Shown: positions 1 through 64,000 of the stretch, one piece after another
Position numbering within the stretch: the first letter of the stretch is position 1
How the letters are laid out: each line of letters begins with the position of its first letter
Source of the DNA: Fibrobacter succinogenes
GTDB taxonomy: Bacteria > Fibrobacterota > Fibrobacteria > Fibrobacterales > Fibrobacteraceae
Assembly: GCA_902761355.1 (NCBI GenBank)
Contig: CACWJY010000007.1
Coordinates: 1 to 64,000, forward strand
Direction: 5' to 3'
DNA: 64,000 nt
Notes under the pieces: generated by a model
Told to the model about the DNA's origin: nothing
Databases searched by the model: none
What the model saw: the letters and a program-made list of their open reading frames with translations, nothing else
Program-made: the position numbers and the translations under genes

Positions 1-1145
1 TCGCGGCCGCTGTAAACGTTCTTGACCCAAGCTTCGCAAACGCGACCGCTACGGAGTGCGCCCTTCAGCACAGAGGCTGCGTCATCCTGGTAGAACATCG
101 GCTTCACGGAAACGTTCAGGTTGTCCTTCTTGTTCCAAGCGACAGATACGCCCATGCAACCGTTGAAGTCGCTTTCGGCGAGCGGCTTTTCGTTGTAGAA
201 TTCGAGACCGCGGACTTCGCGACCGTCGCCGGCCTGCTTGCTGAACTTGACACCCTTCGGGAAACGTGCAGACGGCACGAGCACAAAGCTCGAATCCTGA
301 ACGCCTTGGCGGTCCTTCTTAGCCATGTAACCGGCGATGCAGTCCTGAACCTGCACGATCGTGATTTCGCGGGTTTCCTTGGTGGTATTTTCGAGAGTGA
401 ACACGGTGGCGTTCACCGGGAGGCTAGAAAGGCGTTCGTCACCCGGAGTCACGTAGCTGGACTGGGTTTTGGTAATCTGCACGCCCTTGCCTTCATACTT
501 GGTTTCGCTCACCGGATAGAGAGCGGCGTACTGCATCTTGGCGGCATCGTAACCGGCCTGACCCAAGAATTCGCTGTCGTTTGCCCAAGCGGCGGTAAGA
601 GCGCCCTGACGCACAACCTTTTCACCAACGACACCGTTGAAGAAATCGATGACGGCGCTGCGGTTGAGTTCGGCACCGGCCTTGTTTAGGAGGGCGGCGG
701 TGCGGTCGCTCCATTCGATGTGCCAGCGTTCAAACGCGGCGGCATTGTTCTTGAAGAAATCCTTTTCGGCGATAGCCTTGTTGAGCTTGGCTTCGGCCTT
801 CTTCTGGTTGCCCAGTTCAGCGGCGCTGAAGAGGGCTTCGCCCTTGGCGTCCACCAGCGGGTATTTGGCGAGCATCTGCGTAAAGCCTGCGAAGTCGACG
901 ATTTCGAGGGCGGCCTTCGCGTCAATCACGGATTCGCGGAAGAAGAAGTTGTTGAAACGGAGGTCAGAAGGCTTTTCGGTGCGGACCTGCACGCCCGGCA
1001 TCACGTTCATCACGGGAGTGGTGCCCGCAGGTGTTGTGGTGAATGTCGAGCCGATACCGCCGACAGCAATACCCGTGGTAGAAGGGGTCGTAGAAAGCGG
1101 GGTGTACCAGGGCTGGATAAATTCCACGGCGAGGCCCGGGGTCAT
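1..1145 (-). CDS. GH116 family glucosidase / glucosylceramidase-like, N-terminal part (partial, runs off the window)
   Basis: The reading frame is open from the first in-frame ATG (1145) to the window edge, giving about 381 residues. The N-terminus has a GIAVGGIGS segment like the PLGGIG loop of GH116 proteins (animal GBA2, bacterial beta-glucosidases). Further in, ALYPVSETKYEG and an SSLPVNATVFTLEN stretch match the GBA2-like N-terminal beta-sandwich. The catalytic (alpha/alpha)6 domain lies outside the window. The family hydrolyses beta-glucosides or beta-xylosides. The start is uncertain: a second frame opens at 1194 with MSIKDYLAGA, and skipping one base in the A-run at 1162-1165 would join it to this frame. 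No signal peptide is visible from the 1145 start. The family call is good; the substrate is unknown. Confidence 0.72.
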   Translation of the reverse strand, partial: MTPGLAVEFIQPWYTPLSTTPSTTGIAVGGIGSTFTTTPAGTTPVMNVMPGVQVRTEKPSDLRFNNFFFRESVIDAKAALEIVDFAGFTQMLAKYPLVDAKGEALFSAAELGNQKKAEAKLNKAIAEKDFFKNNAAAFERWHIEWSDRTAALLNKAGAELNRSAVIDFFNGVVGEKVVRQGALTAAWANDSEFLGQAGYDAAKMQYAALYPVSETKYEGKGVQITKTQSSYVTPGDERLSSLPVNATVFTLENTTKETREITIVQVQDCIAGYMAKKDRQGVQDSSFVLVPSARFPKGVKFSKQAGDGREVRGLEFYNEKPLAESDFNGCMGVSVAWNKKDNLNVSVKPMFYQDDAASVLKGALRSGRVCEAWVKNVYSGR

Positions 1146-1194
1146 CGACGGAACCGGACTGTTTTGCGCCGGCGAGGTAATCTTTAATGCTCAT

Positions 1195-1678
1195 AGTCAA
1201 TTCCATGAATTGGGGTTAAATTTTTACGAGTATAAAGTTAAAAAATGTAAAGACTGAAAAAACAAAAAGTGCCCTAAAAATGTGTACACAAAAAGGATGC
1301 TGTTTGACGCTGCTCAAAAAAACAGGAGCGTAAACGGCTTTGTCAAGTTATTTCGTATAAAATTTATTGCTTAGCAAACTTTCGTGGTTTCTCAGCCCGT
1401 CGGAAACTGCTTTTCGGCTGTGGAATTGCGTTTTTTAGGCTGTTTTGGCAGTTTTTACAGCATTTTCGTGATTTTTCAGGAAAATCCCGTAAAAAACTCC
1501 TTATTCTGTGGAAAAAAGGACTCCTCTCACATTGTTGTGGGGCGTTTTTATATACACCAAAAGAATGCTGTATTTTGGCGTAAAATCGGCTTTTTTGTGT
1601 AAAAATTGTGGATTCGGTGTTGTTTTTTACAACAACGCCAATTGTCATACATGTATTCCAATTTGGATTTTGCAGATA
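1195..1678. other. AT-rich intergenic region between two divergent glycoside hydrolase genes
   Basis: About 500 bases without a convincing gene. It is rich in A and T runs. A TAACTTTA box on the minus strand (1233-1240) may serve the GH116 gene, and a TATCTTTG box at 1679-1686 on the plus strand the xylanase. Short reading frames here have no recognisable content. No strong hairpin or riboswitch was seen. Confidence 0.5.
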
Positions 1679-1686
1679 TATCTTTG
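1679..1686 (+). promoter_or_regulatory. TAnnTTTG (-7 type) promoter element, xylanase gene
   Basis: TATCTTTG lies 31 bases before the ATG of the xylanase gene. It matches the Bacteroidota-type -7 consensus TAnnTTTG. No clear TTTG at 19-21 bases upstream was seen. The gene also has a CAGGAG ribosome site, so this would be a normal leader. Confidence 0.45.
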
Positions 1687-1717
1687 GAACAGGACTTAAA
1701 CATTCAGGAGTTATAAA

Positions 1718-3401
1718 ATGAATAGGAGTATTGCGAAAATTGCGAAGATGGGGATTGCCATAGCTGCAATTGCGTCATCCATTTCCTGGGGGCAGACCAC
1801 CCTTAACTGCTCTAATGGCCAATCCCAGAAAATGGGTAGCGGCGCTGGCTATGATTACGAACTTTGGAGCCAGAATGGTGCCGGTAACGCAACTATGACG
1901 CTTAACCCGAGCACCGAAAATGGTGGTGCATTCTCCGTTGAATGGAGTGGTACTATCAACATGTTGGCCCGTTCCGGAAAGCGTTGGGGGTCTAACTCCA
2001 CTGTCACCGTACAGAATGTGGGTAATATTACCTCCGAATTTGAAGTGGAATGGAGCTCCTCCGACAACGTGAAGTATGTCAGTGTCTATGGCTGGGGCTA
2101 TTACGACAAGGCGGACATTCCCAGTGGTTTCACCGATGAAATTGAATACTACATTATCCAGGATCGCGGAAGCTACAATCCTACCTCGGGCGGTAAATAT
2201 TTTGGTTCTGCAAAGATCGATGGTATTGACTACGATTTCTATACTACCGACCGTATTAACCAGCCTTCTCTTTCTGGTAACAGCACCTTTAAGCAGTATT
2301 GGTCCATCCCGAAGAATACGAGCCAGCATCGCACCAAGGGTACCATTTCTATTTCCAAGCACTTCAGCGAATGGGCTAAAGTGGGTATGAAGATGGGTAG
2401 ACTGTATGAAGTTGCTTCCATGAAAATTGAATCCTACACCGGAAATACGGGCTCTGCAAGAGGTCATGCTACCGTTAAGAAGAACATACTGAAAATTGGT
2501 GGCAGTGCCGATGAACTTGGCCTCAATGTAACTGCATCTCCGGCTGCTGCAGGTACGGTGACAAAGAGCCCGAACGCTAACTATTATGCTCCGAAAACAG
2601 CTGTACAGCTCACCGCCAAAGCCAACGAAGGCTGGAAGTTTGTGGGTTGGGAAGGTGATGCTACCGGTTCTACCGAAACCATTTCTGTAACCATGGACAA
2701 GGAAAAGTCTGTGGTCGCCAAGTTTGAATTGGTCGGCGAAACCACAGTGAACCTTCTTAAGGATGGTAATTTCCCGAGCGGCAGCGTGATTTCTACAAGC
2801 CAAGATGCATCTTGGTTCCTGGGTCAGGGTACAAACTGGGGTAACTCTGCTGCAAAGACATCTGTTTCTGGTGGCACGGCTACGGTTGACGTTACCACTA
2901 TTGGTGCAGAAACTTACCAGCCGCAGCTTGTTCAGTACAATCTGGCTCTTGATAAGGGCATGAAGTACAAGTTGTCCTTTAAGGCTAGCGCTGATGTAGA
3001 TCGCAAGATTGAAGTTAATTTCCAACAATCCGTAGACCCCTGGGGTTCATACGCCACTAAGGAATTTGACATCTCCACTACGGAAAAGGAATACACATTT
3101 ATCTTTGCTATGGAAGAAGATACTGATGAAGCCGCTCAGTTTGCCTTCAAAGCTGGTCTTCACCAATGCTGAACCGGGTTCCGAAGGTGAAGAAACGCAG
3201 ATTTGGGCTGCTGCTAATCTGCGCCTGAATGCTGCCGGCAAGACCTTCCAGGTGTTCGACATGCAGGGCCGTAACCTCGGCAAGGTCGATGTCGTGAATG
3301 GTTCTTCTGTCGCTTCCGCTCTCTTCGCCAAGTTCCAGAAGGCTGGAATCTACATGGTGAAGCAGGGTAACAAGATGACTCAGGTCCGCGTGACCCGCTA
3401 A
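1718..3401 (+). CDS. Secreted GH11 endo-1,4-beta-xylanase with InlB-like repeat, CBM and type IX sorting tail (frameshifted)
   Basis: Endoxylanase that would cut the xylan backbone outside the cell. A signal peptide (residues 1-25, ending near SWG-Q) leads into a GH11 jelly-roll. The expected nucleophile is E143 in IEYYII and the acid/base E238 in KIESYTGNTGSA. Residues about 265-340 resemble a divergent InlB B-repeat (GWKFVGWEGDATGS). About 345-475 resemble a CBM4_9-type carbohydrate-binding module. The first frame stops at 3172, but the module and a C-terminal tail (FDMQGRNLGKV...AGIYMV...VRVTR) continue in the next frame to 3401. Removing one A from the AAA at 3149-3151 restores FKLVFTNAEP and the full gene. 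The tail is of the type IX secretion kind, so the break would remove export or attachment. It may be a sequencing indel. ATG 1718 follows CAGGAG. Confidence 0.85.
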
Positions 3402-3448
3402 GATTTGTCAGATCCGAAAGCACTCCTATATCAAGGATGACAAAGAGG

Positions 3449-3473
3449 CGCCCCGCCAAGCGGGGCGTTTTTT
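3449..3473 (+). terminator. Rho-independent terminator after the xylanase gene
   Basis: A 7-bp GC stem (CGCCCCG / CGGGGCG) with a 5-base loop is followed by six T residues. It lies 48 bases after the stop at 3401 and fits the end of the single-gene xylanase transcript. Confidence 0.9.
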
Positions 3474-3490
3474 GTTGCTTGAGATTAAAC

Positions 3491-3498
3491 TATATTTG
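3491..3498 (+). promoter_or_regulatory. TAnnTTTG (-7 type) promoter element, rmlD-like gene
   Basis: A perfect TATATTTG, 16 bases before the ATG at 3515 and directly after the preceding terminator. A TTTG at 3471-3474 is 16 bases upstream, somewhat closer than the usual 19-21. Confidence 0.55.
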
Positions 3499-3514
3499 AT
3501 CCAGAGGTTTTATT

Positions 3515-4429
3515 ATGAAATTCTTTGTGACAGGTGTAGGTGGCCAGCTGGGCCATGATGTGATGAATGAACTTGCAAAGCGTGGTCATACGGGCGTGGG
3601 TTCCGATATGGCTCCGGTTTACAGTGGCGTTGCAGATGGGTCTGCCGTGACAAAGATGCCTTATGTGCAGCTCGACATTACGGATTCGGCTGCGGTAGAC
3701 AAGGTCCTTTCAGAAATTAAGCCTGACGCAGTGATTCACTGTGCTGCATGGACGGCGGTCGATATGGCTGAAGACGATGCAAATGTGGCAAAGGTACGTG
3801 CGGTCAATGCCGGCGGTACGCAGAATATTGCCGACGCCTGCAAGCACTTGGGTTGCAAGATGACTTACATCAGCACCGATTACGTGTTCAACGGTCAGGG
3901 CACGGAACCCTGGAAGCCGGATTGCAAAGATTACAAGCCTCTGAACGTTTATGGTCAGACCAAGCTCGAAGGTGAACTGGCCGTTTCGAATACACTCTCG
4001 AAGTATTTTATTGTTCGTATTGCGTGGGTCTTTGGCCTCAACGGAAAGAATTTTATCAAGACCATGCTGAATGTGGGCAAAACTCATGATACCGTGCGCG
4101 TGGTGAATGATCAAATTGGTACTCCAACTTACACGCTAGACCTTTCGCGCTTGCTGATTGACATGAACGAAACCGAAAAGTACGGCTATTACCATGCGAC
4201 CAACGAAGGCGGATATATTAGCTGGTATGACTTTACTTGCGAAATCTACAAGCAGGCAGGCCTTGCAACCAAGGTGGTCCCCGTGACAACAGCAGAATAT
4301 GGGTTGAGCAAGGCCGCCCGCCCCTTCAATAGCCGACTTGATAAGAGCAAGCTAGTTGAAGCAGGCTTTAAGCCGCTCCCGACTTGGCAGGATGCACTGG
4401 CTCGTTACCTCAAGGAAATCGGGGAGTAG
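3515..4429 (+). CDS. rfbD: dTDP-4-dehydrorhamnose reductase (RmlD/RfbD family)
   Basis: Last step of dTDP-L-rhamnose synthesis: NAD(P)H-dependent reduction of dTDP-4-dehydrorhamnose in the cytosol. The N-terminus MKFFVTGVGGQLG is the Rossmann GxxGxxG loop. STDYVFNG (about residues 116-123) and the YGQTK catalytic Tyr/Lys (about 148-152) are as in short-chain reductases of this family. The length of 304 residues is normal. No rmlA, rmlB or rmlC lies next to it, so the pathway is split on this chromosome. It is followed after 3 bases by a mini zinc-ribbon gene and then a helicase gene, probably as one transcript. Confidence 0.88.
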   Translation: MKFFVTGVGGQLGHDVMNELAKRGHTGVGSDMAPVYSGVADGSAVTKMPYVQLDITDSAAVDKVLSEIKPDAVIHCAAWTAVDMAEDDANVAKVRAVNAGGTQNIADACKHLGCKMTYISTDYVFNGQGTEPWKPDCKDYKPLNVYGQTKLEGELAVSNTLSKYFIVRIAWVFGLNGKNFIKTMLNVGKTHDTVRVVNDQIGTPTYTLDLSRLLIDMNETEKYGYYHATNEGGYISWYDFTCEIYKQAGLATKVVPVTTAEYGLSKAARPFNSRLDKSKLVEAGFKPLPTWQDALARYLKEIGE

Positions 4430-4432
4430 ATT

Positions 4433-4573
4433 ATGGCAGAAAAAGAAACTTACCGCGAAGTGATGCCGGGAGAGCTCCCATGCGAAGTGCCGGAATGTGA
4501 CGGCGTAATGGTCGTTGACCCCGACAACAGCTACAAGCTTACCTGTGACAAGTGCGGACATATTAAGGAGTAG
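4433..4573 (+). CDS. Mini zinc-ribbon protein, 46 residues
   Basis: A small ORF between the reductase and helicase genes: ATG 4433 lies 3 bases after the reductase stop, and the TAG at 4571 is 10 bases before the helicase GTG. The protein has a C-x4-C pair (CEVPEC) and, after a spacer with DPDNSYKL, a C-x2-C pair (CDKCGH). This is the layout of a one-ribbon zinc protein. It is acidic at the N-terminus and ends HIKE. Tight spacing on both sides supports translation within the operon. The function is unknown; nucleic-acid or protein binding is possible. Confidence 0.72.
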   Translation: MAEKETYREVMPGELPCEVPECDGVMVVDPDNSYKLTCDKCGHIKE

Positions 4574-4583
4574 GTTTTAGGCG

Positions 4584-7500
4584 GTGGATTTGTCCGCTTT
4601 GAAAATCGAATATCCAGAACTTCCCGTTGTTGAACACCGGGAAGAATTTTTTGAGATGCTTGAAAAGCATCAGGTGGTTATTGTCAAGGCGGATACCGGT
4701 TCTGGTAAGTCGACACAGCTGCCTAAATTCTTGTTGGAGTGGTTTGCGAAAGCTCAGGCTGAGTTTAAGATTGGCGTGACGGAACCGAGGCGTTTGGCGG
4801 CGATTTCTATTGCGGACCGCCTACGAGAAGAACTGAAGGATGAAACGCTTGTCTCCACAAAAATTCGTTTCTGGGAACAGGGCCAGAGTGATGCTCCCAT
4901 CAAGGTGATGACCGATGGTATCCTGTTGCAGGAATTCCGCCGCGATAGACTTTTCCGCCAGTATTCGGCGGTGGTGATTGATGAAGCCCATGAACGCTCG
5001 TTGAATATCGATATTCTGCTGGGCATTTTCAAGACGGTATTGAAGGAACGAGCTGACTTCAAGTTAATCGTGGCTTCCGCGACGCTGGATGCGAAACTTT
5101 TTGAAGAATTCTACGAAAATAGCTGTGTGCTTGAGGCTGAAGGCCGCACGTACCCGGTGGAGGTGGAATACTTTTTCGATGGTGGTTCGGCTATGCGGGC
5201 TGCCCTCGATACTAGCGGTAAAGGCGATTCCGGTCTGCTCGATGAAGCGCGCGATGCGATTCTTGATCTGGAAACGCGCCACCGCGATCATCTGCTTTGC
5301 TTTTTACCGACGGAACGCGATATTCAGGATTTAGCTGGCGAATTGGCGCATGAACTCGATTCGTCGACGTTTGATATTTTGCCGCTTTACGGGCGTATGA
5401 GCCCTGATGAACAGCGCCGCATTTTTAAGCATACGGGTAAGACTCGCGTGGTGCTGGCAACGAATATTGCAGAAACCTCCCTCACGATTCCGGGAATTGC
5501 CTATGTGGTGGATTCAGGAACGGCCCGCATTTCTCGGTACAATGCGCAGTCCAGAATTCAGGGGCTGCCCGTCGAGGATATTTCGAAGGCGAGTGCCCGG
5601 CAGCGCACAGGGCGTGCGGGGCGCGTGAAGCCTGGCGTGTGCATTCGACTTTATTCACCGGAAGATTTCGAAAAGCGAGACGAGTTTACGGAGCCGGAAA
5701 TCCGGCGCAGTAATCTCGCGAACGTGGTGCTTCAGCTGCGTAGCCTGGGGCTTGAACTTGAAAATTTCCCATTCCTGCAGCCGCCACCGCATTCGGCTTT
5801 CCGAGGCGCCTACAAGACGCTTTTTGAATTAGGTGCTCTTACTGCCGATAATAGCAGCGGCCATGTGACAAAACTTGGCCGCGAAATGACGCGGCTCCCG
5901 ATGGATGTGGCGCTTTCGGCGGTGCTTTTACGGGCGCGCGAATCGGGAGTGCTACAACCCGCGTTGATTGTCTGCTCCGCACTCTCGATTCAGGACCCGC
6001 GAGTGGTCCCCGGCGAGGAGCCGGAGCGCACCCGTATTCGTCAGCTGCATCGCAAGTTTGCGGGCCACAAGAGCGATTTCTTGACTTACATTAGCATGTG
6101 GAACGGCTTCTGCGCTGAATGGGATGGCAAGTCCTGGAATAAGTTGCGCAAGTTCTGCGACAAGTTTAGCTTCCATTTTTTGCGTTGCCGCGAATGGATC
6201 GATTTGTACGAACAGTTCAGCCGCATTCTCGAAGTGAAATTCGAAAATCGAGTGTGCCCACTCGACAGTTTCCATGCTGATAACTTGCATATTGCACTCC
6301 TTTCGGGGTTTCTCGGAGGCGTTGCCCGCCGCGATATCGAAAACGGCTGCTACCGGCTGGTGAGCGGCCGCGAGACGCACGTGTTCCCTGGTAGCGATTT
6401 GTATGGCAAGAGTGTGGAATGGCTCTTTAGCGCCGAAGTCCGCGAAACGAGCCGCATCTTCCTCAACAAATCCGCTGAAATTAAACCCGAATGGATTATG
6501 CAAGTGGCTGAACCCTTCTGTACCCGCCGCTGGTATTCGCCGATGTGGAACCAGGAGCGCGGCTTCGTAGAAGCGGTGGAGGAGGTGAGTTTTAGGGGCC
6601 TCGTCATCAGTCGCGGTCATCGGGTGGATTATGCCCGAGTGAATCCGGACGAATGTGCCGAAATCTTCTGGCGTGAGGCGGTGGTGCTCGGGCAAATGGC
6701 TCGTCCGTTCCCCTTCATGAAGCAGAATGACCGCGTGGTCGAAGATTTGCATGGTCTCGAAGCCCGCAAACGTCAATTCGGGCTCGCCCCTAGCGAAGAC
6801 GCCCTAGTGGATTACTATGTACGCATCGCTCCGCGGGTGAATTCTATTAAGACCCTCCGTGACTATGTTGCAGAACATACGGATCAGTTCCTGAAATTCG
6901 ATGCCAAGTTCTGGCTGGATCAGAATGAAAACGGTGTTAGCTATACGGATTCTGGATTTAGCAATCGCGCGTTCGATGCCTTGGCAAAAGGTGACAAGAA
7001 AAAGACCGCCAAGGCTCTGGAACCTGTCCTCGGTGGTTCTATAGAACAGTTCCGTATCGAAGGCCTCGATGGCTCTTGCCGTATGGTCGTGGGCGAGATG
7101 GTTTTTGATGCGACAAAGGAATACGACGGCATTACGCTTGAACTGCCTTACGATTTACTTCCGCAGCTCACGCCCGCAAAGCTAGCTCTTTCCATTCACC
7201 AGTGGCGCGAATGGATGGCCGAATCGATTATCCGTGAAATGCCCAAGGCGGCCAAGAAACAACTTGAAAATCGTCGCACATTTATTGACGATGCATTCTG
7301 CGACAAACTTAAAGAAAACCCGCACAAGGCGCCTCTGTTAAGCCTGTATGAAGTTTTTGCGGGCGTCAAGCAACTTGATTGCGACATTCCGACGGTGACT
7401 CCCGAAAAAGAAAATCATCTGCGTTTGCATGCTAAGATATTCAAGCAGGGCTTCCCAGAAAAGTTCTCGGTTGAGTTGAATCCGGAATGGGGGAGTTTTC

Positions 7501-8456
7501 GTTTGTTCCTCTCGGTGCGTCCGGTGGTGGTGACTTTCGGCATTGATTTTGCACTAGATGAAATGCGTTTTGGTTGGCGTCTGGGAGAATCGGCGCTGAT
7601 GACGGACGACGAATCTACTTTCTGGCAAAATTTTCGCAAACGTGTGGAAGGTTGCGTGAATTCCGCTCAAGAGGGTGCCGACGCGCGCATGGCCCTCATT
7701 ACTGATCGTTTGAATTTGTTGGAAACGGGTGGCCTTTATGCCGACGGATTCAAGACGGCTCTCAAAGCTTGGGTTTTCAAGTCGCTTGTTGCTGACAATT
7801 TGGATGCAAACCGTTGCGTGCGCTTTACGGGCTTGGAATTCTCTCGGGGTAAAAAAATCAACGATTTTAAGAATCTTGCTGCTAAAACTCGTAGTGAAGA
7901 TGACGAAATTCGCCTGGCCTTGGTACGAGCTACTTATGAATCGGCTTTGCTGGGAGCAGAATCTTTTGTAAGGTTCTGGGACATTCTGCGTGAATTTACA
8001 GTCTCGATGCGTCAGGGGGCTGATCATGCCCGTGATGCGTTGGCTTCTCTGCAAAAAAGCTGCAAGGATGTTGTCAAAGTCGCTGCTCTATATGCTCCCG
8101 AGGCGAACGAAACGACTTTGTTTGAAAGGCTGATGCTGTTGGGCGCACCGAACCTCTCCCGAAGCGAGGCTCCCTTAAAGCCCCAATTATCGGTGCGCAC
8201 GTTGCGAGAAAGATTTAGGCCTTTCCTTAAGGCTCGATTCATGAAAGACAACGAACTTAAAAACGCCCGCGAGTTGCTTTCTAGGATGGAACGGCTTTCT
8301 ATCGAGGATGCGGAATACCCCGAAATGTACCTGCAGGCTTGCGCCATGCTAGAAGATTTCGAAATCCTCAAGTTTAAGCGAAAGGGCGATGATTCTGAAG
8401 AAATAATCGAGGATGATGCCCTCGCCAAACTCAAGGGGCGCTTTGGCCGTCTGTAA
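4584..8456 (+). CDS. hrpA: HrpA-like DEAH-box ATP-dependent RNA helicase
   Basis: A protein of 1290 residues, the normal size for bacterial HrpA (about 1300). Walker A is ADTGSGKST (about residues 36-44), DEAH is at 133-136, motif III is SATLD, and RTGRAGR (motif VI) is near residue 340. It is followed by the HA2 and OB-type region and the long HrpA C-terminal domain. In other bacteria HrpA rescues stalled ribosomes or processes mRNA. The start is GTG at 4584, with AAGGAG 13 bases upstream inside the end of the zinc-ribbon gene. The gene reads through without breaks. The next gene starts 71 bases downstream. Confidence 0.93.
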   Translation: MDLSALKIEYPELPVVEHREEFFEMLEKHQVVIVKADTGSGKSTQLPKFLLEWFAKAQAEFKIGVTEPRRLAAISIADRLREELKDETLVSTKIRFWEQGQSDAPIKVMTDGILLQEFRRDRLFRQYSAVVIDEAHERSLNIDILLGIFKTVLKERADFKLIVASATLDAKLFEEFYENSCVLEAEGRTYPVEVEYFFDGGSAMRAALDTSGKGDSGLLDEARDAILDLETRHRDHLLCFLPTERDIQDLAGELAHELDSSTFDILPLYGRMSPDEQRRIFKHTGKTRVVLATNIAETSLTIPGIAYVVDSGTARISRYNAQSRIQGLPVEDISKASARQRTGRAGRVKPGVCIRLYSPEDFEKRDEFTEPEIRRSNLANVVLQLRSLGLELENFPFLQPPPHSAFRGAYKTLFELGALTADNSSGHVTKLGREMTRLPMDVALSAVLLRARESGVLQPALIVCSALSIQDPRVVPGEEPERTRIRQLHRKFAGHKSDFLTYISMWNGFCAEWDGKSWNKLRKFCDKFSFHFLRCREWIDLYEQFSRILEVKFENRVCPLDSFHADNLHIALLSGFLGGVARRDIENGCYRLVSGRETHVFPGSDLYGKSVEWLFSAEVRETSRIFLNKSAEIKPEWIMQVAEPFCTRRWYSPMWNQERGFVEAVEEVSFRGLVISRGHRVDYARVNPDECAEIFWREAVVLGQMARPFPFMKQNDRVVEDLHGLEARKRQFGLAPSEDALVDYYVRIAPRVNSIKTLRDYVAEHTDQFLKFDAKFWLDQNENGVSYTDSGFSNRAFDALAKGDKKKTAKALEPVLGGSIEQFRIEGLDGSCRMVVGEMVFDATKEYDGITLELPYDLLPQLTPAKLALSIHQWREWMAESIIREMPKAAKKQLENRRTFIDDAFCDKLKENPHKAPLLSLYEVFAGVKQLDCDIPTVTPEKENHLRLHAKIFKQGFPEKFSVELNPEWGSFRLFLSVRPVVVTFGIDFALDEMRFGWRLGESALMTDDESTFWQNFRKRVEGCVNSAQEGADARMALITDRLNLLETGGLYADGFKTALKAWVFKSLVADNLDANRCVRFTGLEFSRGKKINDFKNLAAKTRSEDDEIRLALVRATYESALLGAESFVRFWDILREFTVSMRQGADHARDALASLQKSCKDVVKVAALYAPEANETTLFERLMLLGAPNLSRSEAPLKPQLSVRTLRERFRPFLKARFMKDNELKNARELLSRMERLSIEDAEYPEMYLQACAMLEDFEILKFKRKGDDSEEIIEDDALAKLKGRFGRL

Positions 8457-8527
8457 ATGGGCAAACACGTTTGTTTTTGTCGGTGTTAGTTGGGCTCTGG
8501 AATGCGAATTTTCTAAATTTAGCCCCG

Positions 8528-9349
8528 ATGAGTTTTATTTTTAGAATTTTTGCGCTTTTTTGCGTTTGCTTGACCTTTTTTGCTTGTGACGTGCCTTTTG
8601 GAAAGGACGACCCTGTGGTCGTGTCGGTGGGTGAGTCTAAACTTCGTGAATCAGAGATTTATCGTGTCGCCCCCCAGTGGGATTCTTGGACGGATCGTGA
8701 AAAGCTGACTTTCTTGGAACATTGGATTGATGAAGAAACCATTTATCAAGAAGCGGTTGCCAACGGGATTTTGAAGGACGAAACCCTGCAAGAACAGCTT
8801 AAACGTACCGAACGCAAGATGACGGTGGATTATTTCTTGCAGAACTTTGCCGATACCATGATGGTGGGCGATGCTGAAAAATTGGATTATTATCACGCTC
8901 ATCCTGAATTTTTCTTGCGTGGCCGCACCATGATAAAAGGCGCTATCCTTTATTTTAAGGATTGGCAGAATGCAGACCAGTACTATAAAGGGCATAAGAA
9001 GCAGGTTTATGATACCCTGCCTGCACCACAGCATTGGCTGGTAAAGCGCGTGGAGTATTTTGATTCGGCAACGGTGACTCCGGATAGTTGTTTGATTCCG
9101 TCTATCAATGATGTTGAGTTAGGTAAGCTTTCGGTGATGAAATATTGTGGCGGAGCGCTTAAGATGGCGGTCGTGGTCTCTAGGCTTGATTCGGCTGATG
9201 TGCTGCCGTATGCCGAGGTTGCCGAAGATGTTGCGGCCCGTGCCTGGGTGGAACACCAGAAATCGGTGCTTTCGCGCCTAAAGAAAGAATGGAAAAAGGC
9301 TCGCCCGATTTTCTCGCAGATGAACGTATTTAGCGAAAAGGATAAGTAA
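8528..9349 (+). CDS. Lipoprotein with SurA/PpiD N-terminal-like chaperone region
   Basis: A protein of 273 residues. A lipoprotein signal ends in LTFFAC (Cys about residue 21), so it is probably lipid-anchored in the envelope. The body has helical segments such as WTDREKLTFLEHWIDEETIYQEA, like the N-terminal chaperone part of SurA/PpiD proteins, but no clear PPIC rotamase domain. The ATG at 8528 is preferred to an upstream TTG because the lipobox is then correctly placed; TAAATTTA ends 6 bases before it. The TAA stop overlaps the ATG of the next gene (surA-like) by one base. Together they look like an outer-membrane protein folding pair. Confidence 0.72.
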   Translation: MSFIFRIFALFCVCLTFFACDVPFGKDDPVVVSVGESKLRESEIYRVAPQWDSWTDREKLTFLEHWIDEETIYQEAVANGILKDETLQEQLKRTERKMTVDYFLQNFADTMMVGDAEKLDYYHAHPEFFLRGRTMIKGAILYFKDWQNADQYYKGHKKQVYDTLPAPQHWLVKRVEYFDSATVTPDSCLIPSINDVELGKLSVMKYCGGALKMAVVVSRLDSADVLPYAEVAEDVAARAWVEHQKSVLSRLKKEWKKARPIFSQMNVFSEKDK

Positions 9350-10644
9350 TGAAGTCCCTTGCTGTAATGAAACGATTTGTTTTTGCCCTGTTTGGCCTGG
9401 CCGCTTTTGCCGTGGCAGAACCTGTGCTGATGGAAGGTGTTGCTGCGGTGGTCGATGGCAAGCCGATTATGCGTTCGGAATTCTTGAACAACCTGTACCG
9501 TTTTCAGGAAACCCCCGAAGGTTCTGCGATGTCGGAAGCTGATCAGCGTAAGTATGTGCTCGACCAGATGATCGAAGAAAAGGTTTTGCTTAGCCGTATT
9601 GACCGTGATTCAATCGTGGTGACGGATGCTGAAGTAGACCAGCGTGTAAACGCTCATTTGTCGCAACTTGCTGCAAGCCAGAATACGACTTTGTCGATGC
9701 TTGAAAAGGCGATCCGTGCGCAGCTTGGCATTAGCATGGCCCAGTATCGTGACCAGCTTGCAAAGCAGATCCGCGGACATATCGAAATGTCCCGTGTGCG
9801 TCAGCGCCATATTGGTGCCATTACTCCGACCAAAAAAGAAGTCGATGCGTTCTTTGCCGAATACAAGGATTCTATTCCGCAGCAGTTCAACTGTGTGCTT
9901 TTGAGCCATATTCAGCTCCCGATTGAGCCTGATGCGGCTATCGTGGACTCGGTCAAAAAAATTGCGGACTCCTTGATTGATACTCTTAACTTGGGCATGA
10001 GCTTTGAATTGTTGGCAAAGGCCCATTCGCAGGATACTTCTGCGGCGAAGGGCGGCGATCTCGGTTACTTTAAGCGTGGCCAGCTTGATCCGGCGTTTGA
10101 ACGCGCCCTGGACCAGTTGAAGAACGGTCAGTATTCTTCTAACCCGGTAAAGACGAAACTTGGCTGGCATATTGCTCGCGTTCTTGGCCGTAAAGAAGAT
10201 GGTGTTCGTTCGGCTCAGATCCTGCTTCGCACGATTCCGACTGCGAAGGATACGGCTAAAGTGATTGCTTTGGCAGATTCTCTGCAGAAAAACATCAAGA
10301 CGACCGAAGCCTTTGCTGCTGCGGCTAAAAAGTATAGTGAAGACAAGTCCAGCAATTTTGCGGGAGGACGTCTTGGTTGGTTCCAGCGTAATGAAATGGA
10401 ACCGGCCTATGTGGAACCCGTGGCGAACTTGAATGTGGGTGAAGTCTCGGAACCGGTGCTGATCGATGGCGCCTACCACTTGTTCCGCCTCGATGATTCT
10501 CGTCAGACTCGCGACTTGAACTTGGATGAGGACTATGGTAAGATTGAGCAGATGGCCGCAACGCATCTCGAAAACCAGAAACTCGAAGCCCTTGTGAAAA
10601 AGTGGCGTGAAGAAGTTCACATTGAAATTCGAATGACGGAATAA
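9349..10644 (+). CDS. surA: SurA-like periplasmic peptidyl-prolyl cis-trans isomerase
   Basis: A chaperone for outer-membrane proteins in the periplasm. A signal peptide (residues about 1-23, AFAVAEP) is followed by the SurA N-domain (VAAVVDGKPIMRSEF) and two parvulin (PPIC) domains. The first is near residues 180-280 (HSQDTSAAKGGDLGYFKRGQ), the second near 285-390 (KYSEDKSSNFAGGRLGWFQRNEM). The 431-residue length matches the family. The start codon overlaps the stop of the upstream lipoprotein gene, and ftsE follows after 12 bases. The three genes probably form one envelope-related operon. Confidence 0.92.
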   Translation: MKSLAVMKRFVFALFGLAAFAVAEPVLMEGVAAVVDGKPIMRSEFLNNLYRFQETPEGSAMSEADQRKYVLDQMIEEKVLLSRIDRDSIVVTDAEVDQRVNAHLSQLAASQNTTLSMLEKAIRAQLGISMAQYRDQLAKQIRGHIEMSRVRQRHIGAITPTKKEVDAFFAEYKDSIPQQFNCVLLSHIQLPIEPDAAIVDSVKKIADSLIDTLNLGMSFELLAKAHSQDTSAAKGGDLGYFKRGQLDPAFERALDQLKNGQYSSNPVKTKLGWHIARVLGRKEDGVRSAQILLRTIPTAKDTAKVIALADSLQKNIKTTEAFAAAAKKYSEDKSSNFAGGRLGWFQRNEMEPAYVEPVANLNVGEVSEPVLIDGAYHLFRLDDSRQTRDLNLDEDYGKIEQMAATHLENQKLEALVKKWREEVHIEIRMTE

Positions 10645-10656
10645 TAAAGTTACCCT

Positions 10657-11346
10657 ATGATTCACTTTAACCACGTCACGAAAACCTACGAGGATAATTG
10701 GAAGGCTCTTTCCAATGTGACGCTGCGTATTCAAAAGGGTGAATTCGTTTTCTTGACGGGGCATTCGGGTGCTGGTAAGTCTACTCTTTTGAAGTTAATT
10801 TACATGGATGAACGCCCCGACGAGGAACGCGGTGGCCAGGTGATGGTGAAGTTTACGGGGGATTGCCTGTACGATAGCAAGAATACCCCTGACAACAAAA
10901 TCCAGGCGCTCCGCCGTAAGATGGGTATTATCTTCCAGGACTTTAAGCTGTTGCCGGATCGCAATGTTTTTGAAAATGTGGCGTTGGCCTTGCGCATTGT
11001 TGGCACTCCGAGCAAGCTGATTAATGCGGCGGTGTTCGATGCCTTGGCGCTTGTGGGCATTAGCCAAAAACGCTTTGCGATGCCCTATACGCTTTCGGGC
11101 GGTGAACAGCAACGTGTGGCCATTGCTCGCGCCATGGTGCACAATCCGTATTTGCTTTTGGCGGACGAACCGACTGGTAACTTGGACCCGAAAAACGCCG
11201 AAGAAGTTTTTAAGATTTTTAAGGAAATCAATGCCCGCGGAACGACCGTCGTGATGGCGACTCATAACCCGGACTTTTACTTGAACAGTCCTTTCCGCCG
11301 CTTGGTGCTGGACCACGGCGAACTCTTGAATAGAGATTTGATTTAG
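10657..11346 (+). CDS. ftsE: Cell division ABC transporter ATP-binding protein FtsE
   Basis: An ATPase of the FtsEX complex that controls peptidoglycan hydrolases at the division site. Walker A is GHSGAGKST (about residues 35-43). The signature [14 protein letters not shown] and Walker [13 protein letters not shown] follow, with a switch His in MATHN. The 229-residue length is typical. The membrane partner ftsX, usually directly downstream, is absent: the next gene is convergent and its stop overlaps this one. Other ABC ATPases of the LolD group look alike, so FtsE is the best call rather than proven. ATG 10657 lies 12 bases after the surA stop. Confidence 0.85.
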
Positions 11347-12101
11347 ACTTGAATAGCGCGGATTTTGCCGGGCTTTAGGTCATCCAACTTAAATTTGTCG
11401 AATTGAATGCGCATGAGTCGCAAGACTTCGTAGCCGAGGTGGGCGAGCATACGGCGAATTTCGCGGTTTTTGCCTTCGGACAACGTAATTTCGAGCCAGC
11501 AGTTCTTTTCGCCTTCGCTGTAGAGAATGGCGCGCTTGGTGTGCATGAATTCCTCTTTTTCACCAAAGACGCGGGGCGGAACGTTGAAGCCGGATTCCAT
11601 TTGAGAAAGTTCGGCGGCGGTGGGCTTGCCCTTGATTTGCACGCGGTAGATTTTGAGGTGAGTTGCATCGGTGAGAACTCGATCTGCCCAGGCTGTATCG
11701 TTAGTAAACAGCAGCAATCCTTCACTTGCGGCATCGAGGCGGCCTACGGGAGCGATGTGGGGCATTGGCTTGCTGGGGTACATTCTGCCGTACTCTTCGC
11801 GAAATAAATCCATCACGGTCTTGCGGCCTTTTTCGTCGCTTGCTGTGGTGACAATTCCGCGCGGTTTGTTCATGGCGAAGTAGACGAACTTGCTTGCGGT
11901 AACGGGTGTGCCGTCAATAAGAATTTCGTCGTTTTCGTAGGCGGAAAATTCGGGGTCTCGTACGGGCTTGCCCCGTAGAACAACATGGCCTTCGCGCACC
12001 AGCTTTTCTGCTTGGCTGCGGCTGCAATACCCGCGTTTAGAGATGACGCGTGCGACGCCGTGGGCGCCTTGCTTTTGGGGCTTGTGGTTATTGAACGCCA
12101 T
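11343..12101 (-). CDS. RsuA/RluB-family pseudouridine synthase
   Basis: Makes pseudouridine in ribosomal RNA. The N-terminal S4 RNA-binding domain is ARVISKRGYCSRSQAEKLVREGHVVLRG. The catalytic motif is GRLDAASEGLLLFTND, with the active Asp in GRLD, and GKNREIRRMLAHLGYEV is the family's C-terminal signature. The 252-residue form starts at ATG 12101, 14 bases inside the end of the upstream gene, which fits coupling. An alternative start at 12134 adds 11 residues. Its stop overlaps the ftsE stop from the other strand (TTAG), so the two genes have no space for a terminator. Whether the target is 16S or 23S rRNA cannot be told. Confidence 0.87.
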   Translation of the reverse strand: MAFNNHKPQKQGAHGVARVISKRGYCSRSQAEKLVREGHVVLRGKPVRDPEFSAYENDEILIDGTPVTASKFVYFAMNKPRGIVTTASDEKGRKTVMDLFREEYGRMYPSKPMPHIAPVGRLDAASEGLLLFTNDTAWADRVLTDATHLKIYRVQIKGKPTAAELSQMESGFNVPPRVFGEKEEFMHTKRAILYSEGEKNCWLEITLSEGKNREIRRMLAHLGYEVLRLMRIQFDKFKLDDLKPGKIRAIQV

Positions 12102-12897
12102 GGAATTCCGTGAGCAAAAGGAAAAGTTTCTCATTCAACGCGTTGTTCATCGCGTCGGCTGCGGCTGTGTCTTCAAAACCCATGTCACGGGCGCGTTCTC
12201 CGCAAATGTCGATGCCTAAAATTTTTTTGTTTTGGGCGAGCATTTGGAGCGTTGTGGCGAGTTGTTCAAAAGTCAGTGAGCCTTGGTCCCAGTTCGTGGC
12301 GGCCTCTTGTGTGTTGAGGGCGTCTTTGTCGATGGAAATGTAAAGTGGCAAGTTGTGAGTTTTGAACGTTGATTTTGCAGGAAGTGAATCTAGTTCGCTT
12401 TCGCGGATAAAGGAGACTCGATTTAAAATTTCTACATCACCCGATTGGGAAAGGTCTTCGCGGATTTCTTCAACAAGGTGGTCGGCGACACCGATGACAG
12501 TTACATTCTGCACAAACTTGTTGTGGTCCAACACTTCTTTAATCCAGCCACCGCAACTTAAGATTCCTTCGAATCTAGGTGGTTGCATATCGGGGTGATG
12601 GTCAAATACCACAAGGTCGAAAGGCTCTTGAACTTGGTCCGTCCAGAGTTTGCTCATGTAGTGGTAATTACCGTTGTCGAAAAAGTGGATGCCGAAGGAG
12701 TTCTTGTTGCGAACGCTTTCGATTTGCTGGCTGAGAATGGCTTGTGCTTCGTCATCGCAGTAACAGTCCGTACCGTCGATTTGAGAGCAGTCAAGCCAAT
12801 GAATTTCGCTATTGGTTGTAGCCGACTTCCGTAGCCCTTGCATAAAAGGCTGCTCGGCGTAAACACCTGTGAAATCTTGAATAGTGACTGTCGGCAT
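12088..12897 (-). CDS. Arginase/ureohydrolase-fold protein
   Basis: A protein of 269 residues with features of the arginase superfamily. VVFDHHPDMQ corresponds to the DxHxD metal motif, and YISIDKDALN to the SxDxDxxDP motif (final Pro missing). GIDICGE lies near the end. Family members hydrolyse guanidino or amide compounds using two Mn ions. The divergent motifs make the substrate unclear. It starts 18 bases after the radical SAM gene, and a TATATTTG box (12905-12912) stands 7 bases before the ATG, so it may also be transcribed alone. Its end overlaps the pseudouridine synthase start. Confidence 0.65.
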   Translation of the reverse strand: MPTVTIQDFTGVYAEQPFMQGLRKSATTNSEIHWLDCSQIDGTDCYCDDEAQAILSQQIESVRNKNSFGIHFFDNGNYHYMSKLWTDQVQEPFDLVVFDHHPDMQPPRFEGILSCGGWIKEVLDHNKFVQNVTVIGVADHLVEEIREDLSQSGDVEILNRVSFIRESELDSLPAKSTFKTHNLPLYISIDKDALNTQEAATNWDQGSLTFEQLATTLQMLAQNKKILGIDICGERARDMGFEDTAAADAMNNALNEKLFLLLTEFHGVQ

Positions 12898-12904
12898 CTT
12901 GACT

Positions 12905-12912
12905 CAAATATA
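12905..12912 (-). promoter_or_regulatory. TAnnTTTG element 7 bases before an ATG
   Basis: A perfect TATATTTG on the minus strand in the short gap between the radical SAM and arginase-fold genes. Seven bases separate it from the ATG at 12897, which would give a leaderless message. It may be chance, since the gene is also the likely third gene of an operon. Confidence 0.4.
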
Positions 12913-12915
12913 ATC

Positions 12916-13824
12916 TTATTTCCCGAAGCGTTTGCAGAAGGAGCAACTTTGGCAAAGCGGGTGACGCAATTCGTGTTTTTCGAATCCATCGCGAAGACTT
13001 TTTGCGGTGGGCGAGTCGAGTATTTCTGCAAGATTTTGGTCAACGATGTTCCCGAGCGTGATTTGTCCGCTATAGTCGAGGCAGCAGGCGACGACGCGGC
13101 CATCGTGTAGAATTGCTACATGCGTATCAAGGGCGCGGCATGAACCTGCGGTAGATTTGGTGCGGCTTTCGTCTAACTCCGGCCATTCAAAGCGAGAGTC
13201 CTGATGCAGGTAGATTTTTCCGACAACGGGAAAACTTTTGTGCCGACTGCAGAAATGCTCTAGGGAAATTTGCGATGCGGTTTCGGCGCAGTCGGAATGG
13301 TTGCCGAAAGCATCGTTGACCATTGAAAGAATGGTCTCGTTCCAGGATTGGCTTGCCGCATCGCCTACATTCCAAAGCCTTAAATTGATGTACAGGTCTG
13401 GGCGTTCGGCGTTTGCGAGCTTACAAAAGTCCAAGACATCCTGCAAATGTGCTAGAGCCGCATTATGAGAAAGTTCTGCATAGGCATGCGTCGAAAAATT
13501 CACTTGTCGTACAGCGGGAGAGGCAAGAATCAATTTGCCTGTGCGCGCAATAGTAGTTCCGTTTGTTGTCAGGTTTAGCTTGAGTGGAGTCGTCTCTAGC
13601 TTTTTCAGGAACAGCCCGAATCCCGGATGGAGTGTCGGTTCACCTAATACATGAAAGTAGACGTTTTCGGCAACAGTTGATGCTTCTGAAATACAACGTT
13701 CGAAAAGCTCCGAACTTATGAAATCACGCTTGCCATGGGATTTTTCAGAAAGATCCTTTCCGCATGGGCAAAAGCTGCAATTTAAGTTGCAAACGTTCGT
13801 GATTTCGATATAGACGGCGTTCAT
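12916..13824 (-). CDS. Radical SAM / SPASM domain protein
   Basis: A protein of 302 residues. The radical SAM cluster motif CNLNCSFC is at residues about 12-19, close to the N-terminus, followed by HVLGEPTLHP and LTTNGT typical of the fold. A C-terminal SPASM-like region (SCRALDTHVAILHDGRVVACCLD, then CQSCSFC) should bind extra Fe-S clusters. Such proteins modify peptides or anaerobically mature enzymes. No precursor peptide gene was seen next to it. It starts 3 bases after the CLC gene stop, so it is probably cotranscribed with it. The partner and substrate are unknown. Confidence 0.82.
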   Translation of the reverse strand: MNAVYIEITNVCNLNCSFCPCGKDLSEKSHGKRDFISSELFERCISEASTVAENVYFHVLGEPTLHPGFGLFLKKLETTPLKLNLTTNGTTIARTGKLILASPAVRQVNFSTHAYAELSHNAALAHLQDVLDFCKLANAERPDLYINLRLWNVGDAASQSWNETILSMVNDAFGNHSDCAETASQISLEHFCSRHKSFPVVGKIYLHQDSRFEWPELDESRTKSTAGSCRALDTHVAILHDGRVVACCLDYSGQITLGNIVDQNLAEILDSPTAKSLRDGFEKHELRHPLCQSCSFCKRFGK

Positions 13825-13827
13825 GCT

Positions 13828-15201
13828 TTATTTAAGTCTTAGCTTCTTCTGCGCGTAAATGCTTTGACCACCGTTACAAACGAAGGCGAATACGCATACA
13901 ATAAAGAATGCGGGCAATGTGTCAAATCCAAAAATCTCGGCACCGATAAAGATGGGTGCCAAGAGCGTGTTGGTTGCCCCGCCAAAGACGGCTGCGTATC
14001 CGAGTGCTGCTGCAAGCGGCAGGGGAACGCCCACCATGGCGGCTATCCAAGCACCAAAGGTCGCACCGATGGCGAATAAAGGCGTGACTTCGCCGCCCTT
14101 GAAGCCGACAGCAATCGTTGCGATCGTGAACGCGAATTTTAGAATCCAGTCGCAGGCGTAAACAGAGGTGCCGACGGCGGCTCCGCTTGTAAAGCAAAAA
14201 TCAATCAGGTTGGTGCCAAGACCGGCGTAGCGGCCCTGCCAGAACAATAGCAAAAGAAGGCTAATGGTGATGCCAACAAAGGCGATGCGCTTGACTGCAT
14301 TCGGCAATTTATTTGCGGCGAGTTTCTTGGCGAGTGAAAGCAACTTGGCAAAACCTCCGCCGATAATGCCGAAAAGAATTCCAAGCAGCGCAAGTTTCAG
14401 CACAAAATGGATGTCGAATCCGTTCTCGTTCCACAGGAGTCCGGTGACATTCCAATCAGGGAAAAGCGAACTCAAATCAACAGAAAACTTTTCGAGCCCT
14501 AGCATTTCAGAAACCTTGTAGGCCGTGAATGCGGCTGCTGTAGCAGGGAGCAATGCCGATAGGTTCAGGTATCCGACCAGCAGGACTTCGAGTGACAGCG
14601 CTATAGCGGCAAGCGGTGTCTGGAAAAGTCCTGCAAATCCTGCGGCCATTCCGGCAATGAGTAGGATTTTACCTGCGTTTTCAAGATGAATCTTTTTGCT
14701 GATGTTGTGCCCAAGCGTTGCGCCAATTTGGATGGCGACGCCTTCGCGGCCGGCGCTACCACCAAATAAATGCGTAAGCCAGGTGCTTACGGCGACCATC
14801 GGAATCATGCGCAGAGGAATTTCGTTTTCTTTGCCATGGGCAACTCCGAAAACCATATCCATGCCGCGTTCGGTGCCCCTACCGAATTTCTTGTAGCCAA
14901 GAACAATTGCAACGCCAATCAAGGCAAGTCCCGGAATCCAGTAAATTGGGTTGGCGTCGCGTACGGCGCTGACTGCAAGCAGAACTTGCCCAAAGAAGGC
15001 CGTGAGTGCCCCTACAATTGCTCCAAGGACAATTGCAGTAAGAGTCAAAATGGGGAGTGAAAGCCATTTTTGAACAAAAGCACTGATTCTCGCCTTAACC
15101 TGTTCTTTCGCCATCCGCATCATTTGCTCCTTCATTTCGGGAGACATCCCGGCGAATTGTTCCTTGAACTGGTTGTATTTGCCAAAATCTTTAAAATTCA
15201 T
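13828..15201 (-). CDS. CLC-family anion transporter, fluoride-type (CLC-F) branch likely
   Basis: A membrane protein of 457 residues with about ten hydrophobic segments after a charged N-terminal extension (residues 1-45). The core THLFGGSAGREGVAIQIG carries the gating Glu, but reads GREGV where chloride CLCs have GREGP. The second ion-site motif reads GFKGGEVTPLF instead of GxFxP, and a GSGIP motif is missing. As I recall the family, these changes mark CLC-F proton/fluoride antiporters. No fluoride riboswitch is visible: only 52 bases separate it from the upstream cvfB gene. The radical SAM gene follows after 3 bases. Confidence 0.8.
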   Translation of the reverse strand: MNFKDFGKYNQFKEQFAGMSPEMKEQMMRMAKEQVKARISAFVQKWLSLPILTLTAIVLGAIVGALTAFFGQVLLAVSAVRDANPIYWIPGLALIGVAIVLGYKKFGRGTERGMDMVFGVAHGKENEIPLRMIPMVAVSTWLTHLFGGSAGREGVAIQIGATLGHNISKKIHLENAGKILLIAGMAAGFAGLFQTPLAAIALSLEVLLVGYLNLSALLPATAAAFTAYKVSEMLGLEKFSVDLSSLFPDWNVTGLLWNENGFDIHFVLKLALLGILFGIIGGGFAKLLSLAKKLAANKLPNAVKRIAFVGITISLLLLLFWQGRYAGLGTNLIDFCFTSGAAVGTSVYACDWILKFAFTIATIAVGFKGGEVTPLFAIGATFGAWIAAMVGVPLPLAAALGYAAVFGGATNTLLAPIFIGAEIFGFDTLPAFFIVCVFAFVCNGGQSIYAQKKLRLK

Positions 15202-15253
15202 AAATGCCCTATAGCTAAAGGGATTATAAAACGATCGTTTTTAGACAATAGTG

Positions 15254-16087
15254 TTAAACGGCGCGGAAACCATCATCGCCAAGAATGATTTTCCCTTCGC
15301 GGAAAAGCATGCCGAGTAACTTTTTGAAGGTTTTCTTGGACATGTTGAATTCGCGACGGATGACTTCCGGGTCGCTGTGGTCGCCGTAGGGTAAAAAGCC
15401 GCCTGCTTCTTCGAGCTTCTTTAGAATGGCCGCAGGGCTTTCACTTTTGACAAGACCCTTGTAACCAACGGGCGTTAAGTTAAGTGTGATCTTGCCGTCT
15501 TCTGTAAAGCGCTGTATGTACCCGGCCATCGTATCGCCAATATAGATACGTGGCATTCCGGGGCTTACGATAAGGCGACCCGTGTAGCGGTAATCTACCA
15601 GAAAATCGATGTGGTCGCGAGTGACTTCGTAGGCGGCTAATTGCACCTTTTGACCAACGTGGAGTTCGCTGGTGTCAGTGTCGATAAAGCTTTTGATTTT
15701 TTCTGTAGCGACGATGCGGTTGCTTTTTTCATCTTCGAGAATAAAAACGACGCAACGGTCACCGCGGCGGAGTTCGCCGAGCTGCTGCTTGAAGGGGAGG
15801 AATAAGTCCTTGTTTAGCCCCCAGTCCAAGAATGCACCGTAACGGTTTACGTCCTTGACTTCAAGAACGGCAAATTCTCCGACGGTGGCGTAGGGCTTGT
15901 CGAGGGTTGCAATGGGGCGGTCTTCAGAATCCATATAGACAAAAACGTCTAGAACTTCGCCTTCTTCGAGGGTGAATTCTTCTTTTTTACCGGGGAGCAA
16001 CACGCGCCCGCCTGTTTCTAGCTCCAAATAGTAGCCTTGTGGCATGATAGCTTCGACGCGGGCGCGGTTAAATTTACCGAGTTCCAT
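15254..16087 (-). CDS. cvfB: CvfB-like S1 domain RNA-binding protein
   Basis: A cytosolic protein of 277 residues, the usual length for CvfB/YitL. The N-terminal S1-like domains include AVLEVKDVNRYGAFLDWGLNKDLFLPF, followed by a third S1-type unit and a C-terminal winged-helix (FNMSKKTFKKLLGMLFREGKI). In Staphylococcus CvfB affects virulence gene expression through RNA binding. It is divergent from the phosphoesterase gene at 16181. Its stop is followed by the CLC gene 52 bases later, so a shared transcript is possible. Confidence 0.88.
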   Translation of the reverse strand: MELGKFNRARVEAIMPQGYYLELETGGRVLLPGKKEEFTLEEGEVLDVFVYMDSEDRPIATLDKPYATVGEFAVLEVKDVNRYGAFLDWGLNKDLFLPFKQQLGELRRGDRCVVFILEDEKSNRIVATEKIKSFIDTDTSELHVGQKVQLAAYEVTRDHIDFLVDYRYTGRLIVSPGMPRIYIGDTMAGYIQRFTEDGKITLNLTPVGYKGLVKSESPAAILKKLEEAGGFLPYGDHSDPEVIRREFNMSKKTFKKLLGMLFREGKIILGDDGFRAV

Positions 16088-16180
16088 AAAGACCTTCCGT
16101 TCAAGTGATTATTGCTAAAGATAGCAACTGAAATCGCCGTTGAAAATGAGGGAACATGAATTAGTTGTTATATTACGGGT

Positions 16181-17182
16181 ATGACGAATTCCTTGGATTT
16201 TATAGGCGATATTCATGGCCATTATGACGAACTCTGTGCCTTGTTGCAAAAGCTTGGTTATGTAGAGTCGGCTGGAGCATATCGTTATCCGGGGAATGAA
16301 CGTACCGTCGTTTTTTTGGGGGACTACGTGGATCGTGGCCCCAAGGTGCGCGAAACATTGAATCTGGTGCGCGCCATGCGCGATGCGGGAACTGCACTTG
16401 CCCTGATGGGGAACCACGAGTTCAACATGCTTTCTTTCTGGCAAAAGAATGGTGAAGGGGGTGGGCATTTTTTGCATCGCTTTAAAGACGGCTTTTTGCG
16501 AGAACATAGTTTTAATAAGATTGCAATCCATTCGAGAACAGTCACTTCTTTTGTGGGGCGTAAGCAAGAATTTCTAGACGTCCTTGAATTTGCAAAGACA
16601 TTGCCGTTCTATTTAGAGTCGGATTCGTTTAGGGCTCAACATGCCTGTTTTGACGTAGATGCGGTTGCTGCATTAAGGCGCGAAGGAATTTCTTGCTTTG
16701 CCGATGGAAATTTTGATGAACTCATTGCCCGTGCCAATGATGAAGATTTTGAATATGACGACAGCCTTTTTGTGCCGTTAAGTACACTTTTGAAAGGCCC
16801 CGAAATGGAATTGCCCGTGGGTGAACATTTTACCGATGCCGAGGGCGTGCGTCGAGTCAAGACCCGTATCGCCTGGTGGCTAGACCCACAAAAGGCGAGT
16901 TTCCGGGAACTCAGTTTTCAGCCGGGTGTATCAATGGATGTTCAGGCTGAGGTTGCTCCCAAAGTGCGTGCGCGGAATTTTTATGGCGAAAATGAACGCC
17001 CCGTTTTCTTTGGACATTATTGGCTTACGGGCCTTCCGAAATTGATTCGAGATAATGTCTGTTGTCTTGACTTTAGTGTGGCTGGGTATCGGGGCGATGG
17101 TCGCCTAGCGGCGTATCGCTTTGATGGCGAACAACGTCTAGATGCATCCAAGTTTGTTTGGGTTGAGGCATCTACACGATGA
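16181..17182 (+). CDS. Calcineurin-like metallophosphoesterase (PrpE/ApaH-like)
   Basis: A protein of 333 residues. Metal-binding motifs of the Ser/Thr phosphatase fold are in order: GDIHGHYDEL (residues about 8-17), GDYVDRGP (about 46-53), GNHEFN (about 76-81) and GHYW near residue 280. Relatives include bis(5'-nucleosyl)-tetraphosphatases and protein phosphatases; the exact substrate cannot be told. The start is ATG 16181, close behind TTATATTA and with no Shine-Dalgarno, so the message may be leaderless. Its stop overlaps the start of the CcsBA gene by four bases (ATGA). Confidence 0.82.
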   Translation: MTNSLDFIGDIHGHYDELCALLQKLGYVESAGAYRYPGNERTVVFLGDYVDRGPKVRETLNLVRAMRDAGTALALMGNHEFNMLSFWQKNGEGGGHFLHRFKDGFLREHSFNKIAIHSRTVTSFVGRKQEFLDVLEFAKTLPFYLESDSFRAQHACFDVDAVAALRREGISCFADGNFDELIARANDEDFEYDDSLFVPLSTLLKGPEMELPVGEHFTDAEGVRRVKTRIAWWLDPQKASFRELSFQPGVSMDVQAEVAPKVRARNFYGENERPVFFGHYWLTGLPKLIRDNVCCLDFSVAGYRGDGRLAAYRFDGEQRLDASKFVWVEASTR

Positions 17183-19254
17183 AAAAACTCTCGTTTTACG
17201 TTTCTAGGCTCTCGTCTTTAAAACTGTCGGCTGCGATTCTTGTTGCGTTTCTGCTTTTGCTTTTTTGGGGCGTATTGGCGCAAGTGAACGCTGAATCTGT
17301 TGGCTTACCCGCATCGGTTGCGGTGGATCGTTTCTTCGATAGCTATTTTATTTGGATTCTTGGCCTGGTGCCGCTGCCTGCGTTTAAGGGTCTTGCCGTT
17401 TTAGCGGCTGTGAATGTGTTTGCTTCGTTAATATTTCGCATGCCTCGCGGATGGAAAAGTGTGGGGCTTTGGCTAATGCATATAGCCTTGCTGATCTTGC
17501 TTATAGGCGGCGTTGTCGGAAGTGAAATCAAACGTGAATATAATGGATATCGTGATATTTCGGTGGAAAACACTCCAGTTGAATTCTTTACCGTTGATGA
17601 TAGCCTTAAGGTGACTTCGATAGTGGTGCCCGAAAATCATTTTGCCTATTCGGTTCATTATCGTGGTAGGGTAGAAGGTGTAATGGGGAAAACGGTTGAT
17701 TTGTATAAGGCGACCTACAATCCGCTACATTTTGCACCATATGCGTTTATGGTACTCTTTTTGTTGGGGGCCGTACTCCATTATGTTGTCAAGGTGCGTA
17801 CAAGTCGGGTGACCGCTGGCCGGGTCGTCGCAAAAATCGTGCCGATGGTGATGCTTTTTTCGCTTGCGTTTCCGTTGGATGTGCGTGCTTCAGAAGAAGA
17901 GGCCGTTCTCTGGACTGCAAGACATCCTGACGCTCCTGTTTTGGTCGATAGCGTTGTGCGTCCGTTCAATTCATTTGCGCGCGGCTTTTTGGATGACTTG
18001 AAAGGGCGGGTCACCGATGCTGAATTTATTGTCGGAAGCATCGAACATATTCCCGAATCGGCGGATACCTTGGCCCTTTTCAAAGTTCTGCGTAGCGATG
18101 TTTTGGAGGCTCTGCGATTGCCGAGTGATTTACGCTATGTAAGCTATGCAAAATTGGCTCCGTCGCGTGATTTACTGAAACTTTATGCGAGCCGTGATGA
18201 TAACCATCCGGCAACGGTTGAGATGCGTCGGCTTTATTCAAATGTCTTGCGGTATGAATCGGTCAAAAATGGAACTGCGTTTACGGTGGTGGATGAGCAT
18301 TCTTCGATGTATACGGCCGTAGATAAGGAGCGCCTTGCGATTGAAGTCTTTTACCATAAGGCGAATTTTGCGTTGTGGGGTTTTGTGATTGCCTTTATGG
18401 CGTGCCTTCTGGCTTCGATAAATCAACTGTTTAAGTCGCGAAAGTTGGATGTGGGGGCAAATGGCTTGTGTATGGCGTCTACCGTTGTCTTGACGGTAAT
18501 GCTTTTGCTCCGTGCTTACGTGGCGATGCGTCCGCCGATGTCAAATTTATATGAAATTGTATTGCTGGTGGCGCTACTTTTGATGGCGTTTGAATCCGGG
18601 GCGTTTTTGTTTTGCAAGAACCGTACTTATGTACTGATTGTTCCTGTAACACTGATGGCGGCCGCACTTCTTTTCTTTGCAAAATTCGTGCTCGAGGTAG
18701 GCGATACCTTTCAGCCAATTCCTGCGGTGTTGAATTCTTCGGTGTTTTTGACGGTTCATGTGTTTACGATTGCGCTTGGCTTTGCGGGGATGATTCTTTC
18801 GGGAGTTGTTTCTCATTTGGTACTTTTCCGTGGTTCTGCGGCTTTACCTTCTGCAGAACAACCCAAGGGATCTCCGCTTTATTCGTTGATGTATGCGACG
18901 CTTGTTTTTGGAGCGGTATTTACGATTATAGGAACTTTGCTTGGTGGTGTATGGGCAGATTATGCCTGGGGCCGTTTTTGGGGCTTTGATCCTAAGGAAT
19001 GTGGAGCCTTATTCGTGATTCTCTGGGCGATGCTTTTACTCCATTTGCGTGCAGGGCGCATCATATCTGCACGCGGTTTTGCTCTGTTGAATTGTTTCAA
19101 TGTGATTGTCACATTCCTTTGCTGGTTTGGGGTCAACCTGCTCGGTGTCGGACTGCATAGCTATGGCTTTCAAAGTGGTTCGGTGGTTTGGCTAGCCGCG
19201 TTTGTAGTGGTGGATTTGATGGTAATTGCCTATCTTAGATATCGTAAATTCTAA
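17179..19254 (+). CDS. CcsBA-type fused cytochrome c biogenesis protein (ResB + CcsA)
   Basis: System II cytochrome c assembly: moves haem across the membrane and attaches it to CXXCH apoproteins. At 691 residues it is a ResB-like N-terminal half (membrane segments near 15-35, 70-110 and 190-230) fused to CcsA. The CcsA part has the WWD haem-binding motif WADYAWGRFWGFDPKE near residue 595 and many membrane segments. The fused form is known from Helicobacter and Bacteroides. It is somewhat short in the ResB periplasmic loop. It starts inside the phosphoesterase gene end. Its presence implies at least one c-type cytochrome in this anaerobe. Confidence 0.87.
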   Translation: MKKLSFYVSRLSSLKLSAAILVAFLLLLFWGVLAQVNAESVGLPASVAVDRFFDSYFIWILGLVPLPAFKGLAVLAAVNVFASLIFRMPRGWKSVGLWLMHIALLILLIGGVVGSEIKREYNGYRDISVENTPVEFFTVDDSLKVTSIVVPENHFAYSVHYRGRVEGVMGKTVDLYKATYNPLHFAPYAFMVLFLLGAVLHYVVKVRTSRVTAGRVVAKIVPMVMLFSLAFPLDVRASEEEAVLWTARHPDAPVLVDSVVRPFNSFARGFLDDLKGRVTDAEFIVGSIEHIPESADTLALFKVLRSDVLEALRLPSDLRYVSYAKLAPSRDLLKLYASRDDNHPATVEMRRLYSNVLRYESVKNGTAFTVVDEHSSMYTAVDKERLAIEVFYHKANFALWGFVIAFMACLLASINQLFKSRKLDVGANGLCMASTVVLTVMLLLRAYVAMRPPMSNLYEIVLLVALLLMAFESGAFLFCKNRTYVLIVPVTLMAAALLFFAKFVLEVGDTFQPIPAVLNSSVFLTVHVFTIALGFAGMILSGVVSHLVLFRGSAALPSAEQPKGSPLYSLMYATLVFGAVFTIIGTLLGGVWADYAWGRFWGFDPKECGALFVILWAMLLLHLRAGRIISARGFALLNCFNVIVTFLCWFGVNLLGVGLHSYGFQSGSVVWLAAFVVVDLMVIAYLRYRKF

Positions 19255-19294
19255 TTCCACATCCCACATTTGACATTTTTCTATCTTTCAACCC

Positions 19295-20602
19295 ATGCTT
19301 CAATGGGATACTTTGCTTTCTGCGACGCGCTACGGGCACCCCGCCGATTTGGACCCGAACCGTTCTGACTTTCATCGCGATTATGACCGTATCGTTTTTT
19401 CGACGGCGTTTAGGCGCCTTGGCCGAAAGACGCAGGTACACCCGTTCTCGGTGAATGACCATGTTCATAGTCGCCTTACGCACAGTATCGAAGTTTCGAG
19501 TGTGGGCCGCAGCCTTGCGATTACGGTGTATCACCTGATCAAAAAGTATCTGCCCAAGTATATCAACGAATACCATTTTGGAACGATTGTTCAGTCCGCG
19601 TGCCTAGCGCACGATATTGGTAATCCGCCTTTTGGTCACGCCGGTGAAGCTGCCATTCGCGAATGGTTTCGCAAGAACCGTAATTCAGCTCCGATGCGTG
19701 ACTTGAGTGAAACCGAAATCGCCGACTTCGAAAACTTTGACGGTAACGCACAGGGACACCGCATTTTGAGTAAGCTGGAATACCACTTTTTGGATGGTGG
19801 TATGCGCCTTACGTATGCGACGCTTGGTGCCATGATTAAGTATCCGCAGCTGGCAAAGTTTGGACAGCCTACAAGCCTTTTCTCAACCGAAGCGGACCTT
19901 TATCGAGTGACTGCTTATACGCTTGGAATTCCTGAAGTAGAAACGGGCAAGTGGGTGCGCCATCCGCTGGTGTATCTGATGGAAGCCGCCGACGATATTT
20001 GCTATAGCATTTTGGATGTGGAAGACGCCATTGAACTTGGCATTTTGAGCTACGGCGATGTGCGCGGCATGTTTAGTTACCTGTGCGGTCCTGATGTGGA
20101 TATTGACCGCGAATTCCAGGAAAATGGCCAAAATTTCCGAGACTTCTTGAGCAGTGTCCGCGGCTTGGCTATCCAGAATCTGATTGATGACGTGGCAGTG
20201 ACTTTCGTGAACAATTACGAAGCCATTATGAGCGGTGAACGAGTCAAGCACCTGACGAACCTTTCTAAGTCCGAAGTGATGGAAGGTATCCGAATTGCGA
20301 AACGCCTTGGTGTAGAACGCATTTACCCCGACCGCCGCAAGACCGAACTAGAAGTCGGTAGTTACACGACTCTGGCGACCGTACTCGATGCCTTTATCAA
20401 TGGTGTGTATGATTATCGCTTGAACGGCAATAATTCGTACCGTGCCGACCGTATTGTGCGACTTATTGGCCAGGCGAAAATAGGCCAGAGTGTGACGGTG
20501 GCCGAGGCTTACCACCAGGTTCTTGACTTTGTAAGTGGCATGACGGATAACTATGCAACTTACCTTGCGCGTCAGATTGGCGGCCTTGCCATGGGATACT
20601 AA
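19295..20602 (+). CDS. dgt: dGTPase (deoxyguanosine triphosphate triphosphohydrolase)
   Basis: Splits dGTP, or dNTPs more generally, to the nucleoside plus triphosphate. At 435 residues it belongs to the HD-domain dGTPase-like group: N-terminal RIVFSTAFRRLGRKTQV, the first metal His in SRLTHSIEVS, the HD pair in ACLAHDIGNPPFGHAGE, and further acidic residues in YLMEAADDICYSILDVEDA. The start at 19295 follows TATCTTTC by five bases. A HAD nucleotidase gene follows after 6 bases, suggesting joint control of nucleotide pools. Confidence 0.93.
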   Translation: MLQWDTLLSATRYGHPADLDPNRSDFHRDYDRIVFSTAFRRLGRKTQVHPFSVNDHVHSRLTHSIEVSSVGRSLAITVYHLIKKYLPKYINEYHFGTIVQSACLAHDIGNPPFGHAGEAAIREWFRKNRNSAPMRDLSETEIADFENFDGNAQGHRILSKLEYHFLDGGMRLTYATLGAMIKYPQLAKFGQPTSLFSTEADLYRVTAYTLGIPEVETGKWVRHPLVYLMEAADDICYSILDVEDAIELGILSYGDVRGMFSYLCGPDVDIDREFQENGQNFRDFLSSVRGLAIQNLIDDVAVTFVNNYEAIMSGERVKHLTNLSKSEVMEGIRIAKRLGVERIYPDRRKTELEVGSYTTLATVLDAFINGVYDYRLNGNNSYRADRIVRLIGQAKIGQSVTVAEAYHQVLDFVSGMTDNYATYLARQIGGLAMGY

Positions 20603-20608
20603 GTCCGT

Positions 20609-21289
20609 ATGGTTTGGCTTTTTGACTACGATTTAACTTTATATGGAACTGAAGAGCGGTGTGTCATCAATTCGCTGGACCATCGTATTTCTTTGTTTGT
20701 ACAGAAAACGGTTGGTGGCGATTTTGAGTCGGCGCATAAGATTCGTACCGATTATTTGGAACGTTTCGGGACAACGCTTGCAGGCCTTATGACCATGAAT
20801 AATACAGACCCGGATGATTTTTTTGATTTTATCCATGAACCGGAATACCTGATTTATCCTAAAAAAGCGCCCGAAAAATTGGCCCTGCTGCAGAGTCTGA
20901 AAGGACCGCGTTTTGTGTTTACGAATGGTCGTCATGACTGGAGTGAAGCGGGCATGGCTCACATGGGAATTGATTCTGCAATCGATGGCGTTTTTGATCT
21001 GAAACAATTGGATTGGGTTGGAAAACCGCACGACAGCGCCTATGTAAAAATGGAAAAGTGGCTTTCCGAAAAACTTGCGACCATGGGAATAGCCTATCCC
21101 GAAAATCCCAAAGAAATCGTACTATTCGAAGATTCACTCCGCAATCTGGAACCGGCTCATCGACGTAGTTGGACTACCGTTTTTGTTAATCCGACTCCCG
21201 ATACCCCTGATTGGGTAGATTTTCATATACCGCATCTATTAGAAATCAAGAGTTTGTCTAAACTCTACCAGCTGAGTTCCTCCAATTAA
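20609..21289 (+). CDS. HAD-family pyrimidine 5'-nucleotidase-like phosphatase
   Basis: A protein of 226 residues. The HAD motif I FDYDLTLY is at residues about 5-12, with the nucleophile and acid/base Asp. Motif II is FVFTNG, and motif III/IV Lys and acidic residues are in GKPHDSAY and VLFEDSLRNL. The form resembles yeast SDT1 / bacterial YjjG-type pyrimidine 5'-nucleotidases, which dephosphorylate nucleotides. It lies 6 bases after the dGTPase gene in the same direction. The substrate is inferred only from similarity of form. Confidence 0.8.
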   Translation: MVWLFDYDLTLYGTEERCVINSLDHRISLFVQKTVGGDFESAHKIRTDYLERFGTTLAGLMTMNNTDPDDFFDFIHEPEYLIYPKKAPEKLALLQSLKGPRFVFTNGRHDWSEAGMAHMGIDSAIDGVFDLKQLDWVGKPHDSAYVKMEKWLSEKLATMGIAYPENPKEIVLFEDSLRNLEPAHRRSWTTVFVNPTPDTPDWVDFHIPHLLEIKSLSKLYQLSSSN

Positions 21290-21322
21290 ACAATAGCAAC
21301 TTTTTTGTATTATATTTTTCGT

Positions 21323-22306
21323 ATGAAAAAATCAACATTTTTTACTGTAATTTGTTCGTTGTCGGTGCTTGCTATTTTGGAGGCGTGTGGTTCGTCAACT
21401 TCTAGTGATAGTGACGGCGATACTACGGCGAAAAAACTTGCTGTAGAAACCATGTCAGAACTCCCTAGTTGCACCCAAAGCAAAGAGGGTGTTGTTGCCT
21501 ACATTACAGAAGATCGGGATACGGTTGTTTGTGTTTCTGACGTGTGGCGTATTATCGGAACGAATATTGGTATTGAATCAAGTAGTGATGTTGCCGATGA
21601 ATCAAGTAGTAGTTCTAATCCTGCAAATATGTCGAGTTCCTCGCTTTCCAGTAGCTCAAGTGCTATAATCGCCGTAAATTCGTCGAGTAGCCTCACCAAT
21701 GAATCGAGCAGCTCTGCAAACGTGTCTGTCACAAGGTTTTCGATGACGGATTCTCGCGATAACCGGGTGTACAAGGTGGTCGCTATCGGTAAGCAAGTCT
21801 GGATGGCTGAGAATATGAATTATGACGGCGCTGAAGTTGTCGGTGCATCATCGTATTTAGGTTGGTGCTACAATAACGAAGAAAGTTATTGTGATAAGTA
21901 TGGCCGGCTCTACAACTGGAAAACGGCGGAGAAAATTTGCCCGGATGGGTGGCATCTTCCGAGTGTGGATGAATGGAATGTCCTGGTTTCTACGGTGGGC
22001 GATTCGCTAACGGCGGGAAAATTGTTAAAGTCGACTGAATCGTGGATGGAAGTGACGGGTGACGCCATTGCTAGCGTAGTTGGCTCGGATGCATACGAGT
22101 TTGCTGCTTTACCGGCAGGATTTAGAAAAGAAGACTATAATGATGGTCTTTATTACGATATAAGTAAGTTTGCCAATTTCTGGACTTCTTCTATAGCAGG
22201 CGAATTCTATGCATACCATATAACGATGCGCTTTGATAGTGGAAAAGTCTCGACGATTGCGGATCCCCTGGAATACGCTCTTTCGGTCCGTTGCCTGAAA
22301 AACTAA
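21323..22306 (+). CDS. FISUMP-domain (TIGR02145-type) lipoprotein
   Basis: A protein of 327 residues. The signal peptide ends in ILEAC (Cys22), an imperfect lipobox. A Ser-rich low-complexity region (residues about 85-145) leads to the Fibrobacter major paralogous domain: GKQVWMAENMNYDG, CYNNEESYCDKYGRLYNWKTAEKICPDGWHLPS, and ending YALSVRCLKN. The family is a large surface-protein group in Fibrobacter; its role is not established. ATG 21323 is chosen over an upstream start since it gives the signal peptide. A TATATTTT box lies 4 bases before it. A broken relative lies at 60152-60372. Confidence 0.9.
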   Translation: MKKSTFFTVICSLSVLAILEACGSSTSSDSDGDTTAKKLAVETMSELPSCTQSKEGVVAYITEDRDTVVCVSDVWRIIGTNIGIESSSDVADESSSSSNPANMSSSSLSSSSSAIIAVNSSSSLTNESSSSANVSVTRFSMTDSRDNRVYKVVAIGKQVWMAENMNYDGAEVVGASSYLGWCYNNEESYCDKYGRLYNWKTAEKICPDGWHLPSVDEWNVLVSTVGDSLTAGKLLKSTESWMEVTGDAIASVVGSDAYEFAALPAGFRKEDYNDGLYYDISKFANFWTSSIAGEFYAYHITMRFDSGKVSTIADPLEYALSVRCLKN

Positions 22307-22326
22307 ATTTTGTATTTTATCCCTGT

Positions 22327-23445
22327 ATGAAAAAGATTCTTTTACTTGCTGAACTTTGCTTATTGTCTCTTTCTTCGCTTGCGTTTGCATTCCCGGCTCC
22401 GCAAGCTCGTAACGGCTTTAGCAACATGACCGTTGTAACGGAGTATTCGGAACTCCTTAAAGAAAAGAATGCTCGCAACGATTCGCTTTTGCCGGCCCTT
22501 GATGGTGACAAGGCTTTTGCCGAAGTCCTTCGCCTGAATCCGAATTTCTGGAGTCTAGGTGGAGCTCTCGATAAAGAAGCTTCGCTTGTGACTAAGCTTA
22601 ACGCAAAAGTCATCTTTATTGATGGTATCCGCGAAGATCCTTTCTGCGAAATCGATAAGAATGCTGGCAATACGGCTGGTGAATGGAATGTGCGTATCGG
22701 CGTAGACTTTGTGTCTGGCGGTTCTAACACGGTTCATATTCACGTGCAGCAGTGCTTGGATTATGTTCGAGACCAGCTTGGTTATGCTATCAAGAAAGGC
22801 GACAAGGTTGTCTTTGTTCCGCCCAAGAAAGTTCTTGATAAAATCAAGGAAAGCGAAATTCCTGATGCTATCGATATCGACTTGCAACAGACTCTTCTAA
22901 AGGCTCACGAAGACGTGAATTTGACTGGTAAATGTCCCAAGGATATTGAAGCATACATCATCTTGATGAATGTTTATGAACAAGTTAAAAATCAGAAGAT
23001 GGATTATGTGGTCATCAATGACCAGCTGAATAAAAAGCGCAATGGGGCAGGCCGCGTGCAGAGCTGCGCCTTTAGCCGTGAATGGAATAAGCGTTATCAT
23101 GAAAGTGCCAGTTTTGAGTGCGATATCGACAATGACCGCTGCACGTATCGTCAGGAAAATGACGGCAATTCTGATTGGTCTATCAATTACGAAAAAGACC
23201 GCTTTGAATATATTAACAAAAAGTTCCTGTTCTTCAACCGCAATCCTAAGAGCATCCACAAGGGTGGAACCATGCTCGACCTTCGCTTGCTCCGCCTTTC
23301 CACGAACCTTTATCTGGAAGCGTACCTTAATCTAAAGGGCGATCCGGTAACGCTCGGCCTCATTATTGTCCCTGGCGGAGACAAGTCCATGGATGACTAC
23401 GATGATGGCGAAGAGGATGAAGATGAATCCATGATGATGGAATAA
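22327..23445 (+). CDS. Secreted protein of unknown function
   Basis: A protein of 372 residues with a clear signal peptide (cut near AFAFPAP, residue about 20) and otherwise soluble. It holds four or more Cys residues and a very acidic C-terminus (DDYDDGEEDEDESMMME). I do not recognise a family. ATG 22327 is preferred to the upstream start at 22291 because it opens the signal peptide; TATTTTAT stands 6 bases before it. It is 20 bases downstream of the FISUMP gene. It is probably periplasmic or surface-located. Confidence 0.7.
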   Translation: MKKILLLAELCLLSLSSLAFAFPAPQARNGFSNMTVVTEYSELLKEKNARNDSLLPALDGDKAFAEVLRLNPNFWSLGGALDKEASLVTKLNAKVIFIDGIREDPFCEIDKNAGNTAGEWNVRIGVDFVSGGSNTVHIHVQQCLDYVRDQLGYAIKKGDKVVFVPPKKVLDKIKESEIPDAIDIDLQQTLLKAHEDVNLTGKCPKDIEAYIILMNVYEQVKNQKMDYVVINDQLNKKRNGAGRVQSCAFSREWNKRYHESASFECDIDNDRCTYRQENDGNSDWSINYEKDRFEYINKKFLFFNRNPKSIHKGGTMLDLRLLRLSTNLYLEAYLNLKGDPVTLGLIIVPGGDKSMDDYDDGEEDEDESMMME

Positions 23446-23556
23446 CTCCCAAAAAGACGGCGCTAGAATTGAATTTGCGGGTAAATTAACGATTTAATCG
23501 TTGCCAATTTTCATTTTTATTATATATTTAGGGTGTATAAATTATAGGAGAATATT

Positions 23557-24366
23557 ATGAAGAATCTTATCAAGGCTTCTCTTTTGGCTGCGTTCGTTGC
23601 AGCTCCTTTGATGGCCGACGAAGAGTTCGGCGGTATTGGTGTGACCATTTACCAGACGCGTGAAGGTGTCCGTGTTGCCGAAGTGATTCCGGGTACTCCC
23701 GCTGCCGAAACCAAGCTTCAGGCAGGTGACGTGATTACCGCTGTTGATGGTGTAAGCCTCAAGGGCAACGATATCGAACAGTCCAAGTCTATGCTCCGTG
23801 GTCAGGTGAACAAACCGCTCGAAATCACCTATACGAGCGAAGGTGAATCTTATACGACGGTCGTCCGTCGTGCCCAGATTACCGTGAAAGATTTGGAAAG
23901 CGCTAAGGTGGAATCCTGGTATAACAAGGCTGAGTTCAATGCTCAGGAACTTGCAACCTATGCAAGTGCAACCGAAGGCAACAACAAGCAGTTGGTCGCG
24001 GTACTTCAGCAGGGTGCGCTCGTTACAACGGATAAGCGCGTCGATGCCTCTCATTTAAATGGCATTTATGTTGAACGCGCAAATGAATTTGCTCCCAAGG
24101 CCTCTAAGCAGCTGAACAAGCCTGCAACCTCTGCTCTTAAGGGCTTTACCCGCAAGGCGGTAAGCTTCAATCTTTCTGCGGCAGGTACTGCGGTTATTAC
24201 CATCTTGAATTCTGATGGTGCCGAAGTAGAAAAGCTCCGTGCGGAGAATGCTCGTCCGGGCTTCAATACCGTTCGTTGGAATGGCGAAAATATTCCGAGC
24301 GGCCGTTATCTTGTTCGCATCGAACATAATGGTTCTGTTTCCGGTAAGAATGCCGTCCTTAAGTAA
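23557..24366 (+). CDS. Secreted PDZ-domain protein with type IX-like sorting tail
   Basis: A protein of 269 residues. A signal peptide (1-20, ending LMAD) is followed by a PDZ domain (GGIGVTIYQTREGVRVAEVIPGTPAAE...LQAGDVITAVDG). No protease domain is present, unlike DegP/HtrA. The C-terminal 75 residues (AVITILNSDGAEVEKL...IPSGRYLVRIEHNG) look like a FlgD/type IX sorting tail. It may be a surface or secreted adaptor. The message has its own leader with TATATTTA at 23523-23530 and TAGGAG before the ATG, and ends at a strong terminator, so it is a single-gene unit. Confidence 0.8.
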   Translation: MKNLIKASLLAAFVAAPLMADEEFGGIGVTIYQTREGVRVAEVIPGTPAAETKLQAGDVITAVDGVSLKGNDIEQSKSMLRGQVNKPLEITYTSEGESYTTVVRRAQITVKDLESAKVESWYNKAEFNAQELATYASATEGNNKQLVAVLQQGALVTTDKRVDASHLNGIYVERANEFAPKASKQLNKPATSALKGFTRKAVSFNLSAAGTAVITILNSDGAEVEKLRAENARPGFNTVRWNGENIPSGRYLVRIEHNGSVSGKNAVLK

Positions 24367-24386
24367 TTGTATTTAAGATAAACTAA

Positions 24387-24426
24387 AAATCCTGTTGCGT
24401 TGATGATCGCGACAGGATTTTTTTTG
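24387..24426 (+). terminator. Rho-independent terminator after the PDZ gene
   Basis: A stem of about 12 pairs (AAATCCTGTTGCG / CGCGACAGGATTT, one mismatch) with an 8-base loop is followed by a run of T residues. The symmetrical A-run on the left means it could also serve the minus-strand gene ending at 24447. Confidence 0.88.
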
Positions 24427-24446
24427 TTGAATTATTTGCAGAAAAT

Positions 24447-24716
24447 TTAAAGGTAGTGCTTAACCTTGTTTACGGGATCGAGGTTTTCTTTGGGGGGCTT
24501 GGGGACATATATCTTGACCGCATACACATAATGTTCGGTTTCGGCTAAAATATCGCCTTCCTGCATGTCTTCGTTAATGTCGATTTCGAGTTCAACGCCG
24601 TCGCGTGCGATGCGCCTAATGGAGCGCTCCTTGAGTTCGTGCTTTTCAAATAGGACGTCGATAACTTTTTTGTAGGTACCATGGTGGGTGGTGCCTATAA
24701 TTCTGTCGCAAATCAT
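24447..24716 (-). CDS. Small protein resembling the UreE N-terminal domain
   Basis: A protein of 89 residues. RRIARDGVELEIDINEDMQEGDILAETEHYVYAVK resembles the N-terminal domain of the urease nickel chaperone UreE. The metal-binding C-terminal domain and His tail of UreE are missing, and no urease genes are near. It begins 12 bases after an unknown gene (24729-25418) and is likely the last gene of a three-gene minus-strand group with a TPM-domain protein. The role is unknown. Confidence 0.6.
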   Translation of the reverse strand: MICDRIIGTTHHGTYKKVIDVLFEKHELKERSIRRIARDGVELEIDINEDMQEGDILAETEHYVYAVKIYVPKPPKENLDPVNKVKHYL

Positions 24717-24728
24717 GTTTTCCTCGTT

Positions 24729-25418
24729 TTAAACAGCATCCATCGTGTCGACCTGGTTCACAATGTCGGTGACGGTCGCAATATAGTTATTTATGCTGTC
24801 GAGAAAAAGCTTTTCGTTACGGCTGCTGATGGGAGCCTTGAGTGAGGGGTATTCGTCGAATATCTGCTGGTGGTTTTCGGGGTAGGAATGGTGGTGCAGG
24901 TAGTAAACCCCGTACATAATCGGTAAAAGAGTTGCGTTGGCGCGTGCAAAGAACCCGAGCGGGTTCCGGCTTTGCTGAATGTAGAGGAAAGCTTCGCGCA
25001 GGTGAATCAGCAGACCGCGCAGTTCTCGTTCACATTCCAGTCGCAGGCACTCGGCGTTCGGTTCGTAGCTGGGGAGTGGCTTGGCCCCTGCAAGGGCCAC
25101 GTTCCTGTTTGCAATATGCAAGAATTCGAGCGGAAAAACGTCTTCGGAAGTCTGGATTTCTTTAAGGGTAAAGAAGTACCGGAATTCGATATTTTCTTTT
25201 TTTGCATCGAGCAGTAGTTCTTGGAGCGGCTTGATTTTTTCGGTAGAGTTGTCGCGCAGGATAAAGCTAACGGTCCAAGGGGTTTCGAGTGCGTTGAATC
25301 CTTCAACAAGGCAGTCTCCGTGGATAAACGCCGAGATGAGGTTGTCGCCCAGCGCCTGCTGAAGCATTCCGGGCCATTTGGATCTTTGCAGTTCTATGAT
25401 GCTCAAGTTCTTTTTCAT
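24729..25418 (-). CDS. Protein of unknown function, 229 residues
   Basis: A soluble protein without a signal peptide. The N-terminal part (NLISAFIHGDCLVEGFNALETPWTVSFILRDN) has a rhythm like a nucleotidyltransferase-fold start, followed by a helical C-terminal half (LRLECERELRGLLIHLREAFLYIQQSRNP), like the fold plus helical bundle of some antitoxin or adaptor nucleotidyltransferases. Clear GS...DxD active-site residues are not seen, so this is only a hint. It begins 8 bases after the TPM-domain gene stop and is probably cotranscribed with it. Confidence 0.5.
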   Translation of the reverse strand: MKKNLSIIELQRSKWPGMLQQALGDNLISAFIHGDCLVEGFNALETPWTVSFILRDNSTEKIKPLQELLLDAKKENIEFRYFFTLKEIQTSEDVFPLEFLHIANRNVALAGAKPLPSYEPNAECLRLECERELRGLLIHLREAFLYIQQSRNPLGFFARANATLLPIMYGVYYLHHHSYPENHQQIFDEYPSLKAPISSRNEKLFLDSINNYIATVTDIVNQVDTMDAV

Positions 25419-25426
25419 AATCTACC

Positions 25427-26263
25427 TTACCAAAGGTCGTCTCTTTTCCCAAAACTACCCATTCTACCGAACGAGCTGCGACCGCCGATTCCGCTACTGA
25501 ATCCACCGCCAAGCCCTCCACCGAATCCTCCGCCGAATCCTTTTGCCGTGCTTCCGAATCCGCCTGCAAAACCGATTTCTGGCTCGTCTTTTTTCTTGTT
25601 CTTGATTGCTCCACCGAAAAGGAACCATAGGATTCCGTTTCCGCGTCCGCCGCTGAACTTGGCCATAAGGGTCAGGAAAAAGACGAACAGGATAAAGAGT
25701 ATCATGAGGGAAGAAACACTATTTTCGCTAAGCTTATAAGGAGCTTCGTCAATGCCCAGTTTTACCTTTTTGGCCTTGGCTAGGTGAGAAGCCAAATTGT
25801 ACGAAAGCGATAGAATTCCTTCGTTGTAGTTGTATTCTCTAAATGCGGGAAGAATTGTCTTTTGCTGAATCTTGGCGAGGTCCTTCTCGCTTAAAAATTT
25901 TTCTGCGGCCGGAGTTAAGAGAATTTTTTTCCAGTGTTGCTTTTGGGCTACAAAAATCATGAGTCCTTCGCCCGAGGCCTTGCCTACTTGCCATTCTTCG
26001 GCTGTTTTTTGGGCGTATTCGTCAATCTTGTCGTTTTGATGTCCGATATCGTTTAGCAGGACACAGGTGAGTTCGATGCCGGTTCTTTGGTTGAGTTTGT
26101 GGGCGAGTTCGTTAAAAAGTTTGGTTTCTGAGGCATTCAGCAGGTGGTTGTCATCGTAGATTTGGCTGTCAGAGGGTCTTGCCGGGTAAGCCCAAGCGCA
26201 TAGCGCTAGGGTGAGCGTCAGTGCGAGGACCCTCTGTGTAAAAAACAAAAACCGATGATTCAT
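25427..26263 (-). CDS. TPM-domain (YgcG/TPM_phosphatase-like) membrane protein with Gly-rich tail
   Basis: A protein of 278 residues. A signal peptide (cut near CAWAYPARPS) is followed by a TPM domain in the periplasm: YDDNHLLNASETKLFNELAHKLNQRTGIELTCVLLND and GEGLMIFVA. There is one membrane segment (residues about 180-200, LMILFILFVFFLTLMAKF). The cytosolic or exposed tail is rich in Gly and Phe (GGGFGGGLGGGFSSG). Such tails are common in this family. Relatives were proposed to act as envelope phosphatases or in photosystem repair, so the role here is unknown. First gene of the minus-strand group down to 24447. Confidence 0.8.
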   Translation of the reverse strand: MNHRFLFFTQRVLALTLTLALCAWAYPARPSDSQIYDDNHLLNASETKLFNELAHKLNQRTGIELTCVLLNDIGHQNDKIDEYAQKTAEEWQVGKASGEGLMIFVAQKQHWKKILLTPAAEKFLSEKDLAKIQQKTILPAFREYNYNEGILSLSYNLASHLAKAKKVKLGIDEAPYKLSENSVSSLMILFILFVFFLTLMAKFSGGRGNGILWFLFGGAIKNKKKDEPEIGFAGGFGSTAKGFGGGFGGGLGGGFSSGIGGRSSFGRMGSFGKRDDLW

Positions 26264-26319
26264 TAACTACAAAATATAAAGTTTCTTGCCAAAAAGGAGA
26301 GTATGAACTTTATTTTTCA

Positions 26320-27291
26320 TTACTTCATTTCCATGACAATCAATTTCTTTGTAATATTCTGCTTTTTTGTTTCGACAAGGCCTTTTGTTGCCTGGCGGAT
26401 GGTCCTGTAAACCTCGTTGACGTCTTCATATTGGGCCGGATCGGCGTATATCACAAGATCCATGGTCTTTGAAGTTATGGAATTCACCTTGACCTTGTTA
26501 AATTGTTTCTTGAGCGCGTCGGTTACATGGTCCTGTAGGTCTTCGAGTTCCGAATCTCCGTATTCTCCGGTTATGTTTATAATGACCTTGTACTGGGTCC
26601 CGTTTTTTTGACTTTCTTTCCAGTATGCAAGAATCTGTTTTTCAATAGAGGGCATGGCCTTCTTGGCGGCGGCCTTGAGGTTTGCCTGTTGATCCATGGC
26701 GGTTGTATGCCCGTGGCTGTCGATGGAGCTGCTTTGTGAACCGAGCTGTCGTGCTGTAGTTGATTCGTAGGCTTTGAGTTCAACGGTGACGAACCCTTTG
26801 CTGTCCATGGAACCGCTGAACTTGATAAAGATGTCTGCATTCAAAGAAAGACTTGCGAGGTAGGCGAGGTCTTCATCATTCCCTGCGATGTCGTTTTGCA
26901 TTTGAATAATGTGTTCTAGTTCAGAACTTCCTTCGAGAGACTTTATTTCATAATTTCCCTTGGCGAGGTAATCGCTGAGCCCGTCCATAGTTGCCTTGGC
27001 AAATGGATTATCTGAAATTTGCTGCAGGCTAGAAGCGCCCGTTCCCTTGACGGCAGGGAGAATCATAATGATGGGCTTTGTAATACTGGTCGATGATTCC
27101 GGGGATTTGTTTTTAGAATATTCCAACTTGGAATTATTTCTGGAACCTTTTTCGGTGCTTTTAAAAGGTCTTTCTAGTTCGCTGTAAGCTTGTTTTGCAT
27201 TTTTCCGTGTATCGTTTGCTGATGCGGAATTGCTTGAAAATGCCGTTCCGGCAAACACAAATACTAATAAAATTAACAATAACTTTTTCAT
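26320..27291 (-). CDS. Secreted protein of unknown function (DUF6175-like)
   Basis: A protein of 323 residues with a signal peptide (cut near GTAFSSN). After a Ser/Lys-rich linker (residues about 25-65) a conserved-looking domain starts with PIIMILPAVKG. It contains repeated helix-strand units and ends KQNITKKLIVMEMK. I compare it with DUF6175-type periplasmic proteins of the Bacteroidota, but that is tentative. ATG 27291 is chosen because it gives the signal peptide. TATTTTTA lies just upstream. It is monocistronic. Confidence 0.6.
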   Translation of the reverse strand: MKKLLLILLVFVFAGTAFSSNSASANDTRKNAKQAYSELERPFKSTEKGSRNNSKLEYSKNKSPESSTSITKPIIMILPAVKGTGASSLQQISDNPFAKATMDGLSDYLAKGNYEIKSLEGSSELEHIIQMQNDIAGNDEDLAYLASLSLNADIFIKFSGSMDSKGFVTVELKAYESTTARQLGSQSSSIDSHGHTTAMDQQANLKAAAKKAMPSIEKQILAYWKESQKNGTQYKVIINITGEYGDSELEDLQDHVTDALKKQFNKVKVNSITSKTMDLVIYADPAQYEDVNEVYRTIRQATKGLVETKKQNITKKLIVMEMK

Positions 27292-27430
27292 GTCGATAAA
27301 AATATGTAAACAAAGTGTATCAGTCAACAAAAAAACAAAGAATTTGATTTTTTTTTATGACGAATGTCCTATTCCAGAAAAACTCTGTATATTTAGAGTA
27401 GAATTACGGTGAAAATCGTAAGGGGTAAAT

Positions 27431-28072
27431 ATGACTGAAAATTGGATATGGTTACCGGATTTCGCTTCGGATCTTTCCATGTGGGAAGATGACTTGGTTG
27501 GCGTTTCTCCCGCCGCGGACCATTCTTTTGTTCAGTATACGGAGATGGCTGAACATTTGGAGTCTATTTTTGATTTAAAGGGCTTGTCTAAGGCAACGCA
27601 TGTTGTTGGCTGGGGGCTGGGAGCTTTTGCCTTGTTGTGGTCTGCGGATAAACGGCCTAAGGGGCAAAAATGGATATTGCTTTCTCCGTTTGCTGATTTA
27701 GGCTCCGAAGATAGTAACTGGACTTCGCAGAATCTACTCTTTATGGCAAGGCAGGCTGCATCGACGGTGGAGCCGGTAGTCAATGCGTTTGGCGAGTTGA
27801 TTCAAGATGAGTTTGGAGACTGGCAAGAGGACTGGCTGGATACGGCGAAAAAGATGCCGCCGAAATCAATCAGCGAAGGTTTATTTTTCTTGGCGCAACA
27901 TCGTGTTGAAAATGTTCTGCCCGTAGATGCAAATGATGTTCAAGTCCTTTATGGACGCTTGGATACGGCGGTGCCACCGTCGGTAACGCTTGAACTAAAG
28001 GATTTCTTGCCTGGAGTTCCGTTCAAAGAACGTCCCAAGGCAGGGCATTGGCCGCCGATGCTTTTGTTCTAA
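27431..28072 (+). CDS. BioH-like alpha/beta-hydrolase lacking the nucleophile Ser
   Basis: A protein of 213 residues with a BioH/BioG-like alpha/beta-hydrolase layout. The nucleophile elbow, usually GWSLGG, reads GWGLGA (near residue 60) with Gly where Ser should be. The Asp in YGRLDTAVP and His in KAGHWP are present. BioH removes the methyl ester of pimeloyl-ACP in biotin synthesis. Without the Ser this protein may be inactive or use another chemistry. No bio genes are near. Its stop TAA touches the stop of the convergent lnt gene. TATATTTA stands upstream. Confidence 0.68.
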   Translation: MTENWIWLPDFASDLSMWEDDLVGVSPAADHSFVQYTEMAEHLESIFDLKGLSKATHVVGWGLGAFALLWSADKRPKGQKWILLSPFADLGSEDSNWTSQNLLFMARQAASTVEPVVNAFGELIQDEFGDWQEDWLDTAKKMPPKSISEGLFFLAQHRVENVLPVDANDVQVLYGRLDTAVPPSVTLELKDFLPGVPFKERPKAGHWPPMLLF

Positions 28073-30025
28073 TTAAGCCTGTTGCTTTCGGCGAATGCCC
28101 GAAAGCAACGCTACAACAAGGTAAATTGCAAAGAACCACAGCAGCATGATTTCGACGGTGTCGCCGATGTGGCTGTAGAGGGTGTCGCGTGTCTTGAGCG
28201 GCACTTTTCTTTGTATAACGCGGTCGGTAAAAATTTCGGTGTTGCCATCAAAATGGCCGTACTGGTCGATAAATGCCGATACGCCGCTGTTTGCAAGTCG
28301 CGCGACGGGCATTCCGCTTTCGATAGCGCGGTAACGGATTAGGTTGAGATGCTGGTAAGGAGCGGTGCTCCTGCCGAACCAACCGTCGTTTGTAATGTTG
28401 ACCATTAGGCGAGATCCGTGGCGGATTGCTTCGCGAATCAGGTCGCCAAAAATAGCGTCATAACAAATGTAGGGGGTCCATTGGAATGGTGGATAGACGG
28501 GGGTCTCTTTGCCGGCGACGAAATCGCCCTCGCCCAGGTCCACGTAATTTAGAATAGGGAATACTTCGTCAAAGGGGATGCGTTCGCTGAATGGAACCAG
28601 GTGTTTTTTGACGTAGCGTTGGGGAAAACTGTGAACGCCTGGAGAAAAAAGAAACGCTGCGTTGTAGATGTCGAACTTGCGGATGCTTTTGGGTGGGTTT
28701 CTTTGGTAGTCTAGAGCTCCCGTCAAGAGGAATGCGTTCTTTTCGTTTGCGGTCCTATGCAAAAGGTCGATTACCTGGGGTTGTCTTCGAATGTGATCGG
28801 GAATGGCGGTCTCGGCTAAAACAATCAGGTTCGCATTATCCTTGATGCTGTCGTTGACCATGCCGATGGTTTTGCTTACGATTCCGTCAAAGCGTTCCTT
28901 GCTCCACTTTGCGCCTTGCTGGATGCTGGGCTGTACAAGGGCTATGTTGGGGTTGCCCGGATTTTCGGCACCATAGAAAGGTTGGGCTTCGGGACTAGAT
29001 AAAGTGATGCTTCCTTGGATCAGTAGTAAAACAAAAATGGATACTGGCACGGCTAATGCAGGGATGGCCTTTTTAATGTCCTGCACCTTGCAAAGGGCGT
29101 GTGCAACCACTTGGTTAGAGGCTATCACCAAAATGGTATAACCGAAAATTCCTATAAAGGGGAGCATCTGCAAAAGCTCTAGGCTGTTCCCGAAAACGTA
29201 CCCCAGGTGGCTCCACGGGAAAGCGAAGTCGCCGTAGGTTCGCGTCATTTCGAGTCCTGCGTAAAATACAGGGAAAAGGATTAACAGAATAGGGCGGATT
29301 TTTTGAGGAGCTTCTTTGGACAAGGTGTAGATAAAGCCTGCTAATGTATTGTAGGCGCTAAAGAATGCAATTAATAAGACAAGCCCGAAAAGGATAAGTC
29401 CCGAAGGAGCTGTCTCGACATGCATGACGTTGTAGATCCAGTAATAATTGATGGCGTTGTAGAGCATGCCGGACCAGAACGTCGCAAAAATGGCTTGCCC
29501 GCGTGTGAAACGGTTCAATACGATAAACCAGGGGACAAGTAGCAGTAATGCGGCTGGGCCAAGCGGCATGGGCGGGTATGCAAGGGCGAATAGACCCCAT
29601 GCAAAAGATGAAAGGAGTATCGCTGTGCGGGAGCCGCGGTCTTTGATGTGCTTAATGTTCCAGCGGGTAAAAAGAATAATCCAAAAAAGTCCAATCGGAC
29701 CGGCGGTCATGACAATCTGGATGAGTCCAGCGTGTCCGATTCCCTTTGCGTCTCCGATATTATAGTCTAAGGCGAGGAATATAAATGAAAATAGGGCGAA
29801 TGTATAAAGAGCGCGCTTGAAATTTTGGCGGAAAATCTTGAAAAATAAAAATGGAAGTGTTACGATTAACGGTAAGTACTGCGCTCCGAACGTATAGAGC
29901 CCCGGAGTATCGGGACGGCGTGCAAAAGCAAAGATTTCTGTTGCCAAAAGAATCGCAAAATAAATCCAATAAATTTTAGGACGGTTTGCAAAGTAAGACT
30001 TAAGTTTATTTAAAATATTACTCAT
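28073..30025 (-). CDS. lnt: Apolipoprotein N-acyltransferase with N-terminal membrane extension
   Basis: Adds the third acyl chain to the N-terminal Cys of lipoproteins in the inner membrane. The nitrilase-like domain has the Glu in VLAETAIPD, the Lys in YVKKHLVPFSER and the Cys in ICYDAIFG, followed by TNDGWFG. The membrane half is present. At 650 residues it is about 140 longer than usual; the extra part is an N-terminal block (residues 1-130) with several additional membrane segments. It follows rsmI by 33 bases on the same strand. Confidence 0.92.
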   Translation of the reverse strand: MSNILNKLKSYFANRPKIYWIYFAILLATEIFAFARRPDTPGLYTFGAQYLPLIVTLPFLFFKIFRQNFKRALYTFALFSFIFLALDYNIGDAKGIGHAGLIQIVMTAGPIGLFWIILFTRWNIKHIKDRGSRTAILLSSFAWGLFALAYPPMPLGPAALLLLVPWFIVLNRFTRGQAIFATFWSGMLYNAINYYWIYNVMHVETAPSGLILFGLVLLIAFFSAYNTLAGFIYTLSKEAPQKIRPILLILFPVFYAGLEMTRTYGDFAFPWSHLGYVFGNSLELLQMLPFIGIFGYTILVIASNQVVAHALCKVQDIKKAIPALAVPVSIFVLLLIQGSITLSSPEAQPFYGAENPGNPNIALVQPSIQQGAKWSKERFDGIVSKTIGMVNDSIKDNANLIVLAETAIPDHIRRQPQVIDLLHRTANEKNAFLLTGALDYQRNPPKSIRKFDIYNAAFLFSPGVHSFPQRYVKKHLVPFSERIPFDEVFPILNYVDLGEGDFVAGKETPVYPPFQWTPYICYDAIFGDLIREAIRHGSRLMVNITNDGWFGRSTAPYQHLNLIRYRAIESGMPVARLANSGVSAFIDQYGHFDGNTEIFTDRVIQRKVPLKTRDTLYSHIGDTVEIMLLWFFAIYLVVALLSGIRRKQQA

Positions 30026-30058
30026 TTTTTAAACTTTAAAATCCGAATACAAGATTAA

Positions 30059-30742
30059 TTATAGTCCGCTTTTGTCTTGGGGGTTGAATATCAGAACGAA
30101 TTCTCCCTTGGGGGGGTGGGCTTTGAAATGTGCTGAAATTTCGTTTGGGGTGCCAATCAGGTGTTCTTCGAATTTCTTGGTGAGCTCGCGCATCAAGGCG
30201 ATTTTGATTTCTCCAAAGACCTGTCCGATTTCTTCGACGAACTTGTCGATATTGTGCGGACTAGCGTAAAAAATTTGTGTTGCTTCTTCGTCCTTCAGCT
30301 TTTCGAGTAGGTGAATGCGTTGGGCGCTTTTCTTGGGCGAAAAATACTGGAAGGTAAAATGGTCGGTGGGCATACCGCTGCTAACGAGAGCGGTAATCAT
30401 AGCGCACGGGCCGGGAATGGCGCGTACGTCAATACCTTCGCGTACACACTGTCGAACTAGATTGAATGCTGGGTCCGCTACACCGGGGGTGCCTGCGTCG
30501 CTGACGAGGGCGATGTCGCCTTCGTTCTTTAAATATTCGACGTATTTGGGTGTGACCTTTTCTTTGTTGAAGTCGTGGTAGGCTTCCATGGGTGTATTGA
30601 TGCCAAAGTTGTCGAACAGCACGCGGGTGTGGCGCGTGTCTTCGGCGAGCACCAGCGGAACTTCTTTCAGGATTCGCACGGCGCGGTAGGTAATGTCTTC
30701 CATGTTCCCGATGGGGGTGGCAACAATATAGAGTGTGTGCAT
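30059..30742 (-). CDS. rsmI: 16S rRNA 2'-O-ribose C1402 methyltransferase RsmI
   Basis: A SAM-dependent tetrapyrrole-methylase-fold enzyme that modifies C1402 of 16S rRNA. The N-terminal LYIVATPIGNMEDITYRAVRIL and LAEDTRHT are typical of RsmI. They are followed by ALVSDAGTPGVADPAF and AIPGPCAMITAL. At 227 residues it ends after ...GEFVLIFNP and lacks the longer C-terminal helix of some relatives. It is upstream of lnt in what is probably one transcript. Confidence 0.93.
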   Translation of the reverse strand: MHTLYIVATPIGNMEDITYRAVRILKEVPLVLAEDTRHTRVLFDNFGINTPMEAYHDFNKEKVTPKYVEYLKNEGDIALVSDAGTPGVADPAFNLVRQCVREGIDVRAIPGPCAMITALVSSGMPTDHFTFQYFSPKKSAQRIHLLEKLKDEEATQIFYASPHNIDKFVEEIGQVFGEIKIALMRELTKKFEEHLIGTPNEISAHFKAHPPKGEFVLIFNPQDKSGL

Positions 30743-30833
30743 ACGAAGATTATGAATTCGAAATTCAGAATTCGGAAAATGGGGTTAAATTTTTAATAAA
30801 AGATAGAAATTACTGATTCCTGCTTATTTTTGG

Positions 30834-31397
30834 CTAATAATCGTGGGCGAGATTTAAATCGGTATTGCGAGTGAGATGAGTTTCGAACTTGAGGCGTTCC
30901 AAAAGTTTGCGATGCATTTCTTGGGAGGCTTTGTTGACAAGGTCCGAACGCATACGGCCGTACCAGAATGCTTTTAGGTGCTCGCTTTCTTCGAATTCAA
31001 CCTTATAGGTGAGTGTGCCGTGGCAAAAGATTCTCGCCTCCATGCGGTAATGCCAGGTTTCGCTGATGGGGAGTGCTGGCCAAAAGGGGATAAATGCTGC
31101 TCCGAGGTTCCAGGAACTAGGGGCGTTGTCGGGGGTAACCGAAACATCGATGTGGGCGACTCCGCGGCAACTTTCCATGGGGTAGCTGAGGGTATCTACG
31201 GCAAAGGAATAGGCTCTTTGCAAATTCGTGTCCAAATAAACCTGTTTTCCGTCGTATGTCAATGAAATTGGTTCAAAAAAAGGAATAGTCTTGGGGTATT
31301 CCTGCAAATCGTACTTTGTTAGGCTGGTAGAACAGCCTGCAAGCAACAATGCGCTTATGAAAAAGCAGAATATGCCTATATGGACGCGGTAAATCAT
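30834..31397 (-). CDS. Lipoprotein of unknown function, 187 residues
   Basis: A signal peptide with lipobox LLAGC (Cys22) is followed by a soluble domain that starts STSLTKYDLQEYPKTIPFF. Central Trp-rich stretches (NLGAAFIPFWPALPISETWHYRMEA) suggest a beta-rich fold. It lies 91 bases upstream of rsmI on the same strand. TATCTTTT stands about 5 bases before the ATG at 31397. I do not recognise a family. It is probably lipid-anchored in the envelope. Confidence 0.7.
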   Translation of the reverse strand: MIYRVHIGIFCFFISALLLAGCSTSLTKYDLQEYPKTIPFFEPISLTYDGKQVYLDTNLQRAYSFAVDTLSYPMESCRGVAHIDVSVTPDNAPSSWNLGAAFIPFWPALPISETWHYRMEARIFCHGTLTYKVEFEESEHLKAFWYGRMRSDLVNKASQEMHRKLLERLKFETHLTRNTDLNLAHDY

Positions 31398-31509
31398 TAA
31401 TAAAAAGATAGTTATTCGTTGTTTAGTCTTCTTTTCTTAATCTTAAATTTAGGGCTGATATAATTTCGAACTTCGAATTTTGAATTATGAATTACTATCA
31501 TTGTTTTCG

Positions 31510-32235
31510 ATGAGTTTGTCTGCCTACTTTATTTCTGATGCTCACCTTGGGGTTAACCCTCCGGGAGCTATCCCAAATCGCGAAAAAGCCTTGGTTCGCT
31601 TTGTCGAATCTATTTGTGGACAGGCTTCGCATTTGGTGATTGTAGGTGATTTATTTGAATTTTGGTATGAGTACAATGATTACGTTTGCCGCAATCATTT
31701 TGACCTGTTCTTTGCCCTGCGAGAATTGGTCAAATCGGGTTGTGAAGTTCATCTGTTGCAAGGTAATCATGATTTTGCCTATGGTGATTTTTTTCCGAAG
31801 TCTATGGGCGTTCAAGCTCATAAGGATCTCGTCCTAGAAATTCAAGGGAAACAAGTCTATTTTCGTCATGGTGATGGTGTGGCCAAGTCTGACTTCGGTT
31901 ACCGGTTGTTTCGTCGTGTACTGGATTTTCCGTTGAATCGTTGGCTGTTTAAGCAGATTCATCCGGATTGGGGCATGGCTCTGGCGCGATTTGTGGGCCG
32001 TAATAGCCGTAAAGTGGGCGAAACCCGCGTTATTAAGATGGATGAATACCTGCATTGGGCAAACCGAATGCTAAAATCGCATGGCTGCGATTATTGTGTC
32101 TTGGGGCATCATCATATTTCGGGCATCTGGAATGTTGAAAATGGAATTGTTGCTTCTGCGGGAGAATGGATAAAAAAACTCACCTACATCCAGATGGATG
32201 AAGGTGAGCTTAATCTTAAGGAGTTCGAATTTTAG
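31510..32235 (+). CDS. lpxH: UDP-2,3-diacylglucosamine diphosphatase (LpxH-like)
   Basis: Lipid A pathway step: hydrolysis of UDP-2,3-diacylglucosamine to lipid X and UMP at the inner membrane. Metal motifs of the calcineurin fold are ISDAHLG (residues about 8-14), GDLFEFW (about 49-55), GNHD (about 83-86) and GHHH near residue 200. At 241 residues the size fits. ATG 31510 is preferred over the more upstream start because it begins directly before the beta strand. TATCATTG stands 6 bases upstream and no Shine-Dalgarno is visible. Confidence 0.87.
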   Translation: MSLSAYFISDAHLGVNPPGAIPNREKALVRFVESICGQASHLVIVGDLFEFWYEYNDYVCRNHFDLFFALRELVKSGCEVHLLQGNHDFAYGDFFPKSMGVQAHKDLVLEIQGKQVYFRHGDGVAKSDFGYRLFRRVLDFPLNRWLFKQIHPDWGMALARFVGRNSRKVGETRVIKMDEYLHWANRMLKSHGCDYCVLGHHHISGIWNVENGIVASAGEWIKKLTYIQMDEGELNLKEFEF

Positions 32236-32241
32236 AGCTGT

Positions 32242-32685
32242 TTACTGTGCGTCGCTTGCTCTGGATTCTGTAGACTTCATCAATTTCTTACTCGAATTTT
32301 CACCCCAGATCTTGGCGACCAGGTCGGTGTTTGCGAACTTGTCCCACATCTCGTCTACCCAGCACCAGTGGTGGGTCACACCTTTATCATCGGTGATTGT
32401 CCACTTTTCTGGGGTGGCCGAAAAGGTCATCTTGATTGGCTGCGGGGTACTGTAACTATCGTATCCAGTGGATTCGGTTGCAGGTGGGTCAATCTCGATG
32501 GTCCAGGCCTTGCCTTCGGTTCTTTTATAGATACCGACGTTGTAGGCGATAAAGAGGGCGAGTACGATAATCCCGAACTTGAAATTTTTCTTGCTCAAGA
32601 GGAATATCAGCAAGAACAACATGAGTACGGCAAGCGCACCCAGGTTGTAATGAGTCGTATAGAATAACTTCAGCACATCAATCAT
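32242..32685 (-). CDS. Small membrane protein of unknown function
   Basis: A protein of 147 residues. Two hydrophobic segments (residues about 13-30 and 36-50) come before a soluble part with EIDPPATESTGYDSYSTPQPIKMTF and a Trp-rich stretch THHWCWVDEMWDKF. There is no recognisable family. It is 21 bases downstream of the gene at 32707-33450 and likely cotranscribed. It converges with lpxH with a gap of 6 bases. Confidence 0.62.
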   Translation of the reverse strand: MIDVLKLFYTTHYNLGALAVLMLFLLIFLLSKKNFKFGIIVLALFIAYNVGIYKRTEGKAWTIEIDPPATESTGYDSYSTPQPIKMTFSATPEKWTITDDKGVTHHWCWVDEMWDKFANTDLVAKIWGENSSKKLMKSTESRASDAQ

Positions 32686-32706
32686 GATGAACCTCGTTGG
32701 GTCAGA

Positions 32707-33450
32707 TTACTTTTTCTTTTCGTTGGCCTTCTGTTCGGCTACCAAAGAAGCGATGCTGAATGTGACGGTCTTGCTTTCGACCTTACATTCGGTTCGGAAA
32801 CTCTTCTGCGGGAGCGCGAGTCCATGGGACGAGAATGTGCCCATGAAAGAAGCGTTAGCATGGCTTGCGATTGTGCGCACGTTGATAAAGCCCTTGTCTT
32901 TACTAAAGGTGAGCTTGAACACTTTTTTAGTGCGATCGTAATCGGCAATCATTGTTTTGTTCACCTGGGTGTTGACAGCATCCCTGGTATGACGGTCAAA
33001 GATGATGGTTCCGCGAGAATCGATGGAAAGCATCGTCTTGTTGGCGACAGAGTTGCGGCAGGCAATCGGAAGCCACGGACCTTTTTTCTTGGTAGAATTC
33101 TTGCTGGTGAAAATGTATTTATTGCCTTCTTTTTCCAGCTCATAGGGGCCCGTTACAATTTTTTCGCCGATGGCGTTTAGGGCGCCCTTAAAATAAAGGA
33201 ACTTGGATTTGACGGAGTTGATTCCCACGATGAAGCGGAACGAGGTTGACTTTGCTTCTTTGATGGGGGTGATGGCGACTCGCTTGCCGACGGGGTCTAC
33301 TTCGATGTCGGCGTAGGGACCGATTTCAGCGACGGTCCCTTTCTTGGAGGAATCCTGCTTGGCCATCTTGTCGAGTTTTAGAGTTTTGATTGCCTGTTCT
33401 GGAAACCGCAGAAAACCGCGAATATCCATCTTGACAATGATTGTATCCAT
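32707..33450 (-). CDS. Protein of unknown function, 247 residues
   Basis: No signal peptide or membrane segment. It is rich in Lys and beta-strand-like segments (RFIVGINSVKSKFLYFKG, TIIFDRHTRDAVNTQVNK) and ends in EQKANEKKK. I recognise no family. A long AT-rich stretch follows upstream (33451-33609). It has an AGAGGTG ribosome-site-like run about 5 bases before the ATG. It is the first gene of a pair with 32242-32685. Confidence 0.6.
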   Translation of the reverse strand: MDTIIVKMDIRGFLRFPEQAIKTLKLDKMAKQDSSKKGTVAEIGPYADIEVDPVGKRVAITPIKEAKSTSFRFIVGINSVKSKFLYFKGALNAIGEKIVTGPYELEKEGNKYIFTSKNSTKKKGPWLPIACRNSVANKTMLSIDSRGTIIFDRHTRDAVNTQVNKTMIADYDRTKKVFKLTFSKDKGFINVRTIASHANASFMGTFSSHGLALPQKSFRTECKVESKTVTFSIASLVAEQKANEKKK

Positions 33451-33609
33451 AAAACACCTCTTTTTTGTTTATTTGTGGTTTTCAAGGTAAACTAATAATT
33501 TTTACAAATAAAAACAATCCCGATAAGAAAAAAACATCAAAATCTGTTCGCAAAAAGTTTTCTTTGTGAGATTTCGCACAAACGATTTTTTGATCTTTTG
33601 TCAAAAAAA

Positions 33610-34389
33610 TTAACGTTTAAACGCTAAAAACAGCATTTTTTGCAAACTCTCTCCGTTTCGAATCAGCAATTTTGCGTTTACCAACTTGGAATATTCCAAG
33701 TGAGTACGATTCTCGAATTGTTTTCTGTCACTAACTACAGTTATGTTGTTTTGTTTGTTTTTTAGGTTGTCAAAGTTGACTTTAAAGTTTGTTCGTACCA
33801 AAAATTTTGGATATAGAAAACCATATTTTTGGTGTATGGCATCGGCGATATCTAATATGGGATCAATCAAAATAACTTGTTCTTGTTGGGTCTGCTGATT
33901 TAAGGCCAGTATTGCGCCCATGCCGCGTCCGACTAAGATTTGAGGCGGGTTCCCGTTCACTTGTGTTGCGCATTCTGCTATTTGTATTGCGTCTTGTGTG
34001 AAGTTCTCTTCGTTGGGAGTTCCCTTGTTTTGGGCGGAGCCGCGGTAATTAAAAGTGACGATGTTTATGCCTGAAAGTGAATCGACCTGGGCGAGGAATT
34101 GTGCTGCGTCTTCGTCTGCTTCGGGGTAGTAGAGTAGGGTGGGGTCTGTTTCTTTACCAAGGCTAAAACCCTCAAGAACAAGTCCGTCTTCAAGCGAACA
34201 AGAAAGTGTTTTGGCTTTGGCCTTGATGGCTTCGTTTGCTTCTTTATGGTAAATGGCTCGAGGAAAGGCGTTCCTTCGTTCGGTGAGCGCTAGGTAGAAA
34301 ATCATGCTGACGTAGATGACGAGCAAGATGCCTGCTATACGCAAAAGACGAAAAAGGGCGTTTTTAAGAAAGGTCTTGATGTTTTGCAT
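33610..34389 (-). CDS. Membrane-anchored alpha/beta-hydrolase-like protein lacking the nucleophile Ser
   Basis: A protein of 259 residues from ATG 34389. A membrane segment (residues about 15-35, LLRIAGILLVIYVSMIFYLAL) anchors a domain with the alpha/beta-hydrolase marks GINIVTFNYRGSAQNKG and an elbow VGRGMGAILAL. The elbow normally reads GxSxG, and here Gly replaces Ser. The domain is short and a clear catalytic His near the end is not evident. TACATTTG stands 7 bases upstream of the ATG, which supports this start over 34458. It may be a non-catalytic relative. Confidence 0.65.
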   Translation of the reverse strand: MQNIKTFLKNALFRLLRIAGILLVIYVSMIFYLALTERRNAFPRAIYHKEANEAIKAKAKTLSCSLEDGLVLEGFSLGKETDPTLLYYPEADEDAAQFLAQVDSLSGINIVTFNYRGSAQNKGTPNEENFTQDAIQIAECATQVNGNPPQILVGRGMGAILALNQQTQQEQVILIDPILDIADAIHQKYGFLYPKFLVRTNFKVNFDNLKNKQNNITVVSDRKQFENRTHLEYSKLVNAKLLIRNGESLQKMLFLAFKR

Positions 34390-34396
34390 TTGGGCG

Positions 34397-34404
34397 CAAA
34401 TGTA
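34397..34404 (-). promoter_or_regulatory. TAnnTTTG element 7 bases before ATG 34389
   Basis: TACATTTG on the minus strand, followed by CGCCCAA and the ATG. The same TTTGCGCCC junction follows the typA element at 62353-62360. No Shine-Dalgarno is present, which suggests a leaderless message. Confidence 0.5.
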
Positions 34405-34630
34405 GAAAAATGATGTTAAGAAAAAAGGACTCTCGCCTGTTGCCAGTCGAAAGTCCAAAGGATGGGATTGGGTGTTCCTTGAATATACCTAAAAAAACGG
34501 CCTTGCGTATCACTTTAAAATTCAAAAGTGTTCTCGAATTGTTCTATTTACGAAAATTAACGCAATTTTGGCCTGATGTAAGCAAAAAAGGTGTTCCCAA
34601 AAAATAAAGAAAAAAGTATATTTACAAGTG

Positions 34631-35482
34631 ATGAACGTATACGCCTATTATAACTACCGGAAGTACCTGCAGGACTATTACGACTACCGCAAGTCCGTGC
34701 AGCGTTATTTCTCGTACCGCTCCTTCGCCAAGAAGGCGGGGTACTCTTCGTCTGGTTTTTATCTAGACCTGGTCCGCGGGCGCAAGTCTCTGACGCCGCA
34801 GATGTTGCCGAAGTTTATTGCGGCACTCGGCCTTAACGAAAAGGAAGGCCGCTACTTCACCTTGATGGTGGACTTTACCCATGCGACTACACCGGCTTCT
34901 AAGCAGGCTATCTTTGAACAGATGTCCGCTCTTTTGCCTAGTGCCATCAAGTCTTTGACCAAGAGTCAGCAGGAATACTACAGCAAGTGGTATTACGTGG
35001 CTGTGCGCGAAGCGTTGTCCGTTCTCAATATAAGCCCCAAGAATATTCAGGAATTGGCGTTGTTCCTGAATCCGCGTATCACGCTTCCGCAGGCAAAGCA
35101 GGCCATTCAGTTGCTTTTGTCGCTGCAACTTATTGAGCTTGACGAAAATGGCTTTTATCGTTCTGTAAATAAGGCTGTCTTTAGCGGTTCTGAGATAGCT
35201 CCTGTATTCGTTCATCAGTTCCAAAAGCAAATGATTGATCTTGGCAAAGATGCCTTGGATCATTACAGCACCGAACGTAGAAACGTGTCTTGCATGACCA
35301 TGAGTGTTTCTGCCGAGGGCCTTGAAAGAATTATTGCTAAGATTGATTTGTTCCGTAAAGAAGTTGTTGACATTATCCGTTCCGACGAGGGTGAAACGAT
35401 GGTCTGCCAAATGAACATCCAGTTTTTCCCGTTAAGCAAAGAAAAGGTGGATCTCCCACCCGAGGTCGAGGAGGAAAAATGA
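34631..35482 (+). CDS. TIGR02147-type Fibrobacter regulator (DUF4423-like)
   Basis: A protein of 283 residues. The N-terminus (YAYYNYRKYLQDYYDYRKSVQRYFSYRSFAKKAGYSS) and middle (YSKWYYVAVREAL, LFLNPRITLPQAKQAIQLLLSLQLIELDENGFY) match the Fibrobacter paralogous family TIGR02147. It combines an N-terminal helix-turn-helix (SYRSFAKKAGYSSSGFYLDLVRGRKSLTP) with a winged-helix-like region. Probably a transcription regulator. Its last codons overlap the start of a lipoprotein gene (ATGA). TATATTTA lies 6 bases before the ATG. A GTG at 34628 is an alternative start. Confidence 0.85.
   Translation: MNVYAYYNYRKYLQDYYDYRKSVQRYFSYRSFAKKAGYSSSGFYLDLVRGRKSLTPQMLPKFIAALGLNEKEGRYFTLMVDFTHATTPASKQAIFEQMSALLPSAIKSLTKSQQEYYSKWYYVAVREALSVLNISPKNIQELALFLNPRITLPQAKQAIQLLLSLQLIELDENGFYRSVNKAVFSGSEIAPVFVHQFQKQMIDLGKDALDHYSTERRNVSCMTMSVSAEGLERIIAKIDLFRKEVVDIIRSDEGETMVCQMNIQFFPLSKEKVDLPPEVEEEK
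35468..35474 (+). promoter_or_regulatory. Strong Shine-Dalgarno for the lipoprotein inside the regulator gene
   Basis: GAGGAGG ends four bases before the ATG at 35479. It lies within the end of the upstream regulator gene and gives the downstream lipoprotein its own ribosome site. Confidence 0.75.
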
Positions 35483-36858
35483 AAAACTTAAAAACCGCAT
35501 TTGCCTTGTTGGCAGCAGCTGCATTAGCATTTGTGGCTTGCAGCAACGACAAAACTGCCGGTACCGTGACCGATACGGGCAATACGATTGCCGTTACGGG
35601 TGTCGTTCACCGTGTAGATGGAAGTCCTGCGGCTGATGCCGTGGTGCGTATGGCCCGTATGGCTGTTTACGACAGTGTTTTGCATATCCCCGAAAAGGTC
35701 GAAGTAAAGACTGATTCTGATGGCGTGTACGCATTTGATTCGGTTCTGTCTGACACTTTCCAGCTGGCGGTTATTGATACGTCGGCGGTTGAAGTGTTTT
35801 ACTTGCCGAGAACGACCTTAGATGCTAAGGCGTTTGATAGTATCACGCTTTCTAAGGCTGCTGTGATTAATAGCGTGCTTCGTTTTGAAGAAGTTGAGGA
35901 TTCTGCGGTTTCTGTGGGTGGGCATTTTATTACTTGCCTTTCGGGAACGTTGTTCTGCAATGACGTATATGCTGCAGATAGCTTCTTTATGCTGATTCCT
36001 GAAGGGGATTGGTCTTTAGAGCTGTTCCCCAGTGATTCTATGACGGTGGCCCGTATGCAGTCCTTGGGATTTGCAGATAGCCTTATTTACCGTACCTTGA
36101 AACTTGGGAAAGTCAAGTCGGGTGATTCTATAAGCCCGGGCCCAGTTGTGTGGAGTACGACGACTAGTGTTGATACCTTGATTAAGGAAGCTAAGAATGT
36201 GGCCCGTCTTTCGGGAACGGTTCTTTGCAAGAATGAAAAGCCGTGTGTCAATGTCGAAGTGATGACGATCCGCGACATTTACGGGTTCAATTTTGTTGAA
36301 GGGGATTCCATGGAGTTTGTGGCTCAGACCACTACTGATAGTCTTGGACGTTGGTGGCTGCCTATACCGGATTCTTTGCCGGGTGATTCCTTTAGGATTG
36401 AGTTCCGCAAGTTGCAGGACGATATTGTGACTCAGGTGGGGGTGTCTCGCTACCTGACTGCTAGCGAAATCAAGGACTTGAAGGATACTCTGAAACTAGA
36501 TTCTGTCAAGTTGTCTCTCCCCTCGAAACTGATTAGTGGTGTAAATCTGGTCCTTGACCGAGAAGATACGACACAGTCTAATAACTGCATGGTTAATAGT
36601 GTGGTTGTGGGTATCAAGGGTACGTCTCATTTTGTTCGGGATGCGACCTGTGACAACCTGATGCTTTCGGATCTGCCTGAAGGGGGACAGCAAGTGGTCC
36701 TTTATTCTGGAGTGCCCAAAGCGATTGCCAAAATGAGGGAATCGGAAATCCCGATGCAATATTTTGTGACTTTGACGCCGGTTACTCTGCATGGAGGAGA
36801 CGTGCAAAAGGTCCAATGGATGACTTACACCCCACCTAATCAAAATATTTTTAAATAA
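35479..36858 (+). CDS. Lipoprotein with carboxypeptidase-regulatory-like beta domains
   Basis: A protein of 459 residues. The lipobox is LAFVAC (Cys21). The body carries at least two CarboxypepD_reg-like segments: TGVVHRVDGSPAADAVVRM...TDSDGVYAFDSV (residues about 35-95) and SGTVLCKNEKPCVNVEV...TTDSLGRWWLPIP (about 245-300). These are beta-sandwich domains of surface proteins. Its start overlaps the end of the TIGR02147 regulator gene, so the two are translated together. The pairing suggests the regulator senses or controls the envelope, but that is inference. Confidence 0.78.
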   Translation: MKNLKTAFALLAAAALAFVACSNDKTAGTVTDTGNTIAVTGVVHRVDGSPAADAVVRMARMAVYDSVLHIPEKVEVKTDSDGVYAFDSVLSDTFQLAVIDTSAVEVFYLPRTTLDAKAFDSITLSKAAVINSVLRFEEVEDSAVSVGGHFITCLSGTLFCNDVYAADSFFMLIPEGDWSLELFPSDSMTVARMQSLGFADSLIYRTLKLGKVKSGDSISPGPVVWSTTTSVDTLIKEAKNVARLSGTVLCKNEKPCVNVEVMTIRDIYGFNFVEGDSMEFVAQTTTDSLGRWWLPIPDSLPGDSFRIEFRKLQDDIVTQVGVSRYLTASEIKDLKDTLKLDSVKLSLPSKLISGVNLVLDREDTTQSNNCMVNSVVVGIKGTSHFVRDATCDNLMLSDLPEGGQQVVLYSGVPKAIAKMRESEIPMQYFVTLTPVTLHGGDVQKVQWMTYTPPNQNIFK

Positions 36859-36885
36859 CCCCTTGCCGAAGTGAATTTTATTTAC

Positions 36886-36893
36886 TAACTTTG
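36886..36893 (+). promoter_or_regulatory. tRNA-Gln promoter: TAACTTTG with TTG 20 bases upstream
   Basis: TAACTTTG ends 9 bases before the mature tRNA 5' end. A TTG at 36863-36865 lies exactly 20 bases upstream of it. This spacing is that of the Bacteroidota -33/-7 promoter (TTTG-N19-21-TAnnTTTG). Confidence 0.7.
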
Positions 36894-36902
36894 GGGGCGC
36901 AT

Positions 36903-36973
36903 TGAGCTATGGTGTAATGGTAGCACAACAGATTCTGACTCTGTTTGTCTAGGTTCGAATCCTGGTAGCTCAA
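36903..36973 (+). tRNA. tRNA-Gln (anticodon CTG)
   Basis: It folds as a cloverleaf. The acceptor stem TGAGCTA / TAGCTCA pairs perfectly. The D arm has AATGGTA. The anticodon stem ACAGA / TCTGT encloses TTCTGAC, with anticodon CTG. The T arm is CTAGG-TTCGAAT-CCTGG. The discriminator base is A and no CCA is encoded. It reads CAG. A terminator follows directly, so it is a single-gene unit. Confidence 0.95.
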
Positions 36974-36978
36974 CGAAG

Positions 36979-37015
36979 ACTCTTTGCTCATACCCCTGAG
37001 CAGAGAGTTTTTTTT
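36979..37015 (+). terminator. Rho-independent terminator after tRNA-Gln
   Basis: A stem of 12 bases (ACTCTTTGCTCA / TGAGCAGAGAGT, one mismatch) with a small loop is followed by seven or more T residues. It starts 6 bases after the tRNA end. Confidence 0.92.
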
Positions 37016-37056
37016 ATGTCCAAGTCTAATTACGATTCACTTTCTATTTTTTGAAT

Positions 37057-37818
37057 ATGGAATTTTTCGACTACTACGAGAAGCTTTTTGGTAATCGCTG
37101 GTCCGCTTTGCTAGAATCCCTGAAAGGGGAGGGACGCGCTGTAGAATTGCGCTTTGGCGACGGTCTTGAACCGTATTACTTGGACGAAGCATCGGTTTTT
37201 GCGGCGAAGGCTTTGGATGTGCAGCCTGGAGACGAAGTTCTTGATATGTGTGCGGCTCCCGGAGGAAAAACTCTGGTGATTGCATCCCTGTTAAAAGGGA
37301 AAGGCTCGTTACAGAGTAATGACCGATCGCCCGAAAGAAGGTTGCGCTTGCAGCATGTCATTGAAAATTCTTTGCCAGAAACGTGGCGAGGAATTATTAA
37401 GGTGACGGGGTACGACGGAATGAAGTTTGGCCTCCATAAAAAGGAGTGCTTTGACAAAATTTTGTTGGATGCTCCCTGTTCTTCGGACCGTCATGTGTTG
37501 AATTCTCCATCGCATTTGGAAGTCTGGTCTGCCAAGCGCGTAAAAAGACTTTCTGTGGAGCAGGGGGCTCTCCTTGCTTCTGCGGTTGATGCGCTGAAAC
37601 CGGGGGGAACCGTTGTCTATGGCACCTGCGCGCTTTCTCCGATGGAAAACGATGATGTGGTGAAGAAAATTTTGAAAAAGCGTCCGTCCATGAAAATGGT
37701 TGAAATCGGGGATTTGCTCCCCGGAGCTGACCGTACTGAATTCGGAGTTCATATCTTGCCGGACCGTTCCGAAGGTCGCGGACCTATTTATTGCGCAAAA
37801 CTTGTGAAAATGGTGTAA
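37057..37818 (+). CDS. RsmB/NOP2-family RNA m5C methyltransferase
   Basis: A protein of 253 residues. SAM-binding motif I is VLDMCAAPGGKT (residues about 65-76). Motif IV is LLDAPCSSDR with a Cys, and the second catalytic Cys is in YGTCALSPMEND (motif VI). This set defines NSUN/RsmB-type RNA cytosine-5 methyltransferases. The usual N-terminal RNA-binding domain is reduced to about 50 residues. The start is ATG 37057, behind TATTTTTT by 4 bases. The target RNA is unknown. Confidence 0.85.
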   Translation: MEFFDYYEKLFGNRWSALLESLKGEGRAVELRFGDGLEPYYLDEASVFAAKALDVQPGDEVLDMCAAPGGKTLVIASLLKGKGSLQSNDRSPERRLRLQHVIENSLPETWRGIIKVTGYDGMKFGLHKKECFDKILLDAPCSSDRHVLNSPSHLEVWSAKRVKRLSVEQGALLASAVDALKPGGTVVYGTCALSPMENDDVVKKILKKRPSMKMVEIGDLLPGADRTEFGVHILPDRSEGRGPIYCAKLVKMV

Positions 37819-37839
37819 TTTTTTATTTATTTTTGGAGT

Positions 37840-39417
37840 ATGTTTAAGCGGATTATTTTTTCGTCTTTTTTAGCATTGTCGGCTGTATGGTCTTATGCTG
37901 ACGATGGTATTGCTCAAGGTGCGGAACCTGAACAGCAGGTTCAGGCGCCTGCGCAAACGGCTGCAGAATCTTCTGCGGCTATTGAGAATTCGTCTTCTTC
38001 TATAGCGGTTGTGTCTTCTTCTTCTGTTGTGGAACCCGAAGCTCCAAAGGGTCGAGAGGTTCCAGTACGTTATTGGGTGAACGGAGATTCTGCAGAACTT
38101 GAAGCAATTTTTGTGAAGATTGAAAATGATACAGTCTATTTAAAGAAACCGACTGAGGCAGAACAGAAGCAAATCGATAAAATTGTCGATGAGCAGGATT
38201 TGGCGCTTCAGGAAAGTAACGGACAGCAGGTCGAAGAATCTGAAGAGGACGACGAAGTCGAAATCAAGAGAGATACGGCTGTTATCATGACGGATGCCGT
38301 CAAGGATTCTATGGCTGCTCAGGCCGATACCTCTAAGCCGGTTGAGGCTGCTCCTGTAGACGATGGTGCCGATGACGATTTGGAAACCGCTTTGGCGAAA
38401 GAAGATACCCGCCTGAAAAAAGAAGAAATTGAAAAGTTCGAAAAAGAAATTCGTGAAAGAGAAATTCAGGATAGTCTTGCGGCGGCTAAGAAAAATCCCT
38501 ATATCAAGATATTCAGGTTCGAACTGAAGCGCCTTTATAATATGGAAGACGAGGTAATGATTGACCTTTCTCTTTCTAATTATATTGTTCCAGAAATTAA
38601 GGAAGAAGTCGAAAAGGACTTGTATCCGCCTGGAAAGGCTAACTTGCTCGTGGTTTCGACCCCCGAAGCCTGCTCATTGTTTGTCAATGGAATTCCGTTG
38701 AAAATTGTCGCTCCGGATACCATCAAGAATATCAAGCCGGGTAAGTACACCATTTCGGTCATGAAGGTGCTGAAGGACGTGGAATGGTGGGGCTCTGCGG
38801 TGGTTCGCATCAATGCCGACAGTTTGAACAAGGTGACTATTCCTGTGCTTAGACCGTCGACTAGATTGACGTTGAACTCGAACCCCGAGGCGGCCGAAGT
38901 CTATGTGAATGAGGAGCCCTCGCTCAACAAGATGCCGGATTACATGACCGATGCCATCGTGGATAATGTGAAACCTCAAGTCAAGGCGACCATCTTCTTT
39001 AGAAAAGTCGGTTATCGTGATACCTCGGTGACGATGGAAATTAAGCCCTATATGCCGAACTTGGCTTATGTTGACATGACTCCGGTGCTTGATGATCTTG
39101 AATTTATTGAAGAACAGAATGCGTTTAATAAGGAACGTAGTTTGCGCCGTATTGGTCGAGGTCTTTTGTGGGGCTCGATTGTTCCGATTCTCGCGGGTGG
39201 GGTGCTTTGGTACTTGGCCGAAAGGGATTGGAGTGATGCTGCCGACAAGAAAAAAGCCTATGAAAGCCTTTCTGCCTTTGATAGTGAAGGAACCCGGCAA
39301 ATGGTCCGAGATAACCATAAGTTAAATGACCGTGGCGATACCAAGTGCGGGGTTGCTATAGGCTTAGGTGCTTTGGGCGTAGGCTTGCTTGCAGCCGGTA
39401 TCGTTCTTGCGTTCTAA
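37840..39417 (+). CDS. PEGA-domain surface protein
   Basis: A protein of 525 residues. A signal peptide (cut near VWSYADD) leads to a Gln/Ser-rich segment and a strongly charged, coiled-coil-like stretch (EDTRLKKEEIEKFEKEIREREIQ, residues about 185-210). PEGA-like repeats follow: VVSTPEACSLFVNGIPLK (about 270-330) and LNSNPEAAEVYVNEEPS (about 345-400). Two hydrophobic stretches near 440 and 505 suggest membrane anchoring of the C-terminus. It follows the methyltransferase gene by 21 bases. A role in the envelope is inferred only. Confidence 0.78.
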   Translation: MFKRIIFSSFLALSAVWSYADDGIAQGAEPEQQVQAPAQTAAESSAAIENSSSSIAVVSSSSVVEPEAPKGREVPVRYWVNGDSAELEAIFVKIENDTVYLKKPTEAEQKQIDKIVDEQDLALQESNGQQVEESEEDDEVEIKRDTAVIMTDAVKDSMAAQADTSKPVEAAPVDDGADDDLETALAKEDTRLKKEEIEKFEKEIREREIQDSLAAAKKNPYIKIFRFELKRLYNMEDEVMIDLSLSNYIVPEIKEEVEKDLYPPGKANLLVVSTPEACSLFVNGIPLKIVAPDTIKNIKPGKYTISVMKVLKDVEWWGSAVVRINADSLNKVTIPVLRPSTRLTLNSNPEAAEVYVNEEPSLNKMPDYMTDAIVDNVKPQVKATIFFRKVGYRDTSVTMEIKPYMPNLAYVDMTPVLDDLEFIEEQNAFNKERSLRRIGRGLLWGSIVPILAGGVLWYLAERDWSDAADKKKAYESLSAFDSEGTRQMVRDNHKLNDRGDTKCGVAIGLGALGVGLLAAGIVLAF

Positions 39418-39436
39418 ATAAAATAGTTTGTTTGTT

Positions 39437-40027
39437 ATGGCTGCATTCAGGTTATTGCTTATATGCTGCCTTTGGGGTGTGTCTTTTGTTTGGGCGCACC
39501 CTCATGTTTTTGTCGATGCAAAAGTCAAGGTTGTTTTTGACAATATTGGTTTTGCGGCTGTTAACAATCAATGGGTCTTTGATGAACTTTATAGTGCCGC
39601 CATGATGTCATCCTGGGATGATAATTCTGACGGAGTCGTATCGAGTGCGGAAAGCTCTCGGCTTTGCCATGAAATACTTGATCCGCTTAAGTCTTCGAAT
39701 TATTACAATTATGTATTGCTAGAAACCAAGTTTTTAAAGATAGAACAACTCTCAAATTGTGGGGTTGCCTTTAAGAACAATCGGTTAGTGCTGAGTTTTG
39801 ATATAAAGTTTTTGAAACCCGCAACAACGGATTATACGATGCTTGTGGTAGCTATTGCTGATCCGACTAACTATATCCAGATTACGGCTGATATGGAAAA
39901 TGCAGATGTTGATGGGCCTGAGTCGATTGATGTGGAATATTTTAATGACGGCCTTGCGGGATTGACTCTATTTAGAGCTTTTCGCTCGGATATTGAAGGT
40001 CTTTATTTGAGATACAAGAAAAAATAA
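39437..40027 (+). CDS. DUF1007-like periplasmic protein
   Basis: A protein of 196 residues with a signal peptide (cut near SFVWAHP) directly followed by HPHVFVDAKVKVVFD. This is the metal-like HPH motif at the start of DUF1007 proteins, often linked with metal or cation uptake systems. An EF-hand-like DDNSDGVVSSAES follows and may bind calcium. No transport genes are adjacent. It starts 19 bases after the PEGA gene stop. The ATG is preferred to an in-frame TTG at 39428. Confidence 0.72.
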   Translation: MAAFRLLLICCLWGVSFVWAHPHVFVDAKVKVVFDNIGFAAVNNQWVFDELYSAAMMSSWDDNSDGVVSSAESSRLCHEILDPLKSSNYYNYVLLETKFLKIEQLSNCGVAFKNNRLVLSFDIKFLKPATTDYTMLVVAIADPTNYIQITADMENADVDGPESIDVEYFNDGLAGLTLFRAFRSDIEGLYLRYKKK

Positions 40028-40039
40028 GCTGTAATTTTT

Positions 40040-40047
40040 TAAATTTG
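40040..40047 (+). promoter_or_regulatory. TAnnTTTG (-7 type) promoter element
   Basis: TAAATTTG lies 22 bases before the ATG at 40070. A purine-rich AGAAGGA follows as a possible ribosome site. No TTTG at the standard distance was seen. Confidence 0.45.
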
Positions 40048-40069
40048 GAGCAAAAGAAGGAACTTCTCT

Positions 40070-40711
40070 ATGAAAAAAATTGCTTTAGCCTGTCTGTTTG
40101 CTGCAAGCCTTGCTTCTGCAGGAATCGCTGATCCGTCGGAATATACTTCGGGGGCCAGCGAACCAGAGACTCCGGTAGTCAATATCAACCATGTCGAAAA
40201 TGATGAGCCGCTGTTTGCGGTGTCGGTGCATCCTATTTCGATGCTGATTCTGTCTATTTTTGATATTCCGTCCATTTACCTGACGATTGAAGGTAATCTG
40301 GGAAGTCATTTATCTTTGATAACCCGTCCGTCCTATGTCTGGAAGGATTTTTCAGATTCCTATAGAGATCTGGATATCTATATTTTTGGTCTCTCTGAAG
40401 GTTTGCGTTACTATTTCAGTGAAGGTCATCGTGGCTTGTTTGCTGCGGCTCATTTTAACTATGCTCGCGCCGGAATGGATTACGAGTACAAGAATCGTCC
40501 CGAAGACAATGAAAGATTGCGTATGAATGGTTTTGGCTTTGCGGCTTATGTTGGGCATAAGGTGCGGTCGGGGCACTTTACGATGTCTATTGATATTGGT
40601 TATTCTTACGTTCGGTACTCGGCTACGGGTAAAAACAAGGATGACCTAGAAGATGTGACGACTGTCGGTTCTGGCTTAGACATGAACTATACGATAGGTG
40701 TGGCTTTCTAG
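40070..40711 (+). CDS. Putative outer-membrane beta-barrel protein, 213 residues
   Basis: A signal peptide (cut near LASAGIAD) is followed by alternating hydrophobic/polar strands: NLGSHLSLITRPSYVWKDF, LSEGLRYYFSEGHRGLFAAAHFNYARAGMDYEY, HKVRSGHFTMSIDIGYSYVRYSA. It ends MNYTIGVAF, with the terminal aromatic residue typical of outer-membrane barrels. The family is unknown; it resembles small Fibrobacter outer-membrane proteins. Downstream a thioredoxin gene starts after 39 bases with its own promoter-like box. Confidence 0.68.
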   Translation: MKKIALACLFAASLASAGIADPSEYTSGASEPETPVVNINHVENDEPLFAVSVHPISMLILSIFDIPSIYLTIEGNLGSHLSLITRPSYVWKDFSDSYRDLDIYIFGLSEGLRYYFSEGHRGLFAAAHFNYARAGMDYEYKNRPEDNERLRMNGFGFAAYVGHKVRSGHFTMSIDIGYSYVRYSATGKNKDDLEDVTTVGSGLDMNYTIGVAF

Positions 40712-40732
40712 CGGTAAATTGCTATTTTTGTC

Positions 40733-40740
40733 AAAAAAAA
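40733..40740 (+). promoter_or_regulatory. TAnnTTTG (-7 type) promoter element, thioredoxin gene
   Basis: TATTTTTG, 10 bases before the ATG at 40751. A CGGAG ribosome site lies between them, so any transcript has a short leader. Confidence 0.4.
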
Positions 40741-40750
40741 CGGAGTCTAT

Positions 40751-41074
40751 ATGCCAGCAATTCATTTGACTGCAGAAAATTTTGATAAGGTTATTTCGTC
40801 CGGCCAGTTGGTCTTTGTTGACTTCTGGGCAACTTGGTGCCGTCCTTGCATGATGATGGGGCCTGTTATTGACGAACTCGCCGAAGAATATGATGGTCGT
40901 GCAATCATCGCCAAGATGAATGTTGATGATGCGGGTGTGGGTGATATTTGCGCACGTTTTGGTATCACGAATATTCCCAATATGAAGCTCTTCAAGAATG
41001 GAGTAGAAGTGGGCAATGTGGTTGGTGCGGTCCCGAAAGCAACCGTGAAGGGCGTCATCGACAGGAACCTGTAA
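40751..41074 (+). CDS. trxA: Thioredoxin
   Basis: A cytosolic disulfide reductase of 107 residues. It has the active site WCRPC (residues about 30-34; classical thioredoxin has WCGPC) and the cis-Pro loop TNIPNMKLFKNG. The extra Arg may alter redox potential. It is the first of a close set: hisF begins 4 bases later, then tldD, dapB and a permease gene. Other thioredoxins may exist in the genome, so the symbol is by form only. Confidence 0.9.
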   Translation: MPAIHLTAENFDKVISSGQLVFVDFWATWCRPCMMMGPVIDELAEEYDGRAIIAKMNVDDAGVGDICARFGITNIPNMKLFKNGVEVGNVVGAVPKATVKGVIDRNL

Positions 41075-41078
41075 TTCC

Positions 41079-41870
41079 ATGCTTACAAAACGTTTGATAG
41101 TCTGTCTTGATGTCCGCAACCGCAAGGTGACAAAGGGCGTCAAGTTTAAGGGTAATATAGACATTGGCGACCCGGTAGAAATGGGGGCGCAGTATAGCGC
41201 AGATGGTGTCGACGAATTAGTGTTTTATGACATTACTGCAAGTGCAGAAAATCGCCCGTGCGATATGGAGATGATCCGTCAGATTGCAAGCCGCGTTTTT
41301 ATTCCGTTTGCGGTGGGCGGTGGTATTCGAAACCTTGATGACATGCATGAAGCCTTGTTGGCTGGAGCTGAAAAGGTGAGCGTAAACAGCCTTGCGGTAC
41401 TTCATCCCGAAATAATTGCAGAAGGGGCCAAGGCTTTTGGACGGCAGTGCGTGGTTCTTGGTATGGATGCCAAGTTTGTTGGTGTTTCTGACAAGTTTAA
41501 GAGTGGCTACGAAGTTTACATTCGTGGTGGCCGTCAAGCGATGGGTATCGATGCTGTCGAATGGGCTAAAAAGGCCGAGGATCTGGGGATAGGCGAAATT
41601 TGTCTGAATGCTATCGATACGGATGGTGTCCGTAACGGTTATGAACTGAATATTACTGACCAGGTGGCCAAGGCTGTTCAGGTCCCGGTGATTGCAAGTG
41701 GCGGTGCCGGAACTCCGGCACATATTGTGGATTTGTTCCGCAAAACTTCTGCAGATGCTGCATTGGTGGCTTCGATGGTTCACTTTGGCGATTATACCGT
41801 GCCTGGAATTAAGAGAGAAATGCTTGCGGCGGGTATTCCCGTACGCAAGAAAATGAACGGCGAGGTTTAG
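41079..41870 (+). CDS. hisF: Imidazole glycerol phosphate synthase cyclase subunit
   Basis: Histidine synthesis: cyclises PRFAR with ammonia from HisH. A TIM barrel of 263 residues with the N-terminal RLIVCLDVRNRKVTKGVKF, PFAVGGGIR and ASGGAGTPAH phosphate loops. The catalytic Asp is in CLDV and the second in NAIDTDG. No hisH or other his genes are adjacent, so it is set apart from a his operon. It starts 4 bases after trxA and is followed, 1 base later, by tldD with a GTG start. Confidence 0.93.
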   Translation: MLTKRLIVCLDVRNRKVTKGVKFKGNIDIGDPVEMGAQYSADGVDELVFYDITASAENRPCDMEMIRQIASRVFIPFAVGGGIRNLDDMHEALLAGAEKVSVNSLAVLHPEIIAEGAKAFGRQCVVLGMDAKFVGVSDKFKSGYEVYIRGGRQAMGIDAVEWAKKAEDLGIGEICLNAIDTDGVRNGYELNITDQVAKAVQVPVIASGGAGTPAHIVDLFRKTSADAALVASMVHFGDYTVPGIKREMLAAGIPVRKKMNGEV

Positions 41871-41871
41871 T

Positions 41872-43254
41872 GTGAATCCGTCTGTCGCCGTAAAAATTTT
41901 CGAAGCGGGCAGGAGCGCTGGTGCGGACTTCGTCGAAATATACGAAGAAGAAACTCGTAGCTCTAGTCTTGGTTTAAAGTCTAGTCAGATTGAATCGGCG
42001 ACGGCAGGGACTGAATACGGTATTGGTATCCGTTTGATTTACGGTACCGAAGTGCTTTATGGCTTTACTAGCGATGACTCCGAAGATGCTTTGGTAAAGC
42101 TTGTTCAGACGCTTGCCTTTGGTCGGATTGCTGGGCAGGCTTCTAAGCCGATTGAATTTGCGCCACAAAAGCGAATTGCTGATTATAACGTTGCCGCCTT
42201 CAAAGATCCCCGCGTGCTGGGACAGGCGGTTAAGCAGGACTTTTTGTTCCGTGCGGATCAGGCGGCTCGTAAGGTTTCAGATAAAGTTGTGCAGGTGGGC
42301 GCGTCGGTAACGGATTCTTGTTCGGCGATTACGCTCATGAATAGTGAAGGGTTGAACCTTTCGATGAATCGTGCACGCCTGCGCGTCAACGTGACGGTCA
42401 CGGTGTCTGATGGGTCTGAAAGACTGACGACGCATGAGGCTCCGGGGGCTTTGGGCGGCTACGAACTTTTGGCGAATTATTCTCCCGAAGAACTGTCGAC
42501 AGATGCCGCTGAACGTGTACTCCGGATGCTTTCGGCTGGTTACATTAAGGGCGGCCAGATGCCTGTGGTTATGGGTAATGGCTTTGGTGGTGTGATTTTC
42601 CACGAAGCCTGTGGCCATCCGCTAGAAACCGAATCGGTTCGTCGTGGTGCAAGTCCATTCTGTGGTAAAATTGGCGAAGCGATTGGTCAACCCTGCCTTA
42701 CCGCCATTGATGACGGAACCATGGAGGGTGTGTGGGGGAGCCTTAAGTATGATGACGAAGGAACTCCTACTCAACGTACGGTTTTGATTGAAAATGGTAT
42801 TTTGAAAACCTACATGAGTGACCGTGTGGGGGCAGCCGAAGTTGGAATTGCTCGTACCGGGTCCGCTCGTCGCGAAAGCTACAAGTATGCGCCCGTAAGC
42901 CGCATGCGCAATACGTTTATTGCTCCTGGCAAGGATTCCTTGGATTCGATGATTGCTAGTGTTGATAACGGCCTGTATGCGGCGCGCATGGCGGGCGGTT
43001 CGGTGAATCCGGCAACGGGTGAATTCAACTTTGCTGTAGATGAAGGTTATGTTATCCGTAACGGGAAAATTTGCGAACCGGTTCGCGGAGCAGCCTTGAT
43101 TGGCAAGGGACACGAAATTATGCCGCGTATCAGTATGGTGGGTTCTGACTGGGAAGTGGCTGCCGGCGTTTGCGGCGCTTCTTCGGGACATGTCCCGGTA
43201 ACGGTGGGGCAGCCTTCTATCAAGGTAGACCAGATTTTAGTTGGTGGACGATAA
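41872..43254 (+). CDS. tldD: TldD-family metalloprotease
   Basis: The TldD/E (PmbA) protease acts in the cytosol on small peptides. A protein of 460 residues with the zinc motif HEACGH (HExxxH, residues about 244-249) inside FGGVIFHEACGHPLETE, and the C-terminal PRISMVGSDWEVAAGVCG..GHVPVTVGQPSIKV typical of TldD. TldE was not seen beside it. The start is GTG 41872, immediately after the hisF stop. Confidence 0.93.
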   Translation: MNPSVAVKIFEAGRSAGADFVEIYEEETRSSSLGLKSSQIESATAGTEYGIGIRLIYGTEVLYGFTSDDSEDALVKLVQTLAFGRIAGQASKPIEFAPQKRIADYNVAAFKDPRVLGQAVKQDFLFRADQAARKVSDKVVQVGASVTDSCSAITLMNSEGLNLSMNRARLRVNVTVTVSDGSERLTTHEAPGALGGYELLANYSPEELSTDAAERVLRMLSAGYIKGGQMPVVMGNGFGGVIFHEACGHPLETESVRRGASPFCGKIGEAIGQPCLTAIDDGTMEGVWGSLKYDDEGTPTQRTVLIENGILKTYMSDRVGAAEVGIARTGSARRESYKYAPVSRMRNTFIAPGKDSLDSMIASVDNGLYAARMAGGSVNPATGEFNFAVDEGYVIRNGKICEPVRGAALIGKGHEIMPRISMVGSDWEVAAGVCGASSGHVPVTVGQPSIKVDQILVGGR

Positions 43255-43262
43255 TATTATAC

Positions 43263-43268
43263 AAGGAG
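43263..43268 (+). promoter_or_regulatory. Shine-Dalgarno of dapB
   Basis: AAGGAG, 5 bases before ATG 43274. It decides the start over an upstream in-frame codon (43241) and shows that internal operon genes use a normal ribosome site. Confidence 0.75.
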
Positions 43269-43273
43269 TATTT

Positions 43274-44104
43274 ATGTCTGTACAAGTGATGGTTAATGGT
43301 ATTCCGGGCAACATGGGCCGCATTGTGGCCGAAACCTGCGTGGCCCGCGGTTTGGAACTTGTTCCGTATTCCCTGACGGGTGAAATTATCGTGGAAAACG
43401 AAGCCGAAGTTGCTGGTAAGACGATTCAGCTTTTGAAACCGAGTAATCGCGAAGCACGTATTGGAGAAGTGCTTGAAAAGTACCCGAACGTCATTTGCAT
43501 CGACTATACGCACCCGACGGCCGTGAACGACAACGCCGCCTTCTACGTAAAGCACAAGATTCCGTTCGTGATGGGTACCACCGGCGGTGACCGCGAAGCG
43601 CTCGCCAAGCTCGTTGCCGATGCCAATCACCCGAGCGTGATTGCCCCGAACATGGCAAAGCAGATTGTCGCTTTCCAGACGATGATTGAATTCCTGGCTA
43701 AGGAATTCCCGACGGCATTCAGCGGCTACAAGCTCTCCGTGGTGGAAAGCCACCAGAAGACCAAGGCCGATACGAGCGGTACCGCCCGCGCCGTGGTCGG
43801 TGACTTCCAGAAGATGGGCTTCGACTTTACCGTCGATGACATCGAAAAAGTCCGCGACGAAAAGGAACAGATGGAACGCATGCATGTGCCCGAAGAATAC
43901 CTCGGCGGCCATGCCTTCCATACCTACAGCCTCGATAGCGCTGATGGTACGGTTCACTTTGAATTCCAGCACAATGTTTGCGGCCGCAAGATCTATGCCG
44001 AAGGCACTGTGGACGCCGTGAACTTCCTCGCTTGCCACATTGCTAATGGAACAGCCAGACCCTTCAACATGATGGATGTGCTCCGCTCCGGTAAGATGCG
44101 CTAA
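43274..44104 (+). CDS. dapB: 4-hydroxy-tetrahydrodipicolinate reductase, plant-like type
   Basis: Lysine and diaminopimelate pathway. The N-terminus VMVNGIPGNMGRIVAE is the NAD(P)-binding loop. CIDYTHPTAVNDN, VMGTTGG and the SVVESHQKTKADTSGTARAV active-site region are diagnostic. The form is closer to the plant-like DapB than to the E. coli type. At 276 residues it has normal length. It starts 19 bases after tldD, in the trxA-hisF-tldD-dapB-permease run. Confidence 0.92.
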   Translation: MSVQVMVNGIPGNMGRIVAETCVARGLELVPYSLTGEIIVENEAEVAGKTIQLLKPSNREARIGEVLEKYPNVICIDYTHPTAVNDNAAFYVKHKIPFVMGTTGGDREALAKLVADANHPSVIAPNMAKQIVAFQTMIEFLAKEFPTAFSGYKLSVVESHQKTKADTSGTARAVVGDFQKMGFDFTVDDIEKVRDEKEQMERMHVPEEYLGGHAFHTYSLDSADGTVHFEFQHNVCGRKIYAEGTVDAVNFLACHIANGTARPFNMMDVLRSGKMR

Positions 44105-44119
44105 TCGCATTGTAAGGTC

Positions 44120-45136
44120 ATGCGCTCCTATATCCTCCGCCGCTTACTTTTGATGATCCCGACTCTCATCGGGATTTCATTAGTTTGCTTTATCCTTATC
44201 CAGCTGTTGCCGGGAGGACCTGTGGAGGAAATGATTTCGCGTGCGCAGCAGGCCGCGGCCATGAAGGGCGGGGTAGATGCGTCCAAGGCGCTATCTCCCG
44301 ACCAGATTGCACAAATTCAGGCGTACTTTGGTTTTGACCAACCCGCCTGGAAACGTTACCTGACTTGGCTATGGAATGTTCTGCACCTGGATTTGGGTTC
44401 TAGCTATACCTATGGGCTCCCTGTGTGGGACGTGATTACGAGCCGTTTCCCGATTTCGCTGTTCTTTGGAATTACTTCGTTCTTCCTGAGTTACCTTGTT
44501 TGTATTCCACTGGGTCTTTGGAAGGCGGTGCATCACGGAAGCAAGTTGGATTCGCTTTCTTCGGGCGTGATTTTCTCGGGTTACGTGATGCCGGGCTATG
44601 CTCTCGGTATTTTGCTCATTATCTTCCTCGCTGGTGGCTCGTATCTAGACATTTTCCCGTTGGGCGGCCTCACGAGCGACGACTTTGAGGACTTTACCTT
44701 CTTCGAAAAGATTGTGGACCTCGGGCATCATTTGATTCTGCCGATTTTCTGCTACATGATTAGCGAATTCGCGTTCCTCACGTTCCTGATGAAGAACTCC
44801 GCGCTTGAAGAACTCGGTAAAGATTATATGCGTACCGCCCTTGCGAAGGGCATGAACTTTAACCAGGCGCTCGTTCGCCACGCGCTCCGTAACGCGCTCA
44901 TCCCGATTGCCACGCGCCTTTCCGAAATCTGCACCCTGATGTTTGCTGGAGCGCTCCTTATTGAGAAGGTATTCGATATCGACGGCATGGGCCTGCTTTA
45001 TTACAATTCCATGGTCAATCGCGACTATAACGTGGTGATGGGAGTTATCTTCCTCAGCAGCCTGATGGCGATGATTGGGCGCCTTTTCAGCGATATCCTC
45101 TACACGCTCGTAGACCCGCGCATCAAATTCTCGTAA
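44120..45136 (+). CDS. Peptide-type ABC transporter permease (YejB/DppB-like)
   Basis: An inner-membrane permease of 338 residues with six or so membrane segments. The N-terminus MRSYILRRLLLMIPTLIGISLVCFILIQLLPGGP is the DppB/YejB signature, and the EAA-type loop is FNQALVRHALRNALIPI. An insert (MISRAQQAAAMKGGVDASKALS) is as in YejB-like proteins. No second permease, ATPase or binding protein is adjacent. It is the last gene of the run, 15 bases after dapB, and ends at a strong terminator. Confidence 0.85.
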   Translation: MRSYILRRLLLMIPTLIGISLVCFILIQLLPGGPVEEMISRAQQAAAMKGGVDASKALSPDQIAQIQAYFGFDQPAWKRYLTWLWNVLHLDLGSSYTYGLPVWDVITSRFPISLFFGITSFFLSYLVCIPLGLWKAVHHGSKLDSLSSGVIFSGYVMPGYALGILLIIFLAGGSYLDIFPLGGLTSDDFEDFTFFEKIVDLGHHLILPIFCYMISEFAFLTFLMKNSALEELGKDYMRTALAKGMNFNQALVRHALRNALIPIATRLSEICTLMFAGALLIEKVFDIDGMGLLYYNSMVNRDYNVVMGVIFLSSLMAMIGRLFSDILYTLVDPRIKFS

Positions 45137-45165
45137 TAAGAAAGTTTTTTTATTGCTGTACAGGT

Positions 45166-45196
45166 TTGATTCCACCAATGTGGAATCAATTTTTTT
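45166..45196 (+). terminator. Rho-independent terminator after the permease gene
   Basis: A stem TTGATTCCA / TGGAATCAA with a 6-base loop is followed by seven T residues. It closes the trxA-to-permease run. The TATATTGG box of the next gene follows immediately. Confidence 0.88.
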
Positions 45197-45208
45197 ATAT
45201 TGGAAAGC

Positions 45209-46222
45209 ATGAGTAACGAAATTGTTTCGCCTGTTATTGAAAAGTTCTTGCAGTCTCACGGTTATGCCGATTACGAAGTCACCTCTATCGCCGGTGCCGG
45301 TTCGGGCCGTAAGTATTATCGTATTGCTTCTGATAAGCAATCTGCCGTGCTGCAGGTTTCTGCTTCGGTTGATGATGATTTTAAGCACTTTGTGGATTAT
45401 GCCGAAGCTTTCAACTCTTTCGGACTACCGGTTCCTAAGATTTATTGCGTAGACGAAGCCTCTTGCTCTGTCTTGCAAGAAGACTTGGGTGCACACAATT
45501 TGCTCGACAATATTTTGCCGAAAGGTTCCGAAAAGAAAACGGGTAACGTTCGTATTCTTTATCCCGAAGTCATCGACTCTTTGATTAAATGGCAGGATAT
45601 TTCTCGCTCCTTGTTTAGCTCGCGTTCTGACTTGTGGCTTCGCCGTTTTGATTTTGAAGCCCTTAAGTGGGAAACTGACTATTTTACCGAGAACTTCCTC
45701 AAGGCTCATAAGGGTATTCAAGAAATTCCCGAATATGTTCGTAATTTCTATTCCCTGTTGGCTGTCTCGGTCGAGGCGCAGCATAAGGTGTTGATGCACC
45801 GCGATTTCCAGAGCCAGAACATCATGGTCAAGCCGAATTCCGAAATCGCTTTCGTGGATTTTCAGGGCGCTCGCCGAGGTGCCATGTTCTATGACTTGGC
45901 CTCCCTCTTGTGGGACCCGTATGTAGAACTTTCGCTGACCGAAATCAAGGACTTCTTTGAATACTGGCGTGTTTCTTATCGCGAAACCAAGACCTACACC
46001 AAAGAAGACGCTTGGGAAGCCTTTATTCATGCAAGCTTGCAGCGCGTGATGCAGGCTATGGGTGCTTACTGCTTCTTGAGCAAGGTCAAGGGTATTCAAA
46101 AGTTTGAACAGTATATAGAACCGGGCAAGCGTCAGCTGCGCATTATCTTTGATGAATTCAAGAAAATTGCAAAGGCGACCTCTCCGCAAGTGTTCGACTT
46201 TATGGATAATGCGTTGGTGTAA
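45209..46222 (+). CDS. AmgK-like sugar kinase (aminoglycoside phosphotransferase fold)
   Basis: A protein of 337 residues. N-terminal GAGSGRKYYRIAS gives the glycine-rich loop. The catalytic loop is LMHRDFQSQNIMV (HxDxxxxN) and AFVDFQGARRGAMFYDLASLLWDPY is the metal-binding DFQ and downstream segment. This pattern is that of AmgK, the N-acetylmuramate/N-acetylglucosamine 1-kinase of cell-wall recycling. No murU is adjacent. The ATG at 45209 lies 5 bases behind TATATTGG. Its TAA directly abuts the next ATG. Confidence 0.8.
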   Translation: MSNEIVSPVIEKFLQSHGYADYEVTSIAGAGSGRKYYRIASDKQSAVLQVSASVDDDFKHFVDYAEAFNSFGLPVPKIYCVDEASCSVLQEDLGAHNLLDNILPKGSEKKTGNVRILYPEVIDSLIKWQDISRSLFSSRSDLWLRRFDFEALKWETDYFTENFLKAHKGIQEIPEYVRNFYSLLAVSVEAQHKVLMHRDFQSQNIMVKPNSEIAFVDFQGARRGAMFYDLASLLWDPYVELSLTEIKDFFEYWRVSYRETKTYTKEDAWEAFIHASLQRVMQAMGAYCFLSKVKGIQKFEQYIEPGKRQLRIIFDEFKKIAKATSPQVFDFMDNALV

Positions 46223-46651
46223 ATGCAGCCTATTTACGTAAAACATTATTCGGAACCTGAATCCTTCGCAAAGGCTTTGGGCTTTGCCTATGATGCCCTT
46301 GTGCATGGCCCGGTCAAGTTTGATGCGATGGCTACATGGAAGTCTTTATCGGAAAGGATTGCCCAGGGCATTTATATGGGCGAAGGTCTATTGTTGCCTC
46401 ATACGCGCGTTGCCGGACTTTCTGAACCCTTAATGGCCTTTGCTGTTTGTCCGAAAGGTTTTACGGACATTCAGGTAAAGGCGGGGCAACTGCCTCAGTT
46501 TTTATGTGTGCTTTTGTCTCCTGCGGAATCCGCAACTGCTCATACGCAGGTGATTGCAAAGATTGCTCGTAAGCTGTTGAACCCGCAGTGGCGTATTAAG
46601 GCCATTGAGGCGACTTCGCCGGAACAGCTGAATGCGTTGTTTGAAGAATAA
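46223..46651 (+). CDS. PTS EIIA (PtsN-like) domain protein
   Basis: A protein of 142 residues made of a single fructose-type EIIA domain: GEGLLLPHTRVAGLSEPLMAFAVCPKGF contains the phosphorylated His in PH, and LCVLLSPAESATAHTQVIAKIARKLL is the second family motif. Stand-alone forms such as PtsN are regulators rather than sugar transporters. It starts one codon after the AmgK-like gene and is presumably cotranscribed. No EIIB or EIIC is adjacent. Its stop touches the stop of the convergent Wzi-like gene. Confidence 0.8.
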   Translation: MQPIYVKHYSEPESFAKALGFAYDALVHGPVKFDAMATWKSLSERIAQGIYMGEGLLLPHTRVAGLSEPLMAFAVCPKGFTDIQVKAGQLPQFLCVLLSPAESATAHTQVIAKIARKLLNPQWRIKAIEATSPEQLNALFEE

Positions 46652-48094
46652 TTAGTATTGCACACTTCCGCCCACCATGGCGCGGAAGCCTTCGTAATCA
46701 CCAAAGTAACGGTCATAGCCCGTGCGGAAAGTCATCCATTTCCACGGCTTGATTTCGATTTTACCACCAACTTCTACGTAGTGCATGGTAGTCTTGTCGC
46801 TTAAGAATTTTTTGTCGGTCGTACTTTCGGGCGTATGCATGTCGGTGATGTTGCCGCTAAAGGCGGTGTCTTTGGCGACGGCGCTGGCATGCAGAGTTCC
46901 ACGAAGCATGGCTTCTTTTAAGAGAGTGCTAGAGACTTTATATGTAACTCCGATCTCACTGTAAATTTCTTGGCTGTTTGGACCGAGGTCGGTACCGAGA
47001 CTCTGGGAATAACTGCGGTAGGTATATCCGCCGCCCTTATGGTGCGTATAAACCCATGGTTCTACACGGGTGTATTCTGTATACCAGTCCCAAAGCGTGC
47101 TGCCAAGTTTGATGCTGTCGCGGGCGATGCCGACAGAGGTGGCCCACTTGTTGCCCCACCAGCCGTCATCGAACATGCTTGTGGGCGATTTCATGTCATC
47201 CCACAAAAGTTCACCGTAAAATTCCCAATGAGGAATTGTTTTCACACTCAGATCGAACGCAAGTGAAATGTTGTCCTGATCGCCTTGTAGGTGTTCCTGG
47301 AAAACGTAAGGAATAAACGGGATCACGTAGGCCCATTCAAATTCACGACCGCAGCTGTCTGCGTCTTCGTTGGGGTTTGGTTCTGTTTCGGTGGTGCTGC
47401 CATAAAGGGCTGTTTCCGAAAGCCCGAGTGTAATATTTTGGGGGAGGCTCAAGTCTAAACGGTGCACGTGCATGTACTTACCGAAGTTTTTCTTTTCAAA
47501 AAGCTTCATGGCATACTGCGAGTAGGTGACGGGGCCGATTTCGAATTGATAGCCGAAATACGGCGTGGGAGCGGGCTCGTAAATGCGGCTTGTAGAATCT
47601 TGCCACGGACGGTAGTTGCTCTGTTCACCGCGCAAAATCACGTGGTTGCGGCGGGCAGGCCCCATGTCCAGGTAATCGTATCCGGCAAGGAGCTTCACGG
47701 CGTTCAAGTCGTAGCTGGCATTAGCAGCAAAAAGGTCCCAAGTGCGCTTGTTTTTGCTTTGCTTGTTGTAGGGGATTCCTTCGTCGGGATTGTAGAAGTT
47801 GTCTGCAATATCTTTGTTGGTGTGGTCGGTGCTAACCTTTACACGGGCATTAAACAGAAAACGTTCGGTAAAGTGTCCGTTTAAGAATAATCGGACCGAG
47901 GCCGAGTTGTCATAATGCGTTGGAGCATTTGTCAGGTTGGTGATGGCGAGTGAGTCGACTAGCTGTGCTCCAATATTGACCTGATGGCGTCGCGCAGAAT
48001 CCACAAATGCAATATGGGTATCAAAGTCCTGGGCCAAAGAAAAGGAGAAAAATCCAAATAAAGCGACAATACTTGTCTTAATGTTGAATTTCAT
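46652..48094 (-). CDS. Wzi-like capsule assembly outer-membrane barrel
   Basis: A protein of 480 residues with a signal peptide (cut near SLAQDFD). GYDYLDMGPARRNHVILRGEQ, ITLGLSETALYG and IPHWEFYGELLWDDMKSP match the order of motifs in Wzi-type outer-membrane lectins that hold capsule at the cell surface. It ends MVGGSVQY with a terminal aromatic residue. ATG 48094 has a GGGGG run upstream and lies inside the end of the glycosyltransferase gene (overlap of 17 bases). The stop abuts that of the EIIA gene. It likely acts with the two upstream glycosyltransferases. Confidence 0.78.
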   Translation of the reverse strand: MKFNIKTSIVALFGFFSFSLAQDFDTHIAFVDSARRHQVNIGAQLVDSLAITNLTNAPTHYDNSASVRLFLNGHFTERFLFNARVKVSTDHTNKDIADNFYNPDEGIPYNKQSKNKRTWDLFAANASYDLNAVKLLAGYDYLDMGPARRNHVILRGEQSNYRPWQDSTSRIYEPAPTPYFGYQFEIGPVTYSQYAMKLFEKKNFGKYMHVHRLDLSLPQNITLGLSETALYGSTTETEPNPNEDADSCGREFEWAYVIPFIPYVFQEHLQGDQDNISLAFDLSVKTIPHWEFYGELLWDDMKSPTSMFDDGWWGNKWATSVGIARDSIKLGSTLWDWYTEYTRVEPWVYTHHKGGGYTYRSYSQSLGTDLGPNSQEIYSEIGVTYKVSSTLLKEAMLRGTLHASAVAKDTAFSGNITDMHTPESTTDKKFLSDKTTMHYVEVGGKIEIKPWKWMTFRTGYDRYFGDYEGFRAMVGGSVQY

Positions 48095-48974
48095 AGTAGC
48101 CCCCATTTTTTTCAATAAAAATCTTGAAAATCCTTTCTGATAAACATATAATTAGGATTGTCGCGATTCTTGAGAACTGCAGCCTTTTTAGGCGTAAACC
48201 TAGACTAATGAATAACCCCGCTATGATGCCTGCTTTAGGGAAACCGTTCTTGAAACCGAAATGGATTCGGTTTCGAATCATCAGGCAATCGATAAAGTAG
48301 GGGACTCCGCCCTTGGCAATTTCACTCCCGGTCGACGAACCAATGTCGTGCCAAATGACGCTGTCGGTAGCCCAGGCGAGAGAGAATCCTTTTTTCTTGG
48401 CTCTTAGGCAGTAATCGCTTTCTTCAAAGTACAAAAAGTAGTCTTCGCTCAAAAGCCCCGTCTTTTGGAGGCAATCTGGAGAGATAAGGAACGAAGACCC
48501 TTCGACATAGTCAAAATCATTTTCTTCGCTGGAACTTGGGCGACGCACGGAGGCGAATTTCGGGTGAATGATACAAACACCCCCCGAAAAATTTCCATTT
48601 GCTTTTTTGATGAGTGAACCCGTGATGCCGGCGCCTGTTGATTTTGCCTTGTTTAGCAACTTTTCTAGAGCGTCTGCTTCGGGGAGGGTGTCGTTGTTCA
48701 GTAACCAGATATAACTATCGGGAGTGTCTTCGAGTGCAGCGCGGATTCCCTGGTTGCAGCCGGCAGCAAAGCCGCGGTTTTCTTTATTCCAAATCCAGCG
48801 GACCTTAAATGAAAAGATAAAACTCCAAAAATATCTTTGGGACTCTTCGCTTGTTGCGTTATCGACGATATAGACGCAGGCGGGTTGCACCGAATTCTTT
48901 TCGAGCGCGCGTAGGCAGTCTACGGTTTTTTCTTTGTTTTTAAAATTGACGAGAATAACGCAGACGGAACTCAT
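48078..48974 (-). CDS. GT2 glycosyltransferase (rhamnosyltransferase-like)
   Basis: Transfers sugar to a growing polysaccharide in the cytosol or at the membrane. A protein of 298 residues. N-terminal VCVILVNFKNKEKTVDCLRAL and the DNAT and NKENRGFAAGCNQGI segments are GT-A type. The metal-binding DxD equivalent is in WLLNNDTLPE. LYFEESDYCLRAKKKGF and a C-terminal Trp/His motif (SVIWHDIGSS) follow. Its start overlaps the stop of the upstream GT2 gene by one base. Confidence 0.85.
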   Translation of the reverse strand: MSSVCVILVNFKNKEKTVDCLRALEKNSVQPACVYIVDNATSEESQRYFWSFIFSFKVRWIWNKENRGFAAGCNQGIRAALEDTPDSYIWLLNNDTLPEADALEKLLNKAKSTGAGITGSLIKKANGNFSGGVCIIHPKFASVRRPSSSEENDFDYVEGSSFLISPDCLQKTGLLSEDYFLYFEESDYCLRAKKKGFSLAWATDSVIWHDIGSSTGSEIAKGGVPYFIDCLMIRNRIHFGFKNGFPKAGIIAGLFISLGLRLKRLQFSRIATILIICLSERIFKIFIEKNGGYYEIQH

Positions 48975-49939
48975 TATTTTTTTCCGAAGAGCTTGGTGAT
49001 AATGGGAGCGCCGATAATGCCGTATAAAATTCGCGGAATAAAACCGAACAGACCCGATACGTGTGGGTAAAGACTACGGGCATTTTTAGCGACCCATGCG
49101 GTATATCGCGGAATAAAGGGCTTGTTGAGCCTATCTTGAATATAGTCGATGTATCGATTTAAAAATTTTTGGTCTGCCGGTAAAAGCTCTTGGTAGTGAG
49201 GCGTTGTGGTTATCATTTGCGCCCATTGCAGATTGAGCTTAAGGTTGCCAGTCCATGTGTGGGTGTGGCCGAGCCCGATTGCGTTTTGCCCGTGAATACG
49301 GTACTGAATGACGGGGGCCGGTATAGAGGAACAACCATTTTGGGCGCTGGCGCAAAAGGCTATCCATTGGTCATGGACCGGGACGCGTTCTGGGATAGGT
49401 AATATTTTGTTGAGGAGCCTTGCCCTAAAAAGGGTCATGCAGCCGGTAACATTGGTAAAACCGGTGAGGATGGCCCTTAATGAAAGCTGGTTCGGTATGC
49501 CGTCTATTTTTCTCCACGATTCGCTGATGATTTTGCCTTCGGCATCGATGACTTGGGCGTCTCCAAAAATGAGGTCCGGCTTTTTTTTGTTGAAACCCTC
49601 AATCTCGATGTTTTTTTCGAGGGTTTCTAACTTTTGGGGGAGCCAAACGTCATCTTGGTCCGCAAGGGCTATAAAGTCGTTTTGGTCTAATTGAGGCCTG
49701 GCTAGTTCTAGTGCCCTAGAAAAAGCGGCTCGGTGTCCCGTGTTCTGAGGCTGGATGGTCACTTGCAGGGGTAAACGGTCCTGGTAGCTTTTTAAAATAT
49801 CGGGAGTGCTGTCTTTAGAACCATCGTCGACGGCTACGATAATGTCTGCCTGTCTTGACTGAGCAATAAGGGAATCGAGCATCTGCGGTAGATACTTTTC
49901 GCCGTTGTACGTAGCAAGGACTATGCCGATTCTAGCCAT
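48974..49939 (-). CDS. GT2 glycosyltransferase
   Basis: A protein of 321 residues. N-terminal IGIVLATYNGEKYLPQMLDSLIAQS and VAVDDGSKDSTPDIL are the GT-A nucleotide site. The DxD-like motif is ALADQDDVWLPQKLE. The rhamnosyltransferase-like arrangement has GCMTLFRARLLNKILP, HDQW and QYRIHGQNAIG. It is the first gene of the minus-strand polysaccharide group. TATATTCA lies 4 bases before the ATG. Confidence 0.87.
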   Translation of the reverse strand: MARIGIVLATYNGEKYLPQMLDSLIAQSRQADIIVAVDDGSKDSTPDILKSYQDRLPLQVTIQPQNTGHRAAFSRALELARPQLDQNDFIALADQDDVWLPQKLETLEKNIEIEGFNKKKPDLIFGDAQVIDAEGKIISESWRKIDGIPNQLSLRAILTGFTNVTGCMTLFRARLLNKILPIPERVPVHDQWIAFCASAQNGCSSIPAPVIQYRIHGQNAIGLGHTHTWTGNLKLNLQWAQMITTTPHYQELLPADQKFLNRYIDYIQDRLNKPFIPRYTAWVAKNARSLYPHVSGLFGFIPRILYGIIGAPIITKLFGKK

Positions 49940-50030
49940 GTTATGAATATAGTAATTTAGGTGATAGAGTATTCATTTTGACTAAAAATTTCAATATGGT
50001 CGCTATGTTGTAAGGGGGCTTTTCTATTTT

Positions 50031-51173
50031 ATGGCAGAAATGCAGAAAATATTGTTTGTTTGCGACAAGAATGAGTGTACCAGTTTTGGACGATTGACCC
50101 TGAATTTGGTCAAGGCTGTCGAGGGTACCTATGAACCCCATGTTTTGTGGCTTAAGACGCCCAAGTTTTTTGGAAATGTTAATAAGGCTTGTAGCGATTC
50201 TACGCAAGAGGTGCCCTATGAATCGCATGAAGTGTGGGCGAAGTCGCTTTATACGGGGTATTTGAGTTTCCGATCTCCTTTAAAAAAACTGATACGTCAA
50301 ATTTCGCCCGAAATTGTTTTCTTGATCCGTCCGGAACTTGGTTTTTTGGTACCGGTAGCCAAGGGACGCGCAAAGACGGTGATGTTTGTTCACGATACTT
50401 TTGCAGAAACGTTGTACCCTAATTCGGCTAAGTTTAAGCTGCTTAATTTGTTCTATATTCGTCCGACGGTTAAGGCTGACTTTTTTGTCTATAATTCTGC
50501 ATGGACTCGCGAACAGGCTGCGTCTCATTTTGGCGAACAGATGTCCAAAAAGCCCGGGGCTGTAATTGGTTGCCCCATCGATAGCGCCTTGTTTAACAAG
50601 CCCGAAACGAAACCGACTTTTGAAGAAAAGAAGGCTTTTCTGCGCAAGTATGGCATCAAGAACTTTGATGGAATGTGCTTGAATGTAAGCCTTGATGAAC
50701 CGCGCAAGAATATTGAGACCTTTTTTGAAATGGCTCGCCTTAGGCCTCATGTGGCATTTGTTCGTGTAGGCAAGTTTTCGGAACGTTTACGTGCAATAGT
50801 GAACGAGAAAAAACTTTATAATGTGTACCATTTTAGTCAGTTTCACGCGTATGAATTGCGCGACTTTTACCGCCATGCGGATTTGATGATTTACCCGTCG
50901 CTACTCGAGGGCTTTGGGCTTCCGCCAATAGAGGCGATTGCCTGTGGAACGCCTTCGCTTTGCGCCGCAACCTCAGCTGTCAAGGAAAATCTTGAAGGCG
51001 TTTGTCCGCTAGTAGACCCGCCGACGGATGCCGAGGCTTATGTGCGCGTTTTAGATCGTGTCCTTGCGGGTGAGAACGTGATGGACGAATCTAATGCAAA
51101 AAAACTCCTGGAATATTGTTCCATGGAGTCTTTCCGCAAACGTGTTGTCGATTTTTTTATGTCGCTATCGTAA
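50031..51173 (+). CDS. GT4-type glycosyltransferase (group 1)
   Basis: A protein of 380 residues. The C-terminal half contains the GT-B donor site: NVSLDEPRKNIETFFEMARLRP, YHFSQFHAYELRDFYRHADLMIYPSLLEGFGLPPIEAIACGTPSLCAATSAVKEN. This has the E-x7-E pattern of retaining GT4 enzymes. The N-half is less conserved. It is divergent from the GT2 genes and probably belongs to the same surface polysaccharide locus. An in-frame ATG at 50040 is an alternative start; TATTTTAT overlaps the first ATG. Confidence 0.85.
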   Translation: MAEMQKILFVCDKNECTSFGRLTLNLVKAVEGTYEPHVLWLKTPKFFGNVNKACSDSTQEVPYESHEVWAKSLYTGYLSFRSPLKKLIRQISPEIVFLIRPELGFLVPVAKGRAKTVMFVHDTFAETLYPNSAKFKLLNLFYIRPTVKADFFVYNSAWTREQAASHFGEQMSKKPGAVIGCPIDSALFNKPETKPTFEEKKAFLRKYGIKNFDGMCLNVSLDEPRKNIETFFEMARLRPHVAFVRVGKFSERLRAIVNEKKLYNVYHFSQFHAYELRDFYRHADLMIYPSLLEGFGLPPIEAIACGTPSLCAATSAVKENLEGVCPLVDPPTDAEAYVRVLDRVLAGENVMDESNAKKLLEYCSMESFRKRVVDFFMSLS

Positions 51174-51217
51174 ATTGAATTTGCGTTAGCAAATTCGAAT
51201 CTGTGCGACAAGTAGGC

Positions 51218-51904
51218 TTACTTTCTTTTCCACACCTTAATCAGACTGTGGTTTTTGCGGGTCGCAAGCCAAAGTGTCGGCCAAATCAGGATCAAATCGC
51301 GGATTAGGCTTGTCCAGGCTTCGGCCTTGTCGTGAGCATCTCCGTCTTCCAGCTCAAAGCAGCCGCAGGTGATTCCGAGGTCGTTGCCGAGTGCCCAAGT
51401 GAGGGCGATGATAAAGCTTACGAACATCCAGAAAATGGCGAAGGCCGATTCGCGCACGAACGGCGTTACAATCATGGCGAGGCCAAACCAGAATTCAAAC
51501 TGCGGGTATACCAGCGCAAAGAAGTTATTCACGCTTTCTAAGTGTAAAGCAGGGAAAAACTGGTATTGGGCGACCAGAACTGCAAACTGGTGCGGATCCT
51601 GAATTTTGTAGATGCTTGCGAAAATGAACATGCCGCCAATGCCCACGCGGAACAATGTTTCGAGTGCACGGATGGCAAAGTCCTTTTGTAGGCGGTAAGC
51701 CGGAACGCAAATGCCTGTGGCAAGGAAGACGGCGGCAAGTCCCACATGAATATTGTAGCGGTAGGCTTTGGGCCAGATGTCAATCAGCCAATCTTGGTCG
51801 GTAAAAGTCAAGAATGATTCTGGGAATGATATTTCGGCAACGCCGATAGCTACGAGAATCGAGGCTACGATGAGAAGTGCCGCAGAAATAATGGTCTTTT
51901 TCAT
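51218..51904 (-). CDS. MauE/DoxX-like membrane protein
   Basis: A protein of 228 residues with about five membrane segments: an N-terminal one, then SMIFASIYKIQDPHQFAVLVAQYQ-like and FGLAMIVTPF segments. ITCGCFELEDGD holds a CxC-type Cys pair, as in MauE-like proteins that support disulfide chemistry of redox partners. Its start overlaps the stop of an upstream small membrane protein by one base (TAATG). It converges with the GT4 gene. The partner protein is unknown. Confidence 0.75.
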   Translation of the reverse strand: MKKTIISAALLIVASILVAIGVAEISFPESFLTFTDQDWLIDIWPKAYRYNIHVGLAAVFLATGICVPAYRLQKDFAIRALETLFRVGIGGMFIFASIYKIQDPHQFAVLVAQYQFFPALHLESVNNFFALVYPQFEFWFGLAMIVTPFVRESAFAIFWMFVSFIIALTWALGNDLGITCGCFELEDGDAHDKAEAWTSLIRDLILIWPTLWLATRKNHSLIKVWKRK

Positions 51905-52098
51905 TACAGCACCTCGTCCGGCTTGGCGAGGATTTCTTGACTGCCGATCCATTCGACAGACTTGGAATCTTCAACGCGAATATTGTTGATAACGGCAAGG
52001 GCGATGCAGAACGCGGCGATCCCGAGCAAAACAATCCAGTTCAAAGACTTTAAATAGCTCTTGGAAAAAACAATGAGTTTTTTTAATAAATCTTTCAT
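51904..52098 (-). CDS. Small single-pass membrane protein, 64 residues
   Basis: One hydrophobic segment (SLNWIVLLGIAAFCIALAVI, residues about 19-38) follows a basic N-terminus (MKDLLKKLIVFSKSYLK), so the C-terminus would be outside. The last residues SVEWIGSQEILAKPDEVL resemble the start of a rhodanese-like domain, but the ORF stops there. It is coupled to the MauE-like gene by a TAATG overlap. A partner or cut-short domain protein. Confidence 0.65.
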   Translation of the reverse strand: MKDLLKKLIVFSKSYLKSLNWIVLLGIAAFCIALAVINNIRVEDSKSVEWIGSQEILAKPDEVL

Positions 52099-52365
52099 GG
52101 TTATAAAATACAAAAATAAAGTAGAATTTGCACCGAAAAGCCTGGAGTCTGTTTCAGTGCTTTTGATAATGGTGGGTGCCTTCAAAAGTTTTGAAAGGTC
52201 CCTAAAAGCCTTTTGTAAGTTAAATTTTGTATTTTTTTTGAGAACATTATTTTCTTAAATAATGTAAAATTTTTGTTATTTATTGAATTATTTGTTGCTT
52301 ATTTTGGATTTTTATTGTATATTGTGATAAGAAATTTGAGAACAATTTAAAAAAGGGATGGATGT

Positions 52366-54429
52366 ATGAAAAGGTTTTCTAAGGTTGCGCTCGGTGTTGC
52401 GCTGCTTGGATTCGCGGGGGCTTATGCCCAGGTAACGCTCGGTTCTGCTGAAGGTTGGCTTGAATCTGCCTATGCCGAATGGGCATCTGATGGTTCCGAT
52501 AGCTACAACGTCTATTATTCGGGCGCTGGTGCAAGTAATGTCAAGGTGGATGCCCAGCTCATCCGCAAATACGGTTCCAAGTACCGTGTCGACGTGGTTG
52601 GCCTCAAGGCAGGTAGCTATACGCTCAAGGTTGCATCTGTAAAAGGTGGCAAGGAGATTGCTTCGACTACTTCCAAGTCGCTGACGGTCAAGGCCCACGA
52701 CCGTGCCGGTTTTGCTTTTAGCAATGGTCGAGTTCCGGGTGCCTACAAGGCTGATGGTACGCTTAAGGATGGCGCCGTCGTGCTTTATATTACCGAGAGC
52801 ACCAAAAATTCGGTGACGATGGATGTGACCATGAATGCCAAGGGCACAAAGAATACTTGCAAGAGCTTTCAGGGTATTTTGAATTGCTACAAGAAGGGGT
52901 ACGAGACGACTCCACTCGACTTGCGCTTTATTGGCAATGTGACGGATTCCGATTCGCTTGTGCAGGGCGACATGATGATTGATCTCGGCAAGTCCGAAAC
53001 GTCCTACGTGACGGTGGAAGGTATCGGTAACGATGCTACGGTAAACGGCTGGGGCATCCGCGTCAAGAATGCTCAGAATGTGGAAATCCGCAACTTGGGC
53101 ATCATGAATGTCGATTCCGATGAAGGCGACAACATTGGCTTGCAGCAGAACAACCAATACGTATGGGTTCACAACAACGATTTTTTCTACGGTCATGCGG
53201 GTAGCGACAAGGACCAGGTCAAGGGCGATGGCGCCTTGGATTGTAAGATGTCCACCTACATTACGTTCAGCTACAACCACTTCTGGGATAATGGCAAGTC
53301 GAACTTGTTAGGTCTCAAGGAAGGGACTAGCGAAGGTTACTACATCACGTATCACCACAACTGGTACGACCATTCCGATAGCCGTCATCCGCGTGTGCGT
53401 TATTACAGCGCCCACGTCTACAACAACTACTACGATGGCAATGCCAAGTATGGTGCAGGTTCTACGCTCGGTTCGTCCGTGTTCATGGAAGCGAACTACT
53501 TCCGCAATTGCAAGTATCCGATGATGACCTCGTTGCAGGGGACCGATGTCTATGCAAGCGGGACCAAGCGTGATCCGACGAACAATGGTACGTTTAGCAA
53601 GGAAGCGGGCGGTACAATCAAGGCTTACAACAATTACATGGAAGGCTCCTACACGTTCATTCCTTATGGCGCAAGCAAGTATGTGCTGAAGGGTGCGGAA
53701 ACTGCTATTGGCGATATTGATTCCAAGGTCGATTTTGATGCTTATGTGGTTAGCAGTCGCGATGCTCAGGTGCCATCTAGTGTCAAGTCTTATTCGGGTG
53801 AAAATACGTACAACAACTTCGATACGGACAAGTCCATCATGTACAGCTACACGGCCGATTCTCCGGAACAGGCTGTAGTGAATGTTCGTGCCTATGCCGG
53901 CCGTGTGCAGGGTGGCGATTTCAAGTGGACTTTTGATAACTCTGTCGATGACGCGTCTTCTGAAGTGAATCAGAAACTCAAGGATGCTTTGATGGCTTAC
54001 AAGGGCAGTAACGGTGAAGTGATGGAATATAGTTCTAGTTCCGAAACTCCGAAATCGTCTAGTTCTTCTGAAACGTCGCAGTCTAGCTCAAGTTCTAAGG
54101 ACCCTGAATCTGTAGAAAGTTCTTCTAGTAGTGAATTGGGGGGTGAGTCTAGTAGCTCGTCTGAAGAACCTGAAATAACGCAAATTGTCAACTCTGTATC
54201 AAATGTTTCTCAACCTGTTCGATATGTGTCTCGCGAGGCGCGCCTTGAAATTTATGCCGAAGATGTGCGTCGCTTGGATATTGTGGCGATGGATGGTCGC
54301 AGGGTGGATTTATCGACCGAAGCTGTGTCGCAGAGGAATGTTGACTTGAGTTCTCTTAAGCCGGGGATTTATCTGGTGCGCCTAGTTGCAAAGGGTGTTG
54401 TGTTCCAGCAAAAGATTGTACGGCGCTAA
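52366..54429 (+). CDS. Secreted PL1-type pectate lyase with Ser-rich linker and sorting tail
   Basis: Cleaves polygalacturonate by beta-elimination outside the cell. A protein of 687 residues. A signal peptide (cut near AGAYAQ) is followed by a fibronectin-III-like beta domain (about 25-120), then a parallel beta-helix with VHNNDFFYGHAG, DGALDCKM, DHSDSRHPRVR (catalytic Arg and neighbours) and YNNYYDG, all typical of PL1. A Ser-rich linker is at residues about 555-605. A C-terminal tail (DIVAMDGRRVDLS...PGIYLVRLVAKG) suits type IX export. It has its own terminator. Confidence 0.9.
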   Translation: MKRFSKVALGVALLGFAGAYAQVTLGSAEGWLESAYAEWASDGSDSYNVYYSGAGASNVKVDAQLIRKYGSKYRVDVVGLKAGSYTLKVASVKGGKEIASTTSKSLTVKAHDRAGFAFSNGRVPGAYKADGTLKDGAVVLYITESTKNSVTMDVTMNAKGTKNTCKSFQGILNCYKKGYETTPLDLRFIGNVTDSDSLVQGDMMIDLGKSETSYVTVEGIGNDATVNGWGIRVKNAQNVEIRNLGIMNVDSDEGDNIGLQQNNQYVWVHNNDFFYGHAGSDKDQVKGDGALDCKMSTYITFSYNHFWDNGKSNLLGLKEGTSEGYYITYHHNWYDHSDSRHPRVRYYSAHVYNNYYDGNAKYGAGSTLGSSVFMEANYFRNCKYPMMTSLQGTDVYASGTKRDPTNNGTFSKEAGGTIKAYNNYMEGSYTFIPYGASKYVLKGAETAIGDIDSKVDFDAYVVSSRDAQVPSSVKSYSGENTYNNFDTDKSIMYSYTADSPEQAVVNVRAYAGRVQGGDFKWTFDNSVDDASSEVNQKLKDALMAYKGSNGEVMEYSSSSETPKSSSSSETSQSSSSSKDPESVESSSSSELGGESSSSSEEPEITQIVNSVSNVSQPVRYVSREARLEIYAEDVRRLDIVAMDGRRVDLSTEAVSQRNVDLSSLKPGIYLVRLVAKGVVFQQKIVRR

Positions 54430-54511
54430 AAAGATTATGTAAAAAAATGCATAAGTTCTGATCGTGGATTTTAATTTAGGTGTTTGGCTGCGTCAGAACT
54501 TTATGTGGAGT

Positions 54512-54541
54512 GGCCCCTGGGTGTAAGCCCGGGGGTCTTTT
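54512..54541 (+). terminator. Terminator after the pectate lyase gene
   Basis: A GC-rich stem (GGCCCCTGGG / CCCGGGGGTC with a G-T pair) and small loop followed by T residues, 83 bases after the stop codon. Confidence 0.75.
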
Positions 54542-54664
54542 GTAAAATTTTTTCAAAAAAGACTCTGGTTGGACTAAAAAAATATTACAAGGAAATTGGC
54601 GGACTCATTACTATCTTTACCACGGGATTATTGGGTTTCACTTAAATCAAAAGGGTCGTGAAGA

Positions 54665-57391
54665 ATGAAAAAGATTCTTGCAATTATGTCTTTGGCTGCG
54701 GTGTCGGCCATGGCAATCAGTGCAAGCAGGCTTGGTCCTGTAAGCACCTACGGTGAACTTAAGGCCAACGGCAGCAAGCTGTCCGGCTCTTGCCCGCAGT
54801 ATGCAAATTCCGCGGTGCAGGTAAAAGGCATGAGCCTTTTTTGGAGTTCTGCTGCAGACAGCGCCACAACATTTTATAACGAATCCGCAATCAACCTCAT
54901 GGTTAAGGAGATGAATATCGAAGTCATCCGTTTTGCCATGGGCGTAAAAAACGATGAATTCGATAAGGGCCGTGGCTACCTCACTGGCGGTGAAGACCTG
55001 CAGAAGGCCATGCTCATGAACGTGGTGAACGCCGCCATCGACAACGACATCTACGTGATTATCGACTGGCACATCGAAAGCGGCAACGGATACACTAGCG
55101 ACGCCGTCAAGTTCTTCGAGTTTGCCGCCCAAAAGTACGGCTCCTACAACAACGTGATTTTCGAAGTGTGGAACGAACCCAAGGACGGCGCTTCCATGGG
55201 TACCGTCGCTTCTCATGCAAACTCTGTGATTTCTGCTATCCGCAAGTACTCCGACAACCTTGTGCTCGTGGGTAGCCCCGAATGGTCCAGCCACCCCGAA
55301 CAGTGCGCTGAGGCTGGTATTCAGGATAGCAAGAATAATTTCGGTTGCACACTCCACTTCTACGCCGACTCCCACTCGGCAAGTGGAGACTACTCTAGCC
55401 GTGCAAACCAGGCCATGAGCAAGAATGTTCCCGTGTTCGCTACTGAATGGGGTACTGTCAACGCCAATGGTAACGGCGGTGCCAACCAGAGCGCAAGCCA
55501 GGCTTGGATCAACTGGATGAACCAGAACAAGATTTCTTGGGCGAACTGGTCCGCTTCTGCTGTGAATGAAGGCTCTGCTGCATTTAACAAGCTCAACATT
55601 GATAACGGCCTCTCTTACTCCACTTCCGGTCAAATGGTTAAGGGCTGGATGAACGGCAAGAGTGGTTATAAGGATTGCGGCCTCCAGAATGGTAACGCCT
55701 CTTCTAACAGTGGCTACTCTACGGGTGTCGCAAATGGCGCTACGACTGATTTGATCGATGATATGGAAGATGGCGACCGTTATGCTTACACGGGTGGTTT
55801 CTGGTCTGCTTGGACCGATGCCAACGAAGATGGCACCAATGGTGTTGGTAAGTCTAGCGTTACGAACAGCACTTGGGAAAATGACTTCGGCAAGACCGTT
55901 TATGATGTTTTGCTCCCGTCCGATGGTGGCAAGAACACTTCGAAGAACATGGTTGGCTTGAAGGGTATCAAGCTTTCTCAGGGTACCTATAGCTACGCTC
56001 CGTATGTGGCTCTCGGCCTCAACCTCAAGAAGGACACGACCGTTATTGACCTTGGCAAGTGCAATGCTATTAGCTACAAGTACAAGGGTGCTCGTCACCA
56101 GTTCCGCGTCGAAACTTCTCTCGTGACGAACTGGAACTTCCATTATGTGGAAAAGGATGCTGCTGAAGACTGGAAGGAAGTTGAACTTTCTTGGGATCAG
56201 TTCAAGCAGGACGACTGGGGCGACAATGACAAGCATTTCAACCTGAAGACGGGTATGAACAAGGTTCAGCGCTTTGGATGGTTCATCAAGGGTGCTTTGA
56301 ATGTGCCGGATGCTCAGAACCAGCCGAAGTATGACTTCCTCTATGTGGATGACGTTCGTTGCGATGGCGTTTCCATTACTGCAATTAGCGGTGGCGCTAG
56401 CGATACTCCGAAGTCTTCTTCTTCTGTCAGTGGCAAGTCCAGCTCTAGCACGGCAAAGTCTAGCTCCAGCAAGGGCGGCAAGTCTAGCTCTAGCGTAAAG
56501 CCGACTTCTTCCTCTTCTTCTGTTGCTCCGGTGATTACGGATCTCTTGATTATCGACGATGTTGAAGACGGTGATGAAGTCCTCAATACCACAGGTACGT
56601 GGTACGCCTATACTGACCAGGAATCTGCTGGTCAGTCTAGCATCACGAACGTTTACGATCCTAAGCTTCCGGGTTATGTCGTTGTGTTCCCGGGTGCAAC
56701 CGATGCCACTAACGGTACTGCCGGCTTTGTTGGCTTGCAGGGAATTGTATGGAACGAAGGTGATTACAAGTATGATCCGTTCGTTGCTCTTGGCTTGAAT
56801 ATGAATGCTGACACCTCGATTGGTATTGACCTGAGCGCTTGCCCGGTATTGAGCTATCGTTATAAGGGTGCTGCTCATACGATTAAGCTGCAAGATGGTC
56901 AGGTGGAAGACTTTGCGTACCATTTCCGCAAGGTTGATGATGCTGCCGAATGGACTACCATCGCCTTTGCTCAAGAAGAATTCAAGCAGCCGTCCTGGAC
57001 TCAGACTAAGGTTGATTTGAATTGGTCTAATATTAAGAAGATTGCTTGGGAAGTTATCGGTGCCAATGGCTATTCTGATACGTTCCAGCCGACGTACAAC
57101 TACCTCTATGTAGATGATCTTAAGTGCGTGGGTGATTTGACTGGTATTCGTACGGCTCGTAAGTCTGCGGGCTCTCTCAAGTTGAGCGTGCAGGGTAGCG
57201 TGCTGAACGTGGTGACTGCATCTGCCGCACGCATTCAGGTGTTCGACATGATGGGTAACCTTGTGGTGAACAAGGTTGAAAATGCCGCTGGCAACCATCA
57301 GTTGTCTCTCGAAGGCATGAACCGTGGTAACTACGTGGTTCGTGTCAAGACCGCTGGTGCTGTAAAGACGGCTCGCGTCTCTCTCAAGTAA
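54665..57391 (+). CDS. GH5 cellulase with two CBM11-type modules and sorting tail
   Basis: Endoglucanase for extracellular beta-glucan cleavage. A protein of 908 residues. Signal peptide (1-20), GH5_2-like domain (about 30-330) with acid/base E171 in EVWNEPKDG, nucleophile E261 in PVFATEWGT and IIDWHIESG. The first CBM11-like module is near 363-565 (LIDDMEDGDRYAYTGGFWSAW). A Ser-rich linker lies near 570-615. The second CBM11-like module is near 628-820 (LIIDDVEDGDEV). The last 70 residues form a type IX-like tail (FDMMGNLVVNK...GNYVVRVKTAG). A long reading frame on the other strand is a shadow. TATCTTTA at 54612-54619 may be its promoter. Confidence 0.93.
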   Translation: MKKILAIMSLAAVSAMAISASRLGPVSTYGELKANGSKLSGSCPQYANSAVQVKGMSLFWSSAADSATTFYNESAINLMVKEMNIEVIRFAMGVKNDEFDKGRGYLTGGEDLQKAMLMNVVNAAIDNDIYVIIDWHIESGNGYTSDAVKFFEFAAQKYGSYNNVIFEVWNEPKDGASMGTVASHANSVISAIRKYSDNLVLVGSPEWSSHPEQCAEAGIQDSKNNFGCTLHFYADSHSASGDYSSRANQAMSKNVPVFATEWGTVNANGNGGANQSASQAWINWMNQNKISWANWSASAVNEGSAAFNKLNIDNGLSYSTSGQMVKGWMNGKSGYKDCGLQNGNASSNSGYSTGVANGATTDLIDDMEDGDRYAYTGGFWSAWTDANEDGTNGVGKSSVTNSTWENDFGKTVYDVLLPSDGGKNTSKNMVGLKGIKLSQGTYSYAPYVALGLNLKKDTTVIDLGKCNAISYKYKGARHQFRVETSLVTNWNFHYVEKDAAEDWKEVELSWDQFKQDDWGDNDKHFNLKTGMNKVQRFGWFIKGALNVPDAQNQPKYDFLYVDDVRCDGVSITAISGGASDTPKSSSSVSGKSSSSTAKSSSSKGGKSSSSVKPTSSSSSVAPVITDLLIIDDVEDGDEVLNTTGTWYAYTDQESAGQSSITNVYDPKLPGYVVVFPGATDATNGTAGFVGLQGIVWNEGDYKYDPFVALGLNMNADTSIGIDLSACPVLSYRYKGAAHTIKLQDGQVEDFAYHFRKVDDAAEWTTIAFAQEEFKQPSWTQTKVDLNWSNIKKIAWEVIGANGYSDTFQPTYNYLYVDDLKCVGDLTGIRTARKSAGSLKLSVQGSVLNVVTASAARIQVFDMMGNLVVNKVENAAGNHQLSLEGMNRGNYVVRVKTAGAVKTARVSLK

Positions 57392-57412
57392 AAAGGTTTA
57401 GGTGAAACTACA

Positions 57413-57440
57413 GCCCGCCGGCTATGCCGGCGGGCTTTTT
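57413..57440 (+). terminator. Rho-independent terminator after the GH5 gene
   Basis: A perfect 10-bp GC stem (GCCCGCCGGC / GCCGGCGGGC) with a 3-base loop and five T residues. Confidence 0.93.
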
Positions 57441-57482
57441 GCTTATAGTTTTAAGTTGAATATTGGCTCGTGCAAATCGAGA

Positions 57483-57992
57483 CTAGGCTTGGCCTAGCTT
57501 TTGCACGACTTCGCCCCAGCCCATCTGGACTAGTGCACCTGCGCGTACCAGGTTCCCTTGGGCTTCTTCATAGGCTTTTAAAAGTTGGTTGTATTCCGAT
57601 ACGTCGCGTCGCAGTTTTACATCTTTGCTAATGCGACGGAGGAGCATGTCCTGTTTCCACTGTGCGGCGGCGGAGAGCTTCTGACAAGAAACGTCGAGCG
57701 CGTCCAGGTAGGCGGGGACTGCGTTTAGGAAAGTCTTTTCGAAATCCTTGGCCTTGTTTTTTGCCTGTAATACAAGATTTTTCTGATTGATGGTGTTCTT
57801 GCGGATTTCGCTCATAAGGCGAACGATGCGTTCGTAGTCCACCTGGGGCCAAATAAGGCTGAATGGCCACATCTTTTTCCAGTGAAACTTGAACATGGAC
57901 TCGTGGGCGGTGTTTTTTGCGCGCAGGAGTTCTTTAAGGTTGTTAAAAATGACCTGTGATGGGAGCATTTCTTTATTTTCTTGTTCGCTCAT
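57483..57992 (-). CDS. LemA-like helical protein, 169 residues
   Basis: Mostly helical and without a signal peptide. It holds FHWKKMWPFSLIWPQVDYERIVRLM, long heptad-like runs (LVLQAKNKAKDFEKTF, SEYNQLLKAYEEAQGNLV) and a Trp-containing end. The helical layout recalls LemA-type proteins, but the match is weak. ATG 57992 lies 5 bases behind TATATTGC, which fixes the start over 58094. The function is unknown. Confidence 0.55.
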   Translation of the reverse strand: MSEQENKEMLPSQVIFNNLKELLRAKNTAHESMFKFHWKKMWPFSLIWPQVDYERIVRLMSEIRKNTINQKNLVLQAKNKAKDFEKTFLNAVPAYLDALDVSCQKLSAAAQWKQDMLLRRISKDVKLRRDVSEYNQLLKAYEEAQGNLVRAGALVQMGWGEVVQKLGQA

Positions 57993-58114
57993 GGCCTGCA
58001 ATATACTAAAAAAGGCGCCATTTCGGTAAAAAAGAAATTTTTTTTCAATTCGTTGCTTGTTTTTTTTTATTTTGGAATTAAATTCTATGTGCAAAAACTT
58101 GCAAAAGGATACTT

Positions 58115-58672
58115 ATGGATAAAAAGAAATTTAAAATTTTGGCGATTGTGGACGTGGTCCTTGTGATTGGCCTTTTTGTATTGATGATGGTGCTTAAGGG
58201 CCAGTACAACGACCAGGCTCAGAAGTCCGTGAATGAACAGGTGGGTGCATACCTCGAACAGTCGAACGGAGCCGTTCAGGAACAGTGGAAGTCTGTTGAC
58301 CAGTATGGCATGGCTTGGCGCCTGGTATATGCAACGCTTACGACTGCAAAGACCGAGGCCGCCTTTAATGCGACCGTCAAGGCTATTGAAGCCGACAAGG
58401 ATGCCCGCTTTAAGCAGCTTTCTTATATGTACACCGCTGCTGGCATTCCGCCCAAGGCTCAGAATTCCATTTACGAAAAGGCCGGACTTGCTGACAAGTT
58501 CCTTCTGAAAGACGAAAAGGGCGTCAAGGAAGTCGCTTGTGGTAAGAACTGTGTGATTTCGTTTACCTTTGCCAAGGGTAAGCTGAAAAAGGCTGACTAC
58601 AAGGCCTTGGTTGATTACAACATGACTGAAAACTTTAAGCTGGAAGCCCCCGCGGCATTCCATTTCGAATAA
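58115..58672 (+). CDS. Single-pass membrane protein, first of a tandem pair
   Basis: A protein of 185 residues. A short N-terminal membrane segment (ILAIVDVVLVIGLFVLMMVL, residues about 8-27) anchors a mostly helical external domain, with QYGMAWRLVYATLTTAKTEAAFNATVKAIEADKD. One Cys pair (ACGKNC) is in the C-terminal third. The following gene has the same layout (membrane segment, then NVWALACETVQSAKTSQDQA). It starts about 9 bases behind AAAAGGA. No family is recognised. Confidence 0.66.
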   Translation: MDKKKFKILAIVDVVLVIGLFVLMMVLKGQYNDQAQKSVNEQVGAYLEQSNGAVQEQWKSVDQYGMAWRLVYATLTTAKTEAAFNATVKAIEADKDARFKQLSYMYTAAGIPPKAQNSIYEKAGLADKFLLKDEKGVKEVACGKNCVISFTFAKGKLKKADYKALVDYNMTENFKLEAPAAFHFE

Positions 58673-58683
58673 GGAGTGTGGCG

Positions 58684-59172
58684 ATGAACGCAAAAACTTT
58701 ATCTATTGCGCTTTCGGTTTTGGTGATTGCCCTGCTTGCGACTCTTTTGATGCAGAAAGGCAGCTACGTATCTCAGGCAACGGAACACTACAACAAGACG
58801 ACTGGTAATTCCTATAAGGGGGCTTCTAGGATTATCGAATACGTGAATAATTCTATCGACGTCAACAAGAACGTCTGGGCCCTCGCCTGCGAAACTGTGC
58901 AGAGTGCAAAGACCTCTCAAGACCAGGCTCGCCTCGAAGCCAAGTTCTTCCCGGCAACCAAGGGCTCTATGAGCATTGCCAATATGACTCGTCGTTTTGA
59001 AGCCTCGAGTGCATACTACTTTGTCTCTACGTTCTCTAAGGTCGAAGTTGACAAGAAAACCGAAGTCAAGTCTTTGGCCGGCCTTGTCTCTGTTGACGTG
59101 AATGCACTTCTTGGCAATGTGGCGATTGCTTCTGCTGCCGAAGAAGAAAGCGAGGACGAAGGCGAAGAGTAA
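58684..59172 (+). CDS. Single-pass membrane protein, second of the tandem pair
   Basis: A protein of 162 residues. N-terminal membrane segment (LSIALSVLVIALLATLLM, about 5-22), then a helical external domain and a very acidic C-terminus (EEESEDEGEE). AAGGAG stands 7 bases before ATG 58684, and only 11 bases separate it from the preceding paralogue. An SAKT / TAKT motif within a similar helix is shared by the two. Its role is unknown; thiD follows after a hairpin. Confidence 0.66.
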   Translation: MNAKTLSIALSVLVIALLATLLMQKGSYVSQATEHYNKTTGNSYKGASRIIEYVNNSIDVNKNVWALACETVQSAKTSQDQARLEAKFFPATKGSMSIANMTRRFEASSAYYFVSTFSKVEVDKKTEVKSLAGLVSVDVNALLGNVAIASAAEEESEDEGEE

Positions 59173-59199
59173 TCTCGCCCTTGGCAAGATAAGTCTTTC

Positions 59200-59226
59200 A
59201 ATCGCCCTGGGGTATCCGGGGCGATT
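59200..59226 (+). other. Hairpin between the tandem pair and thiD
   Basis: An inverted repeat AATCGCCC / GGGCGATT around a GC-rich loop, without a T-run. It may slow transcription or stabilise the message rather than end it. Confidence 0.45.
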
Positions 59227-59258
59227 GGCAATTAAGGAATGGGTAAAAGGATTGGGTT

Positions 59259-60002
59259 ATGGCAGAAAAATTGATTCATGCGCTGACGGTTGCCGGCTTT
59301 GACGGTTCGGCAGGGGCAGGCTTTATCTCGGACATCAAGACGATGGCGCATTTTGGCGTGTATGGACAGGCCGTTTGCACCGCGCTCACACAACAGAACG
59401 AAGAAGAATTCATTGCTCCCGGCTGGGTTATCTGGGACCGTATCGAAGCTCAACTCGAAACACTTTTCAAGAAGCATACCTTCAAGTATGTCAAGATAGG
59501 CCTTGTCGAAAAGGCGCGTACGTTAAAGCGCGTCGTGGAATTTGTTCGCGAAAAGTCCCCGGACGCATTTATCGTGTGGGACCCGATTGCAAGTGCTAGT
59601 GCGGGTTTCCACTTTATGCGCGATGCCGAAAAATTTTTGCCCATCATGAAGTCTATTGACTTGATAACCCCGAATCAGGATGAATTTGCCTACTTGGGAC
59701 TCGGCCTTGCAGAATCCCGCGGTGAAATCCGCATGGGTCATGATTTTGCGGTGCTCCTGAAGGGCGGCCATGCCCGCGGTAAGGAATCAATCGATACCTT
59801 GTGGTACAAGGACGAACAGTTCAAGTTCAAGAGCCCTCGGCTCCCAGGAAAGGGAAAGCACGGTACCGGCTGTGTTCTCAGCTCGGCAATCCTTGCGAAC
59901 GTGGCTCTTGGCAAGGATGTTCCCACCGCCTGCGAAATCGCCAAACAATACATGAACGAGTATCTGAAAACAGGCGAAGGCCGCTTAGGGTTTTTAGTTT
60001 AA
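59259..60002 (+). CDS. thiD: Hydroxymethylpyrimidine kinase / phosphomethylpyrimidine kinase
   Basis: Thiamine pathway: phosphorylates HMP and HMP-P. A protein of 247 residues of the ribokinase fold. ALTVAGFDGSAGAGFISDIKTM is the substrate-binding start, TPNQDEFAYLG the middle, and GKGKHGTGCVLSSAILANVALG the anion hole with the catalytic Asp replaced by the family's GTGC. Related pyridoxal kinases share this fold. GGGTAAAAGGATT precedes the ATG. No TPP riboswitch or other thi gene was seen. Confidence 0.87.
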   Translation: MAEKLIHALTVAGFDGSAGAGFISDIKTMAHFGVYGQAVCTALTQQNEEEFIAPGWVIWDRIEAQLETLFKKHTFKYVKIGLVEKARTLKRVVEFVREKSPDAFIVWDPIASASAGFHFMRDAEKFLPIMKSIDLITPNQDEFAYLGLGLAESRGEIRMGHDFAVLLKGGHARGKESIDTLWYKDEQFKFKSPRLPGKGKHGTGCVLSSAILANVALGKDVPTACEIAKQYMNEYLKTGEGRLGFLV

Positions 60003-60151
60003 GCAAGATTCTTTAAAAGTGCCACACGGATTGTACTAAAGTACTAAATGCTAGGCTCGGAAATAGGCTTGCAAGCAATCCTGCTTCACTCGCCTTACGC
60101 ATTTATTTGATTTTTACTAACGTAAAATCTGTTTTATATGGGTTAGTATTT

Positions 60152-60372
60152 ATGGGTAAAATTTCGATAGCGTTGGCGATATTCGCGTTAGGTTTGGTTG
60201 CCTGTGATGGTTCTGGTACGAGTTCTACGGAACAGAATTCTGAATCTGAGTTGGAGTCTTCTAGCAGTAACTCTGCTGGTGTAGACTGTTTGGCTCTTAT
60301 AATCGCGAATCTGTGAACCTGAGCAGCACTGATAAGTACAGCGCACTCTCTGTTCGTTGTGTAAAGGACTAA
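60152..60372 (+). pseudogene. FISUMP lipoprotein remnant with internal deletion and frameshift
   Basis: The N-terminal frame from ATG 60152 encodes a lipoprotein signal (GLVACDG, lipobox LVAC) and a Ser-rich segment (ESELESSSSNSAG), then stops at 60316. A second frame to the TAA at 60370-60372 encodes NRESVNLSSTDKYSALSVRCVKD, the end of a FISUMP domain as in the gene at 21323-22306 (YALSVRCLKN). The central domain of about 150 residues is missing and the two halves are out of frame. The break is near 60280-60290. Confidence 0.78.
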
Positions 60373-60414
60373 AACGGTGAAATGCCGTTAGGCATTTCGA
60401 ATCCGTGTGGCAAC

Positions 60415-60440
60415 AAAAAAGGCACTCGATTGAGTGCCTT
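60415..60440 (-). terminator. Rho-independent terminator after typA (minus strand)
   Basis: A perfect stem AAGGCACTC / GAGTGCCTT with a 4-base loop. On the minus strand it is followed by a run of T residues, 46 bases past the typA stop. A second hairpin (AAATGCC / GGCATTT) lies just beyond, near 60380. Confidence 0.85.
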
Positions 60441-60485
60441 AAAATTTTTGAGCATTGCTTCGCCCCGATGGGGCCTCGCAATGGA

Positions 60486-62318
60486 TTAATCTTCTTCGGC
60501 CGGGCGCTTGGAGAGCTGCTTACGCTTGATCGGATCGAGCTCGGTCTTGCGGAGGCGCAGCACTTCCGGCGTGACTTCGATGCATTCGTCTTCGTTGATG
60601 AAGGTGACGCATTCTTCCAAAGTCAGGCGGCGGTACGGAGTCAGCTGAATCATGTCGTCAGCGGACTTGGAGCGCATGTTGGTAAGGTGCTTACCCTTGG
60701 TCACGTTCACGATAATGTCGACGTCGCGGTTGTGTTCACCTACGATCATGCCCGGATAAACTTCGGCACCCGGTCCGATGATGAGGTAACCGCGGTCTTC
60801 CAGGTTGGAAAGGGCATAGCTTGCGGCTTCGCCCGGTTCCTTCGCGATGAGCACGCCGTTCACGCGGGCCGGAATTTCGCCCTTGTACGGTTCGTAGTCC
60901 TTGAAGATGGACTGGCTGATGGCGTAACCCTTGGAGAGGGAAAGAAGCTTCGGACGGATACCGATAAGGCCACGGCTCGGAACGAGGTATTCGAGAGTGA
61001 CACGGTCGTTTTCGTCGGTGGTCATGTTGACCATTTCGCCCTTACGGGTGTTGATTTCCTGAATGCAGGCGCCGCTGAATTCGCTCGGAACTTCGACCTT
61101 GAATTCTTCGATCGGTTCCAGGAGCTTGCCGTTTTCGTCATTCTTGAAAATCACCTGCGGAGAACCGATGGTGAATTCATAGAGTTCACGACGCATGTTT
61201 TCGACGAGGATGGTCAAGTGGAGAATGCCACGGCCAGACACCTTGAAGGTAGATGCGCCGTCGACCTTTTCGACGAGGAGGGCGGGGTCAGCCATGTGGG
61301 CGCGTTCCAGACGTTCCTGGAGCTGGTTACCCGTCATGAACTTTCCACCGTACTTACCAGCCAGAGGCGAGGTGTTCACGGTGAAGAGCATAGAAATGGT
61401 CGGCGGGTCAATGTGGATGCGGGGGAGGTGCACCGGATTGTTCGTCGAAGAAAGGGTATCACCGATGTCGAAGTTGTCGAGACCGGCGATCAAGATGATG
61501 TCGCCCGGACCGGCTTCTTCGATCGGCTGCGGAGTCAGGCCTTCGTAGCGCAGAATCTTCTGGATACGGATGTTCTTGACCTTCCCGTCGGTCATAGCCT
61601 GGGCAACGGTCATGTTCGGCTTGAAGGTACCCTGCTGCACGCGGCCCACGGCCAAGCGGCCAAGGAAGCCCGAGTATTCGAGGGAGGCAATCTGCAGAAG
61701 CGGTTCTGCATTCGGATCGCCCTTCGGGGCCGGGATGCGTTCGATAATCTTGTCCATCAAAATGTGGAAGTCGCCATCGGGGTCTTCCATTTCGGCCTTG
61801 CAGATGCCCTTACGGCCAGAACCGAACACCTTGTCGAAGTCGAGCTGCTGTTCGTTGGCGTCGAGTTCGCAGAACAGGTCGAACACCTTGTCGAGGGCGC
61901 CGTGCGGGTTACAGCCGTCACGGTCGATCTTGTTCACGACCACGATAGGAATAAGTCCCATTTCAAGGGCCTTCTGGGTCACAAAACGGGTCTGAGCCAT
62001 GGGGCCTTCGAAGGCGTCCACCACCAGAATCACGCCGTCCACCGTACCAAGAACGCGTTCCACCTGGCCACCGAAGTCGGCGTGCCCCGGGGTATCGACG
62101 ATGTTCACGCGGTAGCCCTTGTACATGACGCTCGTGTTCTTGGAAAGGATGGTGATGCCGCGTTCACGTTCCAGGTTGTCGGAGTCCATCACGCGTTCGT
62201 TCACTTCTTCGTTTTCGTGGAAGGTTCCGCACTGCTTGAGGAGCTGGTCCACCAGGGTAGTTTTACCGTGGTCAACGTGGGCGATAATGGCGACGTTTCT
62301 GATTTTAGATGTATCCAT
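60486..62318 (-). CDS. typA: Ribosome-associated GTPase TypA/BipA
   Basis: A translational GTPase of 610 residues. G1 is AHVDHGKTT (residues about 15-23), G3 is DTPGH (about 76-80), G4 is NKID (about 130-133). The domains follow EF-G order, with the TypA-specific C-terminal domain ([15 protein letters not shown] near the end). It acts in 50S subunit assembly and stress response. Its TAAATTTG/TTG promoter lies upstream at 62353-62383. A long reading frame on the opposite strand is a shadow. Confidence 0.96.
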
Positions 62319-62352
62319 AATGGCTCTTTTGATTGACGTTTATTTTTGGGCG

Positions 62353-62383
62353 CAAATTTAGAAATTCTGAGCGATTATGGCAA
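62353..62383 (-). promoter_or_regulatory. typA promoter: TAAATTTG with TTG 20 bases upstream
   Basis: TAAATTTG occupies 62353-62360 on the minus strand and TTG 62381-62383, exactly 20 bases upstream of it. It matches the spacing of the tRNA-Gln promoter. The typA ATG is 34 bases downstream of the box. Confidence 0.7.
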
Positions 62384-62403
62384 TGTTTGTGGGGCAAGTT
62401 TAC

Positions 62404-62411
62404 TATATTTG
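62404..62411 (+). promoter_or_regulatory. TAnnTTTG element 7 bases before ATG 62419
   Basis: TATATTTG followed by GGGTATT and the ATG, without a Shine-Dalgarno. A leaderless message is likely. It is divergent from the typA promoter within 45 bases. Confidence 0.5.
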
Positions 62412-62418
62412 GGGTATT

Positions 62419-62874
62419 ATGGCAAAAGAACTCGAAAATTTTGATGATGATGAAATGGATGAAGCCGCCCTCGAAAAGTTTGAATCCGAGGAATCCCTTA
62501 GCCAGGCTCCCCAGGTTCGCGATTACAGCGACCGCCGTATCCTGATTTGGGAAGAAGACGATGCTCATCGCGAGGCTTGCCTTGAAGTGCTGACGGACCT
62601 TTTGGTGGGTGCTACCATCAAGGCGGTAAAGACCGAAGCCGAAGCCCAGGAACAGCTCGAAAATGACGACTGGGACACGTTTGTTGTCGATTTTTACACC
62701 GAAGGGGTTTCTTCGAGCGACTTTATCAAGAGCGCGAACAACTATCCTGGGTCGATTCTTGTGGCAATCAATATGGCACCGCTGTCGCTCCCCGAAGAAC
62801 GCGACCCGGCCCATACTGAACTTTTGCGTAGGCTGTTCGACGTCGAACGCGCCAATACGCAGATTCATGCTTAG
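62419..62874 (+). CDS. Receiver-like (CheY-fold) protein with acidic N-terminus
   Basis: A protein of 151 residues. After an acidic stretch (ENFDDDEMDEAALEKFESEE) comes a receiver-like domain. RRILIWEEDDAHREACLEVLTDL holds the acidic pair and VVDFYTEG the possible phosphorylated Asp. The conserved Thr/Ser and Lys near the end are not clear, so phosphorylation is uncertain. ATG 62419 is chosen because it follows TATATTTG; a longer start at 62377 lacks support. No histidine kinase is adjacent. It ends 6 bases before the convergent gene. Confidence 0.7.
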   Translation: MAKELENFDDDEMDEAALEKFESEESLSQAPQVRDYSDRRILIWEEDDAHREACLEVLTDLLVGATIKAVKTEAEAQEQLENDDWDTFVVDFYTEGVSSSDFIKSANNYPGSILVAINMAPLSLPEERDPAHTELLRRLFDVERANTQIHA

Positions 62875-62880
62875 TTCTTA

Positions 62881-64000
62881 CTAAATCATTCCAGGGGTTG
62901 GTTTCTCTAGCTTCCAAGCCGAAGAATCCGCCCTATTTTTCCAAGCGTCCATATTCAGTTGGGCGCTTAATCCATATTTGCTAGAACCTAGAGCGGGAAC
63001 CACGTTCGTGTGTAGCGAGTCGGGTTCGCTTGCGTAGTAAAGCGAATCGATGGTTTCTCCGTTGCATTTAAGGACGACGCTCCCCTTGGAATTGCCCATG
63101 GCGTACCAGCCGTCGGTATTGATAAACAGGGGGGTGGTGTTCTCACTCCCGGGGTCGCCCAAAACAAGAGTCTGCCTTGGAGCAATTTCGCTTGCGGTGA
63201 GTGGAATGTGGCGCATGCTGCTGGAACTAGTGAGTCCGATGGTGCAGTCGTCCAGGATCAGCGTATCTAGGCTCCCGTTGTAGATTTCGACGAATTCAAA
63301 TTGCGTTGAGTCGGACTTGTCTGGAGCAGAAAAATATTCCGTAATCAGCAGGTCGTCTTGATGCGGAGTCCTGAAACCAGCCTTAAGGGGAATGGTGATT
63401 TCGACAAGGCGTTCTTGGGCGGCTTGAATCGACACTGAAACCTTGCTCCGGAGCGAATTGAGCGTGAAGTCCGGAACGGGGCTGTCTTCGGTAAGTAGGA
63501 ACTTGTCGGAGAGACTGTAGATGGCGTTGTTGTCGTAATCAAAAAGTGAAATCTGCACGCCGTATTCAACTCCGAGCGGGAGCATCTCACTTTTGAAGGT
63601 GATTCCTGTGGTTGTCTCTGTTGCCAGGATTTCGTAACGATTATCTTCTGAGGTGAGTACCATTTGTCCGCCGGCAATTCCGATTTCGTTTTTGAGTCCG
63701 AGAGGGATTTCGACATAGACAAAACCTACGATCGGGTGCATTTGGATAGACAGGTTTGTGGTGGTCCCCGCTTCGAGCTTGGTCTCGATTTCACCCTTTT
63801 GCATTAAGGCTCCGTTGGCGTATATTTTTGCCTTAAACTTCCACGAGTCACTCGGAAAGAGCTCCATGTTGAAGTCCGGGTTTTCGGTCGAATGGACGTA
63901 GTGGACGGTATCTGTGCCGTATCCGTCTAGCACTAGGCTGTCTAGGAGCGGCGTTGCGCTGTAGGCGAGCTTTAGGGCAACATTTGCGATTTTAGTCGAG
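62881..64000 (-). CDS. Lamin-tail-domain protein, C-terminal part (5' end outside the window)
   Basis: The reading frame is open to the window edge and continues upstream of the internal GTG at 63933. About 373 residues are seen. The C-terminal part, LLITEYFSAPDKSDSTQFEFVEIYNGS, SSSSMRHIPL and QTLVLGDPGSENTTPLFINTDGWYAMGN, matches the lamin tail domain (LTD), a beta-sandwich of surface or nuclease proteins. Upstream it is beta-rich (VGFVYVEIPLGL). No catalytic domain or sorting tail is seen. Probably a surface protein. Confidence 0.78.
   Translation of the reverse strand, partial: STKIANVALKLAYSATPLLDSLVLDGYGTDTVHYVHSTENPDFNMELFPSDSWKFKAKIYANGALMQKGEIETKLEAGTTTNLSIQMHPIVGFVYVEIPLGLKNEIGIAGGQMVLTSEDNRYEILATETTTGITFKSEMLPLGVEYGVQISLFDYDNNAIYSLSDKFLLTEDSPVPDFTLNSLRSKVSVSIQAAQERLVEITIPLKAGFRTPHQDDLLITEYFSAPDKSDSTQFEFVEIYNGSLDTLILDDCTIGLTSSSSMRHIPLTASEIAPRQTLVLGDPGSENTTPLFINTDGWYAMGNSKGSVVLKCNGETIDSLYYASEPDSLHTNVVPALGSSKYGLSAQLNMDAWKNRADSSAWKLEKPTPGMI

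Follow-up and report, generated by a model that had tools for sequence, protein, structure and literature searches.

The regulator and lipoprotein genes at 34631-36858 of the window (the whole 64,000-nucleotide stretch of Fibrobacter succinogenes DNA analyzed here) probably form one copy of a self-regulated two-gene cassette, which exists in many copies in the Fibrobacterota and seems to have private operators in many Fibrobacter paralogues. The near one-to-one pairing of the two genes, the motif shared by the lipoproteins, the conserved promoter boxes and the covariation between recognition helix and box are read from the sequences themselves, and from them we infer the binding, its sign, the ligand and the surface display. 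In the proposed mechanism, the regulator would bind boxes in its own promoter and so set transcription of both genes. In many Fibrobacter paralogues the box would have its own sequence, read by the recognition helix of the cognate regulator, and cassettes should for that reason not cross-talk.

In the window, the TIGR02147/DUF4423 regulator gene (34631-35482, forward strand), identified by profile scores and predicted structure, is followed on the same strand by a gene (35479-36858) for a lipoprotein of 459 aa, composed of a signal peptide, a lipobox Cys21, a linker with the motif and tandem beta-sandwich domains. As the first-pass annotation had noticed, the ATG of the lipoprotein (35479-35481) overlaps the stop codon of the regulator (35480-35482) in an ATGA (35479-35482), and a GAGGAGG lies inside the regulator gene (35468-35474); we place the latter, 4 nt before the ATG, as the Shine-Dalgarno site of the lipoprotein. 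An in-frame GTG is found one codon 5' of this ATG; orthologues start at the ATG (MNVYAYYNYR). The regulator ends in ATGA at 45 of 64 orthologous loci, and a GGAGG-like site is present at 44 of 64. Since ATGA overlaps are described as frequent among bacteria (PMC6728339), the overlap of the window is ordinary on its own; its recurrence across loci is not. A tRNA-Gln (CTG) gene lies 44 nt past the lipoprotein stop (window region 36903-37012). No terminator-like stem was found between this stop and the tRNA gene, and one stands directly 3' of the tRNA gene, which may share its transcript with the lipoprotein. As 58 of 63 loci have a tRNA-Gln gene no more than 400 nt away from the orthologous lipoprotein, the window-type pair occupies a fixed place.

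The window regulator is a clear member of TIGR02147, scoring 352.1 bits (cut-off 50) over model positions 2-271 of 272. Pfam DUF4423 (PF14394) matched residues 105-268 with 101 bits (gathering cut-off 30), and HTH_3 (PF01381) reached 14 bits, under its gathering cut-off of 23. The AlphaFold model (mean pLDDT 82.9, pTM 0.54) consists of an N-terminal HigA/XRE-like HTH (residues ~5-89), a winged helix (~111-184) and a C-terminal part of low confidence. The HTH superposes on HigA (9chl_A; 76 residues at 2.5 A, Z 8.0), and the winged helix resembles members of the MarR, ArsR and MecI families (5yi1; Z 7.9, 2.0 A over 58 residues), Z values that are also common by chance.

HigA/XRE-type proteins bind their own promoters. 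The window regulator is like them in that its N-terminal HTH models on HigA, and unlike them in that its partner is a lipoprotein and no toxin, and in that a second, winged-helix domain follows the HTH. A toxin-antitoxin reading of the pair and a pheromone-receptor reading of the regulator were both considered and set aside: the likeness to HigA does not extend beyond the HTH, and what the regulator is paired with is a lipoprotein.

Foldseek with the regulator model gave no match at E 0.001 or better; its list includes, among weak matches, Rgg2 and chains of PrgX. PrgX binds peptide pheromones. Given these chains and the close coupling of the two genes, one may imagine that the regulator binds its partner before export, or the signal peptide cleaved from it, in a PrgX-like manner and so reports export load. 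We consider this very improbable: PrgX is matched weakly (E about 0.1 or worse, probability no higher than 0.23), paralogues appear to have diverged in their signal peptides, and, while RRNPP peptide receptors (PrgX, Rgg) are defined by a repeat-type peptide-binding domain after the HTH, the middle domain of the window regulator (111-184) models as a winged helix. TIGR02147 (Fsuc_second)/DUF4423 is a model of paralogues without a function, and no published function was found for it in the literature searched, nor were a lipoprotein partner, an N-terminal motif or cognate operators.

The lipoprotein neighbour, on whose recurrence the first-pass annotation had staked its proposal, is present at nearly every TIGR02147 locus. 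In the genome that contains the window (G000, a draft with 89.6% completeness), 19 TIGR02147 genes were found. At 18 of them a same-strand lipoprotein gene starts close to the regulator stop, and the 19th has a divergent one 120 bp upstream. Pairing was then counted across Fibrobacterota genomes. Besides this genome, the loci read were all 28 of G005, 30 of the 34 matches of G020, 30 of 33 of G008, 30 of 35 of G004, loci sampled from further Fibrobacter and from other classes, and, of 80 named records, the 79 that were readable. The final tally covers 261 of 262 loci, L268 being excluded because its strand geometry was not resolved. A downstream lipobox with the motif at 8 bits or more was found at 228 of the 261, which are not independent events, since the motif profile was trained on most loci outside G000, G004 and G008 and the locus sets partly overlap in orthologues. 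The rest comprise 2 divergent partners, 10 with the motif at 5-8 bits, 11 with a lipobox and the motif below 5 bits, and 10 without a lipobox by pattern. By genome, the motif reached at least 8 bits at 19/19 loci in G000, 27/28 in G005, 20/30 in G008, 22/29 in G004 and 26/30 in G020. Inspected by eye, L054, L093, L121, L211 and L212 do possess the Cys and the motif, and L116, L132, L134, L138, L218 and L262 look like true exceptions, the last being of a type whose orthologues have a divergent partner. At L132 (G014) and L134 (G013), the product of the gene coupled to the regulator is short and hydrophobic and does not look like a typical lipoprotein, and a lipoprotein-like ORF lies farther downstream.

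The reverse search gave the same picture. When two whole genomes were searched with a profile built on the window lipoprotein, there were 8 matches in G000 and 9 in G005, and by coordinates 8/8 and 8/9 of these (16/17) adjoin TIGR02147 genes; the ninth G005 match is weak (E 0.005), internal and without the N-terminal part. Relatives of the window lipoprotein thus sit almost exclusively beside TIGR02147 genes, in line with the earlier idea of a regulator family tied to a lipoprotein. The suggestion that the pair is specific to Fibrobacter did not hold: TIGR02147 is present in 156 of the 167 Fibrobacterota genomes examined, and Bdellovibrio is listed with DUF4423 (PMC12546842). Among these 167, the genomes that lack the family are the 8 of one genus, the 2 of another and a single further one. 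The two genera (g21 and g31; G027-G034, G049 and G050), which lack it in all 10 genomes, have relatives with many copies, which suggests loss or late spread.

By its signal peptide and lipobox Cys, the product of the second gene is a predicted lipoprotein, which would be exposed at the surface. The signal peptide has 20 residues with a hydrophobic stretch and ends in LAFVA, followed by the lipid Cys at residue 21. After this Cys comes the signature motif TAGTVTDTGNTIA (residues 26-38; 35554-35592, forward strand), recognized by its invariant residues and by a specificity test. G28, T29, T31, T33 and N35 are invariant in 42 aligned orthologues of the window lipoprotein, and across partners the motif reads roughly [VT]AG[GT]..[TS]E..N. 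A motif profile trained without G000 matched, at 8 bits or more, 18/18 partners of this genome, 2/90 control lipoproteins and 0/90 shuffles. Both control matches were TIGR02147 partners themselves, and so the motif is found in 0/88 true controls. The profile covers ~32 residues, and in some partners it therefore takes in the start of the next domain.

Beyond the motif, the partners differ: within the own genome, 17 of 171 pairs of partners could be aligned. Their modules include pectate lyase/beta-helix, CBM_4_9, LamG, FISUMP and CarboxypepD_reg, and 3 of the 17 partners scanned had no Pfam match at E 0.01. In the window lipoprotein, residues 25-35 are predicted to be disordered (pLDDT <50) and are followed by beta-sandwich domains, for which Foldseek ranked multidomain surface adhesins and pilins first, at low TM-score. 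CarboxypepD_reg (PF13620) scored 30.6 bits on the window protein (gathering cut-off 32.3) and was matched at E 0.01 or better in 41 of the 42 aligned orthologues. In F. succinogenes S85, four carboxypeptidase-like-domain lipoproteins are reported with negative changes in the envelope proteome of cellulose-grown cells (PMC6851124); these may include TIGR02147 partners.

The lipoprotein export signal of the Bacteroidota is described as K-(D/E)2 or Q-A-(D/E)2 near the mature N-terminus (PMC5080379). The window lipoprotein, the one protein compared, begins in its mature form with CSNDKTAGTVTDTGN and lacks this signal. The partner motif resembles it in being short and close to the mature N-terminus of a lipoprotein, and differs in its sequence and in that, among the lipoproteins tested, only TIGR02147 partners have it.

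That a conserved motif sits in a tether predicted to be disordered, and is found in none of the 88 controls, could also mean that signals run from the outside in, as the first-pass annotation had suggested: the lipoprotein would sense a surface ligand and signal to the regulator, its post-lipobox motif docking on a common envelope transducer. The pairing, near-obligate in both directions, and C-terminal modules such as CBM, LamG, pectate lyase and FISUMP agree with this. However, the regulator is predicted to be cytoplasmic, the pair comes without a transmembrane third component, and the motif could equally be a sorting signal, so that we judge such a route improbable. The shared motif is compatible with a further partner; the evidence points to a regulator that acts on its own promoter.

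In the window promoter, TGTTC occurs four times (at 34473, 34529, 34540 and 34592), always in one orientation on the forward strand. The distal box 1 (GGGTGTTCC, 34473-34477) is conserved in orthologous promoters, as are boxes 2 and 3, which form a tandem direct repeat GTGTTCTCGAATTGTTC (34528-34544), 11 bp apart. The GTGTTCNCNNADTGTTC of this tandem has a single exact place in the genome (0 mismatches). Box 4 (GTGTTC, 34591-34596), the proximal one, keeps its position in orthologues and overlaps the -35-like hexamer of a promoter-like TTCCCA-17-TATATT (34594-34622, found by consensus scan), whose -10 ends 8 nt before the regulator ATG. The TGTTC blocks are the conserved part of 65 orthologous promoters. 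Of 40 orthologous promoters left after redundancy was removed, 38 have at least three TGTTC (shuffled sequences: mean 0.04, max 1), 36 have the last one between -41 and -35 relative to the ATG, and only 3 contain a TGTTC in the reverse orientation.

These boxes are reminiscent of lambda CII-type promoters, which have direct repeats around the -35. Like them, the window has boxes in the same orientation, one helical turn apart, with a box over a weak -35; unlike them, it has boxes, putative binding sites, also ~60 and ~120 bp upstream.

A large Fibrobacter subgroup has another arrangement, in which the box TGTNNNAT lies immediately upstream of a near-consensus -35/-10. In a search for an inverted pair with a direct copy 66-77 bp downstream, whose spacing limits were set after examples had been seen, such a triple operator was found in 23 of 120 Fibrobacter promoters, 12 of them exact (20 two-base-block shuffles: mean 0.6, max 2, exact 0). 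The inverted pair lies near -133/-121 and the copy 71-72 bp downstream, beside the -35. Chance probably accounts for a few of the 23, whose cores are A/T-rich or whose positions are unusual. The cores, such as GTATAAT, GTATAGT, GTAGCAT, GTTGCAT, GTTTCAT, GTGTTAT, GTATCAT, GTATTCC and ATGTTCT, differ between regulators.

This geometry bears on the sign of regulation. A one-component repressor could hold the operon down through a loop that joins the proximal half-site to the distal inverted pair, until a cytoplasmic metabolite releases it; the ~71 bp between the sites would suit a loop on one helix face, and many promoters have a near-consensus -35/-10. Yet the proximal half-site lies upstream of the -35 and covers neither the -10 nor the start, and in the window family it sits over a poor -35 (TTCCCA), which better fits activation. 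We regard looping repression as a minority possibility for the family, one that also fits the near-consensus promoters. Overall, activation appears somewhat likelier than repression, because the boxes lie just upstream of the -35 or over a poor -35.

To return to the self-regulated cassette, further support comes from comparing regulators with their own boxes, under rules that were framed after the promoters had been looked at. A regulator's own core recurred upstream in 20 of 28 promoters, compared to a permuted mean of 6.83 (max 15 in 5000), and 8 of the 28 cores had no such recurrence. Among 20 distinct helix/box pairs, box base 4 covaried with helix position 2 (0/2000 permutations), base 5 with position 5 (p=0.0025) and base 6 with position 3 (p=0.0015). 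Helix divergence and core divergence still correlated once the remainder of the regulator had been controlled for (partial correlation 0.53, p=0.0005, n=28). When 67 windows along the protein were compared in this respect, the two that ranked highest contained helix residues. From these patterns, TIGR02147 regulators look autoregulatory, and many Fibrobacter pairs seem to have a private control site, which would amount to dozens of separately wired surface-protein switches per genome.

The exact ATGNTAC-N5-GTANCAT occurs at two places in the own genome, both before TIGR02147 genes, and at three one-mismatch places elsewhere. In G004, G005 and G008, a looser palindrome occurs at 9 places, 5 at TIGR02147 promoters and 4 elsewhere, one of the latter perfect, compared to 5 places for a reversed control pattern. 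At L317 (G008:C2:139983-140001) we observed a perfect operator-like palindrome, ATGCCAC-N5-GTGGCAT, in a 3-kb locus without a TIGR02147 gene.

A general repeated-word test flagged 32 of 105 Fibrobacter promoters vs 3 of 64 controls; an earlier test, limited to direct repeats, was weaker (11/47 at p<0.05 vs 1/63 controls). The repeated-word test flagged 0 of 30 promoters in G020, a distant genome; for other classes the count was 3 of 28, which is near background. From these counts, many family members have no detectable operator, and the operator claim holds for part of Fibrobacter and not for the phylum. It could also be that the genes are simply co-transcribed, TIGR02147 proteins acting elsewhere while the lipoproteins hitchhike. 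The literature, where we found no function for the family, leaves room for this, but the phylum-wide pairing, the private boxes at many promoters and the helix/box covariation all speak against it, and we give it hardly any credence.

The two products of the cassette would be made in unequal amounts. The -10-like element ends 7-9 nt ahead of the regulator ATG in 29 of 40 window orthologues, and most often 6-8 nt before it across Fibrobacter loci; because it ends so near the ATG, the regulator message is probably leaderless. In Fibrobacter loci, a strong Shine-Dalgarno (5 of 6 or better) precedes 17 of 105 regulators vs 64 of 101 lipoproteins. This suggests that one message yields more lipoprotein than regulator: a leaderless start with little Shine-Dalgarno help would give little regulator, and the strong internal site much lipoprotein. 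The lipoprotein would then display a stalk or a carbohydrate-related module on the envelope. As for the signal sensed by each regulator, a small cytoplasmic ligand is our default guess.

Bacteroidota have many loci per genome that combine a regulator (SusR, HTCS, ECF/anti-sigma) with surface glycan lipoproteins. The cassettes are like these loci in forming many parallel units, each with its own regulator and surface lipoprotein, and unlike them in that a one-component regulator is coupled to a single lipoprotein. A bolder extension, which we put forward as speculative and rather unlikely, is that Fibrobacterota genomes contain up to dozens of positively autoregulated switches, mutually orthogonal, in each of which a diverging recognition helix reads a separate operator and a different lipoprotein is driven. 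The common motif would dock onto an envelope partner used by all of them, which would report display or ligand binding, and the whole array would run a combinatorial, possibly bistable surface-coat program in place of Sus-type sensing.

For each TIGR02147 regulator, its own promoter can now be named as the predicted target and a lipoprotein, often with carbohydrate-related modules, as the predicted output; for part of Fibrobacter a predicted site sequence is available as well. A large paralogue family for which we found no published function thus becomes testable. If true, dozens of private switches would answer how Fibrobacter picks its envelope proteins on plant fibre, and the study of protein-DNA recognition and of orthogonal regulators would gain a natural data set in the helix-to-box correspondence among paralogues.

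Some loci of the own genome are worth recording for their layout. Contig C22 carries three TIGR02147-lipoprotein cassettes in ~20 kb (41-61 kb; L023 and L024), two of them in tandem and with FISUMP-type lipoproteins. At L025 and L028 (contigs C12 and C46), a Ser-rich second lipoprotein ORF follows immediately after the partner on the same strand.
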